A stretch of 64,000 bases of DNA from Octadecabacter antarcticus 307. GTDB taxonomy: Bacteria; Pseudomonadota; Alphaproteobacteria; Rhodobacterales; Rhodobacteraceae. This document shows, one piece after another, positions 1 to 64,000 of this stretch. The DNA lies in contig NC_020911.1 in NCBI RefSeq assembly GCF_000155675.2, positions 2,408,501 through 2,472,500 on the forward strand, given 5' to 3'. Positions within the stretch are counted from its first letter, which is position 1; every line of letters begins with the position of its first letter. Under the pieces are notes generated by a model. The model was given only the letters and a program-made list of their open reading frames with translations, did not search any database and was not told where the DNA came from. Both the position numbers and the translations under genes were made by a program.

Positions 1-1480
1 ACTCTTTGATCTTTTTCGCCAGTTCTTCCAGCTCGTCGGTTACTTCTTTGACGCCGATCTGGGTCAGGCGTTGCAGACGCAATTCAAGGATGGCGCGGGC
101 TTGGATTTCGGACAGGTTATAGGTGCCGTCTTCGTTTGCGGGATGGGTCGGATCGTCGATCAACAAAATGAACGGAAGGATTTCTTCGGCGGGCCACGCG
201 CGGGTCATCAAGGCAGCACGCGCAGACGGTGCATCAGCAGAGGCGCGGATGGTTGCGACGACTTCGTCAACATTGCTGACCGCCACGGCGAGACCACACA
301 ACACATGGGCGCGATCGCGGGCTTTGTTCAGTTCAAACGCGGTGCGGCGGATCACGACGTCTTCGCGGAAATCGAGGAACGACGTCAGGAAGCGGCGCAG
401 CGTCAGCGTTTCAGGGCGACCACCGTTCAAGGCCAGCATGTTGCAGCCGAAATAGGTTTGCATCGGCGTGAAGCGGAATAACTGGTTGAGCACGACTTCG
501 GCGGTGGCATCGCGTTTGAGTTCGATCACCACCCGCACGCCGTTGCGATCGGATTCGTCCTGTACGTGGGAAATACCTTCGATTTTTTTGTCGCGCGCCG
601 CTTCTGCGATGCGGTCAATCATTGTGGACTTGTTCACCTGATACGGGATCTCACTGATGATGATCGCAAAGCGGTCTTTGCGGATTTCTTCGGTATGGGT
701 TTTGGCACGGGTGATGACGCTGCCGCGCCCTTCAAGATAGGCTTTGCGCGCACCGGCGCGGCCCAGCATAATGCCGCCCGTCGGGAAATCGGGGCCGGGA
801 ATGTATTCAATCAGGTCTTCTGACGTCAGGTCGGGATTTTCGATCAGCCCAAGGCAGGCATCAATGGCTTCACCCAAATTGTGCGGTGGAATATTGGTGG
901 CCATGCCGACGGCAATACCGCCCGCGCCGTTGACCAGCATGTTTGGAAAACGCGATGGCAGGACGGTCGGTTCGCGGTCTTTACCGTCGTAGTTGTCTTG
1001 GAAATCGACGGTGTCTTTGTCGATGTCGGCCAGCATATAGGCCGCAGGTTTATCCATCCGCACTTCGGTGTAGCGCATGGCTGCCGGATTGTCGCCGTCC
1101 ATCGATCCAAAATTGCCCTGACCGTCCAAAAGCGGCAGTGACATTGAGAAATCCTGCGCCATCCGCGCCAGTGCGTCATAGATCGCGCTATCGCCGTGCG
1201 GGTGATATTTACCCATCACATCGCCCACAGCACGGGCGGATTTACGGTAGGCTTTGTCGTGGGTGTTTCCGGCCTCATACATCGCATAAAGAATGCGGCG
1301 ATGCACAGGTTTTAGACCATCGCGAAGGTCTGGAATGGCGCGGCTGACGATCACCGACATGGCGTAGTCGAGATAGGACGTCTTCATCTCCGCGGTGATG
1401 GAGATTTGTGGGCCGTCGTAAACTGGCCGTTCTGGTGGCATTTCACCCGTGTTTTCAGGAGCTTCTGGTGTATCGTTCAT
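1..1480 (-). CDS. gyrA: DNA gyrase subunit A, 5' part (3' end outside window)
   Basis: This is the breakage-rejoining subunit of DNA gyrase, which introduces negative supercoils with GyrB. About 493 codons are present; the C-terminal beta-pinwheel lies beyond the window edge. The translation from the ATG at 1480 runs into the invariant N-terminal core ([20 protein letters not shown], about residues 36-55). The quinolone-resistance region [15 protein letters not shown] starts near residue 93 and has Ser98 and Asp102 at the E. coli Ser83 and Asp87 positions, so it looks drug-sensitive. The catalytic tyrosine is Tyr137 in AAMRYTE. Start chosen because the preceding residues are family-typical and acidic. 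No sign of damage. Confidence 0.97.
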
Positions 1481-1687
1481 GTGATCTGCCTGCCTAGATT
1501 CGGTGGCCGTAGGGCCACGCTATATCTTGTTGAGCACAGCCTATCAGAGGCTAGGGATGGGGTGCAACGTGGCTTTTTGAATGGGCTGCGCTGATCCGAC
1601 CAAGAGGCGGCCAGCCTCGTCGCTTTGCGCCCCCCCACGGGGATATTTTTGAGACAAAGACAGAGGCAAAAGCCGGAGCAAGACGCG

Positions 1688-2743
1688 CTATTTGGCGCGG
1701 TTCAGCATGCCATAAAGATCGCGCGGATCGTCGGGGTCGGCAAGCATGTCGAGGGCATCGAAAAAATCCGTGCCTTTGATGGCGTCTTTGATGCAGCGCA
1801 GGGCTGAGAAGTCTTCGATGGCAAAGCCGACGCTGTCAAACAGAGTGATTTGTTTGTCGCCCGCACCGCCAGTTTTGCGACCCTGCGTGCGGCCTGCGAA
1901 GACGTCGTGCAATTCGATGACGGGGTGGTCGGCGTCGAGCGCTTGAATTTCGCCTTCGACGCGGGTCTGTGGCGGATATTCCACAAAAATATCCGAGCGG
2001 TACAAGATGTCCGCGTGCAGTTCGGTTTTGCCCGGGCAGTCGCCGCCGATGGCGTTAATGTGTACGCCAGCGCCGACCATGTTGTCGGTCAGAACGGTCG
2101 CGTTTTGTTTGTCGGCGGTGCAGGTCGTGATGATCTGCGCGCCTGTGACGGCGTCTTCGGCGGTTGTGCAGGTCGTAACGTGCAAGCCGCTGTTTTGCAG
2201 ATTGGTCGCGCATTTTTGTGTGGCGGCTGGATCAATGTCGAACAGGCGCACACGGGTGATGCCGCAGATCGCTTGAAACGCGCGGCATTGGAATTCTGAC
2301 TGCGCGCCGTTGCCGATCATCGCCATGGTTGTGGCGCCTTTCGGGGCGAGGTGTTTGGCGGCCAGCGCGGACATGGCTGCGGTGCGCAGCGCAGTGAGCA
2401 GGGTCATTTCCGACAAGAGCACCGGATAGCCCGATTGCACATCAGCAAGCAGGCCGAAGGCCGTGACAGTTTGCAGGCCCTCGGCGGTGTTTTTCGGGTG
2501 GCCGTTGACGTATTTAAATCCGTAAAGATTGCCGTCCGATGTCGGCATCAGTTCGATCACGCCAACATCTGAGTGCGAGGCCACGCGTGGGGTTTTGTCA
2601 AACGCGTCCCAGCGCAGAAAATCTTCTTCGATGGCGTCGCAGATCCGAACCAGCATCGAAGACAGGCCATTGGAATTGACCAGACGCATCATGTTTTCAA
2701 CAGAAACGAAGGGCACGAGCGCCTTTTTGGACGGGGTCAGCAT
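1688..2743 (-). CDS. ocd: Ornithine cyclodeaminase
   Basis: A 351-residue protein of the ornithine cyclodeaminase/mu-crystallin family, which converts L-ornithine to L-proline and ammonia using bound NAD+. The Rossmann segment is visible around MAMIGNGAQSEFQ, followed by an acidic strand end (RLFDID). The substrate-side segment GFKYVNGHPKNTAEGLQTV and the central NAIGGDCPGKTEL block are typical of true ornithine cyclodeaminases rather than alanine dehydrogenase-like relatives. It lies 35 bases downstream of the arginase gene on the same strand. The pair would turn arginine into ornithine plus urea and then into proline. Full family length, no damage. Confidence 0.93.
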   Translation of the reverse strand: MLTPSKKALVPFVSVENMMRLVNSNGLSSMLVRICDAIEEDFLRWDAFDKTPRVASHSDVGVIELMPTSDGNLYGFKYVNGHPKNTAEGLQTVTAFGLLADVQSGYPVLLSEMTLLTALRTAAMSALAAKHLAPKGATTMAMIGNGAQSEFQCRAFQAICGITRVRLFDIDPAATQKCATNLQNSGLHVTTCTTAEDAVTGAQIITTCTADKQNATVLTDNMVGAGVHINAIGGDCPGKTELHADILYRSDIFVEYPPQTRVEGEIQALDADHPVIELHDVFAGRTQGRKTGGAGDKQITLFDSVGFAIEDFSALRCIKDAIKGTDFFDALDMLADPDDPRDLYGMLNRAK

Positions 2744-2778
2744 GGGGAGTTCCTTAAACGAATGAGGGTGTTGAGGTG

Positions 2779-3702
2779 TTAGGCGAACGAACGAGTTGGG
2801 CGGTCGAATACGCGGCGGCCCAAAAGGGACGCGGTGAGGTCGACCATAAGGGAGGCAGTTTTGCCGCGCTCGTCCATAAAAGGGTTGAGTTCGACGAGAT
2901 CCAGCGAGGTGACGCGGCCGCTGTCGTGCAGCAGTTCCATCACCAGATGCGCCTCACGCAGGGTCGCACCACCGGGGACTGTTGTGCCGACGGCGGGTGC
3001 GATGTCGGGATCAAGGAAATCAACGTCGAGCGAGACATGAAGCAGGCCGTCTGCAGCGTCTACTTTGGCGAGGAATTCGGCCAGTGGCGCGCGAATGCCG
3101 CCCTCATCGATGGCGCGCATATCGGCGATTTCAACATTTGTTCGGGCAAGGGCGGCGTGTTCTGCGGGATCAACGGAGCGCAGACCGATCATGCAGATAT
3201 TTTCTGTCGGAACCGGATTGGTGACAACTGGAAAGTCATCAAACCCGTCTTGGCCGCTGAGATAGGCGACGGGTGTGCCGTGCAGATTGCCGCTGGCCGT
3301 CGATTGTGGCGTGTGAAAATCGCTGTGTGCATCAAGCCAGAGAACGAACAACGGCTTGCCGATGCTGGCCGCGTAATCCGCGATGCCAGTGACGGACCCA
3401 AGCGCGAGGGAATGATCGCCACCCAAAAAGATCGGCAGACCCTTCGGGGCCGCATCAAAGGCGGCTTTGTTCAGTGTGCGCGTCCAGCCAACAGTTTGGG
3501 GCAGGGCGATCAGGTGGTTGTGGTCGGGGATATCGGTGTCTTGCGGCGTGAGATTGCCGAGGTCGGTCACGCTGTGGCCGAGGTCTGTCAGGATGTCGCC
3601 CAGACGCGCGGTGCGGTAGGCGTCCGGTCCCATGATGCAGCCTTTGCGGTCTTTACCGCTGTCTACGGGCGCGCCGATGAGAAGGATGTTTTGCGGGGTC
3701 AT
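2779..3702 (-). CDS. rocF: Arginase
   Basis: Hydrolyses arginine to ornithine and urea; 307 residues, a normal bacterial arginase length. The dinuclear manganese site is readable: the His in GGDHSLALGS, the DAHSDFH block, and SLDVDFLDPDIAP, which supplies the last two aspartates. The ATG at 3702 is preceded by a strong AGGAG ribosome site. The gene leads a two-gene unit with the cyclodeaminase downstream and is divergent from an Lrp/AsnC-type regulator starting at 3809. The roughly 100-base intergenic gap is therefore the likely control region of arginine catabolism. Long open frames on the opposite strand here are shadows. Confidence 0.95.
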   Translation of the reverse strand: MTPQNILLIGAPVDSGKDRKGCIMGPDAYRTARLGDILTDLGHSVTDLGNLTPQDTDIPDHNHLIALPQTVGWTRTLNKAAFDAAPKGLPIFLGGDHSLALGSVTGIADYAASIGKPLFVLWLDAHSDFHTPQSTASGNLHGTPVAYLSGQDGFDDFPVVTNPVPTENICMIGLRSVDPAEHAALARTNVEIADMRAIDEGGIRAPLAEFLAKVDAADGLLHVSLDVDFLDPDIAPAVGTTVPGGATLREAHLVMELLHDSGRVTSLDLVELNPFMDERGKTASLMVDLTASLLGRRVFDRPTRSFA

Positions 3703-3808
3703 GTGGTGGCTCCTGTCTGGTTGGGAGCATCATCGCAGGGGTTGATGTACGGTGGAAGCCAGCGCATTGTACAATTTGGGCGGCAATTGCGCAAAGTGGA
3801 TAGATCAT

Positions 3809-4237
3809 ATGGACGATTTGGATAGTAAGTTGGTGCAGGCGTTGCAGCGTGACGGGCGTGCGGCGGTGTCTGAGCTGAGTGCCGATTTGGGCGTAACGCG
3901 GGCGACGATAAAGGCGCGGATGGATCGGTTGCGCGCATCAGGTGAGATTGCGGGCTTTACGGTTCTGACCCGCGCTGATGTTGTGCCCCATGCCGTGCGC
4001 GGCCTGATGATGTTGGGCATCGAGGGGCGCGGTACAGAAAAGGTCATGCGCGCGATTTCGGTGCTGGTTGAGGTGCAGGCGGTGCATTCGACGAACGGCA
4101 CATGGGATTTGATTGTTGAAATCGGGACAGAGACGCTGGATGCTTTGGACGCTGTGTTATTCGCCGTTCGCCGCATGGATGGTGTCACGCGGTCGGAGAC
4201 AAGTTTGCTTTTGTCGTCGCGGCGGGCTGGGCGTTAG
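3809..4237 (+). CDS. Lrp/AsnC-family transcriptional regulator
   Basis: A 142-residue regulator with an N-terminal winged helix-turn-helix (LDSKLVQALQRDGRAAVSEL followed by a recognition helix around LGVTRATIKARMDRL) and a C-terminal RAM-type ligand domain. The open frame extends upstream to 3752, but the ATG at 3809 gives the family-standard start MDDLDSKL. It is transcribed away from arginase and ornithine cyclodeaminase, the usual place for an arginine- or ornithine-sensing activator. The regulon assignment is inference from position; the family assignment is from sequence. Confidence 0.85.
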   Translation: MDDLDSKLVQALQRDGRAAVSELSADLGVTRATIKARMDRLRASGEIAGFTVLTRADVVPHAVRGLMMLGIEGRGTEKVMRAISVLVEVQAVHSTNGTWDLIVEIGTETLDALDAVLFAVRRMDGVTRSETSLLLSSRRAGR

Positions 4238-4290
4238 GGACGCGGCGCAGTTGGAAGGATTGCGTGCGTTGGGGGGGCAAGAAAGCGGCT

Positions 4291-4740
4291 TTAGCGGCGG
4301 GCGGCGGCGATCCAGATGCCGACCAGAGCGAAAGAGAACAAAGCGTTAAACGAGGCCATCGACAGGCCCATCAGCGACCAAACCACATCGTCGCACATGA
4401 CAATACGCGCGATATCGGTGTTGAGCAGGTTATTCGTGTCCAGCCCGCTAGAGCCTGAACAGCTTGTCGGACCTTCCCACCAGTCGCGTTCTACGCCCGT
4501 ATGATACAGGCCGATTGCGCCGGTTGTCAGCGCCGCGAGGCCGCCTAGAATCGCCAGTGGTGATTGCAGCCGCGGCTGTGCCAATGCCAGAACACCAATG
4601 ACGCTGGCCACCGCGTGGGGCCAGCGCTGCCACAGACACATTGTGCACGGTGCGTAGCCGAGCGATTGAAAGACGAACGCGCCAGCGAGGAGGATAAAGC
4701 TGCCAAAGGCGGCAAGGGCGGTGAGCTGTGTTTTGGTCAT
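4291..4740 (-). CDS. dsbB: Disulfide bond formation protein DsbB
   Basis: Inner-membrane quinone reductase that reoxidises periplasmic DsbA; 149 residues with four hydrophobic segments. The first redox pair is visible as CTMC (Cys32, Cys35) followed by LWQRW. A second periplasmic pair lies in the loop TSCSGSS ... VMCDD. The start at 4740 is set by a 4-base ATGA overlap with the upstream yqaA-like gene, so translation is probably coupled. An upstream in-frame extension to 4848 would run through that gene and is rejected. Intact. Confidence 0.9.
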   Translation of the reverse strand: MTKTQLTALAAFGSFILLAGAFVFQSLGYAPCTMCLWQRWPHAVASVIGVLALAQPRLQSPLAILGGLAALTTGAIGLYHTGVERDWWEGPTSCSGSSGLDTNNLLNTDIARIVMCDDVVWSLMGLSMASFNALFSFALVGIWIAAARR

Positions 4741-5315
4741 AGATAGCGCATTAAGATGAAACCGCCGATCAGCACAACAAAAAACACTGTGAATACGAGG
4801 CCGAGGCGCTTTTCGATGAAGATACGGATTGGTTCGCCAAATTTCCAAAGCAATGCTGCGATAATAAAGAACCGCAGGGCGCGCGCGAGAATGGATGTCG
4901 CGATGAACGTGCCGATGGGCATCGCTGTCCAGCCGGACATGATCGTGATGACCTTATAGGGGAACGGCGTGATGCCCGCGACCAGCACGGCCCAGAACCC
5001 CATGTCATTAAACCGCGTGCTTAATTCTTCCATCGAATGGGCTTTGCCGAGCGCCTGAAGGATCGGTTGGCCAATGGCGTCGAATGCGAACATACCGATT
5101 GCGTAGCCGAACACCCCGCCAAGCACAGAGGCCACTGTCGTGACGCCTGCGATCAGGAAGGCACGGCGGGGCATGGCGACAATCATCGGAATCATCATTA
5201 AATCCGGTGGGATCGGGAACACTGAACTTTCAATAAATGCGACGGCTGCAAGCGCCCAAAGCGCATAAGGAGATTGGGCGAGGGACAGGGTCCAGTTGTA
5301 AAGACGACGGATCAT
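4737..5315 (-). CDS. YqaA/DedA-family (VTT domain) membrane protein
   Basis: A 192-residue polytopic membrane protein of the YqaA branch of the DedA/VTT superfamily, proposed lipid scramblase- or transporter-like proteins of the inner membrane. The characteristic re-entrant region is visible in FIESSVFPIPPDLMMIPMIV near residue 28 and in GITPFPYKVITIMSGWTAMP near residue 117. The gene ends in a 4-base overlap with dsbB, so the two are likely one transcriptional unit. The biochemical substrate cannot be read from sequence. Confidence 0.85.
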   Translation of the reverse strand: MIRRLYNWTLSLAQSPYALWALAAVAFIESSVFPIPPDLMMIPMIVAMPRRAFLIAGVTTVASVLGGVFGYAIGMFAFDAIGQPILQALGKAHSMEELSTRFNDMGFWAVLVAGITPFPYKVITIMSGWTAMPIGTFIATSILARALRFFIIAALLWKFGEPIRIFIEKRLGLVFTVFFVVLIGGFILMRYL

Positions 5316-5634
5316 TGGGAACTGCTCATTTTTTTGTTTTGATTGTTAGGCCATGAGAAGACTGTTTGGTCAACCGCAACAATGCGCGAGGGGTGGGCTT
5401 TGATGACGTGGCAGGGCAGACGTAGACGCCGCAACATTGAAGATCGCCGATCCGCCAACGTTGGTGTTCTTTGGGACGCAGGGCGCACCATTCAGCCGCA
5501 CACAATCACCCATGCCACATCTGAGCAGTGCCAGCGCTGGTTTCGAACCGGTTACGGCGCTGCGCAGATCACGGCCTGTAATAATACATTCGAAACCAAT
5601 AAACTGTAATTGACCCGCAGATGCGTTATGGCCG
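5316..5634. other. Intergenic stretch, no gene seen
   Basis: Between yqaA and the tRNA promoter I see no frame with family features, ribosome site or repeats. The minus-strand open frame here is an antisense product of the tRNA-Leu gene. Confidence 0.5.
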
Positions 5635-5663
5635 TTGACGCCACGCGGGACGGGGGGTATTCG
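5635..5663 (+). promoter_or_regulatory. Candidate sigma-70-type promoter of tRNA-Leu
   Basis: TTGACG at 5635-5640 and TATTCG at 5658-5663 are separated by 17 bases. Initiation would fall near 5670, about nine bases before the tRNA 5' end. The -35 box is near-consensus and the -10 box weaker. Confidence 0.55.
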
Positions 5664-5678
5664 CTGCCCGTCGCGTAT

Positions 5679-5764
5679 GCCGGTGTGGCGGAATGGTAGA
5701 CGCAGGGGATTCAAAATCCCCCGATGGTGACATCGTGCCGGTTCGAGTCCGGCCACCGGTACCA
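5679..5764 (+). tRNA. tRNA-Leu (anticodon CAA), CCA encoded
   Basis: An 86-nt class II tRNA. The 5' acceptor strand GCCGGTG pairs with CACCGGT at 5754-5760 (one G-U), followed by discriminator A and an encoded CCA. The anticodon stem-loop GGGGATTCAAAATCCCC places CAA in the loop. A long variable arm precedes the T arm (GGTTCGAGTCC), as expected for leucine tRNA. Confidence 0.96.
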
Positions 5765-6087
5765 CTTTTGTGGTCCAGCGCGCGACATTGGTGAATTAAC
5801 AGTCATCCTGAATAATAAGTCCGAAACGGGCGAGTGATGAAAATATAGCTGATTTAGGCTATTTGATTGGTCCATTGTTTTCCAAGTCGAAACAAAGCGT
5901 TTCTATCATGCCCCGTCAAATACAACCCAAAGATGGAAAGCGTGCCGCGCAACAAGAGTGGTTTTCAAAATTGCGCCATTGTTCGCTTCTTTGATCTCAA
6001 AATTGCCTGTTGCCAAAATATGCCTGACTAGGGGGCACGCCGGCTGACTGGGCTAGCCGGATCGAGGTTTTTTATCTCGGTGAATAT
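5765..6087. other. Intergenic stretch, no gene seen
   Basis: About 320 AT-richer bases between tRNA-Leu and the decayed adhesin. No convincing coding frame, terminator or repeat was found. Confidence 0.45.
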
Positions 6088-7391
6088 GTGGTGTCTGCGG
6101 AAACGGATTTAACCTGTTCTTTGGCGGATGAGAATTTGATCATTTTTTGCGGTCAGCGTATTTGTGACCTGTGGTTCCGAACAGCGGATCACATGTGCAC
6201 CAAGGACATGAAGGTAAGTGAGCATTGCGACGGGACCGTCGGCGGCACGGCCGTCAACGACCAGGTCATCCTCGGCTATATTGATGCTGACGGGGGCCAA
6301 ATCGACAACGACGACGCGATCCTTGCGGGCAATTTCATCGATGACAACCTTGTTTGCGGCTATGGCGGCGACGATTCCATCGTTGTGGACTATGGCGGCT
6401 CTGGTGATGACCCCATTGATGGTGACAGCTCACTTAAGTCCACGACGAACGACGAAGACAGCAGCGACAGCTTCCAATTTGATTTCTCCAACCCGGTTTC
6501 CAACGTTGATTTCAACAACAACGGCACGGTTGTGTTTGTCGATGGCAGCGGCGTGCCGACTGGCGCAACACTGGCCTTCACCGACATCGAAAATGTCATT
6601 GGTAACGAAGTGAACCGTGGCACGGTTGCGGGCGACCGTGTGGCGACTGTTGATTAAGACGGATCCGTGGACATCATCGTTCAGGGCGACGACAGCGATC
6701 CGGACGGAGATGATCAAGACGTTACTGGCGCGACCAGCCCGAACTGGACGGTTACGGTCCACGGCGACAACGCGCTGACGTTTGTTCTGGTAGAGAACTT
6801 TAACGGCGACACTGCAATCACGTACACAATTGATGATGGCAACGGCGGCATGGCGTAGGCCGCAGTCAATGTCCATGTCACCCCTGTGAACGACGATCAG
6901 GCTGCAAACGACGATGCGACAAGCACGGATTTCAACACGTCCGTCACATTCGACGTCGCGTTAACGACACCGACGTGGACGGCGACACGCTGACCGTTAC
7001 CTATCCGACTGTTGTTCCGGCCGAAGGCTGCGTGGATATTGTGAACAACGAGATCAAATTCACGCCTGCCATGAGCTTTGCTGGCGACGATACACTCAGC
7101 TACACAATCGACGACGGCAATGGCGGCACGGACATGGCGACCTTCACGGTCACTGCGGGCACCGCAGGTGATGACCAGATCGGCGGCGGCTACCTTGATG
7201 ATCCAGAGGGCGACCGTGTTGACAATAACGATGCTATCATCGGCTATGCCGGTTTCAACGACGACATCATCTATGGCTTTGGTGGAGACGAGGTGCCGGA
7301 CGGTGGCACCGGCTCCGACCTCTTCGTGGGCGGCAATAAAGGCCGGACCGCGACAACGCAGACCGGCACTTTTTGGGTTTGCGTGATTGGA
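6088..7391 (+). pseudogene. Decayed cadherin-like/RTX calcium-binding adhesin
   Basis: Fragments of a large secreted repeat protein. Two cadherin-type repeat ends are readable (TYTIDDGNGG near 6825, and DGDTLTV to SYTIDDGNGGTDMATFTV, about 6978-7150). Two copies of a Rhodobacterales RTX-linker motif of the form G-T-N-D-Q-V-x-G-Y-x-D-x-D-G follow (about 6235-6420 and 7165-7320). The frame is broken by TAA at 6655-6657, TAG at 6856-6858, and a one-base loss near 6957-6961 where an expected VNDTDVDGDTLTV shifts frame. A normal 5' start with signal or a type-I secretion C-terminus is not visible, so both ends are probably missing. The role would have been surface adhesion. Confidence 0.75.
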
Positions 7392-7967
7392 TCAACGGGC
7401 GCGGTAGGCGGCCCAATCTTGTGGTGTATCCAGATCAAGCTGCGCGCGGTCGCCTTGTAATGGCACGAGCACGGTCTGATCCTCCAGCCCAATGGTCAGG
7501 CGGAACGCGCCGCGATCGCCGCGCAGCGCGTCGAAGCGCGAAAACTGGCTCGCTGCAAAATAGATCGGATGGCCCAGCGTGCCGTCCGATGTGGTGGCGC
7601 GAACAATAGGTGCTGTGCAATGACGGGCGGCGGTCTGGATCGCGGCCATATCAGCTGCAGTAATATCGGGCATGTCGCCCGGCAGGATCATAACGCCACG
7701 CACCGTGTCGGGCAGGGCTTTGATGCCAGCCTTGATGCTGTGCGCCATGCCCAAGTTTGCATCGACAACGACGATCTGCGCCGATTGTGGCAGCACAGAA
7801 CGGCGTGGATGGTGCGCGCTGGGGAGCGTCACAAAGGTTGGGCCGACGTTCAGCGCGCGGCTGGCAAGCAAGGCAAGAAGCGGAACCCCATCGACAATTT
7901 CCAGCAGCTTATCGCGCGCGCCCATGCGGGATGATTTACCAGCGGCAAGGAGAAGCGTTGCGATCAT
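7392..7967 (-). CDS. MocA/MobA-like nucleotidyltransferase
   Basis: A 191-residue NTP-transferase-fold protein. The nucleotide-binding signature LAAGKSSRMG begins near residue 7, the metal-binding PGDMP near residue 97, and GHPIYF and GDRGAF near the C-terminus. These match the molybdenum-cofactor cytidylyltransferase (MocA) branch, which loads CTP onto molybdopterin for xanthine-dehydrogenase-type enzymes. No molybdoenzyme lies nearby, so the target is unknown. Its start overlaps the stop of the upstream oxidoreductase gene by four bases (ATGA), suggesting co-translation. Confidence 0.85.
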   Translation of the reverse strand: MIATLLLAAGKSSRMGARDKLLEIVDGVPLLALLASRALNVGPTFVTLPSAHHPRRSVLPQSAQIVVVDANLGMAHSIKAGIKALPDTVRGVMILPGDMPDITAADMAAIQTAARHCTAPIVRATTSDGTLGHPIYFAASQFSRFDALRGDRGAFRLTIGLEDQTVLVPLQGDRAQLDLDTPQDWAAYRAR

Positions 7968-10354
7968 GACCGAAGGCGCGTGCCATCGGCATCAAAGATC
8001 GGTTCTGTGATCAGGGTTGCTGGGCGGCGACTGCCGAGGATTTCAATCTCGACCTGTAGGCCCGGGTTTACGTGTTCGCGCGGGATCAGGCCAAAGGCGA
8101 TGGATTTTTGGGTGTGATGCGAAAAGCCGCCAGAGGTGCAAAAGCCCAAGACGTTGCCGTTGATAAAGATCGGTTCATAGGCGGTGACGTCGGCGTCTGC
8201 GGCATCGACGACAAATGTGACAAGCTGGCGCGCCGGTATTTCGGTATGGGCCGCCGCTTTGCCAATGAAGTCTTTATCCCATTTGATGAACCGATCCATA
8301 CCGGTTTCTGCCGCCGTGTAATCAGGTGAGAATTCGTTCATCCAAGAGCCGAAAAAACGATCAAGACGCAGCGACATCATCGCGCGCATGCCAAATGGCG
8401 TGATGCCAATGGGGGCACCGTTTTCCCACAGCACGTTCCACAGGGCGCGTTGATCCATTGGATCGCAGTAGATTTCATAGCCCAGATCGCCTGTGTAGCT
8501 CACGCGTTGCACGGTGCATTTGGCTTGGCCCACGGTCATCTGGCGCACATCAAGGAACTTCATGTCGACTGGATCGCGGGTGCAGGCCGACAGCAGGTCG
8601 CGGGATTTTGGCCCTGCGATCTGAAAACCATTCAACCTATCGCTGATATTTTCGACGTTTACACCGCTGTCTTGATGTTGCAAGAACCAGCGCAGGTGTT
8701 GGGCTTGCGCACTATAAGACGCGGTCAAATGAAATGTGTCGTCCGCCAGACAGGACACGGTGAAATCGCCCAAGAGTTTGCCCTTGTGAGACAACATCGG
8801 TGTCAGCGCGAGGCGGCCAATTTTGGGGATGCGACCTGCCATGATCCGGTCCAGCCAGTTGCGGGCCTTTGGTCCACTGATGCGGTACTTGCCAAAATTA
8901 TGCAGCTCATTGATGCCAACGGTGGATCGCACGGCTTTGACTTCACGCGCGGTGGCGTTGAATGCGTTTGAGCGGCGGAACGACGGTTGTTCAAATGTCG
9001 GCTCATCGCCTTGTGCAAAATAGTTTGGCACCTCAAGGCCGAATTGCTGACCCCAGACCGCACCAAGGCCCGTGAAAATGTCATACATCGGTGTGGTGCG
9101 ATGGGGCCGTGCTGCGGGCAGTTCTTCGTTCGGATATGAGACTGAAAAGCGGCGTTGGTAGTTTTCCACCACCTTGGGGCGGGTATAGCCTGACGTGATC
9201 CAGGACCCAAAACGCGCGACATCCATCGCGGTGACATCGCGGTCTGGTTCGCCGTCAATCATCCATTGTGCCAATGTCAGCCCGACGCCGCCACCCTGTG
9301 AAAAGCCCGCCATGACGCCGCAGGCGGACCAATAGCCGCGCAAACCGGGGATCGGGCCAACAAGCGGATTGCCGTCTGGTGCAAACGTGAACGGCCCGTG
9401 GACCACAGATTTGACGCCTGCACGTTCCAAAACCGGAAACCGTTTGTACGCGAATTCAATGCTGTCGGTAATTTTATCAAAGTCATCGGGCAGCAGTTCA
9501 TGACCGAAATCCCACGGCGTGCCATCAACGGCCCAAGGGCGGCAGGGCTGTTCGTAAAACCCGATACACAGCCCGCGTCCTTCTTGGCGCAGGTAGCTTT
9601 CGCCCGCAGGATCCATCACGTGGGGGTGTTCGGCGTCACGATCATAGATTTCTGGCAAATCGTCGGTGATGATATATTGATGTTCCATCGGATGCAGTGG
9701 TGCGTAAAGACCCGCCATGGCTGCAACCTCGCGCGCCCAAAGACCACCAGCATTCACGACGTTTTCAGTATGGATCGTGCCTTTGTCGGTCACCACATCC
9801 CATGTGCCATCGCTGCGCTGTGTGGTGGTTGTGACCTTACAATGGGTGACAATTTCAGCACCGCCCATACGCGCAGCTTTGGCGTAGGCATGGGTGGTGC
9901 CCGATGGATCAAGGTGCCCGTCAAGCGGGTCGTAAAGCCCGCCAATAATTCCGTCCAAGTTGGTAATCGGCGCGATCTTGGCGATCTCTTCGGGGCTCAC
10001 GATTTCGGTCTCAAGGCCCATGTAGCGGTGTTTGGCGCGTTCAGCGACCAACATATCAAAACGATCTTTGTTGTCAGCCAACGTCACGCCACCCACATGG
10101 TGCAGCCCGCAGGACATGCCGGTGATCTCCTCAAGCTCTTTGTACAGCTTGATGGTGTAGCCTTGCAGGGCCGCCATGTTGGTATCACCATTGAGCGTAT
10201 GAAAGCCGCCCGCCGCGTGCCACGTGGACCCGCTAGTCAATTCTGAACGTTCAACCAACATGACATCCGACCAGCCCAATTTGGTCAAATGATACAGAAC
10301 CGAGGCGCCAACAACGCCGCCTCCGATGACGACAACACGGGTGGTGGTTTTCAT
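7964..10354 (-). CDS. FAD-dependent dimethylglycine/sarcosine dehydrogenase-like protein (GcvT fusion)
   Basis: A 796-residue two-part enzyme. The N-terminal DAO fold has the dinucleotide motif GGGVVG (residues 11-16) and TSGSTWHAAGG, in which His46 aligns with the histidine that carries covalent FAD in dimethylglycine/sarcosine dehydrogenases. A middle FAO_M region follows. The C-terminal half is a GcvT-type aminomethyltransferase domain (around RNWLDRIMAGRIP to the C-terminus), which binds tetrahydrofolate and captures the formaldehyde equivalent. Probable role: oxidative demethylation of betaine-derived N-methyl amino acids. It is divergent from a paralogue at 10492. The exact substrate is not readable. 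Confidence 0.85.
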   Translation of the reverse strand: MKTTTRVVVIGGGVVGASVLYHLTKLGWSDVMLVERSELTSGSTWHAAGGFHTLNGDTNMAALQGYTIKLYKELEEITGMSCGLHHVGGVTLADNKDRFDMLVAERAKHRYMGLETEIVSPEEIAKIAPITNLDGIIGGLYDPLDGHLDPSGTTHAYAKAARMGGAEIVTHCKVTTTTQRSDGTWDVVTDKGTIHTENVVNAGGLWAREVAAMAGLYAPLHPMEHQYIITDDLPEIYDRDAEHPHVMDPAGESYLRQEGRGLCIGFYEQPCRPWAVDGTPWDFGHELLPDDFDKITDSIEFAYKRFPVLERAGVKSVVHGPFTFAPDGNPLVGPIPGLRGYWSACGVMAGFSQGGGVGLTLAQWMIDGEPDRDVTAMDVARFGSWITSGYTRPKVVENYQRRFSVSYPNEELPAARPHRTTPMYDIFTGLGAVWGQQFGLEVPNYFAQGDEPTFEQPSFRRSNAFNATAREVKAVRSTVGINELHNFGKYRISGPKARNWLDRIMAGRIPKIGRLALTPMLSHKGKLLGDFTVSCLADDTFHLTASYSAQAQHLRWFLQHQDSGVNVENISDRLNGFQIAGPKSRDLLSACTRDPVDMKFLDVRQMTVGQAKCTVQRVSYTGDLGYEIYCDPMDQRALWNVLWENGAPIGITPFGMRAMMSLRLDRFFGSWMNEFSPDYTAAETGMDRFIKWDKDFIGKAAAHTEIPARQLVTFVVDAADADVTAYEPIFINGNVLGFCTSGGFSHHTQKSIAFGLIPREHVNPGLQVEIEILGSRRPATLITEPIFDADGTRLRS

Positions 10355-10410
10355 GGCTGGCTCCTCTGTTATTGAAACCGTATTTTTGATTTGCTCTCAG
10401 GGGAAGGCAA

Positions 10411-10441
10411 TTTGCGACAAGAAGTGTCGTCTTGCGGCAAA
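10411..10441. promoter_or_regulatory. Candidate operator dyad between divergent dehydrogenase genes
   Basis: The only clear symmetry in the divergent intergenic region. The core CGACA-AGAAG-TGTCG is a perfect 5-5-5 palindrome. A wider dyad TTTGC-N3-AAGA / TCTT-N3-GCAAA surrounds a nearby centre. It sits about 60 bases upstream of both starts. The binding protein is unknown; operator status is inference from symmetry and position. Confidence 0.4.
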
Positions 10442-10491
10442 TGTGCGCGTCTTGGGGGTTTCAGGGTGGGGCCAACACGAGGAGAATCCAA

Positions 10492-12897
10492 ATGCGGACA
10501 CATGCCCAAGCGGTCGTTATCGGGGGTGGCGTCATTGGCTGTTCAATCCTTTATCATCTGGCAAAACTGGGCTGGACCGATGTGGTTTTGTTGGAACGGG
10601 ATGAGCTGACAAGCGGGTCCACATGGCACGCGGCGGCCAATATTCATGGATTGCATGACAGCACGAATATCTCACGAATTCAGCACTATACGATGAACTT
10701 GTACACTGAGCTTGAGGCGGAGACTGGCCAGTCTTGCGGTGTCTTCCAGCCCGGCAGCCTGTATTTGGCGCAAACAGAGGAACGTGAACATCAGCTGCGA
10801 CTGCAAGCGGCCAAAGCAAAATTCTACGGGATGAATTTCCATGAAGTGTCGCGCGCTGAGGCCGAAGCACTGCATCCGCTGGTCAATTATGACGGCATCC
10901 GCTGCATTATGTTTGAACCCGATGGTGGCAACGTCGACCCCAGCGGCGTCACGAACGCCTATGCCATTGGTGCGCGTCAGCGAGGGGCTGAAATCATTCG
11001 GTTTTGTCCGGTCACGGCGACGGTTCAGCAACCTGACGGAACATGGCTGGTTGAGACAGCTAAGGGTGACATTCGGGCACAATGGGTGATCAATGCCGCC
11101 GGTCTGTGGGGGCGTGAGGTGGCGGCGCTGGCGGGGATCACGCTGCCGCTTTTGCCAACCGAGCATCAGTATTTTGTCACTGAAACCATAGCCGAAATTG
11201 CCGCGATGGACCGCCGATTACCATCCGTTGCGGACCGTGACGGCGAGTATTATCTGCGCCAAGAGGGGCAGGGATTGCTGGTTGGGGCCTATGAAAAAGA
11301 CGTGCGGTTCTGGGCCGAGGATGGCACGCCGCAAGGGTTCGGGCACGAGTTGTTTGCCGATGATCTGGAGCGGATTGAGCCCAACATGATGCGCGCGATT
11401 GATCGTGTTCCTGTCGTTGGTGAGGCGGGCATCAAGCGGGTGATCAACGGACCGATGATCTGGTCGCCTGATTCAAATGTCCTGTTTGGCCCGCACCCTG
11501 ATTTGTCTAACTACTTTTGCTGTAACGGCATCATCCCCGGATTTTCACAATCGGGCGGTATGGGGTTGATGGCCGCCGAATGGATCACGAAAGGCGAATC
11601 GACTTACGATATGTTTGCATGGGACGTCGCAAGATTTGGTAAATGGGCCGATGCTAAATTTACCAAAGCGCGGGTTGGCGACCAATATGCGCATCGATTC
11701 AGCATCCATTTCCCGGGCGAGGAGCGCGCTGCCGGACGGCCGGTTCGGGTGCGCAGTGTGTATGAACAACAGCGCGACATGGGGGCGGTGTTCGGGCTGA
11801 ACTACGGTTGGGAACACCCGCTGTATTTCGATGTCGACACGCCCGAAAGCGCAGGCTTCACCCGCCAGCCATGGTTCGATTCCGTTGGACGTGAAGCGAA
11901 GATGTTGCGCCAGTCCTTTGGTATCATTGATATTTCTAACTTTGCAAAATATCGCTGCAAGGGTGCTGGCGCTGAGGGTTGGCTTAACGCTGTGTTCGCA
12001 AACATCATGCCCAAAGCTGTCGGTCGGTCGTGTCTGACGCCATTGATCGGCGTGAATGGTGGGATCGCCGGCGATTTTACCGTCACGCGTATGGGGGAGG
12101 ATGAATTTTGGATCATTGGCTCCGGTATGGCGGAACGATATCATCAGCGGTTCTGGAAAATGGTCGCAATGCCCGATGATGTTACTTTTGAGAGCATGAC
12201 CGAGGCGTGGTGCGGGTTCAATATTGCTGGACCTTCTGCGCGCAAGGCGTTGCAAACGCTGACAAACACATCCCTTGCGACGGCGAACTTTCCGTTCATG
12301 CGGTCCAAGTGGCTGGAGATTTCGGGCGTCACATGTTTGGCGCTGCGGGTGTCGTTTACCGGTGATCTTGGGTGGGAAATTCACTGCAAGGCCGAGGACC
12401 AAGCAACTGTTTATCAATTATTATTACAGGTTGCCGCGTCCGAGCAGGGTGGTCCGGTTGGATCGCGGGCATTGATGTCTTTGCGGGTCGAAAAAGGCTA
12501 TGGAAGCTGGGGGCGTGAATATTCGCCGGAATACTGGCCACAAGAAGTTGGCCTTGATCACCTGATCAAATTGGATAAGGATTTTCTGCACAAAGACAGC
12601 TACTTAAAGGTCAAAGACAATCCATCACGTGAAGTACTGTCGCTGATCCACGTGCAGGACATAACGACAGCGGATGCCACAGGCGGTGAGCCGATATTCC
12701 TGCCAGACGGTACACCAGTCGGGCGCGTCACGTCTGGAACTTTTGGCTACAGCGTCAACATGAGTCTTGCGCTTGGCTACCTCAAAGACACACCCGCAGG
12801 GAGCGAGGTCGATGTGATGATTTTAGGCAAACCGCACCGCGGTGTGGTGCTGGCAGAGCCGCCGTTTGACCCCAAAGGTGCGCGGCTCAGAGCGTGA
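10492..12897 (+). CDS. FAD-dependent dimethylglycine/sarcosine dehydrogenase-like protein, paralogue
   Basis: An 801-residue paralogue of the divergent upstream gene with the same layout: GGGVIG near residue 11, TSGSTWHAANI with His46 in the covalent-flavin position, the oxidase middle region, then a GcvT-like folate-binding half ending in GYLKDTPAGSEVDVMILG. The ATG at 10492 is preceded by GAGGAG at proper spacing; the open frame extends to 10432 but without a ribosome site. After the histidine it has AANI where its partner has AAGG, so the flavin pocket and substrate may differ. The two may act on successive methylated glycine intermediates; that is inference. Confidence 0.85.
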   Translation: MRTHAQAVVIGGGVIGCSILYHLAKLGWTDVVLLERDELTSGSTWHAAANIHGLHDSTNISRIQHYTMNLYTELEAETGQSCGVFQPGSLYLAQTEEREHQLRLQAAKAKFYGMNFHEVSRAEAEALHPLVNYDGIRCIMFEPDGGNVDPSGVTNAYAIGARQRGAEIIRFCPVTATVQQPDGTWLVETAKGDIRAQWVINAAGLWGREVAALAGITLPLLPTEHQYFVTETIAEIAAMDRRLPSVADRDGEYYLRQEGQGLLVGAYEKDVRFWAEDGTPQGFGHELFADDLERIEPNMMRAIDRVPVVGEAGIKRVINGPMIWSPDSNVLFGPHPDLSNYFCCNGIIPGFSQSGGMGLMAAEWITKGESTYDMFAWDVARFGKWADAKFTKARVGDQYAHRFSIHFPGEERAAGRPVRVRSVYEQQRDMGAVFGLNYGWEHPLYFDVDTPESAGFTRQPWFDSVGREAKMLRQSFGIIDISNFAKYRCKGAGAEGWLNAVFANIMPKAVGRSCLTPLIGVNGGIAGDFTVTRMGEDEFWIIGSGMAERYHQRFWKMVAMPDDVTFESMTEAWCGFNIAGPSARKALQTLTNTSLATANFPFMRSKWLEISGVTCLALRVSFTGDLGWEIHCKAEDQATVYQLLLQVAASEQGGPVGSRALMSLRVEKGYGSWGREYSPEYWPQEVGLDHLIKLDKDFLHKDSYLKVKDNPSREVLSLIHVQDITTADATGGEPIFLPDGTPVGRVTSGTFGYSVNMSLALGYLKDTPAGSEVDVMILGKPHRGVVLAEPPFDPKGARLRA

Positions 12898-12949
12898 CAC
12901 CAGCTGTGCACAGGTTGTACACAACTTGTATGCCAACGATGCTGCGCGT

Positions 12950-13507
12950 TTACGGAATGATGCGGGTGTATTTGGTGCCCTCAATCGTCGCACCAGCGCG
13001 GAAACCAGCCTGCGCAAAGACCACCGCAATGACCGGCGCGAGCGATGTTGTGGTTTCGGCACGCAATGTTTCACCGGTGTCGTTGAGCGCGTATTCGATG
13101 TCAGCGCCAGCCGCCCAGCCGCTTGCACTGCGGAAATCGGTTAGGGATTGATGCGTCATAAAGAACAGAACCGTTGAATATTGCTGTGCACCAATTTGCA
13201 GGCCAGCGCTTGCGGCGGCGGCGGAATAGTAGTCCACCGTCGTTTCGCCAATGCGCAGTGCGCCACGCCCGAATGACCCGCCAAGCACAAAGCCCGCTTC
13301 GGTGACGACCGGCATGACCAACATGCCGCTGGCCTTGCCTGCCAGATCGCGGGTGCCGGGATAATTATCATACATGAACGCCAGCGTGATATCGGCACGC
13401 GCGTCGATCACGGCCGCGCCACTGCCGCCGATCCCATTGCCACATGCGGACAAAGTCGTGGTTGCCAGCGCGCTCAGCGCAAAATTGCGTCTTGAAATAA
13501 GTGTCAT
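12950..13507 (-). CDS. SYLF/YSC84-domain lipoprotein
   Basis: A 185-residue exported protein. An SRRNF twin-arginine-like start is followed by a hydrophobic stretch and a lipobox LSAC (cysteine 21), predicting a lipidated N-terminus. The mature part carries a SYLF (Ysc84) lipid-binding domain: GMLVMPVVTEAGFVLGGSFG, YYSAAAASAGLQIGAQ and the C-terminal FAQAGFRAGATIEGTKYTRI. Bacterial members are envelope proteins of unclear function. It sits alone, convergent to the dehydrogenase gene and downstream of hemB on the same strand. Confidence 0.85.
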   Translation of the reverse strand: MTLISRRNFALSALATTTLSACGNGIGGSGAAVIDARADITLAFMYDNYPGTRDLAGKASGMLVMPVVTEAGFVLGGSFGRGALRIGETTVDYYSAAAASAGLQIGAQQYSTVLFFMTHQSLTDFRSASGWAAGADIEYALNDTGETLRAETTTSLAPVIAVVFAQAGFRAGATIEGTKYTRIIP

Positions 13508-13607
13508 AACTGCCTCGTGCCATTTGTTTCGGGGTTCGCCCCCGTTATCGGCAAACTATAGGCGGTATTTCGCGATCTGTCAGCAGCTAGATGCAGGGTA
13601 GCGGGAT

Positions 13608-14612
13608 TTAGCCGTTCAAGAGTTTAGCAGCGGCTGGCGCAAAGTACGTCAACACACCGTCCGCACCCGCACGTTTGAACGCCATCAGCGCTTCCAACAT
13701 AGCGCTGTCATGATCGAGCCAGCCGTTCTGCGCCGCCGCTTGGATCATCGCGTATTCGCCCGACACTTGGTAGGCGAATGTCGGAACACCGAATTCTGTT
13801 TTCACGCGGCGCACGATATCGAGGTAGGGCATGCCCGGTTTGACCATGATCATATCCGCGCCTTCGGCCAGATCACGCGCGACAAGGCGCATGGCCTCGT
13901 CAGAATTTGCAGGATCCATCTGGTAGGTTTTTTTGTCGCCTGTCAGCGCGGATGACGCGCCAACCGCATCGCGAAACGGCCCGTAAAACGCCGACGCATA
14001 TTTTGCGGTGTAACTCAGAATGGTGACGTTCGGGTGCGCGTGGGATTCCAACGCGGATCGAATGGCCCCGACGCGCCCGTCCATCATATCGGACGGGCCA
14101 AGAATGTCTGCGCCACAGTCCGCTTGGGTCAGCGCCATCTTCACAAGTGCATCTACCGTGCGGTCATTTACGATTTCACCGTTTTCGACAAATCCATCAT
14201 GGCCGTTGATATTATAGGGATCAAGCGCGATGTCGGTCATTACCGCCATATCGGGCACCGCGTCTTTGATCGCGCGGATGGCGCGGTTGGCGACATTGTC
14301 TGGCGACCAAGCGAGCGCGCAATCTTGCGTGCGATGTTGCATGCTTGTGTAAGGAAATACGCAGATCGCGGGGATACCAAGCGCGTATGCATCTTTTGCA
14401 GCCGCGCCGATGCGATCCACCGTGCGGCGCATCACGCCCGGCATGGATGCGATCGGTTCTTGGGCATCGGTTCCATCCATCACGAAGACCGGCCAGATAA
14501 AATCGCTGGGCGACAGTACGTTTTCGCGCACCATTGATCGCAGCGACGGAGTGGCGCGCAAGCGCCGCAGACGGGACGTTGGGAAGGGGGGCGCAAACGG
14601 TTGCATTGTCAT
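13608..14612 (-). CDS. hemB: Delta-aminolevulinic acid dehydratase (porphobilinogen synthase)
   Basis: Condenses two 5-aminolevulinate molecules into porphobilinogen for heme, cobalamin and chlorophyll synthesis. 334 residues from the ATG at 14612, which has AAAGG upstream; the longer open frame to 14690 is unlikely. Both Schiff-base lysines are visible (YTAKYAS and MVKPGMPYLD). The metal loop reads MTDIALDPYNINGHDGF and lacks the cysteine trio of zinc enzymes. It therefore belongs to the cysteine-free magnesium/metal-independent class known from Rhodobacter. Intact. Confidence 0.96.
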   Translation of the reverse strand: MTMQPFAPPFPTSRLRRLRATPSLRSMVRENVLSPSDFIWPVFVMDGTDAQEPIASMPGVMRRTVDRIGAAAKDAYALGIPAICVFPYTSMQHRTQDCALAWSPDNVANRAIRAIKDAVPDMAVMTDIALDPYNINGHDGFVENGEIVNDRTVDALVKMALTQADCGADILGPSDMMDGRVGAIRSALESHAHPNVTILSYTAKYASAFYGPFRDAVGASSALTGDKKTYQMDPANSDEAMRLVARDLAEGADMIMVKPGMPYLDIVRRVKTEFGVPTFAYQVSGEYAMIQAAAQNGWLDHDSAMLEALMAFKRAGADGVLTYFAPAAAKLLNG

Positions 14613-14725
14613 GATAGGGCCTTTCAAGTCACACCTATTGGGTGCCATGGAAAGGCGCGCATCACAAGTCTGGGCATTGCCGCAAGTCACAGCTAAATAG
14701 CGACCAAATTGTTAGGCTGCCGCCC

Positions 14726-15250
14726 GTGAACTGGACCAACACCCTTTTTGAAGTCATCGACATGCGTTCCTTCAGCAACCTTTGGTTCTGGATATTGCTT
14801 GCTGTCGTGTGGTCATCCGTCAACCATTGGGTTTTGGGCGTCCCATTCGACATGATCCAAAAGGCGCGTAAGGTCGGCGGACAGGCGGAAGTCGATTTGC
14901 AAGATTTGGTGCGCATCAACGTGAACCGTTTGCTGTATATTGGGCAGGTGTCGGGGTTGGTGTTGCTGGCATTTTTGGCGTTTGCTTTGACGTCGCTGGC
15001 GATCCTTGCCTTTGCCTATGACGTGGAATTTGCGCAGGCGGTGTTCTTGCTCGCGTTTCCGCTGACGCTTGTTGGCGCGCTGAGCCTGTCGACATCGCAA
15101 ATGATTGCGCGTGAACAGCCCGAGGGTGAGGCGCTTTATGCTCGGTTGTCCAAGCACCGCGTCATCACGCAGTTTATCGGCATGATTTCGATTTTCATCA
15201 CGGCAACGTTTGGCATGTATCAGAACTTGGCAGTCGGCCCTGGCTTCTAA
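14726..15250 (+). CDS. Small membrane protein (family often labelled component of SufBCD complex)
   Basis: A 174-residue protein with three or four hydrophobic segments (LWFWILLAVVWSSVNHWVLG, LVLLAFLAFALTSLAIL, AVFLLAFPLTLVGALSL, FIGMISIFITATFGMY). I recall Rhodobacterales homologues with the N-terminal pattern NWTNTLFEVIDMRSFSNLW annotated as component of SufBCD complex. No Fe-S assembly gene lies nearby, so that name is not supported by context. The GTG at 14726 gives the family-like N-terminus; an ATG at 14762 is the alternative. It lies just upstream of mfd and divergent from hemB. Function unknown. Confidence 0.7.
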   Translation: MNWTNTLFEVIDMRSFSNLWFWILLAVVWSSVNHWVLGVPFDMIQKARKVGGQAEVDLQDLVRINVNRLLYIGQVSGLVLLAFLAFALTSLAILAFAYDVEFAQAVFLLAFPLTLVGALSLSTSQMIAREQPEGEALYARLSKHRVITQFIGMISIFITATFGMYQNLAVGPGF

Positions 15251-15300
15251 TTGCGCGTCTAATGGTTGACACTGGGCTTGCGCGCAGTAGGTCCGTTTCC

Positions 15301-18300
15301 ATGACCAAAACCCAGACTATACCCAACCCCAAACACGTCACTGTTTCCGGAGCCCCTGAGGGGTTTGACGCGCGCCTGATCTTAGCCGAGGCTGCGGACG
15401 GCGCGGTTGTGCATATCTGTCGGGACGACAAGCGGGTTGAGGCGATGCGCGCGGCATTGGCGTTCTTTGCGCCCGAAATGCCCGTTGTGGTTTTCCCCAG
15501 TTGGGACTGCCTGCCCTATGATCGTGTGTCCCCGAACGCCGATGTGTCGGCGGCCCGCATGGCGGTTTTGGCAGGTCTTGCACACGGGATGCCGGAGCGG
15601 TTTGTTTTGCTGACAACCCTGAACGCGGCGACCCAAAAGGTGCCCGCGCGGTCCGTTCTGCGCGAAGCGGCATTTTCCGCCCGCGTCGGCAGCCGTATCG
15701 ACGAATCCGCGTTGCGCAAGTTCTTGGTGCGCATGGGATTCACGCAGTCGCCGACGGTGACTGAGCCCGGCGATTACGCGGTGCGCGGTGGCATCATCGA
15801 TATCTATCCGCCCGGGCAGGTCGGGCCTGTGCGGTTGGATTTGTTTGGCGATGATCTTGAGGGCGCGCGCCGCTTTGATCCTGCAACGCAGCGCACGACG
15901 GAAACGTTGCACGTTGTGGAGCTTGCGCCCGTGTCCGAAGTGATTTTGGATGATGCGGCGATCACGCGGTTTCGCCAGAACTACCGTTTGGAATTTGGCG
16001 CGGCGGGAACGGATGATCCATTATACGAAGCGGTGTCAGCGGGTAAAAAGCATGCCGGCGTTGAACACTGGATGGGGTTTTTCCATGCCGAGCTTGAGAC
16101 GCTCTTTGACTATCTGACGGGCGCGACTGTCACGCTGGACGAACAAAACGCGGCGCAACGTGATGCGCGCTGGGTGTCGATTGATGATCAATACGATGCC
16201 CGCCGCGAGGCGATGTTAGCGAAAGGGCGGATGGATTCAGTCTATAAGCCCGCCGCACCCGGTGGATTATATCTTGATGGTCCGGCGTGGGACGCGGCGT
16301 TGCGTGATTTTCGTGTGATGCAGCTTGGGGCTTTGCCACAGCCGACTGGGCCGGGTGTTATTGACGCAGGTGGGCGCATTGGGCGCAACTTTGCACCTGA
16401 GCGTCAGCAGGAAAGTATTAGTCTTTTCAGATCATTGTCCGATCATCTTAAAGCAAAGCTTGGACTTGGGCCTGTTGTGGTCGCGTCCTATTCGCTAGGT
16501 GCGCGCGAACGCCTGATGGGGTTGATTGAAGACGAAGGCATTGCGGAGATAATTCCGGTAAGCGATTTTTCCCGTGTCGGGAAACGCGGTCTGCATATGG
16601 CTGTTTGGGCGTTGGAGCACGGGTTTGAGGTGCAGGGCCCGCCTTTAAGTGGCAAAGCGGCAGGCCATAAACATCTGACGGTCGTTTCCGAGCAGGACGT
16701 GCTGGGGGATCGTCTGATCCGCCAGACCAAACGCAAACGCCGCGCAGAGAATTTTCTGACCGAAACCCAAAGCCTGACACTGGGTGATTTGGTGGTCCAC
16801 GTCGATCATGGTGTTGGCCGCTATCTAGGGCTTGAGGTGATCACGGCGGCGGGGGCGGCGCACGAATGTCTGGTGCTGGAATACGCCGAGAGTTCAAGGC
16901 TTTACCTGCCAGTTGAGAATATTGAACTGCTGTCGCGCTATGGTCACGAGGTTGGCTTACTCGACAAATTGGGCGGCGGCGCGTGGCAGGCGAAGAAGGC
17001 AAAACTCAAAGAACGCATCCGCGAAATGGCCGAGCGTCTTATTCGCGTCGCTGCCGAACGCGAGCTGCGCACAGCCCCCGAGCTGACGCCGCCTGAGGAC
17101 ATGTGGGAGCAGTTTTTGGCGCGTTTTCCGTATGCGGAAACCGACGACCAATTGTCCGCCATTGAAGATGTTTTGGACGATTTGGGGTCGGGAAAACCGA
17201 TGGATCGACTGGTCTGCGGCGATGTAGGTTTCGGCAAAACCGAAGTCGCAATTCGCGCTGCGTTCGTCGCCGCGATGTCCGGCGTTCAGGTGGCAATCGT
17301 TGCGCCGACGACATTGCTGGCGCGCCAGCATTACAAAGGTTTCGCAGAACGCTTTCGCGGATTTCCAATTAATGTCAGGACGTTGTCACGCTTTGTGAGT
17401 GCAAAAGAAGCGGCGCTGACCAAGGATGGCATGGCCAAGGGCACGGTGGATATCGTCATTGGCACGCATGCGTTGTTGGCCAAAAGCATCCGGTTCAAGG
17501 ACCTTGGACTGCTGGTGATTGACGAAGAACAGCACTTTGGTGTGCAACACAAAGAACGCCTGAAACAGATGCGTACCGACATTCATGTGTTGACGCTGAC
17601 GGCGACGCCGATCCCGCGCACATTGCAATTATCACTGTCTGGCGTGCGCGAGCTTAGCATTATCGGCACACCACCTGTCGATCGATTGGCGATCCGGACC
17701 TATGTCAGCGAATTCGACACCGTGACGATCCGAGAGGCGCTGTTGCGCGAACATTATCGCGGCGGCCAGTCGTTCTTTGTGGTGCCGCGAGTTTCCGACC
17801 TGTCCGAAATTGAGGCTTTCATTCGTGACGAAATTCCGGAGGTCAGTTTTGTGACCGCGAGCGGGCAGATGGCCGCCGGAGAACTGGACGACCGGATGAA
17901 CGCGTTTTATGACGGCAAATATGATGTGCTGCTGGCAACGACGATTGTTGAAAGCGGTCTGGATATCCCGACAGCAAACACCATGATTGTACACCGCGCG
18001 GACATGTTTGGCCTGGCGCAGCTGTACCAAATTCGCGGTCGGGTGGGCCGATCTAAAGCGCGGGCCTATGCCTATTTGACCTATAAGCCGCGCCAGAAAT
18101 TGACGCCACAGGCGGAAAAGCGACTGCGCGTTTTGGGGTCGATTGACACGCTTGGGGCCGGTTTCACGCTGGCATCACAGGATTTGGACATTCGCGGTGC
18201 GGGCAACCTTTTGGGCGAAGAACAATCCGGCCAGATGCGCGAAGTTGGATATGAATTGTACCAATCCATGCTGGAAGAACAGATCGCCAAGATCCGGTCC

Positions 18301-18795
18301 GGCGAAGTGACATTGGTCGAGGACGGCCAATGGGCGCCACAGATTAATCTTGGCGTTCCAGTGCTTATTCCCGAAGTTTACGTGCCCGATCTGGACGTGC
18401 GTCTGGGGCTTTATCGCCGCCTGAGCGATCTGACGACGAAGGTTGAACTGGAAGGGTTCGCGGCTGAATTGATTGATCGGTTCGGGACTTTGCCAAAAGA
18501 GGTCAACACCTTGATGCTGGTCGTGCGGATCAAGGCGATGTGTAAAAAGGCTGGTATTAGTCAGCTTGACGCAGGGCCTAAGGGTGCGGTTTTGCGGTTC
18601 CATAATGACAAATTCATCTCCCCCGTGGGCTTGGTGGAATTCATCGATGATCAGCGTGGGCAGGCCAAGGTTAAGGACAATAAGATCGTGATCAGGCGCG
18701 ATTGGGGCACGGACCGTCTGAAAATCCAAGGTGCGTTTGGCATCGCCCGCGATCTAGCGGGTAAGGTAAAAGAGGCGAAGAAGGCTGCGAGGTAG
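15301..18795 (+). CDS. mfd: Transcription-repair coupling factor Mfd
   Basis: About 1164 residues. Mfd displaces RNA polymerase stalled at DNA lesions and recruits UvrA. Domains in order: UvrB-like N-terminal region (SWDCLPYDRVSPNADVSAAR), RNA-polymerase-interacting domain (LTLGDLVVHVDHGVGRYLGL), and the RecG-like translocase with Walker A GDVGFGKTEVA, DEEQHFGVQHKERLK and TATPIPRTLQLSLSG. A second helicase domain ends in QIRGRVGRSKARAYAYLTY, followed by the TRG/D7 C-terminal region. ATG at 15301 preferred over 15262, which would add thirteen untypical residues. Convergent with the MFS gene downstream. Confidence 0.96.
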   Translation: MTKTQTIPNPKHVTVSGAPEGFDARLILAEAADGAVVHICRDDKRVEAMRAALAFFAPEMPVVVFPSWDCLPYDRVSPNADVSAARMAVLAGLAHGMPERFVLLTTLNAATQKVPARSVLREAAFSARVGSRIDESALRKFLVRMGFTQSPTVTEPGDYAVRGGIIDIYPPGQVGPVRLDLFGDDLEGARRFDPATQRTTETLHVVELAPVSEVILDDAAITRFRQNYRLEFGAAGTDDPLYEAVSAGKKHAGVEHWMGFFHAELETLFDYLTGATVTLDEQNAAQRDARWVSIDDQYDARREAMLAKGRMDSVYKPAAPGGLYLDGPAWDAALRDFRVMQLGALPQPTGPGVIDAGGRIGRNFAPERQQESISLFRSLSDHLKAKLGLGPVVVASYSLGARERLMGLIEDEGIAEIIPVSDFSRVGKRGLHMAVWALEHGFEVQGPPLSGKAAGHKHLTVVSEQDVLGDRLIRQTKRKRRAENFLTETQSLTLGDLVVHVDHGVGRYLGLEVITAAGAAHECLVLEYAESSRLYLPVENIELLSRYGHEVGLLDKLGGGAWQAKKAKLKERIREMAERLIRVAAERELRTAPELTPPEDMWEQFLARFPYAETDDQLSAIEDVLDDLGSGKPMDRLVCGDVGFGKTEVAIRAAFVAAMSGVQVAIVAPTTLLARQHYKGFAERFRGFPINVRTLSRFVSAKEAALTKDGMAKGTVDIVIGTHALLAKSIRFKDLGLLVIDEEQHFGVQHKERLKQMRTDIHVLTLTATPIPRTLQLSLSGVRELSIIGTPPVDRLAIRTYVSEFDTVTIREALLREHYRGGQSFFVVPRVSDLSEIEAFIRDEIPEVSFVTASGQMAAGELDDRMNAFYDGKYDVLLATTIVESGLDIPTANTMIVHRADMFGLAQLYQIRGRVGRSKARAYAYLTYKPRQKLTPQAEKRLRVLGSIDTLGAGFTLASQDLDIRGAGNLLGEEQSGQMREVGYELYQSMLEEQIAKIRSGEVTLVEDGQWAPQINLGVPVLIPEVYVPDLDVRLGLYRRLSDLTTKVELEGFAAELIDRFGTLPKEVNTLMLVVRIKAMCKKAGISQLDAGPKGAVLRFHNDKFISPVGLVEFIDDQRGQAKVKDNKIVIRRDWGTDRLKIQGAFGIARDLAGKVKEAKKAAR

Positions 18796-18800
18796 GCTTG

Positions 18801-20006
18801 TTAATCGCTGTCGCGCCGGATCATTGTGGTGAGCCACAGTGCGACGCAGGCGCAAACGAAAATACCGATTGCCAGGGGCAGTGGTGTACCGTCAAAGCGT
18901 AGGCCGATTGGAACCGCGATGATGACGGCGCCGACGGTCGCGGTCGCCGTGATAATTGAGGCGGCCGAACCTGCGATGTGGCCCATGGGTTCCATTGCCA
19001 ACGCGTTCAGATTGCCCAATGTCAGGCCGGCCTGGAAAAAGACCGACACGGTCCAGACCGCGTAAAACAGCAGTTCAATGTGGTTGGACAGGCCGAGCAT
19101 CACAACACAGATCATCCCCAGTGACATAAATATTTGCGCCGTCATCATCGCTTTGATGATCGGACGCATGCCCAGCCGCCCGACGAGGCGGGCGTTGATG
19201 ATCGACGCGGACGCGGCAAGAATGGCAATGCCGCCAAACCACAGATGAAATGTGTCGCCTTGGCCATAGGTTTGATCAAACACCTGTTGCGTTGAGCTGA
19301 GCATCGAAAACAGCATCCCCATGCTGAGCGTTTGAACGAACGTCGCGAGGCGCGCGGTCGGGTGGGTAAACACCGCACGTGCGGCGGCGAAAAGGTTGGT
19401 GACACTGAGGGGGCGGCGGTTTTCGGGGGCGAGGGTTTCGGGTTGGCGCAGCATGAGCCAGCAGGTTATCAGGCCCATGAATATGGCGAAGGCGATGAAA
19501 ATACTGCGCCAGTTAGAGACGGCAATGATGCCCGCACCCAAGGTCGGTGCAAGGGCCGGGATGAGCGAGAAAACCAGCATAACAAAGGACATAATTCGCG
19601 CCATTTCGCGCCCCGAATACAGATCACGCACCAGCGCTATCGCGACCACGCGCGGCGCTGCGGCACCAAGGCCCATCAAGATGCGGGCCGCGATCATCGT
19701 TTCCAATGTCGTCGTGAAAAACGCGAATACCGTGGCGCTAACATACAGACCTGCACCCCATAAAATAACTGTCTTGCGGCCAAACCGATCCGCCAAAGGT
19801 CCGGTAATGAACGTACCGAGCCCCATGCCCAACACAAAACTGGTGATGATAAGTTGGGCGCGGTTGAGGTTGCCCGGTGACAGTTCCGCGCCAATGTCGG
19901 GCAAGGCGGGCAGCATGGCATCAATGGAAAATGCAACGCTCGCTGCGAGCATTGCGATGAGCGCGACAAATTCGGTTTGGCCTAAAGGTCTTGTCGGATT
20001 GATCAC
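18801..20006 (-). CDS. Bcr/CflA-family multidrug efflux MFS transporter
   Basis: A 401-residue, twelve-segment major facilitator protein. The motif-A loop between segments 2 and 3 reads GPLADRFGRKTVILWGAGL, and the N-terminal AFSIDAMLPALPDIG is typical of drug/H+ antiporters of the Bcr/CflA group. The start is a GTG at 20006 that overlaps the stop codon of the FrnE-like gene by four bases (GTGA). It therefore belongs to a compact acyl-CoA synthetase - FrnE - MFS unit. Substrate unknown. Confidence 0.88.
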   Translation of the reverse strand: MINPTRPLGQTEFVALIAMLAASVAFSIDAMLPALPDIGAELSPGNLNRAQLIITSFVLGMGLGTFITGPLADRFGRKTVILWGAGLYVSATVFAFFTTTLETMIAARILMGLGAAAPRVVAIALVRDLYSGREMARIMSFVMLVFSLIPALAPTLGAGIIAVSNWRSIFIAFAIFMGLITCWLMLRQPETLAPENRRPLSVTNLFAAARAVFTHPTARLATFVQTLSMGMLFSMLSSTQQVFDQTYGQGDTFHLWFGGIAILAASASIINARLVGRLGMRPIIKAMMTAQIFMSLGMICVVMLGLSNHIELLFYAVWTVSVFFQAGLTLGNLNALAMEPMGHIAGSAASIITATATVGAVIIAVPIGLRFDGTPLPLAIGIFVCACVALWLTTMIRRDSD

Positions 20007-20647
20007 TCTGCGGCCTCAATCTGGTCGATGATTTCGCCCATGACCTTAAGCCACATTTCGGCAGACTGCGCACCGGGGACCGCATGTTGGTTGGCGACAA
20101 TAAACGTTGGAACCGACGAAATCCCCATTTCACGACTGTGGGCGTCGCGTTTCTGGATGTCTGCAATGTCCGCATCAGAGGCGAGCAGTTTGGACACCAA
20201 ACTGGCGTCCATTTCACAACTGTCGGCGATGTCAGCCAGCACATGGCTGTCGCCAATATCACGCGCATCGCGAAAGTAGGCTTCAAACAGGCGGTGGACA
20301 ACGAACGTCTGGCGGCCCTCAATGCCCGCCCAATGGATCAGGCGATGGGCGTTGATGGTGTTGGGCGTGCGTTTCATGCCCTCAAAATCAATCTTGAGAC
20401 CGGCGGCTTCTGCGGCCTGCATGACAGGTGCATAGGCTTTCACGGCAGCGTTTTTGCCGCCAAACTTACCCTCAAGATAGGCGCGCCGATCCATGCCTTC
20501 GGCTGGCATTGTCGGGTTTAGCTGGAACGGGTGCCATTCGATCGTGAACGGGTGATCGGGGATCTGTTCCAAGGCGCGGTCCAGATTGGTTTTACCGATG
20601 TAGCACCACGGGCAAATCGGGTCGGAAATGATATCAAGTTTGACCAT
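20003..20647 (-). CDS. DsbA-family/FrnE-like oxidoreductase
   Basis: A 214-residue thioredoxin-fold protein of the DSBA/FrnE group (2-hydroxychromene-2-carboxylate isomerase-like). The redox motif is CPWCYIGK near residue 12, and the cis-proline segment is ISSVPTFIVANQ near residue 172. There is no signal peptide, so it is probably cytoplasmic. The ATG at 20647 lies inside the last codons of the upstream acyl-CoA synthetase gene (14-base overlap). Its own stop overlaps the MFS start. Confidence 0.88.
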   Translation of the reverse strand: MVKLDIISDPICPWCYIGKTNLDRALEQIPDHPFTIEWHPFQLNPTMPAEGMDRRAYLEGKFGGKNAAVKAYAPVMQAAEAAGLKIDFEGMKRTPNTINAHRLIHWAGIEGRQTFVVHRLFEAYFRDARDIGDSHVLADIADSCEMDASLVSKLLASDADIADIQKRDAHSREMGISSVPTFIVANQHAVPGAQSAEMWLKVMGEIIDQIEAAE

Positions 20648-22130
20648 GCTCGGCCTCCCAGTCTGACCTGAGCGCGCGGCGCAGGAGTTTGTTATTGGCA
20701 CCGCGGGGCAATGCGTCGCGGCGCAGAAAGAGGCGCGGACATTTGTAGCGGGCAAGGTGAGCGGCGCAATGCGCGGCCAGTTCGGTGTCAACTATCACAT
20801 TTGCGCTGGTGTAAAAGGCGGCAATGACGGAGGCGTCGGATTTGACCCGCAGTTCCACGGCAGCGACGTCATGTATGTCGGGGTGCAGCGCGAGGGCGGT
20901 TTCGATTTCGATCGGGGAGACGCGATAGCCACCTGCGTTCATCATGTCGTCGACGCGGCCTTGGTAGCAAATGGCACCCGAGGGAAGGCGGCGGCCAATG
21001 TCGCCCGTCAGGAACCAGTCGGCGCTAAAGCGCGCGGCGGTGGCGTCGGGTGCGTTCAGGTAGCCAAGCATGAGGCCGGGGTCGGAAATGTGCACCGCGA
21101 TCTGCCCCGTGTCGGACGATACGTCGTGTTCATCTAGCAGGTCGATAAGGCGACCCGGTTGTGGCTGCCCAAGGGTGGCGACGTCCGCAGGACGGGTCGG
21201 GCTGCCTGAGATGAAGGTTGAACATTCGGACATGCCGTAGGCTTCGAATATCGGGGTATTGGTCGCTAACGTCCATGCTGCGCGGGTGGTGTCGGGCAGC
21301 TTTTCACCAGCTGATAATCCGTGGCGCAGGGTTGGGATGGGCGCGATTGGCGACTTGAGGAGTTGGCGGTAAACCCCTGGGGCGGCTGCGAAAATTGTTG
21401 CGTTGTGCTGCGCCAGAAGCATGGGAAGTCTGTCATGTGGCGTGCCCGCTGCGGGGATCAGGGCCGTTGCGCCCACTGTCCACGGGTCCATCAAGCCGGT
21501 ACCAAGGGTGTAAGTCCAATTGAATGCCCCAGCGTGCAACACGCGGTCGTTTCGGGTCAACCCGTACCACCCATCGTGCATCATGCGCCGCGCCCAAATT
21601 GCGCGATGTGCGTGGACCACACCGCGCGGCGTGCCGGATGTGCCTGAGGTGAAAATGATATAAGCGGCGCGGTTGGGATCGCCCATCACGAAGTCCGCAG
21701 GCGGCAGGGTGTAAAAACGAGTGAGAGTTGTCGTTTCAATAACGGGGGCAGTGTGATCGGGCAGCGTGACGCCGGCTGCTGCGATGATCGCTTTGGGCGC
21801 AAGATCGAGCGTCATTGCGGTGATTTCACCCACCGAAAGTTGCGTTGATGTTGGCACAGGGATCAGATCGACCGCGATGCAGGCCAAAAACGCGATTGCG
21901 AAATCAGGCGTGTTGCCAAGGCGCAAAAGCACGCGGTCACCCGACATCAATCCTGTCGCCAAAAGCCCCGTTGCAGCACCACGAATGGCGGCTTCGATTT
22001 GGCTGTAAGTCCAGCGTTCGGTTGTGTCATCGCCAAGAACGGCCAACGCAGTTTTGGCAGGATCATCGCCCGCGCTGGCCAGAACATAGCAGGCCATATT
22101 AAAGGGCGATGGGACGGGATCAGTGGTCAT
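20634..22130 (-). CDS. AMP-binding acyl-CoA synthetase (benzoate-CoA ligase-like)
   Basis: A 498-residue ANL-superfamily adenylating enzyme. The phosphate-binding loop is YIIFTSGTSGTPRGVVHAH near residue 150. A later block reads YGMSECSTF, WFLTGDIGRR and GRVDDMMNAGGYRVSPIEIE, and the catalytic lysine is in RGANNKLLRRAL near the C-terminus. The short N-terminal region and overall length resemble benzoate/aryl-CoA ligases, but substrate is not readable. The ATG at 22130 is chosen; the open frame extends upstream without family similarity. First gene of an overlapping three-gene unit, with a small protein gene about 70 bases upstream. Confidence 0.88.
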   Translation of the reverse strand: MTTDPVPSPFNMACYVLASAGDDPAKTALAVLGDDTTERWTYSQIEAAIRGAATGLLATGLMSGDRVLLRLGNTPDFAIAFLACIAVDLIPVPTSTQLSVGEITAMTLDLAPKAIIAAAGVTLPDHTAPVIETTTLTRFYTLPPADFVMGDPNRAAYIIFTSGTSGTPRGVVHAHRAIWARRMMHDGWYGLTRNDRVLHAGAFNWTYTLGTGLMDPWTVGATALIPAAGTPHDRLPMLLAQHNATIFAAAPGVYRQLLKSPIAPIPTLRHGLSAGEKLPDTTRAAWTLATNTPIFEAYGMSECSTFISGSPTRPADVATLGQPQPGRLIDLLDEHDVSSDTGQIAVHISDPGLMLGYLNAPDATAARFSADWFLTGDIGRRLPSGAICYQGRVDDMMNAGGYRVSPIEIETALALHPDIHDVAAVELRVKSDASVIAAFYTSANVIVDTELAAHCAAHLARYKCPRLFLRRDALPRGANNKLLRRALRSDWEAEHGQT

Positions 22131-22201
22131 GCCAATGGCGCTATCCCAACCGTGGGGGTTGTTGCAAGCGGTGCACCAACGCGCAGTGGTTTGGTGCTGG
22201 C

Positions 22202-22429
22202 TTAGGCCGCGATGTGTTCGGGCAATCGGTGCGCTTGGAACATCAGCCAATCATCGAGAGTTTCAGCAGCTTCAGCGATTGTGAGATCGTGGGTTTCGGC
22301 CAGATAGAGGTTCATTTTTTGGCGATCACTACGAAACCGTGTGAGGACAGCAGGATCAAGGTGATGAAACTGTCCACAAAGCTGTTCAAGCAGGTGCGGC
22401 CAACGGGTGAGGGCGGTCGTGCAAGACAT
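22202..22429 (-). CDS. Small hypothetical protein (75 aa)
   Basis: Not recognised. A 75-residue acidic, probably helical, soluble protein with FRSDRQKMNLYLAETHDLTI followed by AEAAETLDDWLMFQAHRLPE. The ATG at 22429 has a good AAAGGA ribosome site at proper spacing, which is the main argument that it is expressed. It precedes the acyl-CoA synthetase gene in the same direction. No signal peptide or cysteine motif; one cysteine near each end of the N-terminal third. Confidence 0.6.
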   Translation of the reverse strand: MSCTTALTRWPHLLEQLCGQFHHLDPAVLTRFRSDRQKMNLYLAETHDLTIAEAAETLDDWLMFQAHRLPEHIAA

Positions 22430-22505
22430 ATCAATCCTTTCAATGACGCATGGGGGTCCCCCACATAAAACAGCGTCAATGTTGAGACTTGGTTAAACGC
22501 AGCCT

Positions 22506-23159
22506 TTATTCTTCATCTGCTAAAAGCCGTGGCAGCACGACAAGCGCCACGACAAGCCCAACAAGCTGTGCCAGAATAAAGCCAAGCACATGGGCAGGAT
22601 TAATACCTGCAAAGGTATCAGATAACGCCCGCGCAATCGTCACGGCGGGGTTGGCAAAGCTGGTCGAAGACGTGAACCAATAGGCACCCGTGATGTAGAT
22701 CGCCACAAGTGTTGGCACGGTGTCGGGACGGCTGCGCAAACCGCCAAAGATCACCAAAAGCAAACCGAATGTCGCGAATATTTCAGACGTCCATTGGTTC
22801 ATTCCTGTGCGCGGCGTGGTCGAAAGCTGTATGATGTTTTGATCGAACATCACATGGCATAGCCACACCCCTGCGATGCCACCCAATATCTGAACAGGAA
22901 TATAGGCAGCGGTCAGTGGCCACGGGTGTTCGCCCTTAAAGGCGAAGGCCAGCGTGACGACAGGATTAAAGTGCGCCCCCGAAATCGGGCCAAAGATCGT
23001 GATGATAAAATAAAGCGTACAGCCCGTCGCGATGGCATTGGCCAAAAGCGCGACGGCGATGTCATCAGTCAGCGTTTGCGCCATGATACCAGACCCGACA
23101 ACGCCGATCAGCAGCAAGGCGGTGCCAATAGCTTCGGCGCAGAGTTTTTGCGTGTTCAT
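22506..23159 (-). CDS. MIP-family aquaporin/aquaglyceroporin, AqpS-like
   Basis: A 217-residue six-helix channel. The two half-helix signatures are SGAHFNPVVTLAFAF near residue 60 and SFANPAVTIARAL near residue 168. The first NPA is altered to NPV, which is seen in the bacterial AqpS group that exports arsenite in rhizobial ars operons. Its ATG overlaps the stop of an arsC-like remnant by four bases, which supports an arsenic role historically. The channel frame itself is intact. Whether it still serves arsenite or now water/glycerol flux is open. Confidence 0.82.
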   Translation of the reverse strand: MNTQKLCAEAIGTALLLIGVVGSGIMAQTLTDDIAVALLANAIATGCTLYFIITIFGPISGAHFNPVVTLAFAFKGEHPWPLTAAYIPVQILGGIAGVWLCHVMFDQNIIQLSTTPRTGMNQWTSEIFATFGLLLVIFGGLRSRPDTVPTLVAIYITGAYWFTSSTSFANPAVTIARALSDTFAGINPAHVLGFILAQLVGLVVALVVLPRLLADEE

Positions 23160-23542
23160 ACGTCAGTAGTCCCGTTGATCGCGGATTTGAGCGCTGCTGC
23201 ATCGATGGTTTCAAATGGCAGGTTGATCAGTGCTGCGGCCTTGCGGGTAAGAGTGTCGAATGCGGTTTGGAACGCCACGTCCCAATCTTGTTTGATCGCG
23301 GCTGCGGGATCGGGGATGCCCCAGTGTGCTTGAACGGGCGCGTGATCTGCCGCACAATTATCCCAACTGGGTGACGACAATCCGTCCGTCGGGTAGCCTC
23401 TGGCGGCCAGCAATTTCAATGATTTCGGATGCACGCGGCCCGATGGCGTTGATCCGGCGGAATAGGCGCAAATACCGCCCGCGCTGTCACGGTTCAGGAT
23501 CGAGGGGGCTGAATTTCCGTTGCACGGGACGAGTAATTCCAT
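23156..23542 (-). pseudogene. Degenerate ArsC-type arsenate reductase (LMW phosphatase fold)
   Basis: The reading frame is open but the protein is gutted. The catalytic loop of this family is C-T-G-N-S-A-R-S; here it reads CNGNSAPS, losing the transition-state arginine. The helix that should follow is missing, with ILNRDSAGG directly after. A second gap removes about 25 residues between SWDNCAADHAP and VQAHWGIPDP, where the family has its second catalytic cysteine segment. C-terminal similarity (WDVAFQTAFDTLTRKAAALINLPFETI) is good. The start is uncertain; ATG at 23542 is used. It remains coupled to the aquaporin by ATGA. Confidence 0.72.
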
Positions 23543-23625
23543 GGACGTTTGGTTAGGCCTGTTTTGTAACCGGATCAAGACAGGAGCCATCACGCGGTGC
23601 ACCAATTCTATGAGCCGTCACGCGA

Positions 23626-24107
23626 CTAGCTTCCGATACCCAGTAAATTAAAGCTTAAAGACTCAAACCGAAGATCGTCGGACGTCAGTGACTGGCCGCC
23701 AACAATGTGCGCCAACACGGCGCCTTTGTACAAAATGTCCGACCCTGTACCGTCGTCAAACACACGGATCGTGAGGTCTTCGATGTTGTCCAAGCCGTTT
23801 CCGGAAATTGTTTCAACTTCGACGACAATCTCCGGAGGGCCACCTTCATGATCACTATAAGACCGAACATACCCACCGTCGCCGATCAGGAAATCATCGC
23901 CATAGGCGCCATAAATTGTATCATCACCGTCGGTTCCTGTCAGGGTATCGTCGTCATCGGTTGGTTCTGCGATAGGCGGATCTTTTGGCAGTTCTTCAAT
24001 TGGTGGGTCGGCGTCGGTCGTGTCATCGCCCTGGTTGGACCCAACCACCGCCGCGCTGCCAAGCAGCGCGACGCCGATCAACGACAGAACATAAATGCAA
24101 TCGTCAT
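23626..24107 (-). CDS. Small RTX-repeat calcium-binding protein, probable 5' frameshift
   Basis: The body (LSLIGVALLGSAAVVG hydrophobic anchor, acidic linker, then DDDTLTGTDGDDTIYGAYGD and DFLIGDGG nonapeptide repeats) is a short RTX-like protein. An ATG at 24107 has an ideal AAGGGGACGAGC leader but reads only nine codons (MTIAFMFCR) before TGA. Losing that frame by one base near 24088 joins ATG-ATT-GCA-TTT-ATG to the hydrophobic segment. This suggests a one-base deletion at the start of the gene. Without it, only a TTG at 24081 or an implausible GTG at 24168 could start the frame. Expression is therefore doubtful. Confidence 0.6.
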
Positions 24108-24143
24108 GCTCGTCCCCTTGTGTCCACGTCGCCGCGCGGAGCC

Positions 24144-25979
24144 TTAGCCTTGTTCCTCGTACCACCACACGTCGGGCTGCCAGCCGGGCCAGTCGCCAAA
24201 GATTGGCATCAGGTCTGGATAGTGCAGGTTCTTGTCATGGGCGATGCGGCTGATGTTCCACTGATAGATCGGGATCACGTAGCGCCCCGCCGTCAGCAGA
24301 CGGTCCAGACCTTGGGTTGCGGCCAAGAAGTCGTCTTGGCTGGCTGACGTTAGGAGCAGGTTGATCATCGCGTCAATCGCTTCGGATTTCACGCCCATCA
24401 TGTTGCGCCCGCCAATGACGTCAGCGGCGTCGATGCCCCAATACAGGTATTGTTCGTTGCCCGGGGACAGCGACAGACCGCGGCGGTAATAGGTCATGCC
24501 GAAGTCATAGGCATCGGTGCGTTCGCTGTATTGTGCGCCATCCACCACGGTGAGTGTCGGCGTGATCCCAAGGCGCGACAGGCTTTCAACATACATGTCG
24601 ACCATCGACTGGTTTTCGCTGGAACCAGATGCGAGTAGGATTTCAAAGGTAAACGCATCGCCATCTGTGTTCGCCATTGTGCCGTCTTGGACCGTGTAGC
24701 CCGCCTGTTCCATCAGATCCAACGCCGCGCCGATGTTGGCACGGTTGCGTTCGGACCCGTCTGATACTGGCAATTCGTAGCCTGAAATTGCATCTGCCGG
24801 AATGTCATTAGCGAAGGGTTGCAAAAATTCCAGCACGCGGCCGGTCGCGGGGCCGTCCTGCATCGCGAGGGGGGAGTTTGAGAAATAGCTGGTGATGCGT
24901 GGCTGCACGCCACCGGTCATCGCATCATTGATGAATTCAAAGTTGAACGCATGGATCATCGCATCGCGCACACGGAGGTCTTCAAACTGCGGCAGGCGGG
25001 TGTTCATCACGAAGCCTGTGATGCCGCTGGGGCGCGAATGCGGCAGGATCGAGCGGACAAAATCGCCCGACTGCATCAGCGCGAAATCATACTGGCTGTC
25101 CCATTTGGCGACATTGAATTCGCGGTTGGTGTTGACCTCGCCGACTTTGAACGCCTCAAACGCGGCTGTTTCATCGCCAAAAAATTCCATGCGAATAGTG
25201 TCGAGATTATAGAGCCCGTTGACGAATGGTACGACACCGGTGCCCCAGTAGTCAGGGTTGCGGGTCATTTCGATATGACGGCCCGCCTCAAAGTCGGTGA
25301 TCGTGTAGGGCGATGATGTGATCGGAACAACGTCGAGGCCCGATTCAGCGAAATCTAAACCGTCCCATTGCGCCTTTTGTAAGATTGGACGCAGACCCGC
25401 GAGAAGGGCCAGTTCGCGGTCTTCTTCGGCGAAGTTGAAACGCACGCCGCGTTCACCGACAGTTTTGATGCTGTCCACTTTATTGTAAAATCCATGGTAG
25501 CGCGGGTGGCCGACTGTGCCCAAAGTTTCATAGGACCAGATCACATCTTGCACCGTCACGGGGCTACCATCAGAGAATCGGGCCTCGGGGCGCAGGGTAA
25601 ATTCGACCCATGAGCGGTCCTCTGCTGTCTCAACCGATTCGGCCAACAGGCCATAAAGTGAGAAGGGTTCGTCCAAAGATCGCCCCATCAGGCTTTCGCC
25701 CATCAAGAAGCGAAGCTGCCAATGGACCGAGCCTTTGACGATGAAGGGGTTGAGGCTGTCAAAGCCGCCAACGTTTGCCGTTACAATTGCACCACCTGTT
25801 GGTGCGTCGGGGTTTGCATAAGGCAGATGCGCAAAATCTAGTGGTAGGGCAGGGTCACCATACATAGCTATGCCATGCATCGGCTCTGCCGCTGCGAAAG
25901 TTGCCAGCAACGATGTGGTTGCCGCAAGGGCTGTTGTGCGCAATCTTGCGCCCAGCCGTTTGTATAATCCTGTGGTCAT
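24144..25979 (-). CDS. ABC transporter extracellular solute-binding protein, family 5 (YejA-like)
   Basis: A 611-residue periplasmic peptide/oligopeptide-type binding protein. A signal sequence (ARLRTTALAATTSLLATFAA, cleavage near AAAEP) precedes MHGIAMYGDPALPLDFAHLP and the SBP_bac_5 signature region (EFTLRPEARFSDGSPVTVQDVIWSYE). The LPYANPDAP opening and the ending GDWPGWQPDVWWYEEQ are typical of the YejA subgroup. No permease or ATPase gene is adjacent, so the transporter partners are elsewhere. ATG at 25979 preferred over a TTG at 26003. Confidence 0.88.
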   Translation of the reverse strand: MTTGLYKRLGARLRTTALAATTSLLATFAAAEPMHGIAMYGDPALPLDFAHLPYANPDAPTGGAIVTANVGGFDSLNPFIVKGSVHWQLRFLMGESLMGRSLDEPFSLYGLLAESVETAEDRSWVEFTLRPEARFSDGSPVTVQDVIWSYETLGTVGHPRYHGFYNKVDSIKTVGERGVRFNFAEEDRELALLAGLRPILQKAQWDGLDFAESGLDVVPITSSPYTITDFEAGRHIEMTRNPDYWGTGVVPFVNGLYNLDTIRMEFFGDETAAFEAFKVGEVNTNREFNVAKWDSQYDFALMQSGDFVRSILPHSRPSGITGFVMNTRLPQFEDLRVRDAMIHAFNFEFINDAMTGGVQPRITSYFSNSPLAMQDGPATGRVLEFLQPFANDIPADAISGYELPVSDGSERNRANIGAALDLMEQAGYTVQDGTMANTDGDAFTFEILLASGSSENQSMVDMYVESLSRLGITPTLTVVDGAQYSERTDAYDFGMTYYRRGLSLSPGNEQYLYWGIDAADVIGGRNMMGVKSEAIDAMINLLLTSASQDDFLAATQGLDRLLTAGRYVIPIYQWNISRIAHDKNLHYPDLMPIFGDWPGWQPDVWWYEEQG

Positions 25980-26059
25980 TTTGGTGATACGTCCCCGGGC
26001 CAAGTGTTTGTCTTGCGGACTATGTTAGATGGGGAAACGAACCTTTTCAAACTTTTAGC

Positions 26060-26088
26060 TTGGATGCGGGCGCTCGATTGCTTATAGA
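26060..26088 (+). promoter_or_regulatory. Candidate promoter of the 26.1-kb small RNA
   Basis: TTGGAT (26060-26065) and TATAGA (26083-26088) at exactly 17 bases. Initiation is predicted near 26095, which leaves a short transcript ending at the terminator at 26144-26169. Confidence 0.45.
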
Positions 26089-26094
26089 TAGGAC

Positions 26095-26169
26095 ACTGCT
26101 CGATAGGTTTCTTGCCTGTATGAAACCTGCCTCAATAACTTTACCCCAGCTTCGGCTGGGGTTTTTTTT
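26095..26169 (+). ncRNA. Probable orphan small RNA (about 75 nt)
   Basis: No coding frame fits this transcript-like unit in the spacer between the YejA-like gene and bdhA. After the predicted start there is a hairpin AGGTTTC-N10-GAAACCT (26105-26128). A 15-base unpaired stretch GCCTCAATAACTTTA follows, then a strong intrinsic terminator hairpin ending in eight T. This two-hairpin layout with an open middle is typical of trans-acting bacterial sRNAs. The family is not recognised. The terminator faces away from the YejA-like gene, which reads the other strand, so it has no other gene to serve. Confidence 0.55.
26144..26169 (+). terminator. Rho-independent terminator
   Basis: CCCCAGC-TTCG-GCTGGGG, a 7-bp GC stem closed by a UUCG tetraloop and followed by eight T. 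A textbook intrinsic terminator on the plus strand. Confidence 0.85.
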
Positions 26170-26390
26170 GCCCTTTTTTTCAAACGGTAACGCGCAGTTT
26201 TTTTTCCTTACTTTTTGCCCGATTATGTCGGCTCAAGATTCACAGAGTGTGGGCGTTAAGAATCGTTAACAGCGTTGGCATTTTTCGCTGTCCTTATCGG
26301 GGTTCATTATGGAACTTTGCCGTGATCACGGTTGCCGCGCGGCGGCATAAGCCTATGCTGCACTGCAACATAAATCAAAGGACGACCATC

Positions 26391-27164
26391 ATGACGCTTT
26401 TGGGAAAAACCGCCGTTATCACCGGATCAAATTCAGGCATCGGCCTTGGGATCGCCCGGGAGCTGGCAAAGGCAGGCGTCAATGTTGTGCTCAATTCCTT
26501 TACCGACCGCGAAGAGGATCATGCGCTGGCCGCTGACATCGCGGCAGAGTTTGGCGTGGAGGCAAAATATGTGTCGGCTGATATGTCCAAGGGCGACGAC
26601 TGCCGCCGATTGATCGCGGATGCCGGGGCATGCGATATTTTGATCAACAATGCGGGCATCCAGCACGTGGCACCTATCCAAGACTTCCCGACAGAAAAAT
26701 GGGACGCAATCATTGCGATCAACATGTCTTCGGCATTTCACACCACCGCAGCGGCCTTGCCAGTGATGCGCGCGGCAGGGTGGGGCAGGGTGATCAACAT
26801 ATCTTCCGCACACGGATTGCGCGCCAGCCCGTTCAAATCGGCATATGTCACCGCCAAACATGGCGTGGTTGGCATGACCAAGGTCGTCGGCCTTGAAACC
26901 GCCAAGGAGCCCATCACCGCCAACGCCATTTGCCCCGGATACGTGTTAACCCCCTTGGTCGAGGATCAGATCCCTGCGACGGCCATAGAATACGGAATTT
27001 CCGAGGATGAAGCGATCGAGAAGGTGATCCTTGCCAAACAGCCATCCAAGGAATTCGTGACCGTTGAACAGCTTGGGGGCATCGTGACGTTCCTGTGTTC
27101 GGATGCGGCGGCGCAGATCACCGGCACGTCGATTTCCGCTGATGGTGGTTGGACAAGCCAATGA
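26391..27164 (+). CDS. bdhA: D-3-hydroxybutyrate dehydrogenase
   Basis: A 257-residue short-chain dehydrogenase. It has the nucleotide motif TGSNSGIG near residue 11, NNAG, catalytic Ser in VINISSAHG, and the Tyr-Lys pair in SAYVTAKHG. The AICPGYVLTPLVEDQIP and AAQITGTSISADGGWTSQ segments are those of 3-hydroxybutyrate dehydrogenases, which oxidise D-3-hydroxybutyrate released from polyhydroxybutyrate to acetoacetate. The ATG at 26391 has AAAGGA upstream; the longer open frame is discounted. Its stop overlaps the patatin-like gene start by four bases, linking the two functions. Confidence 0.93.
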   Translation: MTLLGKTAVITGSNSGIGLGIARELAKAGVNVVLNSFTDREEDHALAADIAAEFGVEAKYVSADMSKGDDCRRLIADAGACDILINNAGIQHVAPIQDFPTEKWDAIIAINMSSAFHTTAAALPVMRAAGWGRVINISSAHGLRASPFKSAYVTAKHGVVGMTKVVGLETAKEPITANAICPGYVLTPLVEDQIPATAIEYGISEDEAIEKVILAKQPSKEFVTVEQLGGIVTFLCSDAAAQITGTSISADGGWTSQ

Positions 27165-28183
27165 CCGTAAAACGCATTAACCTCGCTCTTCAGGGTGGCG
27201 GCGCACATGGCGCGTTTACATGGGGTGTTCTGGACCGCCTGCTTGAAGACGACCGGTTGGAGATCGCAGCAATTTCTGGTGCATCCGCGGGGGCGATGAA
27301 CGGGGCTGCGCTGAAGGCTGGCATGGCGTCGGGTGGTCGGATTGGCGCCAAAGAAAACCTTGATTGGTTTTGGGAGCAGATCGGCGCTGTGGCGGATGAC
27401 CGGGTTGTCGCGTGGATGGACGCGGTTGCGCCTGACACACCGACGTTGGCGACGGCGATGGCCAATTCGCCCATGGCGGCGTTGATGAATATGTCATCGC
27501 GGCTGATGTCGCCTTACGATTCGGGGCCGTTTTACAGCAATCCGTTGAAGCCGATTGTGGACAAATTCAAATTTGATGAGGTTTGCGGCGAAACTGGCCC
27601 CGATTTGTTTATCGGGGCGACAAATGTGCGCAGCGGCAAGGTCAAGATTTTCAGTGGCAATACCATCACCAGTGAAGTGCTGATGGCGTCCGCCTGTCTG
27701 CCAACGCTGTTTCAAGCCGTTGAAATCGAGGGCGAAGCCTATTGGGATGGCGGCTATACTGGCAATCCAGCGCTGTTCCCGCTTTATGCCGAAAGTCTTC
27801 CTGCTGATATTATGGTGGTTAATATTAACCCGTTACACCGTGATGATGTGCCAACCGATACCCAAGCGATCCAGAACAGGATCAACGAAATCAGTTTCAA
27901 TTCATCCCTGCTGCGTGAACTGCGCGCGATCAATTTTGTGAAGCGGTTGCTGCACGACGGGTCGATGAACAAGGGGACGATGAAGGACGTCTTGGTGCAC
28001 ATGATTTCTGATGATGTGCTGATGAATGATTTGAATGTTGCGACGAAATCTTCGCCAAATCCGGTTGTTCTGGCACGGTTAAAATCGGCAGGACGCGCGG
28101 CGGCGGACACATTTCTTGCGGCGCATTTTGACGACTTGGGCCAGCGCGATACGGTTGATCTGGTGGGTATGTTTGACGGCTAG
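27161..28183 (+). CDS. Patatin-like phospholipase/esterase
   Basis: A 340-residue patatin-fold serine hydrolase. The oxyanion-hole loop is LQGGGAHGAFTWG at the N-terminus, the nucleophile elbow GASAG follows near residue 43, and the catalytic Asp is in YWDGGYTGNP near residue 195. No signal peptide, so likely cytoplasmic. Translation is coupled to bdhA by an ATGA overlap. A role in mobilising storage polymer or membrane lipid alongside hydroxybutyrate oxidation is inference. The stop codon overlaps that of the convergent DUF502 gene at the palindrome CTAG. Confidence 0.88.
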   Translation: MTVKRINLALQGGGAHGAFTWGVLDRLLEDDRLEIAAISGASAGAMNGAALKAGMASGGRIGAKENLDWFWEQIGAVADDRVVAWMDAVAPDTPTLATAMANSPMAALMNMSSRLMSPYDSGPFYSNPLKPIVDKFKFDEVCGETGPDLFIGATNVRSGKVKIFSGNTITSEVLMASACLPTLFQAVEIEGEAYWDGGYTGNPALFPLYAESLPADIMVVNINPLHRDDVPTDTQAIQNRINEISFNSSLLRELRAINFVKRLLHDGSMNKGTMKDVLVHMISDDVLMNDLNVATKSSPNPVVLARLKSAGRAAADTFLAAHFDDLGQRDTVDLVGMFDG

Positions 28184-28944
28184 CGGGTCTCGCCTTCAAC
28201 CTTGGCATTTGCGATCATTTTCGCAACGTCGCCATGCGGCGCTTGCGTTTCATCCGCTGTTTCGCCGGGGTAGACGAGGCCGGCCGAGATCACCAATTTG
28301 GCCGCGTCTTCGACGGACATGTCCAGTTCCTTGATGTCGCAGGTCGGGACAAACAATAAAAAGCCGGACGTCGGGTTCGGAGTCGTCGGCAAAAACACCG
28401 ATGTCATCGCACCAACACCAACTTTTTCCAACAATTCGCCCTTGGTATCGGTCGAGATAAAGCCAATGGCCCACATGCCTTTGCGCGGATATTCGATCAG
28501 GCAGGCCTTCTCAAAGCTGCTTTCGGTCTGCGCGAACACGGTTTCAGCGATCTGTTTGACACCATTATAGATCGACCGAACCACAGGCATACGTCCGACC
28601 AGACCTTCGCCCCAACGCAGAAAGCTGCGCCCCAAGAGCCCTTTGCCAAGCCAGCCGATGGTGATTGTGAAGATCAGAAAAACCACCACGCCAATGCCGC
28701 GCACGTTAACCGTGAGCCAGTTGCCATCAGCGACGGAGTGACCAAATGCCCAGTTGAGCAGCTGTTCGGGTTGATAGGCGTCGGGCACAAAGGGCCACAC
28801 GAAACTGTCTACCAGACCCACCACAGACCAAATCAGCCACACGGTAAGACCGATCGGTGCAATGACGACGAGCCCTGCGATAAAGTTGTTGCGCAACCCA
28901 CCAAGGAAGGTTCGGCGCGGTGTTTGATCAGTTGGTGTTGTCAC
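28180..28944 (-). CDS. DUF502 membrane protein
   Basis: A 254-residue protein with two N-terminal transmembrane segments (FIAGLVVIAPIGLTVWLIWS and VVFLIFTITIGWLGKGLLG) and a soluble C-terminal domain. The domain carries the DUF502 hallmarks VRSIYNGVKQI, GMWAIGFIS and FLLFVPTCDI. The GTG at 28944 has AGGATCG just upstream and is preferred over an ATG at 28971. Function unknown. Transcribed convergently with the patatin-like gene. Confidence 0.85.
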   Translation of the reverse strand: MTTPTDQTPRRTFLGGLRNNFIAGLVVIAPIGLTVWLIWSVVGLVDSFVWPFVPDAYQPEQLLNWAFGHSVADGNWLTVNVRGIGVVVFLIFTITIGWLGKGLLGRSFLRWGEGLVGRMPVVRSIYNGVKQIAETVFAQTESSFEKACLIEYPRKGMWAIGFISTDTKGELLEKVGVGAMTSVFLPTTPNPTSGFLLFVPTCDIKELDMSVEDAAKLVISAGLVYPGETADETQAPHGDVAKMIANAKVEGETR

Positions 28945-29059
28945 GTGCGGCGATCCTATATGCGAGATCACAGCAGTGAACCCTAGGTGTTATCTCGGAG
29001 CTATGTAGGGGATGCCATTGGTATCCACAATGAGGGGCACCCTTTAACGCCACTTAACG

Positions 29060-29974
29060 TCAAATGAATGTAGCGATTTTCGCCGCAAGTGCTGCATTAT
29101 TGCGCACAAGGGCGATATTGGCTATCAGGGATGCGCCGTCGGTTAACTCAAAGATGCGCCCTAGCAGAAACGGCGTGACGGCTTTGGCAGCGATGCCTTT
29201 GCTGGCGGCCTCATGCAACGCCTGCGCGATGATCGGCGTAAGGGTTTCGGCTGGGATTTGTGCGTTCAGCGGGATCGGATTGGCGATCAGCTGGCCACCG
29301 GGCAAGCCCATGGCGGCGCGCATCTGGTGCGCTGCGGCAATGTCTGCGGCGCTGTCCATGCGCAGGGGCGCGGGCAAAGCGGACGTGGCAGACCAAAAGG
29401 CGGGCAGGGTGTCTTGACCAAAAACAATCACCGGAACGCCGAGGGATTCGAGGACTTCGTAAGTTTTTTCGAGGTCCAGAATGGCTTTTGCACCGGCAGC
29501 GACCACTGTGACGGGTGTTTGCGCCAATTCATGCAGATCAGCCGAAATATCAAATGTGGTTTCAGCGCCTTTGTGCACACCGCCAATGCCGCCCGTGGCG
29601 AAGACTTTGATCCCTGCCAAATGTGCTGCGATCATTGTCGCTGCGACCGTTGTGGCCCCTGTACCACCTGTCGCGATGCACGCGGCAATATCTGCACGGC
29701 TAAGTTTGGCGACGTTTTTGGCCTGACCAAGCGCGTTAAGCTGGTCGTTCGTTAACCCGATATGAAGCGTGCCGTTGATGACGGCGATGGTGGCGGGCGT
29801 CGCACCACCGGCGCGAATATCGCTTTCGACCAGCCGCGCAGTATCGACGTTTTGCGGGTAGGGCATACCGTGGGTGATGATCGTTGATTCCAGTGCCACG
29901 ATGGGCGATCCGGCGGCGCGCGCTGCGGCAACGTCAGGTGCGAATGTCATTGGAAGTGAAGGTAGGATGCTCAT
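29060..29974 (-). CDS. psuG: Pseudouridine-5'-phosphate glycosidase
   Basis: Cleaves pseudouridine 5'-phosphate to uracil and ribose 5-phosphate; 304 residues. Family signatures are present in order: VALESTIITHGMPYPQN, the central GGTGATTVAATM, ATGGIGGVHKGAE, and the Schiff-base lysine region VTVVAAGAKAILDLEKT. Overlaps by four bases with the upstream kinase gene, whose product supplies its substrate, so this is a complete pseudouridine salvage pair. Intact. Confidence 0.94.
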   Translation of the reverse strand: MSILPSLPMTFAPDVAAARAAGSPIVALESTIITHGMPYPQNVDTARLVESDIRAGGATPATIAVINGTLHIGLTNDQLNALGQAKNVAKLSRADIAACIATGGTGATTVAATMIAAHLAGIKVFATGGIGGVHKGAETTFDISADLHELAQTPVTVVAAGAKAILDLEKTYEVLESLGVPVIVFGQDTLPAFWSATSALPAPLRMDSAADIAAAHQMRAAMGLPGGQLIANPIPLNAQIPAETLTPIIAQALHEAASKGIAAKAVTPFLLGRIFELTDGASLIANIALVRNNAALAAKIATFI

Positions 29975-30861
29975 GATGGGGTCTCTCCGGACACGTAGGT
30001 TGCTGCGGCGTTGAGGGCGCGGACAAGGGCCGCTTGGCGGGTCATGCCTTGGACTTCGGATGCGATGTGGGCGGCCATGAATGTATCGCCCGCGCCTGTG
30101 ACGCGGGTGACCAGAACCTCGGGTGGTTGCGCGGTGCAGATGTCACCAGCCAAGCATTCTGCCGCCAGATTGCCACCGTCGGTGACCAGAACGCGGTGGA
30201 CGCCGCGCTGTGACAGGGCCGCAGCGCCATCCGTGGCGGTGCTGAACGTCGTCTGACACAGCAGCCCCGCTTCTTCGAGGTTCACATACAACGTCGCGGA
30301 TGGGTGGCCGACCAGTGCCAACAGGCGTTCGGCCTTACCCGGTGAGGCGGGTGCGACCCGCAGATCGGAGGCCGTAAACAAAGGGGATTTGGCGATATCA
30401 GCCAATAAATCACGCGTAAGATTGCCGTCCAACGCCACAAGGCCGGACCACGGAACGGTGTCGCTGCCAAGGGTGCCGTCCGACAGGGCGCGCAAGATTT
30501 TGGTGCCCGCCTGTTCCAGCGAATGGGCGTCAGCAATGGCCGCGATCAGACCGTTGGCACCTTCAATCGCCATATACGCATCCGTTGGCAGATCGTCGGA
30601 GCGGTAAAGGTAATCAGTGATGATGCCGAGGCCAGCGGCCTCATGGACCAGTTCATCGCCTTGCGCGTCGCGACCAATGGCGGACAGAACCGCTGGGGTC
30701 AGGCCGAAATTGATCAGCGTCATCGCGATGTTCATTGCCACACCACCGGGCAGGCGGGTGATGCGACCGGGCACGTCCGATCCGCTGCGCATGTGGCTGG
30801 ACGCGCGCCCGATAATGTCCCACAGGACCGAACCGATACACAGGATGTCAGGTTTCATCAT
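29971..30861 (-). CDS. psuK: Pseudouridine kinase (PfkB family)
   Basis: A 296-residue ribokinase-type sugar kinase. The N-terminal CIGSVLWDIIGRA and GGVAMNIAMTLINFG and the catalytic motif VTRVTGAGDTFMAAHIASE place it in PfkB. Assignment to pseudouridine rather than another nucleoside rests on the ATGA coupling to psuG. Two adjacent ATG codons (30861 and 30858) could start it; neither has a good ribosome site. An upstream extension to 30897 is less likely. Confidence 0.88.
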   Translation of the reverse strand: MMKPDILCIGSVLWDIIGRASSHMRSGSDVPGRITRLPGGVAMNIAMTLINFGLTPAVLSAIGRDAQGDELVHEAAGLGIITDYLYRSDDLPTDAYMAIEGANGLIAAIADAHSLEQAGTKILRALSDGTLGSDTVPWSGLVALDGNLTRDLLADIAKSPLFTASDLRVAPASPGKAERLLALVGHPSATLYVNLEEAGLLCQTTFSTATDGAAALSQRGVHRVLVTDGGNLAAECLAGDICTAQPPEVLVTRVTGAGDTFMAAHIASEVQGMTRQAALVRALNAAATYVSGETPS

Positions 30862-31095
30862 AACGGCGTTGATGGCGCGGCGGCGCGGGGAGGTCAACGG
30901 GGTCGGGGGACGTTAATGGGGTAAGGGGTCGCAAACTGGGTGCGTACCGTGTGAGTCAGGTACGGGAAACCTGACCTTTGGCCTAATTTGGATAAAAGAG
31001 TTGCGATATGTGTTGGCTTTATTCATTAATGAACGACGTTCAATATCAGAGGGGGGGAGTTACAATGTCCAATCTGATCTGCAAAAGTCCTCCCA

Positions 31096-31830
31096 ATGAA
31101 ACGCCATATTGACACCACACTGGGCAAATGGGTCCGGCATTTCTTTTTTGTGCTCGTGCGGGCCTCTTACGCGCTGTTTTACAACGTCAGCGCGGCGGGC
31201 AAGCACCTGTTGCAGGACAAACCCGGGACGTTGACTTTGGCGACCCATGTCAGCCGTCATGATGGGCCGCTAATATCGGCGATTCTGTATTCCACAACGC
31301 GCGTGCGCCCGACGGTGCATTACGATGAATACCACAACTGGGCGCAGTGGTTCCCGATGTATGTGGCGGGCGCGATCCCGATGTCGTCGCCGTAATCATG
31401 GCCCGACGGTCAACGCGCTGCACGAAAAACCCACACACTGGGCATCATTCATAAGGTGCTGGGCAATGGCAATTCCATTCTGTTGATTCCAGCCGGAAAG
31501 GTGCGCCGCCAACGCGAAGAAAATATCGTGCCGCAACTGTCTGGCGTCTACGATATCTTGCGGGCGCAACCTGACACGGCCGTGATGCTGTTGCGCATCG
31601 ACGGTCGTGGTAAATTTCAACGCGCACAGTACGACGGGTTCTGGAGCTTTCTTGGCATCAAGAACGGCACGCGCCATGTGAGCATGGATTTGCACCCCAT
31701 CACGGATCTGGACCCAAAACAGGAACTTGCAGTTTTTATTGAACAGCTAGAGACGCTGCTGAATTCGTGGGGTCGGGTGCAGGTTGGACTTCAGGCAATG
31801 TCTGCTCACCCGAACAACGCTGCCGTTTAG
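31096..31830 (+). pseudogene. PlsC-like acyltransferase split by one stop codon
   Basis: A single reading frame of 245 codons interrupted only by TAA at 31393-31395, between AIPMSSP and SWPDGQRAARKT. The first half carries the acyltransferase HX4D motif (ATHVSRHDGPLIS) and the second the LIPAGKVRRQRE segment in the place of the usual E-G-T-R block. Both halves are otherwise free of damage. The product would have been a 1-acylglycerol-phosphate-type acyltransferase. A 14-codon frame with a strong ribosome site begins at 31064 and overlaps the start, so the true 5' end is uncertain. Confidence 0.75.
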
Positions 31831-32270
31831 CTGCGCGCCAGTTGCAACGCCTCGTAGAACCGGAGCCCAATGCTGATCGAGTGAAAACGCCCATTCCTCT
31901 GGATGGGACCTGATCCGGCCTTCATGCTGGGTCATCAAGTTCTGAGTGGAGGTGACGATGTCCGCTGACGGTTCTAGGATTGCGAAAGACAACGGGTCAA
32001 GGCGATCGAGGCATGCAAATGCGGTAATGCCAAAAAGACGCCGCGCGTTTTCAGGAGCGTGTCCAGCCTCGCGTTGTCCGGGATGGTCATTCGCCCGTTG
32101 AGTTCAGACCCGAACCCGTATCGAATACGTTTAGCAAGTTCGGTTCCCGTCACAAAGTTTCTGACATAGCTCCTGAATAACGCCCTTGGCGGGCAGAAGG
32201 TATGCCAGGCAAAAGACCCGTCCAAACGCCCGATAGACGGATTTTCGCACCCGCTTTGCGCGCGGGGAGA
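31827..32270 (-). pseudogene. Remnant of an LpxL-like lipid A/acyl transferase
   Basis: Pieces in several frames. One reads RSYVRNFVTGTELAKRIRYG and RGVFLALPHLHASIALTRCL; a second reads SQNLMTQHEG-type residues into RIRSHPEEWAFSLDQ; a third ends SIGLRFYEALQLARS at TAA 31829-31827. The order and the R-x-H-P-E-x-W element resemble lauroyl/myristoyl acyltransferases, but roughly a hundred residues are missing in the middle and there are at least two frame changes. Its end overlaps the end of the PlsC-like pseudogene. The family call is tentative. Confidence 0.45.
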
Positions 32271-32553
32271 GCCGCCATGACAGGGTTTCATAGGCAGCAA
32301 AGATACAATACCTTTGTTCTAGAAAACCCTACTTTAAACGCCACAAGGCTCCGTTGCCCTATGTGACAATATTTTCCACGTGCCTTGTACACATTTAATG
32401 GTGAAGGCTGATCTGCCCAGAAGCGGATCGACGCTGCTGCCTGCACCGAGCGTCGCTGTTCGGACTTTGTTGCCGTTTTCTAAATTTGGCCCAAAGTCTG
32501 CTTTCGGATCGAACGTATCAACGGCGTTAGGCCGAGAAAAGCTAGTGGACACC
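32271..32553. other. Spacer, nothing recognised
   Basis: About 280 bases between acyltransferase debris and the DUF1295 gene. Short open frames on both strands show no family features. Confidence 0.4.
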
Positions 32554-33231
32554 TCAGTAGATGAACGGAACGAGCTTGGCAGTCGTGGCGGCGTATTCAT
32601 CAAATTCTACGCCGTACCGCTTCGACAGATATTTATCCAAGGCGGGGATGTGAAAGAATAAGAAGCCCGCTGTCACAAAGATCGGAATGCCCCAAGCGAA
32701 CATGGATGCCGACAGCATGGCCCAACCGGTAAATAAAACGCTGTCACCAAAGTAGTTGATATGTGTGGCATATTCAAACAGCCCCCCCGTGTAGCAATGG
32801 CCCTTTGACGATGGTTGTTTTTTCCACTGCCAGCGTTGAAGCTCAGATCCTGAATTCAGATATGACCCCAGTAAAACCAGCGCGAGGGCAATCCAATCCA
32901 TACCGCCGAGCAGCGCAGGACTATCGGTAAGGATACCAGCACCCAACAGCACAAAGCCAATTTCAAAGACTGCTATAAAGACTGAAAGACCGAACACCTC
33001 GGAATATGCGACCTGCCGTTTGAGCAGGACAAACAACGTCACACAGTGTCGCGCCCAATACAGGATAGCGCAGAACGCGAGAAGGCGTGCGCGCATCGGG
33101 TTAGGCCAATCAATCGATCCAAAAGCCAGCCAAATGCAGGTTGCAACAATGCCAGCATGGATCAAAGCGAAGGTTAGTTTTTGCGAAAAGGATCTATCAT
33201 AATCGCGATTGACACCACCGGAATCGGCCAT
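32554..33231 (-). CDS. DUF1295/isoprenylcysteine methyltransferase-like membrane protein
   Basis: A 225-residue membrane protein with about six hydrophobic segments. The C-terminal part matches the steroid-5-alpha-reductase/ICMT fold: KGHCYTGGLFEYATHINYFG, then HIPALDKYLSKRYG and FDEYAATTAKLVPFIY. Members methylate or reduce lipophilic substrates; the substrate here is unknown. It is followed on the same strand by nothing intact and preceded 10 bases upstream by the DUF2269 gene. Divergent from a TetR regulator. Confidence 0.8.
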   Translation of the reverse strand: MADSGGVNRDYDRSFSQKLTFALIHAGIVATCIWLAFGSIDWPNPMRARLLAFCAILYWARHCVTLFVLLKRQVAYSEVFGLSVFIAVFEIGFVLLGAGILTDSPALLGGMDWIALALVLLGSYLNSGSELQRWQWKKQPSSKGHCYTGGLFEYATHINYFGDSVLFTGWAMLSASMFAWGIPIFVTAGFLFFHIPALDKYLSKRYGVEFDEYAATTAKLVPFIY

Positions 33232-33241
33232 TGGACACTCC

Positions 33242-33712
33242 TTAAAACGGCTTGAAGATCATGAGGGAAAGTGCGGCTAAGGACATCACCAATGCGCCAA
33301 AGCCGATGGGCGCAGCTTTCAAGAATGTGCGGTTAAACTCAGCGGGCAGACTGCTGTCCTGAAAGGTCGCTGTTCGATTTGCAATGCTGTGCAATCGGCG
33401 CTCCAATCGAAGCCCGAACAGATAGGCGGCAATCAATAGTATGCTTAGAACAACAGATATCGAGAGCCAGGTTTCGGCCAACCCATAGCCGGTTAAGGTC
33501 ATCAACCAATAGCCGGACAGAGGTATGATCAGCAATGACGGACCCATTATCAGCCGGTTGATCAACAGCACCGCGTTCAACAAAGCGGATGCTTCTAGAG
33601 GCGTCGAGCCCTTCGCCTGACCATGGATCAAACCATTGATAACGGTAGCGCCCACCGTCAAGATCACCGCGAGAAAGTGCAGGAAATTTGCTGCTAAGTA
33701 CGGATCAGGCAT
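33242..33712 (-). CDS. DUF2269-type integral membrane protein
   Basis: A 156-residue protein with four hydrophobic helices (FLHFLAVILTVGATVINGLI, INRLIMGPSLLIIPLSGYWL, ISVVLSILLIAAYLFGLRLE, APIGFGALVMSLAALSLMIF). These match the DUF2269 pattern of small four-helix membrane proteins. First gene of a probable two-gene unit with the DUF1295 protein, divergent from TetR by about 90 bases. Function unknown. Confidence 0.72.
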   Translation of the reverse strand: MPDPYLAANFLHFLAVILTVGATVINGLIHGQAKGSTPLEASALLNAVLLINRLIMGPSLLIIPLSGYWLMTLTGYGLAETWLSISVVLSILLIAAYLFGLRLERRLHSIANRTATFQDSSLPAEFNRTFLKAAPIGFGALVMSLAALSLMIFKPF

Positions 33713-33801
33713 CTTTATCGACCTTTTGGACTATTTCATGATGACTAGACGATACCGTCGCAGTCTGTCAATTGTTTTCGACCAGATGGACGAGGAACCA
33801 A

Positions 33802-34326
33802 ATGCCCAAAATTGTTGATCGAGACAAATATAAGAAAGATCTCGCCGAACGCGCGGCAGGGTTTTTTTCGAAACACGGCTACGCAGGAGTTGGCATGCGC
33901 GGCATTGCCGAACATCTCGGCATGTCAAAGAGTGCTTTGTATCATTACTTTCCGACCAAAGAGTCGCTGTTCTTGGCGTCTACTGAATCCATCATGAGCC
34001 GCGTTGAAGAGGCCCCTCTAGATGTTGAAACGACGGAGGCGGCGCAGTTGCAGGCCTTGGTGGATTCTATCCGAGGCGATTTTGGGCCAGAGATGGCTTT
34101 GGTGTTTGACTACCTGCGCGGCAAAAGCCCCGCTGAAATTGCAGCCGATAAGGCGATTCAAATGTCGCGTTCTATGTATTTGAAAGCTGTCGAACGTATT
34201 GTTGGTCCCGAACGTGCAGTTGAAACGCTGTCAGTTGTAATGGGTCATCTCATGCTGGACTATTTATCCGGTGGAACGTTGGGTCGTTCTATGGGGCGGG
34301 CATCTGACATGATCTCAGTAAAATAG
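33802..34326 (+). CDS. TetR-family transcriptional regulator
   Basis: A 174-residue repressor-type protein. The N-terminal DNA-binding domain reads KDLAERAAGFFSKHGYAGVG, then RGIAEHLGMSKSALYHYFPT, the classic TetR helix-turn-helix. The C-terminal ligand domain is not assignable. The ATG at 33802 follows GAGGA at good spacing. It is divergent from the DUF2269-DUF1295 pair and probably controls that pair; the spacer would hold the operator. Last intact gene before the insertion-sequence cluster. Confidence 0.88.
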   Translation: MPKIVDRDKYKKDLAERAAGFFSKHGYAGVGMRGIAEHLGMSKSALYHYFPTKESLFLASTESIMSRVEEAPLDVETTEAAQLQALVDSIRGDFGPEMALVFDYLRGKSPAEIAADKAIQMSRSMYLKAVERIVGPERAVETLSVVMGHLMLDYLSGGTLGRSMGRASDMISVK

Positions 34327-34896
34327 ATTGGCGTATTGTGCCAAAAACGCTCCGTTTTGGAACATTCGCCAGCAACTTGCTTTAAACTGCCAAAAACCCT
34401 TTTCTAAACCACTGCAGTTGTTAAAGGTTTTTGCCTGTCCTGCGATAGCTGCCATTCTTGGCCTCGCAGAATTTTCGTAAAACTAGCTTATTTTGTTAGA
34501 AAAATCTTGTTGATTTGAGGCTTGGCCCCTGATTCAATTGTTCCTAACAACGGGGGATGATTTCGATGTTGGGGCCAAAGCAAGAGGCGCAGGGCGCGTT
34601 GTTTTATGCGTTCTCGATAGATAATCACGTTCCTCAAGATCATCTGCTGCGATCCATTGATCGGCTTGTCGATCTGTCTGGCATCCGCCAATATTTAGCC
34701 GATTTTTACAGCCATACTGGTCGCTGTCCATTGATCCAGAACTGCTGATCCGAATGCTGCTGGTTGGCTGCTGCCTCGGCATTCGGTCCGAACATCGCCT
34801 CTGCGAAGAGGTGCATCTGAACCTTGCTTACCGCTGGTTCTGCGGACTGGATCTGAGCGACAATGTGCCCAACCACTCAACCTTTTCCAAAAGCCG

Positions 34897-34936
34897 CCCC
34901 TCTCATGGCGCAAGCGCAAACGACTGCCGGGCAATG
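34897..34936 (-). repeat. Hairpin element copy 1 (recombinant)
   Basis: Arms CCCTCTC and CTGCCGGGCAATG, central hairpin worn to GCGC-AA-GCGC. The left flank matches that of the copy at 36100, the right flank that of the copy at 36517. It is therefore a recombination product of two elements. Confidence 0.75.
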
Positions 34937-35041
34937 GATGTTGAGGCCACGCGGTCGATCCGTCAGGCCGAAGTCGGGTCCGTGCGCACGATGCTGGGAT
35001 GGTTAGTGGATCGTGGCATCGCGCCGCACATCCCGGTCATT

Positions 35042-35079
35042 CACTGCCTAGGATGTGCAGGTTCACATGCACGAGAGGG
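35042..35079 (+). repeat. Hairpin element copy 2
   Basis: CACTGCC arm, stem GTGCAGG/CATGCAC with one mismatch, then GAGAGGG. It lies in the same transposase position as the copy at 36740. Confidence 0.78.
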
Positions 35080-35360
35080 GATAAGGCTGGCCGCACCGAT
35101 GGCACCCTGAGCCGCGCTAATTTTGAGTGGGACCCGTAGGGCGACAAATACATCTGCCCAGAAAGTCAGTCGCTCAAGCAGTTCCGCCGCAACTCCTCCG
35201 ATCCCAGTCGAGGCCCAACCATGACGGGCAGGACAAAATATCGTGGGCCTAAACTGATCTGTCAGGCCTGCCCATCCAAAGCCAAATGCTGCCCGAATAC
35301 CGATGTTCGCAAGATCACCCGCGACGAACACGAAGACGCACGTCAAGTTGCCCGCGACAC

Positions 35361-35398
35361 CGACTGCCCAGCGGTGCATGTTTACATGCATGAGAGGG
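35361..35398 (+). repeat. Hairpin element copy 3
   Basis: CGACTGCCCAGC arm, hairpin TGCATG-TTTA-CATGCA, then GAGAGGG. The homologous site in IS copy 2 (junction 37058/37059) is empty. Confidence 0.8.
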
Positions 35399-36099
35399 GC
35401 CAAAAACCAAACAATATGCCGTTTCAATGCGACTGCGAAAGAAGGTCGAAATGCTCTTCGCAAGCCTCAAACGCATTCTTGGGTTGGGACGGCAGATTGA
35501 GATGACGAGGACCATGCGGCGCAAATGACGAATTTCTTCTCGCTGCAACCGCCCAATACCTCCACAAACTAGCTAAAATCTTTCCTGCACCGCAGCAAAT
35601 AGGCAAAGCGTGAGAAGAAAAGCGCTCGCGCCGTGTTCAACGCCCAACTTTCTGCGCCAGCAACACGGTGTTTTTCAACAAAATCGGCTTATCCTGTTGA
35701 AAAAATCTTGTTGATTTGAGGCTCTCCGGCTGATTCAATTATCCTTGATAACGGGGGGTGATTGCGATGTTGGGACCGAAGCAAGAGGCGCAAGGCGCGT
35801 TGTTTTATGAGTTTTCGATCGACGATCACGTCCCTCAGGATCACTTGCTGCGATCCATTGACCGCTTCGCTGATCTGTCTGGCATCCGTCAGCATTTGGC
35901 GCCATTTTACAGCAACACCGGCCGTCCCTCGATTGATCCCGAACTTCTGATCCGGATGTTGCTGGTCGGTTATTGTCTCGGCATTCGTTCGGAGCGTAGG
36001 CTTTGCGAAGAGGTTCATCTGAACCTCGCATATCGGTGGTTCTGCCGCCTCGATTTGACGGATCGCGTGCCGGACCATTCGACATTCTCCAAGAACCGC

Positions 36100-36138
36100 C
36101 CCTCTCATGGTTTGCAAGCAAACCACTGCCGGGCAGTG
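36100..36138 (-). repeat. Hairpin element copy 4 (39 bp, in frame)
   Basis: CCCTCTC arm, perfect 8-bp hairpin TGGTTTGC-AA-GCAAACCA, then CACTGCCGGGCAGTG. Its 39 bases keep the reading frame and add 13 residues (PSHGLQANHCRAV) to the transposase. Confidence 0.82.
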
Positions 36139-36516
36139 CATGGTCGTTTCCGCGACAGCGATCTGCTGCGTCACTTGTTTGAAACGACTGTGGCGCGATG
36201 CATGGCGGAGGGGTTGGTGAGTGGCCAGCGCTTTGCGGCAGATGCCAGTTTGATCGAAGCTGACGCTAACAAGCAGAACTCAACACCGAAGGCCGATTGG
36301 GATCACAGCGCGATCGACCCATCACAAGCACCGCGCGCTGTGATGGAATATCTTGGCGTTCTAGATGACGCTGCATTTGGTGCCGCCTCAGAAGTGGAAC
36401 CCAAGTTCACATCGCATTCTGACCCAGCCAGCCAGTGGACCGCAGCACGCAAAGGTCCTGCATTCTTTGCCTATTCAACCAATTACTTGATCGACACGGG
36501 TAATGCCGTGATTGTC

Positions 36517-36556
36517 CCCTCTCATGGTTTGCAGCGCAAACGACCGCCGGGCAATG
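36517..36556 (-). repeat. Hairpin element copy 5 (40 bp)
   Basis: CCCTCTC arm, hairpin GTTTGC-AGC-GCAAAC, then GCCGGGCAATG. Inserted between the codons for AVIV and DVEATRS, shifting the frame. Confidence 0.8.
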
Positions 36557-36739
36557 GATGTTGAGGCCACGCGGTCGATCTGTCAGGCCGAAGTTGGGTC
36601 CGTGCGCACGATGCTGGATCGCGTCAAAGATAGGTTTGATTTAGATCCTGAACGCATCATCGCAGATACCGCTTACGGGTCCGGCCCGATGCTGGGATGG
36701 TTAGTAGATCGTGGCATCGCCCCGCACATCCCTGTCATT

Positions 36740-36776
36740 CACTGCCCGGCAGTGCATGTTCGCATGCACGAAAGGG
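36740..36776 (+). repeat. Hairpin element copy 6 (37 bp)
   Basis: CACTGCC-C-GGCAGTG palindrome merging into hairpin GTGCATG-TTCG-CATGCAC, then GAAAGGG. Interrupts the transposase between VI and DKASRTDGT. Confidence 0.82.
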
Positions 36777-37464
36777 GATAAAGCCAGTCGCACCGATGGC
36801 ACCTGGAGTAGGGAAGACTTTGAGTGGGACGCTGAGAACAACCAATACATCTGCCCGGAAGGCGAAGCGCTCAAGCAGTTCCGCCGCAACTTCTCCGACC
36901 CCAGTCGAGGCCCCGACGGCAAGGGCGTCGCCAAGTATCAGGCGCTAAAGTTGTCGTGCCAAGCCTGTCCCTCAAAACCTAAATGTTGCCCGAATGCAGA
37001 TGTGCGCAAGATCACCCGCGAAGAACACGAAGACGCCCGCCAGGTCGCCCGAGATATTGCTAAGACCAAGCAATACGCCGTTTCAATGCGACTGAGGAAA
37101 AAGCTCGAGATGCTCTTCGCTCACCTCAAACGCATCCTGGGGCTAGGACGGCTTCGATTACGAGGACCATGCGGCGCAAATGACGAATTTCTACTCGCCG
37201 CAACCGCCCAAAACCTCCGCAAACTGGCCAAGATCCTTCCTGCACCGCAGCAAGCGTGCAAAGCCTGATAAGAAAGGCGCTTGCGCCCAGTTCAACGCCA
37301 GACTTTCTGCACGCGCAACACGGTGTTTTTCAACAGAATCGGCTAAACCTGATGGGGTTGATGGCTCCTGCTCCAACCAGCGTCGCAATGCGCTATACTG
37401 CAGGTGTCGAAACCTACTTATAAAAGGAGCCAACCCCATGCAAGTTACCACAATCGGCGTTGAT

Positions 37465-37504
37465 CCATCGACCAGCAGGCGAATGCGCAGCAATCGCTGA
37501 GAGG
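37465..37504 (+). repeat. Hairpin element copy 7
   Basis: Divergent copy: CCAGCAG arm, GCGAATGC-GCA-GCAATCGC with one mismatch, then GAGAGG. Inserted between the codons for GVD and LAKN of the IS110 transposase. Confidence 0.65.
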
Positions 37505-37790
37505 TTGGCCAAGAACATTTTTCAAGTTCATGGGATCACTGAAGACGAAGAGGTCGCCTTCAACCGGCCTTTGAGACGCGCACAGCTATTGCCGTTCTTC
37601 TCCAAGATTGATCCCTGCCTGATTGGCATGGAGGCCTGTAGCAGCGCGCATCATTGGGCCCGGGAACTCACGGCGTTGGGCCATGATGTTCGGCTGATCC
37701 CGCCGATATATGTCAAGCCATACGTTAAGCGCGGCAAGTCTGATGCGATCGATGCAGAGGCGATTTGTGAAGCGGTGACCCGTCCGACGA

Positions 37791-37828
37791 TCATTGCCGG
37801 CAGGTGAAGCTTGCATTCACCGAGAGGG
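37791..37828 (+). repeat. Hairpin element copy 8
   Basis: TTGCCGGCAG arm, hairpin GGTGAA-N7-TTCACC, then GAGAGGG. Splits the IS110 transposase after VTRPT. Confidence 0.7.
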
Positions 37829-38163
37829 CGGTTTGTTGCAAAAACCGTTTAGCAACAAGATCTGCTGTCACTCCATCGCACACGGGCTCTGCTTGTCCGC
37901 CAACGCACGCAGCTGATCAATAGCTTGCGTGGCCTGGTCGCTGAGTTCGGCGTTTACATCGCGAGGGGCCTCGCGAGGATCATCGGATTTGCAGAGGATG
38001 TTTTAGTAGGCGAAGTGCTAGACTTGCCCGAAATTGCCAAGGAAGTGATCCATAATCTATGCGAACATCTCATGGCATTGCATGTACGGATTCGGTGGTA
38101 TGAAGATCGGCTCAAGCTGGTCGCCAAGGAAGATGTGCGGGTCCGTTTGTTGCGCACTATTCC

Positions 38164-38200
38164 CGCTCTCGGGCATGTAAACATGCCCTGCTGGGCAGTG
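38164..38200 (-). repeat. Hairpin element copy 9
   Basis: GCTCTC arm, perfect hairpin GGGCATG-TAAA-CATGCCC, then TGCTGGGCAGTG. Interrupts the IS110 transposase after RTIP. Confidence 0.78.
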
Positions 38201-38349
38201 GGACGTTGGTGTTGTGACAGCCTCGGCGATCATCGCCAGCATTGGTGATGGCCATCAATTCAGCAATGGCCGCGAGTTTGCAGCATGGTTGGGGTTGACG
38301 CCCGCGAACAAATCCAGCGGCGGTAAAGAGAAACTCGGGCGCATTACAA

Positions 38350-38455
38350 CCCTCTCGGGACATTGCGTCGTGCTGCAAGCACGCCCATGGCGTGACGCAA
38401 TACCCTGTCCCGTTGCCGGGCAACACATGCACAGCATGTGTGAGAGGGGGCAGTG
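38350..38455 (-). repeat. Composite hairpin element, one copy nested in another
   Basis: The outer copy starts CCCTCTC and has long imperfect stems (GGGACA/TGTCCC and TTGCGTC/GACGCAA) around an inner GTGCT-GCA-AGCAC hairpin. Its right arm GCCGGGCAGTG appears split by a second element lying in the opposite orientation. Confidence 0.55.
38411..38449 (+). repeat. Hairpin element copy 10 (inner, nested)
   Basis: GTTGCCGGGCA arm, perfect hairpin ACACATGC-ACA-GCATGTGT, then GAGAGGG. Confidence 0.72.
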
Positions 38456-38601
38456 AATGGGTGATCAATACTTACGATCATTGCTGGTCGTTAGCATGAC
38501 ATCACTCGTCCGACAGACCAAGTCGCACCCGGAGCGAGCAAGCAAGTGGCTGACATCACTGCTGGAACGAAAACCCGCGCGCGTCGCAACCGTCGCTATC
38601 G

Positions 38602-38614
38602 CTGCCCGAGAGGG
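38602..38614 (+). repeat. Footprint of a hairpin element
   Basis: Only CTGCCCGAGAGGG remains, i.e. the two arms without a hairpin, inserted in the IS110 transposase just before codons for NKTARIVWAV. Confidence 0.5.
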
Positions 38615-38824
38615 GCCAATAAAACGGCAAGGATCGTCTGGGCCGTTTTAACGCGCAACGAACCTTATACAACGCACATTACTTAAGAGAGGAAGAACAA
38701 AGAGTTAGCAAGACCCACGAGATGATGGTGCATAAGTCTGCCGCCAAAACCAGGACACCCCGTCGAAAGTCCCGGGCGATATAGCCCGCTAAGCTGTAAG
38801 GGACTTGGTCTGCGGAACCCATCC

Positions 38825-38865
38825 GTTGCCCAGCAGGCGATTGCGTAGCAATCTGCCGAGAGGGG
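38825..38865 (+). repeat. Hairpin element copy 11
   Basis: TTGCCCAGCAG arm, hairpin GATTGC-GTA-GCAATC, then GAGAGGGG. Confidence 0.72.
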
Positions 38866-38892
38866 GGCAGCGGTCAAAACCGCGCAAACAGG

Positions 38893-38932
38893 CCCCTCTC
38901 ATTGATTGCCTTGCAACCAACTGCCGGGCAGC
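38893..38932 (-). repeat. Hairpin element copy 12
   Basis: CCCTCTC arm, TTGATTGC-CTT-GCAACCAA with one mismatch, then CTGCCGGGCAG. Inverted relative to copy 11, about 27 bases away. Confidence 0.72.
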
Positions 38933-39228
38933 GGGAACACATGACTGCTTCTGACAAATGCACAAATCTGATCAAAAATGTCTTGCTATGCAGGAGCCAT
39001 CAACACAAGACTTTCTCCGCGCGATGCACTGAGGTCCACGCTGCTCACAAAGCCGCCGTTTGACCCGAGCAGGTAGATGTCCGCGTAACTTGCCTGTTTC
39101 TAAGATGACGCTGCAACGTTCAATCTTATTGCCCGTCCTTATGTGGTTCGCAATGGACGCTTTCATTTTCCACCTAATGGATCGAAACCACCGGCTTCTA
39201 GCCGGTCAGCTTCAGGGAATCTATGATT

Positions 39229-39294
39229 GATCTTCTCTCCTGAATTTTGAAACCATACTGCTAATGCGGGTTTCAAAATTCAGGAGAGAAGATC
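39229..39294 (+). promoter_or_regulatory. 26-bp perfect inverted repeat hiding the tnpA ribosome site
   Basis: Arms 39229-39254 and 39269-39294 are perfectly complementary, loop of 14 bases, and the right arm ends directly at the tnpA ATG. The ribosome site AGGAGAG lies within the right arm, so the mRNA hairpin would block translation. IS200 elements are known to limit transposase synthesis this way. Confidence 0.75.
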
Positions 39295-39712
39295 ATGCGT
39301 TATTCCTCATCCGCGCACATGCGATTTTACCACAGATTTCACGTCGTGTGGGTCACAAAATGTCGTGTGGGTCACAAAACATAGATACAAGGTTTTGCAG
39401 GGTGCGATGCGAGAGCGGATACGCGAGATTATCATGCAAACATGCGCCGAAATGGGCGTCCATATCGTGAAAGGTGTGCTGGGACGCGATCATGTGCACA
39501 TGTTCCTGTCGATCCCACCAAAACTGTCCTTGTCCAACGTTATGCAACGCATAAAGGGCCGCTCGTCGCGCCGCATCCAGATGGAATTCCCTGAGTTGCG
39601 CAAGCGCTACTGGGGCAGGCGGTTTTGGGCACGCGGATATTTCTCAACCACCTCTGGAAATGTGACTGACGACATCATCACGCAGTATCTGGAATTGCAT
39701 TCCTCTAAATGA
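39295..39712 (+). pseudogene. IS200-type TnpA (Y1 HUH transposase), frameshifted by a 19-bp duplication
   Basis: Reads MRYSSSAHMRFYHRFHVVWV and then hits a tandem duplication: 39343-39361 and 39362-39380 are the same 19 bases with one difference. Removing one copy gives a continuous 132-residue protein with HUH motif GRDHVHMFLSIPP and nucleophile tyrosine in RGYFSTTSG. The second piece alone is open from 39365. All catalytic parts are preserved, so the element may have moved recently and could be restored by loss of one repeat. Confidence 0.8.
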
Positions 39713-39785
39713 GGCTACCGGCGTCAGCCGGTAGTCCTTCACCGCGGGCCCGTGTCACTGACGCCGCGCGTTGTGGTGGGCGGCG

Positions 39786-40700
39786 TTAGAGACCCAGTTT
39801 CTTCAATTTGATCGCTTGTCGTGCGGCCAGAGTGTCGACCTCGATGCGCGCGGCCGCCGACAGCGCGCCCCCCGGTTTGCGCATCGTGTCGTGGGCAATC
39901 GAGCCGCGCTGCGCCAAGGTGTATTTGCGAATGGCAAGGCCCAAGCCCGGCTGTGCCTCATAGCGGACCATCGGCATGTAAGCGTCGAAGATATCGCGGG
40001 CGCGCGCCTCATCGGTGTTATTCGCCGCGACCACCTGCGCCATCATTTCGGGATAGGCAAATCCGGTCATAGCGCCGTCCGCCCCGCGTAACATTTCCTC
40101 AAGCAGATAGAGCCCGCCATTGCCGCACATAATGGATATCCGCCGCGCACCAGCATCCGACGCCCCGCGAAGGGTGCTGATCTTTTCCAAACCCGGCCAG
40201 TCTTCATGCTTAAGCATGACGCAGGTGGGACACTCTTTGATGATCTTAAGGATGACCGATGGCGACATGATAACGTTTGTCGCAAGCGGGAAGTCTTGCA
40301 GCACGAACTGGGTGCTGCCCAAGACCTCAGCCACATTGTGGTAATATCCGATGATCTGGTCGTCGGTGCGAAGGTTCGACGGCGGAGCGACCATGACACC
40401 TGCCGCGCCCGCATCCATCGCAGCATCGGCGAGCGTTTTCATCGCCGCAAAGCCAGCGGCAGAGACACCGACGACAATCGGAACCGTGCTGCGGGCGACC
40501 ACGCGTTGCACAACGGCGATGGATTCATCTGCAGTCAATTTTCCAGCCTCGCCCATCATCCCTAAAATTGTCAGGCCGGTGGCGCCCTTTTCAATGTAGA
40601 AATTAACCATGCGGTCGACGCTGTCCCAATCCATGGCTCCGTCAGGCAAGAAAGGTGTTACGGCAATTGTGAAGACACCTGCGGTTTGCTCATTGATCAT
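39786..40700 (-). CDS. Dihydrodipicolinate synthase-family aldolase/lyase
   Basis: A 304-residue DapA-superfamily TIM barrel. The Schiff-base lysine is Lys164 in CVMLKHEDWPG. The phosphate/carboxylate loop is GMMGEAGKLT near residue 47. The position of the YN-x-P tyrosine loop of true DHDPS reads LQDFP, so it is unlikely to make dihydrodipicolinate. Last gene of a four-gene operon with ATGA overlaps; context suggests cleavage of a keto or amino acid released from a ring-opened amide. ATG at 40700 follows AAAGGGACC. Confidence 0.82.
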   Translation of the reverse strand: MINEQTAGVFTIAVTPFLPDGAMDWDSVDRMVNFYIEKGATGLTILGMMGEAGKLTADESIAVVQRVVARSTVPIVVGVSAAGFAAMKTLADAAMDAGAAGVMVAPPSNLRTDDQIIGYYHNVAEVLGSTQFVLQDFPLATNVIMSPSVILKIIKECPTCVMLKHEDWPGLEKISTLRGASDAGARRISIMCGNGGLYLLEEMLRGADGAMTGFAYPEMMAQVVAANNTDEARARDIFDAYMPMVRYEAQPGLGLAIRKYTLAQRGSIAHDTMRKPGGALSAAARIEVDTLAARQAIKLKKLGL

Positions 40701-41365
40701 TTTGGTCCCTTTCGGTGGCTTTGGTTTAGCGCAATGTGGCCGAGCGCCATGGCGCCAGCAGCTTGGCAAGGTTCAACCACGGGTAGCCCTGTCTCTGCCT
40801 CAAGCATATCGCGATACTGTGCCATGCCAGCGCATCCCATAATTAATACGTTTGCACCATCGTCGTCGCGCAACCGTTTGCCAATAGCGACCATTGCGGA
40901 CAGGCTTTTATCTGGATCGCTTAAGTCCGCCACGCCCAAGTCCAGTGCGCGATCCGCGGCCAATCGGTTCAGCACACCCATTGCCCCGAACGCACGAAGA
41001 TGGCGCGGGATCGACGCAGGCATAATCGCGATCACACCAAATCGCTGACCAAGGGTAAGCGCGGTCATCACAGCGGCCTCTTGAATTCCAACCACCGGTA
41101 GGTTCGTTTGATCGCGCAGCGCATGCAGGCCCGGATCACCGAAACAGGCGATTACATATCCAGTGGCGTCAGATTGCGCAGCAGCCAGCGTCAACATCGG
41201 CGCTATTGTTAGATCCGCTTGACGCTGGCTTTCGATGCCAAGTGGCCCATCGGGCAAGGTGAGACAGCGAATAGGGGTGCCAAACCGGCGCAAAGGATCG
41301 ACAGCGGCGTCGATGCCATCCGTCACAGTTTGCGATGAATTGGGGTTGATGATGACAAGCGTCAT
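40697..41365 (-). CDS. Hydantoin racemase-like Asp/Glu racemase family protein
   Basis: A 222-residue cofactor-independent racemase. The two catalytic cysteines of the HyuE family are visible, Cys74 in VIACFGDPGL and Cys178 in LIMGCAGMA. The N-terminal IINPNSSQTVTD is the family opening. It would interconvert enantiomers of 5-substituted hydantoins or allantoin-like compounds for the hydantoinase two genes upstream. Overlaps both neighbours by four bases. Confidence 0.86.
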   Translation of the reverse strand: MTLVIINPNSSQTVTDGIDAAVDPLRRFGTPIRCLTLPDGPLGIESQRQADLTIAPMLTLAAAQSDATGYVIACFGDPGLHALRDQTNLPVVGIQEAAVMTALTLGQRFGVIAIMPASIPRHLRAFGAMGVLNRLAADRALDLGVADLSDPDKSLSAMVAIGKRLRDDDGANVLIMGCAGMAQYRDMLEAETGLPVVEPCQAAGAMALGHIALNQSHRKGPK

Positions 41366-41751
41366 GCGCCGTCCCGCGTGGCAGATTGGATTTCGATTTG
41401 GTATCCTTCGGGGTCGTTGAAGATGAACGCACGAATGCCCAGTTGGTCGTTCACGAACAGTTTTGACAGATTATCGAGTTCCAGTTCAGTACAATAGGCA
41501 TACCACGCATCCACATCCGACACACGAATGCAAAGTTGCACAGGCTTCACGTCGGCCGATTTGTTCATGCCCTTCGCCTCATCCACCAAACCTATGTGGG
41601 CACCCGGACAAATTTGATAAATCTTGCACCAGCCTTGATCAATCGCCAGCGGCAGGCCCATGATGTTTTCATAAAACCGCATCACACGGGGCAGGTCGCG
41701 ATAATAGAAAAACGTGATCGCAAGCTGGTTCGGGCCGTCTGGTCGGGTCAT
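41362..41751 (-). CDS. VOC/glyoxalase-family protein
   Basis: A 129-residue single-domain vicinal-oxygen-chelate protein. The family fold is readable: ITFFYYRDLPRVMRFYENIM at the N-terminus, LCIRVSDVDAWY for the second repeat, and FNDPEGYQIEIQSA, which holds the usual C-terminal metal glutamate. The N-terminal metal ligand is not obvious (TFFYYRD rather than H). It may bind or isomerise the hydantoinase product. Embedded in the operon by 4-base overlaps on both sides; exact reaction unknown. Confidence 0.8.
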   Translation of the reverse strand: MTRPDGPNQLAITFFYYRDLPRVMRFYENIMGLPLAIDQGWCKIYQICPGAHIGLVDEAKGMNKSADVKPVQLCIRVSDVDAWYAYCTELELDNLSKLFVNDQLGIRAFIFNDPEGYQIEIQSATRDGA

Positions 41752-43166
41752 GTCTTTGCTTTTGCGTTGTTTGGCTTTGTGGCCAGTTCGGGGCGGTCGA
41801 TCCACTGGCCCATTCCGGCTATTCCAAGAAATTCACCGTCTTCGCACAACATCTCGCCGCGCAAAATGACGTGTGTGGGCCAACCCGTAATCGTGCGCCC
41901 CTCCCACGGATTGTATCCGACATTGTCATGCAAATCATTGGCCCCGTAGGTCACCTGTTTATCAGGGTCCCAGATCGTAATATCGGCATCCATCCCTTGC
42001 GCAATTGCGCCCTTGTTAAGCAGGCCGTAAATCTGCGCCGGTGCAGTCGCTGTGATCCGCGCAAAATGTTCGGGTCCCAGCCCACCTACGCGCATCATCG
42101 CGTCAAACATCAGCGGCAAACGTGTCTCCAGCCCCGGTAAACCATTCGCAATCTCATGAAATCCCGCGTCTGGTCCCGCAGATAGTTTTCCGCTTTTATC
42201 ATAGCGATAGGGCGCATGATCAGAGGACACGATTTGCAAATCACCCGCGCCAAGTGCGGCCCAAAGTGCATCCTGATCTGCCGTTTGTCGTTGCGGGGGC
42301 GAACACATCCACTTGGCACCCTCCAATCCGGGGGCGTCCAGAATACCCTCAGACATGAACAGGTAATGCGGGCAGGTTTCGGCCCAGACTGGTGCGCCGT
42401 TTGCGCGGGCCAGTCTGACGGCGGCGGCGCCTTCAGTGGTGGAAATGTGGAACAACATCACTGGCTGATCCAAATAGGTTGCAAAGCGACACATTCGTTC
42501 GACGGCATCAATTTCTGCGATGCGGGGATGGGATGCAGCGTGGTCGCGCGGGCGAACGTGGCCAGCCTCAATCAGTTGGGTCTTTGCGTGGTTCAAAATG
42601 GCGTCGGTTTCGGCATGCACACAAACGAGCGCGCCGTGCTGGCGCGCTTGCGCCATGATCGATAGGATTTCATGGTCATCAAGTTTGATGTTGTAGGTCG
42701 TAAAGACTTTCAGCGACCGATGCCCCGCTGCAATCAGATCACCCAGATCAGTGTCAAAACCCGCAACGCCAAGATCGGTCAGCGTCAGGTGGAACGCGTA
42801 GTCAATCATCGCACCGCGCGCGGCGCGGGCGCTGTAGTGGGCAACCGTTTGGGCCAGCGGTTCGCCCCTCGCTTGCGCCGCGAACGAGATGACGGACGTC
42901 GTGCCACCCTGCGCGGCAGACCTTGTGGCGGTCTCGAACGTATCAGCGTTCATCACGCCCATGCCCGACATCTGTTCAATATGGGCGTGGACGTCGACAC
43001 CACCCGGCATCACCCATTTGCCACGCCCATCTATTTCGCGCGCGCCTGATACAGGTTTGCCCACCGAAACGATCTTGCCGTCTTTGATGGCCACATCCCC
43101 ATCAATTACACCGCTTGGCGCAACGACGTGCCCGCCCCGAATTACCAGATCATTGTCATGCGCCAT
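41748..43166 (-). CDS. Dihydropyrimidinase/hydantoinase-family cyclic amidohydrolase
   Basis: A 472-residue amidohydrolase, first gene of the operon. Binuclear metal ligands are all present: His60 and His62 in GVDVHAHIE, carboxylated Lys153 in SLKVFTTYN, His184 in VHAE, His240 in LFHIST and Asp316 in SSDHAP. The order and length match the D-hydantoinase/dihydropyrimidinase branch; the HAH in place of the usual HTH is a small deviation. It opens 5- or 6-membered cyclic diamides. ATG at 43166 used. Confidence 0.88.
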   Translation of the reverse strand: MAHDNDLVIRGGHVVAPSGVIDGDVAIKDGKIVSVGKPVSGAREIDGRGKWVMPGGVDVHAHIEQMSGMGVMNADTFETATRSAAQGGTTSVISFAAQARGEPLAQTVAHYSARAARGAMIDYAFHLTLTDLGVAGFDTDLGDLIAAGHRSLKVFTTYNIKLDDHEILSIMAQARQHGALVCVHAETDAILNHAKTQLIEAGHVRPRDHAASHPRIAEIDAVERMCRFATYLDQPVMLFHISTTEGAAAVRLARANGAPVWAETCPHYLFMSEGILDAPGLEGAKWMCSPPQRQTADQDALWAALGAGDLQIVSSDHAPYRYDKSGKLSAGPDAGFHEIANGLPGLETRLPLMFDAMMRVGGLGPEHFARITATAPAQIYGLLNKGAIAQGMDADITIWDPDKQVTYGANDLHDNVGYNPWEGRTITGWPTHVILRGEMLCEDGEFLGIAGMGQWIDRPELATKPNNAKAKT

Positions 43167-44259
43167 GAACGTCGCCCTCATTAAGTCTTGTGGTCAAGTG
43201 ATCACCGCCAAGCGTGCCACGTCAAGAACCCCGTCGACAAGTATATGAAAACCCGCTTGATTTGAACGCAGTCCGATGGCGTCAAGTGGGTTGTACAGGT
43301 ATCGCCACGGCGGGTTGTGCGGGTTGTGCGGGTTGTCTTTCAAAAGCACATAGGCCTGAGCGTATGATCTAGGCACGTGCCAGCCGCACTTTCGCAACTC
43401 TCGCGAAACAGGCTGATCGGTCTGGAAACAAAAACGCGAATGTCCCGATTTCTTTCCACCAGCCAGCTGCCAAAGCCCTATGATTACAATGGCCGCGTGA
43501 CATCATCCAAACACTTCATTTTTGACGGAGCCGGAGCCGGAGACACTGGCTTGATCATTGATTTAGATGGCCTGTCGACTGGGAAGCACCAGATCGGACC
43601 TGAGTTGTACCCGCGCCGCGCCGAAAGACTTGAGATTCAAAGCCCGTCGAACACGCCGTCCGTGTTGCCTTTTTTTGTCAAAGGCGCTTTGATTGAAGCG
43701 GATATTGGTCCGCAAGTTGGCGAATGCTGCCGTCGACGATTGATGTTACCGAGCGGTCCTTGGTTGTCACGGTTTATGCCAGAGCACGCGCAGTATTTTA
43801 GGACAGCACCCGCCAGTTTGGTTTGCCAGATAGTCTGGCAATCAAGCCCTCTGCCAATCCCTCAGCCAGACACTCCAGACCCAAGTCTTCGCTTTGAATA
43901 TTAAATATGCGGACAATAATCGTCGGTCACATTTGTGCTCGGCTCAACGGCAACCTGTTCCATCGTTCGTGAGTTCGGACGTCGCCTCATTGAAAATCAA
44001 CAGACCAACGCCGCCACCACAACCAAACTGGACCGAGCCATGGCAACGCATAGTTTCGCAGATACGGCGAGAAATATTCACAGCGCTTTTGTATGTGTTT
44101 TCCAGAACCCGCTGTGGCTGGTGGCTGCAGAATCCATTTTGCTGGACACTATGGGTTGAATCCATTATGTTAAAAATAAAATTAAGCATAAAAAAATTTT
44201 AACCCGCGACTAGTATGGCGTGAATAAACGTTCCAGCTACCGGCGCAGAAGGAAATATT
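43167..44259. other. 1.1-kb stretch without a recognisable gene
   Basis: The longest open frame (43377-43904, plus strand) has no motif I recognise, has several rare-looking cysteine/proline runs and no clear ribosome site. It is probably not coding or is old debris. The stretch near 43305-43335 holds three tandem GCGGGTTGT-like units. Base composition turns AT-rich towards the RTX gene, whose promoter should lie near 44170-44240. Confidence 0.45.
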
Positions 44260-45612
44260 ATGGCCCATTCATTCGATACGTTCCTTGATTCTACTACCCA
44301 CAACTTTGATCTTGCCGATATGAGCTCATCTCAGATGAGCCTAGCTGACTTAGGAACCCCCACATATCCTGCCACTCCATGGGGCAGTTTCTTTTCTTTT
44401 TTCTCCAGTGGTAGTTATTCGGTCGGTGGCACTCAAAGCAGCGATAACCCGGTCTTTGGAACCCTTGCTTCTGATACTTTTCTTTTCACAGATGCAAGTT
44501 TCACGGTTGACGGCGGTGGCGGTGCCGATTCGATTAATGGCGGATCGGGCAATAACCTAATCAGAACGGGTATCGGCGCTGATACCATTATTCTCCAATC
44601 TGGGAATAACGTGATCCTAAGTGAAGGTGGCGCGAATACCGTCGCTGTGACATTTGGAAACAATTACATTGTTACGGGTAACGGTGCTGATAGCATCACT
44701 GCCACATCCGGGAATAACATTATCAACGCTGGCGATGGCGCGAACACGATTACTGTGACGTCAGGCACAAACCATATTACCACGGGTATCGGTGCCGACA
44801 GTATTACGACTGCCGGTACAACTGGTGAATTCAATTATATCCATGCTGGCGACGGCGCCAACACAATCACAACCGCGGATAGTAATGACTTTATCTGGGG
44901 CGGCGCCCATGCCGATACCATCACGTCCGGCGCAGGCCAAGATGTAGTTCGTGCTGGAAACGGAGCTAACACTATCACGACCGGTCCAGGCGATGACGTA
45001 GTCCATACTGGCGTAGATGTTGATACGGTTTCAACGGGTGACGGTGACGACAGAATCCACATCAAAGGTGGCACTGACACAATTGCTGCAGCGACAGGCA
45101 ACGACACTCTGATTGCCCATTTTGAGTCAGCTGGAAGCGTTGTCAGCATCAACTCTCTCTCCGGTAATGTTGAAATTGGATACTCCGGAAATATTTCCGG
45201 GCTCGGCGTCGCGAGCTTCTTGGGTGTTGAGAACTTCAACATCACCTCGGGTGAACACAACGACATCATTACGACGGGCGGCGGTAATGACGTGATTGCG
45301 ACAGGCTTGGGTGACGACATTATTAATGCCGGGCAAAACGATGACAGTTTGAGGGGTGGCGGAGGAGCCGACACGTTCATTTTTGCCGGTGGCGATGGGG
45401 ATGACACAATACATGATTTTGGAGATGGAGCAGACCTTTTCCATATCACGGGAGGTATTACCGGTTGGGGCACCGCAACCTATAATGCCGGCGGTAGTGG
45501 CGATACTGTGATCAGCTTCAATGCGTCTTTGACAGCTATAACTACTGACACTGACTCGACAATCACCCTAGTGGGTGGGGATTTTAGCCTTATCCAGATC
45601 GATTTCATTTAG
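44260..45612 (+). CDS. RTX-type calcium-binding repeat protein (450 aa)
   Basis: An acidic, glycine-rich protein with no cleavable signal, as in type-I-secreted proteins. The N-terminal 85 residues are Ser/Phe-rich. From there to about residue 300 it is built of short repeats alternating between G-x-G-A-D-x-I and S-G-N-N-x-I units, roughly 18 residues per pair. Classical units (GGNDVIATGLGDDIINAGQN, DDSLRGGGGADTFIF) come near the C-terminus, followed by a SerralysinC/M10-like tail (HDFGDGADLFHITGG) that is usual for type I secretion. Many ligand Asp positions carry Asn. No secretion genes are adjacent. Single-gene unit with a terminator. Confidence 0.85.
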   Translation: MAHSFDTFLDSTTHNFDLADMSSSQMSLADLGTPTYPATPWGSFFSFFSSGSYSVGGTQSSDNPVFGTLASDTFLFTDASFTVDGGGGADSINGGSGNNLIRTGIGADTIILQSGNNVILSEGGANTVAVTFGNNYIVTGNGADSITATSGNNIINAGDGANTITVTSGTNHITTGIGADSITTAGTTGEFNYIHAGDGANTITTADSNDFIWGGAHADTITSGAGQDVVRAGNGANTITTGPGDDVVHTGVDVDTVSTGDGDDRIHIKGGTDTIAAATGNDTLIAHFESAGSVVSINSLSGNVEIGYSGNISGLGVASFLGVENFNITSGEHNDIITTGGGNDVIATGLGDDIINAGQNDDSLRGGGGADTFIFAGGDGDDTIHDFGDGADLFHITGGITGWGTATYNAGGSGDTVISFNASLTAITTDTDSTITLVGGDFSLIQIDFI

Positions 45613-45634
45613 AGCTAAAAACAGTCTCGACAGA

Positions 45635-45670
45635 CCCCCTTGCTGCATAATGCGCAGCATGGGGGCATTT
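45635..45670 (+). terminator. Terminator-like hairpin after the RTX gene
   Basis: CCCCCTTGCTGC pairs with GCAGCATGGGGG (one mismatch in twelve), beginning 22 bases after the stop codon. The T-tract that follows is weak (CATTTCT). Confidence 0.6.
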
Positions 45671-46427
45671 CTATGCAGTCGAGCAAGTGTCAGGTTTTGA
45701 TCCTGCAACCTTCATTATATCACTAAGGTACTATAATCGCTGTATGGGCGAGTAGTGGCCGCTCAAAGCGCTGTACTGTGATAGCTGCCCCGCGCGTTTG
45801 GTCCAAAAAAAGCCATCACACCTATTGGGGTCTAGGGTCGTTTTACCCCTCTATTTCAACCGGTTGATGCAACACCTTAATCTTTTTGAAAAGATGGCGT
45901 GAGCCCGTTGAAGTAACTTCGTTGCATATACTTTTACAGACAAACCGAAGTCGCTGATCTGGGAGTGATGGCAAATCTGGGGACGTTGAGGTCGATTGGG
46001 TGTGGTTTTGAGCGCTTATCATCATCGATTCAGCCGCTCTTTGCGCCAATTCTGTGGGAACGCGAAAAGATATCACGGGGGCTGATCGGGCATTTGTCTT
46101 TGCGATCGATTGCCCGAAGAGTTTCCCGAACATATTGACCGGATGCATGATTTACGCGCGGCTGCTGCACATTTTGCCATATTATTTGATAAACTACCAC
46201 AGGGTCAATCGCACGGTCCATTCAGCTTAAATCGATGTGCAGCCGACCGCGGACGATCATATTTCAGTTCTGCGCAAAGAGCGGATGCTTCTGAAAGATA
46301 AGGTCTATGCCTATTTGACAGATAAGTAGTCATTGCAAAGCGCGTCGCGCAGCTGGGCCTGACTAGAAACCAAGACGGGCGCTCGTGACACGCGGGTGTT
46401 CGCTATGACAAGCGTCGTATCGAAAGC
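45671..46427. other. Stretch of about 760 bases, probably gene debris
   Basis: No intact gene. A short plus-strand frame at 46231-46329 (ISVLRKERMLLKDKVYAYL) weakly resembles the C-terminal half of small YdcH/DUF465 helical proteins but has no start. The rest shows nothing recognisable. Confidence 0.35.
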
Positions 46428-47243
46428 CTATTCCGGCACCCCAAATGTCAGGGCGGCCCATAGGGTTTCCCATACGATCTCTGCCTCGGCCGCCAGTTCA
46501 TTTGAGGGTTCGCGCAGCACGACGGCATCAACCAGATAACTGAAACCCGCCTTGACGGGCAGGGTGGCAATGCCATTCGCATCGGTGCGGTGCAGGGTGA
46601 TATCGACTGTGCCGTCTGGCGCTTTTTCAAACAGTTCAACCTGTGCATCGCCGCGCAGATCGTCGAGGTAATACAGCTGCACCCGCAAACCGTTGCTCAG
46701 GTCATCGGTATATGGATTGTCGAGGGCGACAAATTCAATCGCCAGCCCGCTGCGAAAATCACTGCCGATGCTGTTGCCAGCACCAACAAGGGTTTTGGCA
46801 AACCGCCAATAGCCTTCGACAAACCCTGTCCGGGGCAGGCCGCGCGCGTCATGGATTGCTTCGATGTCGGCAAAATCCTTGTGCGCAGAAAACTTCAGGA
46901 ACTTCGCCCATTCGCTGTAGGTCATTGTTGATAGGGTCGATTGGTAGCTGATGACGTTCAACCCCTCACTGAGGGGTGCGATACTGAGGGCAGGTCGCGC
47001 GCCAAGACGGTTTAAGACGTCACCCTGACGCATACCCGCCGCCACCGTAAATCGTTCAAAGCGCTGCGGCAGGTAGGCAAATTGTGACCCTGCAAACTCT
47101 TGCCCGTTGGTCAATTCACCGATAATCAGATCGCTAGAATCTACTTGGTAGGCAAGCGGTTCAATCCAGAATTCGTGGGCCATAACCTGCGATGGAACGG
47201 GTAGGGCGACAGCAAGGGCAGCAGCGATGGCAAGGATGCGCAT
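46428..47243 (-). CDS. DUF4198-type periplasmic protein, probable metal-uptake partner
   Basis: A 271-residue exported protein: signal MRILAIAAALAVALPVPSQV with cleavage at VMAHEFW, giving a mature N-terminus that starts HEFWIEP. A histidine right at the mature end is typical of DUF4198/NikM-like periplasmic proteins linked to nickel or cobalt uptake. The C-terminal part (GIATLPVKAGFSYLVDAVVL) fits the beta-sandwich of that family. Divergent from a HupE/UreJ gene, whose own first residues after the signal are also HEV. The start at 47243 is required by the signal peptide. Confidence 0.78.
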   Translation of the reverse strand: MRILAIAAALAVALPVPSQVMAHEFWIEPLAYQVDSSDLIIGELTNGQEFAGSQFAYLPQRFERFTVAAGMRQGDVLNRLGARPALSIAPLSEGLNVISYQSTLSTMTYSEWAKFLKFSAHKDFADIEAIHDARGLPRTGFVEGYWRFAKTLVGAGNSIGSDFRSGLAIEFVALDNPYTDDLSNGLRVQLYYLDDLRGDAQVELFEKAPDGTVDITLHRTDANGIATLPVKAGFSYLVDAVVLREPSNELAAEAEIVWETLWAALTFGVPE

Positions 47244-47271
47244 GGGAAACTCCGTTTGGGTTAACGCTAAG

Positions 47272-48588
47272 GTGACGGTTGGGCGGGTGGTGTCAATGGC
47301 CGCACTGGTCTGGATCACATGCGCGTCATTGGCTGCCGCGCATGAAGTTTTGCCAACCATAGGCGATATGGAAATTGTTGACGGACAAATCACCTTCAGC
47401 CTTGAAGGAAACTTTGAGAGCATCGTCGCGGGCATTGATCTGGATGGGCTGAACGACACCGAAGCCGCACCCGAGGCTGAGGTTTACGACATGTTACGCG
47501 CCATGGAACCCGCAGCTTTTGGCGCACAAGTTGCCGGATATTGGCCCACCATGGCCAGTACGATTGACGTGATCGTGGACGGTGAGCGTGTGGCGCTTGA
47601 ATTCAGTGGCATTGAGGTGCCGCAGGTTGGGGATGTTGACGTCGTGCGCCAGTCCACGTTGACCTTTGCGGGGGCTGTGCCAGATGGCGCGCAAGCGGTG
47701 CAAATCGGCTGGCCTGCAGAATACGGCGTGCTGGTGCTGCGTCAAATGGGTGTGGATGGCGGCTGGGATGGCTATTTGTCCGGTGGGGGTCTGACCGATC
47801 CTGTGTCGCTGTCGGGTGGAAATGCGATGTCGCGCGGCGAGGCCTTCGTGCAGTTTATCCCCGTGGGCGTCGAACACATCGTGCCGCTTGGCCTCGATCA
47901 TATTTTGTTTGTACTGGGGCTGTTTTTTTTGTCGGTTAGATTGCGCCCGCTTCTGGCCCAGATCACCGCCTTTACGGCCGCACACACCGTTACGTTGGCG
48001 CTGGCGACGTTGGGCTATGTGAATATCCCCAACGAATATATGTGGATTGTGGAAAGCATCATCGCCCTGTCCATCGTCTATATCGCGGTCGAGAATGTCT
48101 TTACCGACGGCCTGAACCCTTGGCGCCCTGCGATTATTTTCGGGTTCGGATTGCTGCACGGGCTTGGCTTTGCGTCGGTATTGCAAGCCTACGGTCTGCC
48201 TGACACTGCGGTCATCCCGGCGCTGCTCGGCTTTAACATTGGGGTGGAACTGGGCCAGTTGGCGGTGATCGCCGTGGCCTTCATCATCCTTGTCAGCGCC
48301 ATGCGCTTGTCCGAGGACGGCAAGGCTAATAAAACCGCCGCGTCAATCTATATGGGCGCCGCGATCCTGCTCGTGCCACTGGCCATCATCCCGATCACCG
48401 CGATCGGGCCGGACGCGGTAGAGGCCTATCTGCCGTTGTTGTTTATGGTGGCGGCCCTTGCAGGTCTGGCATCGGCGTCCTGCGCGGTTGAACGGTTCGA
48501 CACCTACCGCCACATGGTCGCGATGCCCGCCAGCATCGGTATTGCTCTGATCGGTGCATATTGGGTGGTGGAACGCGTGTTCCTTTGA
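47272..48588 (+). CDS. HupE/UreJ-family membrane protein, probable nickel/cobalt permease
   Basis: About 438 residues. A signal-like segment ends in SLAAAHEVLP, followed by a periplasmic region of about 190 residues and then seven hydrophobic helices. The HupE hallmark VPLGLDHILFVLGLFFLSV and a second histidine block FGFGLLHGLGFASVL are clear metal-site candidates. Known HupE proteins mediate nickel uptake for hydrogenase or urease, neither of which is here. Start uncertain: GTG 47272 used because ATG 47227 would overlap the divergent gene. ATG 47296 would lack a charged n-region. Confidence 0.8.
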   Translation: MTVGRVVSMAALVWITCASLAAAHEVLPTIGDMEIVDGQITFSLEGNFESIVAGIDLDGLNDTEAAPEAEVYDMLRAMEPAAFGAQVAGYWPTMASTIDVIVDGERVALEFSGIEVPQVGDVDVVRQSTLTFAGAVPDGAQAVQIGWPAEYGVLVLRQMGVDGGWDGYLSGGGLTDPVSLSGGNAMSRGEAFVQFIPVGVEHIVPLGLDHILFVLGLFFLSVRLRPLLAQITAFTAAHTVTLALATLGYVNIPNEYMWIVESIIALSIVYIAVENVFTDGLNPWRPAIIFGFGLLHGLGFASVLQAYGLPDTAVIPALLGFNIGVELGQLAVIAVAFIILVSAMRLSEDGKANKTAASIYMGAAILLVPLAIIPITAIGPDAVEAYLPLLFMVAALAGLASASCAVERFDTYRHMVAMPASIGIALIGAYWVVERVFL

Positions 48589-48627
48589 TCGCTGGACCAG
48601 ATTTGATGTCGTGGCGCGGGACAGGAA

Positions 48628-48665
48628 GGGGTCGAGTGCGGCTGAGTGCAGAATAGGGCGCTAAG
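48628..48665 (+). repeat. Tn3-type terminal inverted repeat, left
   Basis: Begins GGGGTCGAGTGCGGCTGAG and ends GGGCGCTAAG; differs from the right repeat only at two adjacent bases (GC versus TT). Confidence 0.92.
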
Positions 48666-48668
48666 GAT

Positions 48669-51617
48669 TTACGGCCGTGCATTTCGCCATCGATATTCGC
48701 CTGTGAGGAGGATGTGGGCCCATCCAAGTGGCGAGATATACGCCAAGAGGTCTTGCGAGCAATCGAGTCCAGCTTTTCGCCTTTGCGCGACAGCGATGCC
48801 GAGTTGTTTGGTGTTCCAATAGATTATGATTGCGGTCAGCAGGTTCAGACCGGCGATGCGGAAGTGCTGGCCTTCCGTGGTGCGGTCGCGGATTTCGCCT
48901 TGCCGCCCGATCCGCAATGCGCCCTTCAATGCATGGTGGGCCTCGCCTTTGTTGAGGCCTATCTGGGCGCGGCGCTGCATCTCGGTATTGAGCAGCCATT
49001 CGATGATAAACGATGTCCGTTCGACCCGCCCGATTTCGCGCAGCGCCAGTGCCAGGTCGTGTTGCCGCGGTCGCGCCGCCAATTTCTTGAGGAGATGACT
49101 GGGCTGCATCCTGCCGGAGAGCATCGTTGCGATGCTGCGCAAGACATCAGGCCAATTGGCGATGATGGTGGTTTCACGGATGCGCTCGCCCGTCAGGCCC
49201 TTCAGTTCTTTTGGGACAGCTTGCGGGTCAAAGACATGCAACCTCTTGGAGGCGAGGTCGCGGATACGGGGGATGAACATGTATCCAAGCAAGGATGTGG
49301 CGGCAAAAACCAGATCGGTAAACCCGCCAGTGTCGGCATATTATTCTTTGATCTTGCGCCCTGCCTCATTCATGAGCAGCCCGTCTAAGATGTAGGGGGC
49401 TTCGCTTACCGTGGCAGGGATGACCTGTGTGGCGAATGGCGCATATTGATCGGAGACATGAGTGTAGGCTTTCAGCCCAGGCTCCTGTCCATACTTTGCA
49501 TTGATGAGATTCATCGCTTCTCCCTGGCGCGTGGTCGCGAAGAATTGCCCATCACTGGAGGCGGTTTGACCGGCACCCCAGAACTGCGCCATCGGTAAGC
49601 GCGCTTGCGCCTCGATCACCATGGCCACTGCGCGGGCCATGCCCTCGCTTTCGACATGCCAACGTGACAGGCGCGAAAGCTGCATAAAATCATGGGTGCT
49701 GGTTGCACCCGCCATTTTGCTCAGGCCCAGATTGAGCCCTTCCGCCAGCACCACGTTCAGCAATCCGACTTTGTCCCGGCAGGGCGCGCCGGTGTGCAAA
49801 TGGGTGAAGGCCTCGGTGAACCCAGTGGCGCCATCCACCTCCATCAGAATATCCGTGATCCGCGCCTCTGGCAGCCGCCGGTAGAGATCAAGAACGAGAT
49901 CACTGGCTTCCTCTGGAACATCCGCCTCAAGACGTTCGACGCACAAAGTGCCGTCCTCAATGACGCCGCCGGGGAGCGTGCCGGTGCGGGCGGCAACCGC
50001 TAGCCTCTGTAGCCCGTCTTCTAAGCGGTGCTTGCGATCTTTGATCCAGGTTTCTGGATCAAGCGGCATGACCAGCCCCATCGCCCTTGCCGTTTCAATC
50101 GGCACCAAAGCCTGCTTCATGTCGGCATACCGGCGGGAATGTGTGAGCCAGATATCTCCGGACCTGAAGGTGTCGCGCAAATGGAACAACACCGCCACGA
50201 CCCAGAGGCGTTCGCGGTCGGTCTCGGGATCTCGGAAGTGCCCACGCCATTTGGAGCGCGGCAGCAAAAAGGCTGGCGATCCGGTTGGGATACCCTGCTT
50301 TTCTCGGATGACCCCTGCTGCCTTCAACAAAGGCTGGGCCACATCCGCGCAGGTGATATCCAATGCCGATAGCATCCGCCGTGCATAGAGTTTGAACCGA
50401 TGAAACCCCTTTACAACATGGGCCAGAACATCCGCCTTTACGGTTGCTCTGAGCTGCCCAGATTTGGCGACAAGGCTTTCCAAAGCACCCCAACCACAGG
50501 ACGCGTCAACCGCCCCAGCCAAGGCTGCTTCATCACCTTTGGCCATCAATAATGTCGCGCCCAGAGTCTCGAATCCGGCCAGTGTGGCCTCTATCTCCAC
50601 TTGAGCTTCAGCAATGCGCGTGTCGCAAATCTTCTTTGCATCCCGCCAGATCGCTCCCACAATCCGGTCATGGGTTTCGACGACGATATCAGCGACAGCC
50701 GCCGCCCATTCCACAACGCAAACAGCAAGGATGGCCAGGCGCCGATCACTGGTGATGTCCCGAAGCCCATCCGTAAAATATCGCTCCCCCTGACGGCGCA
50801 AGCGCGCAATCCGATGGGCTGGAATGTCACCCAAAACTGTCGAGGACAACGCGACCCCCTGCAAAAATTCCAGCCGGTCGAGTTGACGATTGATATCAGC
50901 GGAGTTCTTCCCCACCTCAAACTGGCGCAGCCAGACGAAACGGCTTGTTCGGTTGTCCATCTCTTCATGAAGCAGGTCATCGAGGCAGCGGCGCATTGCA
51001 CTGTCGAGACGGGCCACAATCCGGGTATCGATCCGTCGTTCGGCGGCAACGAGCGCATCGGCACAATGCCTTTCGATAACCGTCAGCCCAGGTAGAATAA
51101 TCTGTCGCCTGCGACATTCTTCCACAAAACCACGTACCATGCCTTCGCTGGACTGGGCGTCCTCGGCATGTTGATCCAACCAGCTCCGCATTTGCTTGAC
51201 CCGCTTGCCGTTGAACATCTTGTATCCATAGATCTTGCGCAGTGACCCGAGATGATCTCTGCGCGTTTTCTCGCGAGCGGCGTATGGCAGAAGGTCATCC
51301 GGCTTCAATCCAAGCTGGGCGGCCAGAAAGCGCGCCACCTTGTCCGGGATCACCTCGCCAAGTTTCAACAGGCGGCCAGGATAGCGAAAGGCACAAAGCT
51401 GAAGCGCAAAACCGATTTGGTTTTCCGGACGACGGCGTGTGCGAATGTGTCGGATGTCGTCATCGGACAACGTGTAGTGCTTCAACAGTGAAGCCTGATC
51501 AGTGGCGAGCTCAAAAAGCGCTGCACACGTTGACGTGCTGTAAGAACCGTGCGGTGTGCCATCGGGGTGTTCTTTCTTTATGTGGTTGGGTCTTTGAACG
51601 TATACATATCGAGACAA
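48669..51617 (-). pseudogene. tnpA: Tn3-family transposase TnpA with one internal stop
   Basis: A 982-residue DDE transposase in one continuous frame interrupted only by TAA at 49341-49343, right after NEAGRKIKE, where relatives continue with a histidine before YADTGGFTD. Catalytic residues are retained: Asp in LMEVDGATGF, Asp in SSDGQFF, and Glu in GLNKGEAHHAL. The last lies downstream of the stop, so a truncated protein would lack it. The N-terminal DUF4158 region (YTLSDDDIRHIRTRRRPENQ) is intact. The stop codon of the frame lies four bases inside the left terminal repeat. Confidence 0.9.
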
Positions 51618-51687
51618 TCCTCTTGCGGTGTCTTTATCAATGTCTCAATATGACAGTCGCACGAACTCTAAACATATTTGAGACCCC

Positions 51688-52239
51688 ATGGCTAAAGTCG
51701 GATACGCCCGCGTCAGTTCTGTTGGACAGTCCCTGGACGTACAGCGTGAGAAGCTGGGGAGTTGCGATAAGCTGTTCCAAGAAAAACGCAGTGGCACCAC
51801 CGATACCCGCCCCATGCTCAAGCAGTGCTTGGACTATGTCCGCGAAGGCGATCAGTTGATCGTGACCCGCATCGACCGCCTGGCACGCTCAACGCTGCAC
51901 CTCTGCCAGATCGCCGAGACATTACGCGAGAAAGCCGTCGATCTGGTTGTCCTGGATCAGAACATCGACACGTCTGATGCCACTGGCCGTCTGTTATTCA
52001 ATATGTTGGGTGCTATCGGCCAGTTCGAAACCGAGATCCGGGCCGAGCGTCAAATGGACGGGATCAAAAAGGCTAAGGACCGAGGCGTGCAATTTGGAAA
52101 GCGGCCCGCGCTTACAGCCGACCAAATCTTGGAACTGCGTAAAAGACGCGAGCAAGGCATCCTCATAAAGGATCTCATGGCTCTCTACGGCCTCTCAAAA
52201 GCAACAATCTATCGATATCTTGGAACAAAAAACGCCTGA
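51688..52239 (+). CDS. tnpR: Tn3-family resolvase (serine recombinase)
   Basis: A 183-residue resolvase that separates cointegrates at the res site. The nucleophile serine is in GYARVSSVGQ near residue 10, the arginine motif TRIDRLARST near residue 60, and a C-terminal helix-turn-helix (GILIKDLMALYGLSKATIYR) binds res. Intact, unlike tnpA. The 70-base gap to tnpA with the repeated TGTCTCAATATGACA-like segments is the probable res site and shared promoter region. Confidence 0.93.
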   Translation: MAKVGYARVSSVGQSLDVQREKLGSCDKLFQEKRSGTTDTRPMLKQCLDYVREGDQLIVTRIDRLARSTLHLCQIAETLREKAVDLVVLDQNIDTSDATGRLLFNMLGAIGQFETEIRAERQMDGIKKAKDRGVQFGKRPALTADQILELRKRREQGILIKDLMALYGLSKATIYRYLGTKNA

Positions 52240-52264
52240 GGGCAACTTTTGACCCTAAATTACG

Positions 52265-52302
52265 CTTAGCGCCCTATTCTGCACTCAGCCAAACTCGACC
52301 CC
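52265..52302 (-). repeat. Tn3-type terminal inverted repeat, right
   Basis: Plus-strand sequence begins CTTAGCGCCCTATTCTG and ends CGACCCC; inverted copy of 48628-48665. Confidence 0.92.
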
Positions 52303-52675
52303 ACGATGACCCCGCCGCGATCATGTGGCTGCGATTATATCGTCCATCGCAATTCTAAATTCGTCACAGCTGCGGCCCTTGATGACCATCCAGCGGGATC
52401 GCGCGCCCGATTGTGACCGACATTCGGACAAATCGCCCAATACTGCCTTTCAATTGTCGTCGCGTCGGGTGCAGGTCAGCCAAGGTATTCCTTAGCGCAA
52501 AGCCCTTGCAGCCCGCATGAACCCGTCCTATACGCCACTCACTAAATCCCCAGACGGGGGCGGGTGCATCGGGGAGAAATCCTGATCTATCCACCGGTTG
52601 GACCTTTGCTTTCTTAGGAAATGTGGCGGTCTGATACCCCCGTCCAAGGCTATTGAAACCGGAAAGGAAACGACC
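52303..52675. other. Upstream region of rpsB
   Basis: No gene seen. It should contain the rpsB promoter and leader. A weak candidate is TTGCTT at 52606 with TCTGAT 18 bases further. The transposon end lies at its left border, so any promoter further upstream has been displaced. Confidence 0.4.
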
Positions 52676-53476
52676 ATGGCTCTTCCAGAGTTTACTATGC
52701 GCCAGCTTCTCGAAGCAGGCGTTCACTTCGGCCACCAAAAACAGCGGTGGAACCCGAAGATGCAAGAATTCATTTACGGTCAGCGTAACGGCATCCACAT
52801 CATGGACCTGACACAGACGCTGCCAATGTTGGACGCAGCCCTTAACGTTGTGCGCGACACTGTGGCCAAGGGCGGCCGCGTGCTGTTCGTCGGCACCAAG
52901 CGCCAGGCACAGACACCGATCAAAGAAGCTGCTGAAAAGTCAGCACAGTTCTACATGAACCACCGTTGGCTCGGTGGTACGCTCACCAACTGGGAAACGA
53001 TTTCCAAGCGTATTGCGAAGCTTCGCGAAATTGACGAAGCAGCCGAGCGCGGCTTTGAGGGTATGACCAAAAAAGAGCGCCTTGGTATGGAACGTATTCA
53101 GGGCAAACTCGAAGCGTCCTTGGGCGGTATCCGCGATATGGGCGGCGTGCCTGACCTGTTGTTCGTCATCGACGTCAACAAAGAAGACCTCGCCATCGCA
53201 GAAGCCAACAAGCTGGGCATCCCGGTTGTGGCCGTGGTTGACACCAACTGTTCGCCCTCTGGCATTGACTACATTATCCCCGGCAACGACGACGCAGCCC
53301 GCGCCATCGCGCTTTATACCGACCTGGCTGCACGCGCAGCGCTCGACGGGATGACGGCACAAATGGGTGCTGCTGGCATCGACATCGGTGAGATGGAACC
53401 TGCCATTGAAGAAGAAGTTGCAGAGGCCGTTGTAGAAGCTGCACCTGCCGTTGAAGACGCAGTAGCCGCCAAATAA
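52676..53476 (+). CDS. rpsB: 30S ribosomal protein S2
   Basis: A 266-residue S2 protein with the standard opening [40 protein letters not shown], the coiled-coil [20 protein letters not shown], and [20 protein letters not shown]. The acidic alanine-rich tail ([19 protein letters not shown]) is an extension common in alphaproteobacteria. ATG at 52676 has GGAAAGGAAA upstream. Followed 75 bases later by tsf, the near-universal order. Confidence 0.97.
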
Positions 53477-53551
53477 GGCCGCGTCTTTAAAGCATTAGAC
53501 CGGAGGCGACACGCGCCTCCGGCACCCTATTCATTCTCAAGGAGACCAAAG

Positions 53552-54427
53552 ATGGCGATCACTGCTGCATTGGTAAAAGAACTGCGCGATTCTACAGGCG
53601 CAGGCATGATGGACGCGAAAAAGGCACTGACAGAAACGAGTGGCGACATGGAAGCGGCGGTCGATTGGCTGCGCACCAAAGGTCTGGCGAAAGCTGCAAA
53701 GAAGTCTGGGCGCACGGCGGCAGAAGGCCTCGTGGCAGTTGCTGTCAAAGACGGTAAGGGAATTGCTGTTGAAGTGAACTCTGAGACCGACTTCGTTGGC
53801 AAAAACTCGGATTTCCAGCAAATGGTTGCTGGCATTGCTGAAATTGCACTGACCGTTAACGATGTTGAGGCGCTAAAGGCGGCCGACATGGGTGGCAAAT
53901 CAGTTGAACAAACCGTGACCGACGCTGTTGCGATCATCGGCGAAAACATGTCGGTTCGCCGCATGAATGCGCTGACTGGCGACGTAATTATCAGCTATGT
54001 GCACAATGCGGCCGTTCCCGGAAAAATGGGCAGCATTGGCGTTCTGGTCGCAATGACCGGCGGCGATGAGGGCTTGGGCAAACAGATCGCGATGCATATC
54101 GCGGCCGTAAACCCCGCAGCGCTGTCTGAAAATGACATGGACGCGGCTGTTGTTGAGAAAGAAAAGCAGGTTCAAATGGACATCGCACGCGAAAGCGGCA
54201 AGCCAGAAGCGGTGATCGAAAAGATGATCGTTGGCCGGATGAAAAAATTCGTCGCGGAATCTACGTTGCTGAACCAAGCGTTTGTTGTGAACCCAGATGT
54301 AACTGTAGGGCAGGCGGTTGCCGATGCTGGCGCAACCATTACCGGATTCGCGCGCTTGGAAGTTGGCGAAGGCGTCGAAGTTGAGAAAGAAGACTTCGCA
54401 GCTGAAGTTGCGAAGCTTAACGGTTAA
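53552..54427 (+). CDS. tsf: Elongation factor Ts
   Basis: A 291-residue guanine-nucleotide exchange factor for EF-Tu. The N-terminal UBA-like part ([40 protein letters not shown]) and the nucleotide-displacing [11 protein letters not shown] motif near residue 80 are present, then [14 protein letters not shown] core repeats. The ATG follows AAGGAGACC. Co-transcribed with rpsB and ended by an intrinsic terminator 34 bases after the stop codon. Confidence 0.97.
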
Positions 54428-54460
54428 TGTAGAACGTCAATTACTAAGTGTAACGCGTTG

Positions 54461-54490
54461 AAAGGCCGCTCAATTTTGGGCGGCCTTTTG
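54461..54490 (+). terminator. Rho-independent terminator of rpsB-tsf
   Basis: AAAGGCCGCTC-loop-GGGCGGCCTTTT: a GC-rich stem with T-run just after tsf. Confidence 0.85.
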
Positions 54491-54840
54491 TGCTTTGACG
54501 CAGATATGCGTTTTGACCCGGATTAGCGGCCCTTCGATGGGAAATCGAAGAGCCGCCTTATTCGCGCATCACAGGGATAAGAAAAAACGCGCGACCTACT
54601 CAGGATACTGGTCTGTCTAGGCTTAGCCAAAACAGACCAGCGCCGGTTTCCCGATGCCAATACGCGAGCCTTGGAATCTCAAGGGTTCGTATCAGCTGTT
54701 CCCAGGCCTAAGGCCACCACTCACGGAACAGTGTTAGATTGTCATTTACGTAGGGGAAACTATAGTCAGGGAAACCATACCTTTGGCAGTTATACGACAT
54801 GACAGATCTTGCGAGTACGCGGTTTGCAGGGTCAAAATTT
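54491..54840. other. Intergenic stretch with one hairpin
   Basis: No gene seen. A two-part hairpin GCGGC-CC-TTCGAT ... ATCGAA-GA-GCCGC lies at 54526-54556, without a T-run. Role unknown. Confidence 0.45.
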
Positions 54841-55593
54841 CTATGCAGCCTCGGTTTCGATCACAAACATTTGGTTGTAAAATGCAGCTTTTAGAACGGC
54901 TTGCGCGGTGGTTTCCACATCCAATGTTTCACGCGCAAGGCGCAGGTGCTTTTCGATCGTCGCCGGTGTCAGTTCTAGCAAAATTGCGATGTCTTGGGTG
55001 GTTTTACCGTCGCCAACCCACTGCAAAACCTCACGTTGGCGTTTGGTCATGTGGCGTTGCGAATAGGGCAGGGTCTGGATTTTGAGGTGCATGACATTGT
55101 TAATCACGGTGATTTCATCGCCACACTCGGCCCAAATCTCCTCGACTTCATCCTGTGTCATGCCAATTTTTGCCGTCAATGCAGTCGCGCCTTTGGTGCG
55201 TTCTGTCACGCTCAGAAAGCTGACTGTGTAACCAGCGGTGACACCTTGGCCCAGATTAAAGCCGACAACGACCTTTTCGGCATCTGTAAGGTTATCGGGG
55301 TCCGCCATCCAACGCCAAGAACACGCGCAGGTATTGGCCAGCGCCCAGCGGATCATCGGTGCGTTATATAGATGACCTTCGCCTAGAAAATCTTACATAT
55401 AGCTGTCACCATGGTTCGTCAGCAGCACCCAATCTTGCGGATCACCGAGCGAACGACCGCTGCGATAATTCGTGAACCCATAAATCAGTCGGTCAAACCC
55501 GTAGGTGGCCATGCGTTTAGTATGCAGTGCCCACAGCGTTTCGACGGTCTGTGCATTGGTGATTGCGTGAAGATGCGCGGTTAAATCAGCCAT
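54841..55593 (-). pseudogene. LuxR-family quorum-sensing-type regulator split by one stop codon
   Basis: One frame of 251 codons with a single TAA at 55393-55395 between HGDSYM and DFLGEGHLYN. The N-terminal autoinducer-binding domain (YGFDRLIYGFTNYRSGRS, DWVLLTNHGDSYM, then NAPMIRWALANTCACSWRW) and the C-terminal HTH (MTKRQREVLQWVGDGKTTQD, ELTPATIEKHLRLARE) are otherwise complete. The ATG at 55593 gives MADLTAHLHAI. No luxI-type synthase is nearby, so it would have been a LuxR solo. The downstream half could restart at 55356 but would have only part of the ligand domain. Confidence 0.85.
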
Positions 55594-55757
55594 TAAGAAT
55601 GCTAGCATTGATTAATGTATACTGGAAAGAAAATTTGACTATTTGGTCAGATGTTGCACCGATCTACATGAAAGCATGCCAGTAAGCCTCTGACGGGGCT
55701 GATTATATCATCAACATCCAATGGGTCAATATTTTACATAATATATATTATACGAAA

Positions 55758-56366
55758 TTAACTATGATTCCAATCGTCTGGATTTTTGGACTTGTTTGGT
55801 GACAGCCCCAAAATATCCCCTGTTGTGGAACATCCCAGCCCCAAGACTGTTCGGTTGGCGTAGCTGAAATAAGCGCTCACTTGATTGATCTCAAGGATTT
55901 CACCGTCGGTGTAGCCCACATCACGCAACGCAATGACGTGATTTTCTGTCAAGCCAGCGGGATCGCGGGTCAACATGCGGGCGTAGTCCATGGCGCACTT
56001 TTGCGCGGCATCTAACGGTATGGCTGCAAGGTTGCGTTCCTCGATCGCGACGCGGATCGCATCAGCGCGCAGATCATCGCCCAACAGACGCTTCATCCCT
56101 GAAAAATGATGTTCGACGCAATAGTTACATTCGTTGAGCGAACTAACCCAGACCCCAAGCACTTCGAGAAACCATTTCGGGATCGTATTGCCGGAATGAT
56201 GCAGCACATATTTATAGATCGCCATATGCCCTTCCATCGAATGCGGGCGCAATGAGTGCATCATCATGATGTTGTCGACATTGTTGTCTGGCCCTTTGAC
56301 GCGGTCATACAGCATCTTGAGTTTGCCAGTAGCGTCGTCGTACGCAATCGTTTCGATCCAAGGCAT
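55758..56366 (-). CDS. Carboxymuconolactone decarboxylase/AhpD-like family protein
   Basis: A 202-residue all-helical protein of the peroxidase-related CMD group. The redox motif E-x-x-C-x-x-C-x3-H appears as SLNECNYCVEHHFSG with Glu79, Cys80, Cys83 and His87. Such proteins are alkylhydroperoxidase-like. The open frame extends to 56420, but ATG 56366 gives the family start MPWIE. A single-gene unit downstream of the liv terminator; its link to the transporter is only positional. Confidence 0.85.
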   Translation of the reverse strand: MPWIETIAYDDATGKLKMLYDRVKGPDNNVDNIMMMHSLRPHSMEGHMAIYKYVLHHSGNTIPKWFLEVLGVWVSSLNECNYCVEHHFSGMKRLLGDDLRADAIRVAIEERNLAAIPLDAAQKCAMDYARMLTRDPAGLTENHVIALRDVGYTDGEILEINQVSAYFSYANRTVLGLGCSTTGDILGLSPNKSKNPDDWNHS

Positions 56367-56443
56367 GGGTTTTTCCTTTATGAGCTGTCGAGCATCATAG
56401 TGGGTCGCGGGTCGGGTCATGTCTAGACCCCTGCCCTGAAACG

Positions 56444-56473
56444 AAAAATGCCGAAACCCTAGGGCTCCGGCAT
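56444..56473 (-). terminator. Rho-independent terminator of the liv operon
   Basis: Read on the minus strand: ATGCCGGAGCCC-TA-GGGTTTCGGCAT followed by TTTT. The stem is nearly continuous and lies about 50 bases after the livK-like stop codon. Confidence 0.78.
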
Positions 56474-56524
56474 CTTAATCTTATAAGAACAGATCGTTTA
56501 CTGGATCAGCTCAGCTGACAGTGC

Positions 56525-57715
56525 TTATTGGATCAGCTCAGCTAACCAGGCACCATCAACGATGACAGACTTGGAGAAGTTACCAGCAACATCACCGTTT
56601 TCGTCGAAGTCTTGGTTGCCAGCGCCACCTTCGTAGTTGATGTCGCCACCAGCCGCGAGGATTGCTTTGGCTTCAGCCCACTGACCGGGGTAGATCACTT
56701 CGCCCGGTGCAGATGCGATTGCGCGCAGGTGCTCGGACAGGCCTTCGCGGTCGCCAGAGCCAGCAGATTCGATTGCCAGCGCCATCATGAACATCGCGTC
56801 GTAGCCATTGGCCACAAACGGATCAGACGCCGGAACGCCCGCTTCGTCTGCGACTGCCTTCCATGCGGCGAACGATGGCGTGCTGGCATCAGAGGCGGAT
56901 GTCGTGAACGTCGCTGTCATCAAGTTTTCAGCACCGATCTGTTCGATCAACTCATCCGACAGCATGCCGTCCGCTCCGATGAAGTTCGTGAACGCACCGG
57001 TTTCGAGCGCGTTGCGCATCAATGTGATGCCTCCCGAGCCGTAGTAAGCGAACAACGCGAGGTTTTCAGAAGTTGCACCGATTGTCGCAACTTCTGAGCG
57101 GTAGGATGCTTTGCTCGGCTCGTGTGCTTCGTTGGCTGTGATCGTGCCGCCCATGCCTTCGTATGCTTGAACGAAAACTTCGGCGATTGCTGCGTTATAA
57201 TCGTCGTTTGCGTAGGACACTGCGATGTCGGTAAAGCCGTTCGCCATTGCCAATTCAGCCAGTGCGACACCTTGGTATGCGTCAGACGCAGCCGAGCGGA
57301 ACACGAGATCTGTGCCGTCTTCCATTGTCGTGATTGCAGGTGACGATGCGGACACGGACAGTGTCACAACGCCAGCAGGAATGGACACGGATTCAGCTTG
57401 GGCAATTGTGGCACCGGAACAAACCGGACCAACAATGGCTGACACGCCGTTTACGTTGATCAGCTTGGTCACGGCGTCGACAGCTGCAACCGGATCACAG
57501 GCGGAATCCGCACGGATTACATTGAGCGTTTCGCCAGCCGCGAACATGCCGCCCTGAGCGTTGATGTTAGCAGCAGCCAGATCAACAGCCGCAGCGATTG
57601 GCGCGTTCAGGTCCGGAATTGGGCCAGTCATTGCCATTGGGTTACCGATGTTGACTTCGGCCATTGCGGACGTTGCGAGCAGCGTTGCTGCGGTCGCCAT
57701 AAGCACTTTTTTCAT
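56525..57715 (-). CDS. Branched-chain amino acid-type ABC transporter, substrate-binding protein
   Basis: A 396-residue periplasmic binding protein: signal MKKVLMATAATLLATSAMA, then EVNIGNPMAMTGPIPDLNAP, which is the Peripla_BP_6 opening. Ligand-pocket serines are in GPVCSGATIAQAESV and LSVSASSPAITTMEDG. The overall fold is LivJ/LivK-like, but the ligand could be another amino acid or amide. Its start overlaps the LivM-like stop by four bases; last gene of the five-gene transporter operon. The sequence near 56500-56545 repeats GGATCAGCTCAGCT twice around the stop codon, a small duplication. Confidence 0.9.
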   Translation of the reverse strand: MKKVLMATAATLLATSAMAEVNIGNPMAMTGPIPDLNAPIAAAVDLAAANINAQGGMFAAGETLNVIRADSACDPVAAVDAVTKLINVNGVSAIVGPVCSGATIAQAESVSIPAGVVTLSVSASSPAITTMEDGTDLVFRSAASDAYQGVALAELAMANGFTDIAVSYANDDYNAAIAEVFVQAYEGMGGTITANEAHEPSKASYRSEVATIGATSENLALFAYYGSGGITLMRNALETGAFTNFIGADGMLSDELIEQIGAENLMTATFTTSASDASTPSFAAWKAVADEAGVPASDPFVANGYDAMFMMALAIESAGSGDREGLSEHLRAIASAPGEVIYPGQWAEAKAILAAGGDINYEGGAGNQDFDENGDVAGNFSKSVIVDGAWLAELIQ

Positions 57716-58812
57716 TTGGTCTCTCCCGTTGATACCCGCGTGTTATTGTCAGCCTTCGGTGATGCGGGTCTCACCTCTGGTAAAATCCCTCCGGGATAGC
57801 GTTGGAGGATCACTTGCATCAGAATGCCAATCAGCATCATACGCAAGAACCCTGCCCGTGTCTGCAATATGCTTGGATCAAGCGTCGAGAAAATGTCCCC
57901 GATCAAATTGATTGCGCCAGTGATGATCAGCTCGGATGCCGACCATAAGGTCCAAATCAGGAACGCGCCAAGCATGGCACCACGGTTATTGCCCGACCCG
58001 CCCACGATCAGCATCACCCAAACAAGGAATGTAACTTTGCTTGGATCGAAGGTGTTCGTCGGTTCAATCAGGCGCAGGTGTTGCGCAAACAGCGATCCCG
58101 CCAGACCCATGATCGCAGCCCCGATGATGAACGCCTCAATGCGGCGGCGCGTGACGTCTTTGCCTGCGGCCCGTGCCGCTGGTTCGTTTTCGCGGATTGC
58201 GGTCATCATGCGGCCCCATGGTGACGTGCGCGCACGTTCCAGCATGCGGTAGATCACGTACATCACCAGCAAAATGGTGCCCGCAAAAAGCGGCTGCCAG
58301 TACCAGTTTGGCAATGTATCAAAGAAAGCTTCCCAGTTTTCAGGCGTGCCAAACCAGCTCATCGGCCAGCTGGAATAAAAGCGTTCTTCGCTGAAATGTT
58401 CCCATGCGCGCGGGATCTTGTTGATGCCACGCGGACCGTTGGTGATCTCAGTTTCGTTTTTAAGGATCAACTTGATGATCTCTGCAATACCGATGGTCGC
58501 GATGGCCAGATAATCCGCCCTAAGCCTGATACAGATCAGGCCAATCAATCCTGCGATGACTGCTGATGTCATCATACCAGCGAACATGCCAAACGGCAGT
58601 GGCAGACCAAAGCCACCAATGTGAAACGTCGATTCCGCCGTGGTGAGCAGCGCATAGGTATAGGCGCCCACGGCCGCAAAACCGACGATGCCAACATTGA
58701 AAAGGCCAGCAAAGCCCCAGTTGACGTTCAGCCCAAGTGCAAAGATCGCGTAGATGCCGCCGACTGTCAGTAGCGACAGGAAGTAGAGGAAATATCCAAC
58801 GTAGGCTTCCAT
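57712..58812 (-). CDS. livM: Branched-chain amino acid-type ABC transporter permease (LivM-like)
   Basis: A 366-residue membrane permease with about nine helices. LivM hallmarks: YAIFALGLNVNWGFAGLFNV near the N-terminus, LGLICIRLRADYLAIATIGI, and the EAA-like coupling loop ENEPAARAAGKDVTRRRIEA. It pairs with the LivH-like protein whose gene ends one base upstream of its start. A C-terminal tail of about 25 charged residues (GILPEVRPASPKADNNTRVS) follows the last helix. Confidence 0.9.
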   Translation of the reverse strand: MEAYVGYFLYFLSLLTVGGIYAIFALGLNVNWGFAGLFNVGIVGFAAVGAYTYALLTTAESTFHIGGFGLPLPFGMFAGMMTSAVIAGLIGLICIRLRADYLAIATIGIAEIIKLILKNETEITNGPRGINKIPRAWEHFSEERFYSSWPMSWFGTPENWEAFFDTLPNWYWQPLFAGTILLVMYVIYRMLERARTSPWGRMMTAIRENEPAARAAGKDVTRRRIEAFIIGAAIMGLAGSLFAQHLRLIEPTNTFDPSKVTFLVWVMLIVGGSGNNRGAMLGAFLIWTLWSASELIITGAINLIGDIFSTLDPSILQTRAGFLRMMLIGILMQVILQRYPGGILPEVRPASPKADNNTRVSTGETK

Positions 58813-58813
58813 C

Positions 58814-59761
58814 TTAGAACGACCTCCCCTTGAACAAACCTTGCGGGCGCACGATCAACATGACGACCATAATCGCAAAGGCCACACCGGTTTTATAACC
58901 GGGCGACAACAGCGGTGCGTCGCCGATCCACGGATAGGCGGACAGTTCTTCCGCAAGGCCAATGACAAGGCCACCAAACACCGCGCCGTAAGGTTTGCCG
59001 ATACCGCCCAGAATGGCGGCTGCAAACATCGGCAGCAGCATCCGAAAGCCCATCGTCGTTTCCAGCATTTGCACATCCATTACAAGGAATACGCCCGCCG
59101 CTGTCGCGCAAATGCCACCAACGATCCATGTGGCGCGAATGACTTTGTCCACATCAATGCCCGTGACATGGGCCAGATCGGGGCTGTCAGACACCGCGCG
59201 CATGGCTTTGCCGATGCGGGTCCGGTTAAGAAGGTAAGACAGCGCAAACACGATGATGACCGTACCCGCAAAAATAAACAGGTGCTTGTTGGGTATGATC
59301 AACATCATGCCAATATCGCTCGACATATCGCGCAGCACAGGGTTCGGTTTTGCGATGCCGCGCACGAACGTCAGCTGGTTTGGCCCCCAGATCACCTGCA
59401 CAGCAGAGCGGATTATCAGCATCATACCAAAGCTCGCCATTACGACTTTGATCGTGTCGGCATTGCGAAATGGTTTGTAAAATAACTTGTCGGTGCCAAG
59501 GAACAACAAGATCACAAGCAACGCCGCAGGCACCATGGCGACCAGTGGATGCAGCGTCAGACCCGCATACCCAGCAATCGCCATGACGGTCCACGTCAGG
59601 TATGCGCCTGACATCATTATTTCGCCGTGGGCGAAGTTGGCGAACCGCAGAATGCTGAAGGTCAGCGTGATCCCAATGGCACCAAGTGCATAAATGCAGC
59701 CCAGCACCAGACCGGGGATCAGGTAGAAGTTGACGAAATCAAATCCAAAAGCGTCCCACAT
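58814..59761 (-). CDS. livH: Branched-chain amino acid-type ABC transporter permease (LivH-like)
   Basis: A 315-residue permease. LivH signatures: LVLGCIYALGAIGITLTFSI, LRFANFAHGEIMMSGAYLTW, and the coupling loop KAMRAVSDSPDLAHVTGIDV. The ATG at 59761 lies just after the stop of the LivF-like gene; the open frame extends 140 bases upstream into that gene and is rejected. Forms the membrane dimer with the LivM-like subunit. Confidence 0.9.
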   Translation of the reverse strand: MWDAFGFDFVNFYLIPGLVLGCIYALGAIGITLTFSILRFANFAHGEIMMSGAYLTWTVMAIAGYAGLTLHPLVAMVPAALLVILLFLGTDKLFYKPFRNADTIKVVMASFGMMLIIRSAVQVIWGPNQLTFVRGIAKPNPVLRDMSSDIGMMLIIPNKHLFIFAGTVIIVFALSYLLNRTRIGKAMRAVSDSPDLAHVTGIDVDKVIRATWIVGGICATAAGVFLVMDVQMLETTMGFRMLLPMFAAAILGGIGKPYGAVFGGLVIGLAEELSAYPWIGDAPLLSPGYKTGVAFAIMVVMLIVRPQGLFKGRSF

Positions 59762-59762
59762 A

Positions 59763-60479
59763 TCAGTGCCCCCCGCCCAAGAACATGCGCGCGATTTCAG
59801 GGTCCGCCGCAAGGCCAGCCCCCGTCCCCGTGTGCCGATTTGCGCCATCAACCAGCACATAGCCACGATCAGACACACCGAGCGCCTGTTTAGCGTTTTG
59901 TTCAACGATCAAGATCGGCACACCGGTGCCTTTGATCTTTTGAATGGTGTTAAAAATCTCAGCGCGATATTTAGGTGACAGCCCAGCCGTCGGTTCATCA
60001 AGCAGCAAAATCTTCGCATCCACCATCAGCGCCTTGGCCATTGCGACCATCTGGCGTTGCCCACCTGACAGCGATCCCGCCGCCTGATTGCGTTTTTCCG
60101 CGAGATCCGGGAACAAGTCGTACATTTCGTCTAACCGCGCCTCAACACCCGTTGGCCGCGTCCACGCGCCCATCTCAAGGTTTTCTTGCACCGATAGGTT
60201 GACGAACACGTTGTTGGTTTGCGGCACATAGGAAATACCGCGTTCAATCACCTTTTGCGCCGGCGTGTCAGTGATGTCTTCGCCGTTCAAAACAACCGAT
60301 CCTTCGGTGATGTTTAACAGACCCAACACAGCCTTCATGGCAGTGGATTTACCGGCACCGTTCGGGCCGATGACGGCCACGATTTCGTTTGGGTTCACGT
60401 AGATCGACAGATCATGCAGGATTTCGGTCTGCCCGTAGCCCGCGCGCAGATTGTTTAGGGACAAAACTGGATCAGTCAT
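59763..60479 (-). CDS. livF: Branched-chain amino acid-type ABC transporter ATP-binding protein (LivF-like)
   Basis: A 238-residue ATPase: Walker A GPNGAGKST near residue 38, signature LSGGQRQMVAMAKAL, Walker B ILLLDEPTAGLSP, and a switch histidine replaced by Gln in VEQNAKQAL, as is normal for LivF. Overlaps the LivG-like gene start-to-stop by four bases. Confidence 0.92.
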   Translation of the reverse strand: MTDPVLSLNNLRAGYGQTEILHDLSIYVNPNEIVAVIGPNGAGKSTAMKAVLGLLNITEGSVVLNGEDITDTPAQKVIERGISYVPQTNNVFVNLSVQENLEMGAWTRPTGVEARLDEMYDLFPDLAEKRNQAAGSLSGGQRQMVAMAKALMVDAKILLLDEPTAGLSPKYRAEIFNTIQKIKGTGVPILIVEQNAKQALGVSDRGYVLVDGANRHTGTGAGLAADPEIARMFLGGGH

Positions 60480-61255
60480 GCCACTTCCCCCCCGAAATAG
60501 GCATCAATGACGCGTTCATCGCTGCGGACCTGATCCATGGTGCCTTCCATTAGAACTTGCCCTTCAGCAAGGACGACGACCTTGCCGCACAGCCGCGCGA
60601 TCATGTCCATGTCGTGTTCGATAATGCAGAAGGTGTAGCCGCGTTCAGCATTTAATTGTTCAATCATTTGAGCGACTTTGCGCATAAGGGTCGGGTTGAC
60701 CCCAGCGCCTGGTTCATCCAGCAATACGACCTTGCTGTCGTTCATCATCGTGCGCCCGATTTCCAGCAGCTTTTTCTGTCCACCAGACAGATTGCCAGCC
60801 AGTTCATCACACACATGGGTCAGGCCCAGAAATTCAAGCGTATCGCGCGCGAGTTCAATCACCGCCGCTTCACGTTTTTGCACGGACTTGTTAGAAAACC
60901 AGCTTGACCAGATGCTTTCGCCTGTCTGGGTTGGGGCGGCCACTGCCAAATTCTCAAGTGCGGTCATGCGGGCGTACTCATGACTAAGCTGGAAGGTGCG
61001 CATCAGACCTTTGTGGTACAAAACATCCGTGCGCTGCCCGGTGATATCTTCGCCCAGCAATGTGATCTTGCCAGCCGTCGGCGGCAGTTCCCCAGCGATC
61101 ATGTTGAATGTCGTGGTTTTGCCAGCCCCGTTTGGCCCAATCAGACCAACAATCGCGCCCTTGTTGACGTGGAAATCCACCCCGCGAACCGCATGCAGGC
61201 CGCCAAAACTTTTCGTCAGCCCAGCAACGCTAAGGACAATCTCGCTCGAAGTCAT
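60476..61255 (-). CDS. livG: Branched-chain amino acid-type ABC transporter ATP-binding protein (LivG-like)
   Basis: A 259-residue ATPase and first gene of the operon. Walker A GPNGAGKTTTFNMIAG near residue 38, signature LSGGQKKLLEIGRTM, Walker B VVLLDEPGAGVNP, switch His in CIIEHDMDMI. The ATG at 61255 has GAGAGGGTGCGT before it. The extension to 61342 is unlikely. Operon order is livG-livF-livH-livM-livK. Confidence 0.92.
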   Translation of the reverse strand: MTSSEIVLSVAGLTKSFGGLHAVRGVDFHVNKGAIVGLIGPNGAGKTTTFNMIAGELPPTAGKITLLGEDITGQRTDVLYHKGLMRTFQLSHEYARMTALENLAVAAPTQTGESIWSSWFSNKSVQKREAAVIELARDTLEFLGLTHVCDELAGNLSGGQKKLLEIGRTMMNDSKVVLLDEPGAGVNPTLMRKVAQMIEQLNAERGYTFCIIEHDMDMIARLCGKVVVLAEGQVLMEGTMDQVRSDERVIDAYFGGEVA

Positions 61256-61427
61256 ACGCACCCTCTCCCAAAGTGGCGTGTGCGGCTTGATATCGGGGGA
61301 CGTGTGGGCCGCGTTGATCGCCGCCTCGCTTTGCCCCCGCAAAACGCTTCTGATTTGCTAACCCGCAGTTTTACCCTTGTCCATCGGCAAGTGCAGTCGT
61401 TTTACCTGCGTTTTGGGTGCCGCTACG

Positions 61428-61454
61428 TAAAACGGCGCCCCAATCGGGACGCCG
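61428..61454 (-). terminator. Rho-independent terminator of katG
   Basis: Minus strand CGGCGTCCC-GATT-GGGGCGCCG followed by TTTTA. Nine pairs including one G-U, starting about 20 bases after the katG stop codon. Confidence 0.8.
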
Positions 61455-61474
61455 CCTGTCATATGTGGTGGCGT

Positions 61475-63700
<2,226 letters not shown>

Positions 63701-63790
63701 TTAGTTTGGAATCATTCTAGCAAGACACTGCCATAAGTTTAAGTCGAATTTTACGATGGCGGCGATTGGGCGCACGAACACGCCGACGGA

Positions 63791-64000
63791 TCAAAGCCGA
63801 TCACGCATTGAATACCACAACATCGCCAACACCAGAAGCGGTGTTCGCAGACGCGGCCCACCGGGGAAACGCGGGGTCGGAACGGTACTGAAAATGTCGA
63901 ATTTTTCGGCCTGCCCGGCGACGGCCTGCGCCGCCAATTTTCCCGCCAAGGTTGCCATCGCGACGCCGTGGCCGGAATAACCTGAAATACTAAGGACGTT
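63791..64000 (-). CDS. FAD-dependent oxidoreductase (PuuB/DadA-like), C-terminal 69 residues
   Basis: Only the 3' end is in the window. The readable tail ISGYSGHGVAMATLAGKLAA, then FDIFSTVPTPRFPGGPRLRT and PLLVLAMLWYSMRDRL, is the closing segment of gamma-glutamylputrescine oxidase/D-amino-acid dehydrogenase-like flavoproteins; the G-Y-S-G-H-G element closes the FAD site. The stop TGA is at 63793-63791. Its 5' part is off the edge. Transcribed towards katG with about 110 bases between. Confidence 0.82.
   Translation of the reverse strand, partial: NVLSISGYSGHGVAMATLAGKLAAQAVAGQAEKFDIFSTVPTPRFPGGPRLRTPLLVLAMLWYSMRDRL

Follow-up and report, generated by a model that had tools for sequence, protein, structure and literature searches.

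Two insertion sequence (IS) genes, one for an IS1182-like and one for an IS110-like transposase, carry short palindromic inserts within the analysed window, a 64,000-nucleotide stretch of the Octadecabacter antarcticus 307 genome (Table 1). The first-pass annotation of this DNA had claimed at least thirteen copies in both orientations, and we count 12 clear copies and one uncertain, with both orientations present; nine were found by a scanner, and those at 34898, 37466 and 37792 were added by reading. The left arm alone has 11 matches in the window compared to 2.6 expected. The arms and stems that had been quoted are as described, except in insert 1, whose stem is broken. Insert 1 shares one flank with insert 4 and the other with insert 5, and it looks as if those two inserts of the neighbouring copy had fused. 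An insert near-identical to insert 7 is present at two further loci (L267 and L269). Two partial IS1182-like matches (L279 and L280) show no arm. The PF02371 match of the IS110-like gene, at C2:2446705-2446848, corresponds to window 38205-38348.

Table 1. Palindromic inserts and host IS genes, in window positions.
Feature	Position	Strand	Context or source
Insert 1, broken stem	34898..34936	-	in IS1182-like remnant
Insert 2, 38 nt	35042..35079	+	scanner
Insert 3, 37 nt, stem TGCATG/CATGCA	35362..35398	+	scanner
Insert 4, 39 nt, stem TGGTTTGC/GCAAACCA	36100..36138	-	IS1182-like transposase, between FSKNR and HGRF
Insert 5, 40 nt, frameshifting	36517..36556	-	between AVIV and DVEATR
Insert 6, 37 nt, frameshifting	36740..36776	+	between IPVI and DK
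Insert 7, 40 nt, GAGAGGT end	37466..37505	+	near IS110-like transposase start; by reading
Insert 8, 37 nt, left arm minus one C, stem GTGAA.GC/GC.TTCAC	37792..37828	+	by reading
Insert 9, 37 nt, stem GGGCATG/CATGCCC	38164..38200	-	IS110-like transposase, near the boundary of RTIP and DVG
Insert 10, uncertain: expanded or partly overwritten, abuts insert 11	38350..38410	-	by reading
Insert 11, 38 nt, left arm TTGCC.GGCAA, stem ACACATGC/GCATGTGT	38411..38448	+	scanner
Remnant, left arm joined to right arm after loss of the hairpin	38600..38614	+	by reading
Insert 12, 41 nt, bulged class (here AGCA for GGCA)	38824..38864	+	scanner
Insert 13, 40 nt, stem TTGGTTGC/GCAATCAA	38894..38933	-	scanner
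IS1182-like transposase gene, carries inserts 4-6	35758..37270	+	Pfam DUF772, weak DDE_Tnp_1
IS110-like gene, carries inserts 7-11	37440..38660	+	PF02371 match

A dispersed family with a conserved hairpin had been proposed, and an absence of further copies in the genome had been named as what would speak against it. Instead, the pattern CTGCCN{18,30}GAGAGGGG matched 148 times genome-wide and its reversed form not once, and at least 427 copies were found in 768,550 bp of O. antarcticus 307 DNA (controls: 2 reversed, 5 block-shuffled), a total that takes in a bulged class missed by the scanner set of 387 copies. A strict pattern also matched 55 of 248 Rhodobacteraceae genomes, with the own genome counted and with at least one match (G099) that resembles chance; the family is spread over many marine members of this group. 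For 129 copies in other genera, transposase similarity was found in 102, or in 86 when the analysis was redone with curated references; many of the remainder can be assigned by reading to IS5 or IS66, with a few resembling chance palindromes. An Rfam scan of the window at the gathering threshold returned only a tRNA and no match for the palindromes. No earlier description was found in the open-access literature searched, and the main text of the genome paper (PMC3646047) holds no word starting with "palindrom" or "repeat".

Hairpin structure and changes of stem

The inserts follow the layout C-R-Y-TGCC-N-GGCAG, variable hairpin, GAGAGGG, and are mostly 37-41 nt long (range 37 to 43); the arm summary, CRYTGCC.GGCAG and GAGAGGG, was made from the 135 clusters minus 16 that scored low. 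The bulged class reads GGCA..GATTGC/GCAATC..TGCC. Across 18 copies chosen for diversity, 108 of 108 stem cells are paired; in the rows drawn from the genome-wide pattern matches the first two bases were assumed rather than read, which leaves the stem columns unaffected. The covariation score is 0.911 compared to 0.250 +/- 0.046 in shuffles, and pairing drops to 15-48% when the stem partner is slid. The hairpin is real, and the family would offer dozens of stems that covary inside coding DNA. At the first hairpin T.G is favoured over C.A (70 versus 10 of 293), in a pairing tally whose inner-stem counts are biased by the scanner.

The first-pass annotation took this covariation to mean that structure is what is kept. 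The conserved hairpin stands, but selection on RNA is not required. At three sites one copy has a left half that reads as the complement of the right arm, whereas other copies with the same or a near-same stem there have the usual arm, so arm-to-arm copying can keep stems complementary. One such pair, CGGCAG versus CTCTCA, has 300 of 300 flank bases identical, and similar cases lie at C2:2658098 and 1026404. Unrelated stems also occur at exactly the same nucleotide in near-identical IS copies (297 and 296 of 300 flank bases identical). Paired stem changes may arise partly from template switching, in which one arm would be copied off the other.

Insertion sites and confinement to transposase genes

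Inserts lie after approximately YCATC^(G), in either orientation, and for 67 of 135 flank clusters the examined DNA also contains a counterpart without the insert (by the script's rule; flank identity 69-100%). The cleanest is at C2:1981726, where 39 nt sit between GTGTC and AGGC, with an identical empty copy at about C2:3084489. An empty IS3 orfA site (97-99% identity) is not clean, as adjacent bases are altered too. The best-matched empty site shows no target-site duplication, nor was any seen at others that compared well; about one target base may be replaced upon insertion. Natural pairs of this kind (one site with different stems, empty and filled sites, a copied arm) are useful for studying how tiny palindromes move.

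The empty sites, together with the same inserts in unrelated IS families, indicate that the palindromes are not native IS parts. The first-pass annotation had allowed for arms belonging to the IS elements themselves, and every placed copy is indeed in IS DNA; with the same inserts in unrelated families and empty sites, such an origin is scarcely credible.

When sites were scored leaving one out, the left flank alone ranked the used site within the top 5% of positions in 58 of 109 cases (median 3.6%). Adding the right flank gave 74 of 109, an inflated figure, as the G at +1 may be part of the element. YCATC^G is too loose a preference to explain why only IS DNA receives inserts. Codon-phase targeting before Asp was considered and rejected, since by our estimate the boundary preference largely follows from the ^GATGR target; phases 0/2/1 at 48 sites were 24/10/0 for antisense and 6/5/3 for sense inserts.

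Transposase similarity lies within 330 bp of 179 of the 188 genome-wide copies, compared to 31 of 300 random window positions; with a stricter set of 26 curated references the counts were 163 of 188 and 28 of 300. Nine of the 188 were placed in IS DNA by reading or by Pfam matches of neighbouring frames. Similarity to curated transposases was found at 101 of 109 sites, or 96 of 109 at an earlier stricter threshold whose reference set may include antisense frames and included three integrase-like ORFs. One chance palindrome, 30 nt long and located in an ATPase-like gene (C2:1037871), is among the 135 flank clusters. The IS hosts span at least eight transposase types; an early ORF clustering chained unrelated IS and was used for orientation only. 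The first-pass annotation had passed over both this habitat in transposase genes of many IS families and the absent target-site duplication.

Many sites are single-copy (65 of 135 or 42 of 109), so amplification is not the reason for the confinement to IS. This confinement could also arise if insertion were random everywhere and survived only in IS copies, as junk that gets copied. IS are dispensable and amplify their cargo, and constraint on insert-bearing copies is weak, as would be expected. However, copies in host intergenic DNA should then occur, and none was recognised among the 188 in host intergenic DNA or in host genes. IS6-like and Y1 genes also look nearly spared (0.05-0.07 per kb), at loci biased by selection for intact domains. 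We consider random insertion unlikely. Our preferred reading, with a probability of roughly 0.64, is that the palindromic family consists of very small, non-coding, non-autonomous mobile elements specialised on IS elements. Such a family would be one of the smallest kinds of mobile DNA and one whose habitat is strongly restricted.

Reading frame and constraint

Most inserts (320 of 387) are not a multiple of three and shift the frame. Genes often read through once the inserts are removed, which at first suggested splicing or ribosome bypass, for which T4 gene 60 and the byp elements of Magnusiomyces mitochondria offer comparisons. For frameshifting inserts in 59 pairs less than 3% diverged, differences at the three codon positions were 32, 16 and 33 in the upstream part of the gene and 28, 19 and 28 downstream, each difference being counted once with curated references; an earlier tally of recent pairs with repeated differences gave 37, 27 and 32 and 32, 24 and 42. 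The pooled recent differences (60, 35 and 61) are low in the second position (chi-square about 8.3, 2 d.f.). Recent differences between insert-bearing copies are not fully neutral, and constraint is at most weak. Pairs 3-12% diverged show a third-position excess downstream (28, 20 and 43; 6, 3 and 25), which would fit ongoing function of some insert-bearing genes; we read it as divergence predating insertion, and recombination between IS copies makes ages hard to fix.

The alternative in which inserts are excised from the mRNA or bypassed by the ribosome, so that interrupted transposases still work, draws on six IS1182-like copies with 2-3 inserts each (L262-L265, L268, L269), which give a 461-codon frame with the inserts out; no full-length insert-free IS1182-like copy was recognised among 22 matches. 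Multiplication of insert-loaded IS copies, the third-position excess of older pairs and the low second-position change of recent ones are also in its favour. It was weakened once pairs were split by divergence and frames redone with curated references, differences counted once: recent pairs lack a third-position excess (61 of 156 third versus 60 of 156 first positions). Moreover, inserts occur in both orientations relative to the gene (48 antisense and 27 sense among 75 sites), vary in length from 37 to 43, take a codon phase broadly as the target motif dictates, and are absent from the host genes examined, where skipping should render them harmless. Bypass is thus quite unlikely. Because 320 of 387 shift the frame and recent constraint is at most weak, the inserts probably inactivate the transposase, and the family may explain part of the transposase pseudogenes in IS-rich polar roseobacters.

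Mobilisation and related elements

No mobilising enzyme was recognised in the genome searches, and no longer master element in the own genome and the 768 kb; exact arms 26-56 bp apart gave 0 matches in the own genome, and the orphan arms of the 768 kb look like bulged or damaged copies. If the family were REP-like and moved by a Y1 transposase of the IS200/RAYT type that works on single-stranded DNA hairpins, this would match the lack of target duplication, the short target, the hairpins and the preference for T.G over C.A, and Y1 matches are numerous (24 and 48) in the two richest Octadecabacter genomes. However, of the 15 family genomes that bear the element and were covered by both the element and the Y1 search, 13 lack a PF01797 match (G015, G019 and G022, among these 13, have a single element match only, and the element-rich G025 and G031 are outside the comparison), no REPtron-like arrangement was seen at the 24 own Y1 loci, and the GTAG or CGTC tag is absent. 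We regard this mobiliser as rather doubtful.

REP/RAYT systems of the GTAG and CGTC superfamilies carry a tag at the hairpin foot and are mainly extragenic (PMC3733652). REP/REPIN elements with RAYT share the 20-40 bp size, the hairpin and the high copy number; the present family differs in lacking either tag, in lying in IS DNA and in showing no linked RAYT gene here. Rickettsia palindromic elements are likewise palindromic inserts within alphaproteobacterial reading frames, but are longer, in frame and in host genes, whereas the present inserts are mostly frameshifting and in transposase genes. Mitochondrial double-hairpin elements, GC clusters and byp elements are similarly tiny, hairpin-based and mobile with variable stems; those are organellar, whereas this family is bacterial and IS-specific, with skipping not favoured. 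Bacterial MITEs are also non-autonomous and of high copy number, but the present family shows neither target duplication nor a recognised parental transposon.

We suggest that a folded single strand, two hairpins plus a tail, would be the mobile form and that a putative enzyme acting in trans would recognise it. IS elements may serve as vehicle and safe haven, an insert-bearing IS moving with transposase supplied from elsewhere. More tentatively, the family could be a hyperparasite that depends obligately on insertion sequences: hairpin elements of 40 bp would home in on IS DNA via the putative enzyme, often directly before Asp codons of conserved transposase motifs (which we take to be catalytic), disable the transposase and then ride the IS. 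If true, the family could naturally curb the spread of IS elements in Rhodobacteraceae. IS copies bearing inserts are themselves multiplied; an IS3-family copy with eight or nine inserts is found at four loci, 98.1-99.9% identical over 1.6 kb.

Distribution of the element family

Each insert consists of a left arm (CRYTGCC-N-GGCAG), a stem-loop-stem and a right arm (GAGAGGG). By scanner and reading of the sequence, 12 clear copies and one uncertain copy were recognized in the window, in both orientations. The first-pass annotation had described at least thirteen copies in both orientations with conserved arms and covarying stems; these features were present as described, except that the thirteenth copy is uncertain and the stem of copy 1 is broken. 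In 18 copies chosen to be diverse, from the window and the own-genome matches, 108 of 108 stem cells were paired, with a covariation score of 0.911 versus 0.250 in shuffles. Straight hairpins accounted for 197 of 293 distinct element sequences from this and other genomes and carried 80 distinct stem strings, point-mutated variants counted in; a bulged class (GGCA..GATTGC/GCAATC..TGCC) was likewise common. In the first hairpin of these 293 sequences, T.G was in excess over C.A (70 versus 10).

In the 4,875,481-bp host genome, the strict pattern gave 148 matches and the reversed pattern 0. The covariance-model search proposed in the first-pass annotation brought further copies, with at least 150 matches. 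Combined, both searches gave 188 positions, which take in only the listed places of the strict-pattern matches. The 76 stretches around these positions together with the window (768,550 bp) contained 427 element copies; the controls gave 2 copies when the sequence was reversed and 5 when it was block-shuffled. The covariance model matched 23 of 61 genomes (host included, per-genome counts being at least values), all inside Rhodobacteraceae, and 0 of 24 genomes outside this family. A strict pattern matched 55 of 248 Rhodobacteraceae genomes, host included, and no matches to its reversal were tabulated. Among the matches listed in a named-contig scan, most were from Rhodobacteraceae, and real copies were also found in the gammaproteobacterium Vreelandella neptunia (loci L149 and L211), which suggests element transfer together with IS elements.

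Coordinates of the features discussed (window positions, or C2 positions on the host contig)
Feature	Window	C2	Observation
Window		2408501-2472500	
Element copies	34898-38933		
Degenerate IS1182-like copy	34557-35600		carries insert 1
Expanded hairpin	38350-38410		stems like GGGTATTGCGTC/GACGCAATGTCCC, long loop; abuts another copy; may reflect nesting or expansion of an element
Joined arms	38600-38614		left and right arms directly joined, hairpin deleted
Y1 (IS200-type) transposase gene	39264-39730	2447862-2448194 (PF01797 match)	adjoins element cluster
Best filled site		1981726	39 nt between GTGTC and AGGC
Its empty counterpart		~3084489	
Copied-arm elements		2658098; 1026404	beside copies with same or nearly same stem and usual arm
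Fourth copied-arm site		256494/2824737	without usual-arm counterpart

Insertion sites and arm copying

Transposase similarity lay within 330 bp of 179 of the 188 positions, compared to 31 of 300 random window positions (163/188 and 28/300 with 26 curated references). Seven of the nine positions outside the larger reference set fall in IS5-like copies, where neighboring-site frames match DDE_Tnp domains; the other two are read as IS3 orfA, without Pfam support. Flank clustering defined 135 sites with 25-nt flanks and 109 with 12 + 12 nt. Transposase similarity was found at 96 of the 109, or 101 with a laxer threshold. Pfam supported transposase or IS66 TnpB domains at 6 of the 13 sites lacking similarity at the stricter threshold and gave no match at 5; these 5 and two more are read as IS remnants or ends. 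Families matched include DUF772, DDE_Tnp_1, rve, rve_3, Transposase_mut, IstB_IS21, DDE_Tnp_IS66 and TnpB_IS66, and the IS110-like host of inserts matched PF02371; IS family names are our own labels. For O. antarcticus 307, the genome paper (PMC3646047) counts 186 IS3, 72 IS110 and 42 IS5 entries, with 39 of the IS110 entries pseudogenes.

By the script's rule, fetched DNA held an insert-free paralogue for 67 of 135 sites (identity 69-100%), five rows reaching 97%. Nothing was duplicated at the best empty/filled pair; at an IS3 orfA empty site (97-99% identity), adjacent bases were altered too. The preferred target is YCATC^G, and the G following the insert at 75% of the 109 sites may be an element or a target base. 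The used position ranked within the best 5% at 58/109 sites by left flank alone and at 74/109 by both flanks.

In two pairs of near-identical IS copies (297/300 and 296/300 flank bases), inserts with unrelated stems occupy exactly the same position, indicating either that hot sites are hit repeatedly or that the sequence between the conserved arms is replaced. In a third pair (300/300), CTCTCA stands in the left half of the insert in place of CGGCAG and is complementary to the right arm; we infer CGGCAG to be the older state because it is the family norm. This kind of difference, also seen at C2:2658098 and 1026404, points to templated arm copying, by which stems would stay complementary without selection on an RNA. 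Thus, the pairing from which the first-pass annotation concluded that the hairpin structure is what is kept does hold, but arm copying can maintain it without such selection.

Effect on the interrupted genes

Most inserts (320/387) have frame-shifting lengths, not multiples of three, and genes often read through once inserts are taken out. Six IS1182-like copies with 2-3 inserts each regain a 461-codon frame, and one IS3-family copy, which carries eight or nine inserts and occurs at four loci (98.1-99.9% identity), is nearly open throughout, orfB having a single frame step. Such read-through raised the idea of splicing or bypass, and differences between older insert-sharing copies are mainly third-position in several cases. 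At codon positions 1-3, respectively, 14 pairs at 3-6% divergence gave 13, 5, 10 differences upstream and 28, 20, 43 downstream in the gene, and 3 pairs at 6-12% gave 12, 16, 9 and 6, 3, 25. In the 59 pairs below 3%, whose changes most surely postdate insertion, the counts were 32, 16, 33 and 28, 19, 28; third positions were not in excess over first, and second-position differences were low, so some constraint may remain. With moderate confidence, we consider transposase inactivation by the inserts likelier than bypass.

With repeats counted, elements differed less than flanks in pairs at 3-12% (10/365 versus 293/5486 bases) and about equally below 3% (12/2175 versus 234/38867). Sequence comparison showed the IS copies to be mosaics; inserts can therefore be older or younger than their own flanks. 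In the IS1182-like copies at loci L261-L269, this mosaic structure shows as abrupt shifts in identity; one shift lies near the first insert, a pattern that would fit inserts marking or promoting gene conversion. In insert 1, one side of insert 4 from the neighboring copy is fused to the opposite side of that copy's insert 5. Judging from this junction, the degenerate IS copy carrying insert 1 appears to have arisen by deletion, as though recombination between two inserts had eliminated the intervening DNA.

Relation to known elements and mobilization

Its closest counterparts are REP/REPIN, RPE, MITEs and mitochondrial hairpin elements. The defining features tested for REP/REPIN, RPE and MITEs were absent from the element, the MITE-parent feature apart. 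Its behavior is that of a non-autonomous palindromic mobile element, but we place it in none of these four families. No master copy was recognized among exact arms 26-56 bp apart in the host genome or orphan arms in the 768 kb. The Y1 transposase is a poor candidate for a universal mobilizer because 13 of the 15 element-bearing genomes in the comparison lack it. The element may be recognized as a folded single strand, which fits the absence of target duplication, the loose target, the two hairpins and the T.G excess. Entry into IS DNA only might reflect a target pool made up of intermediates of IS transposition or of incoming DNA.
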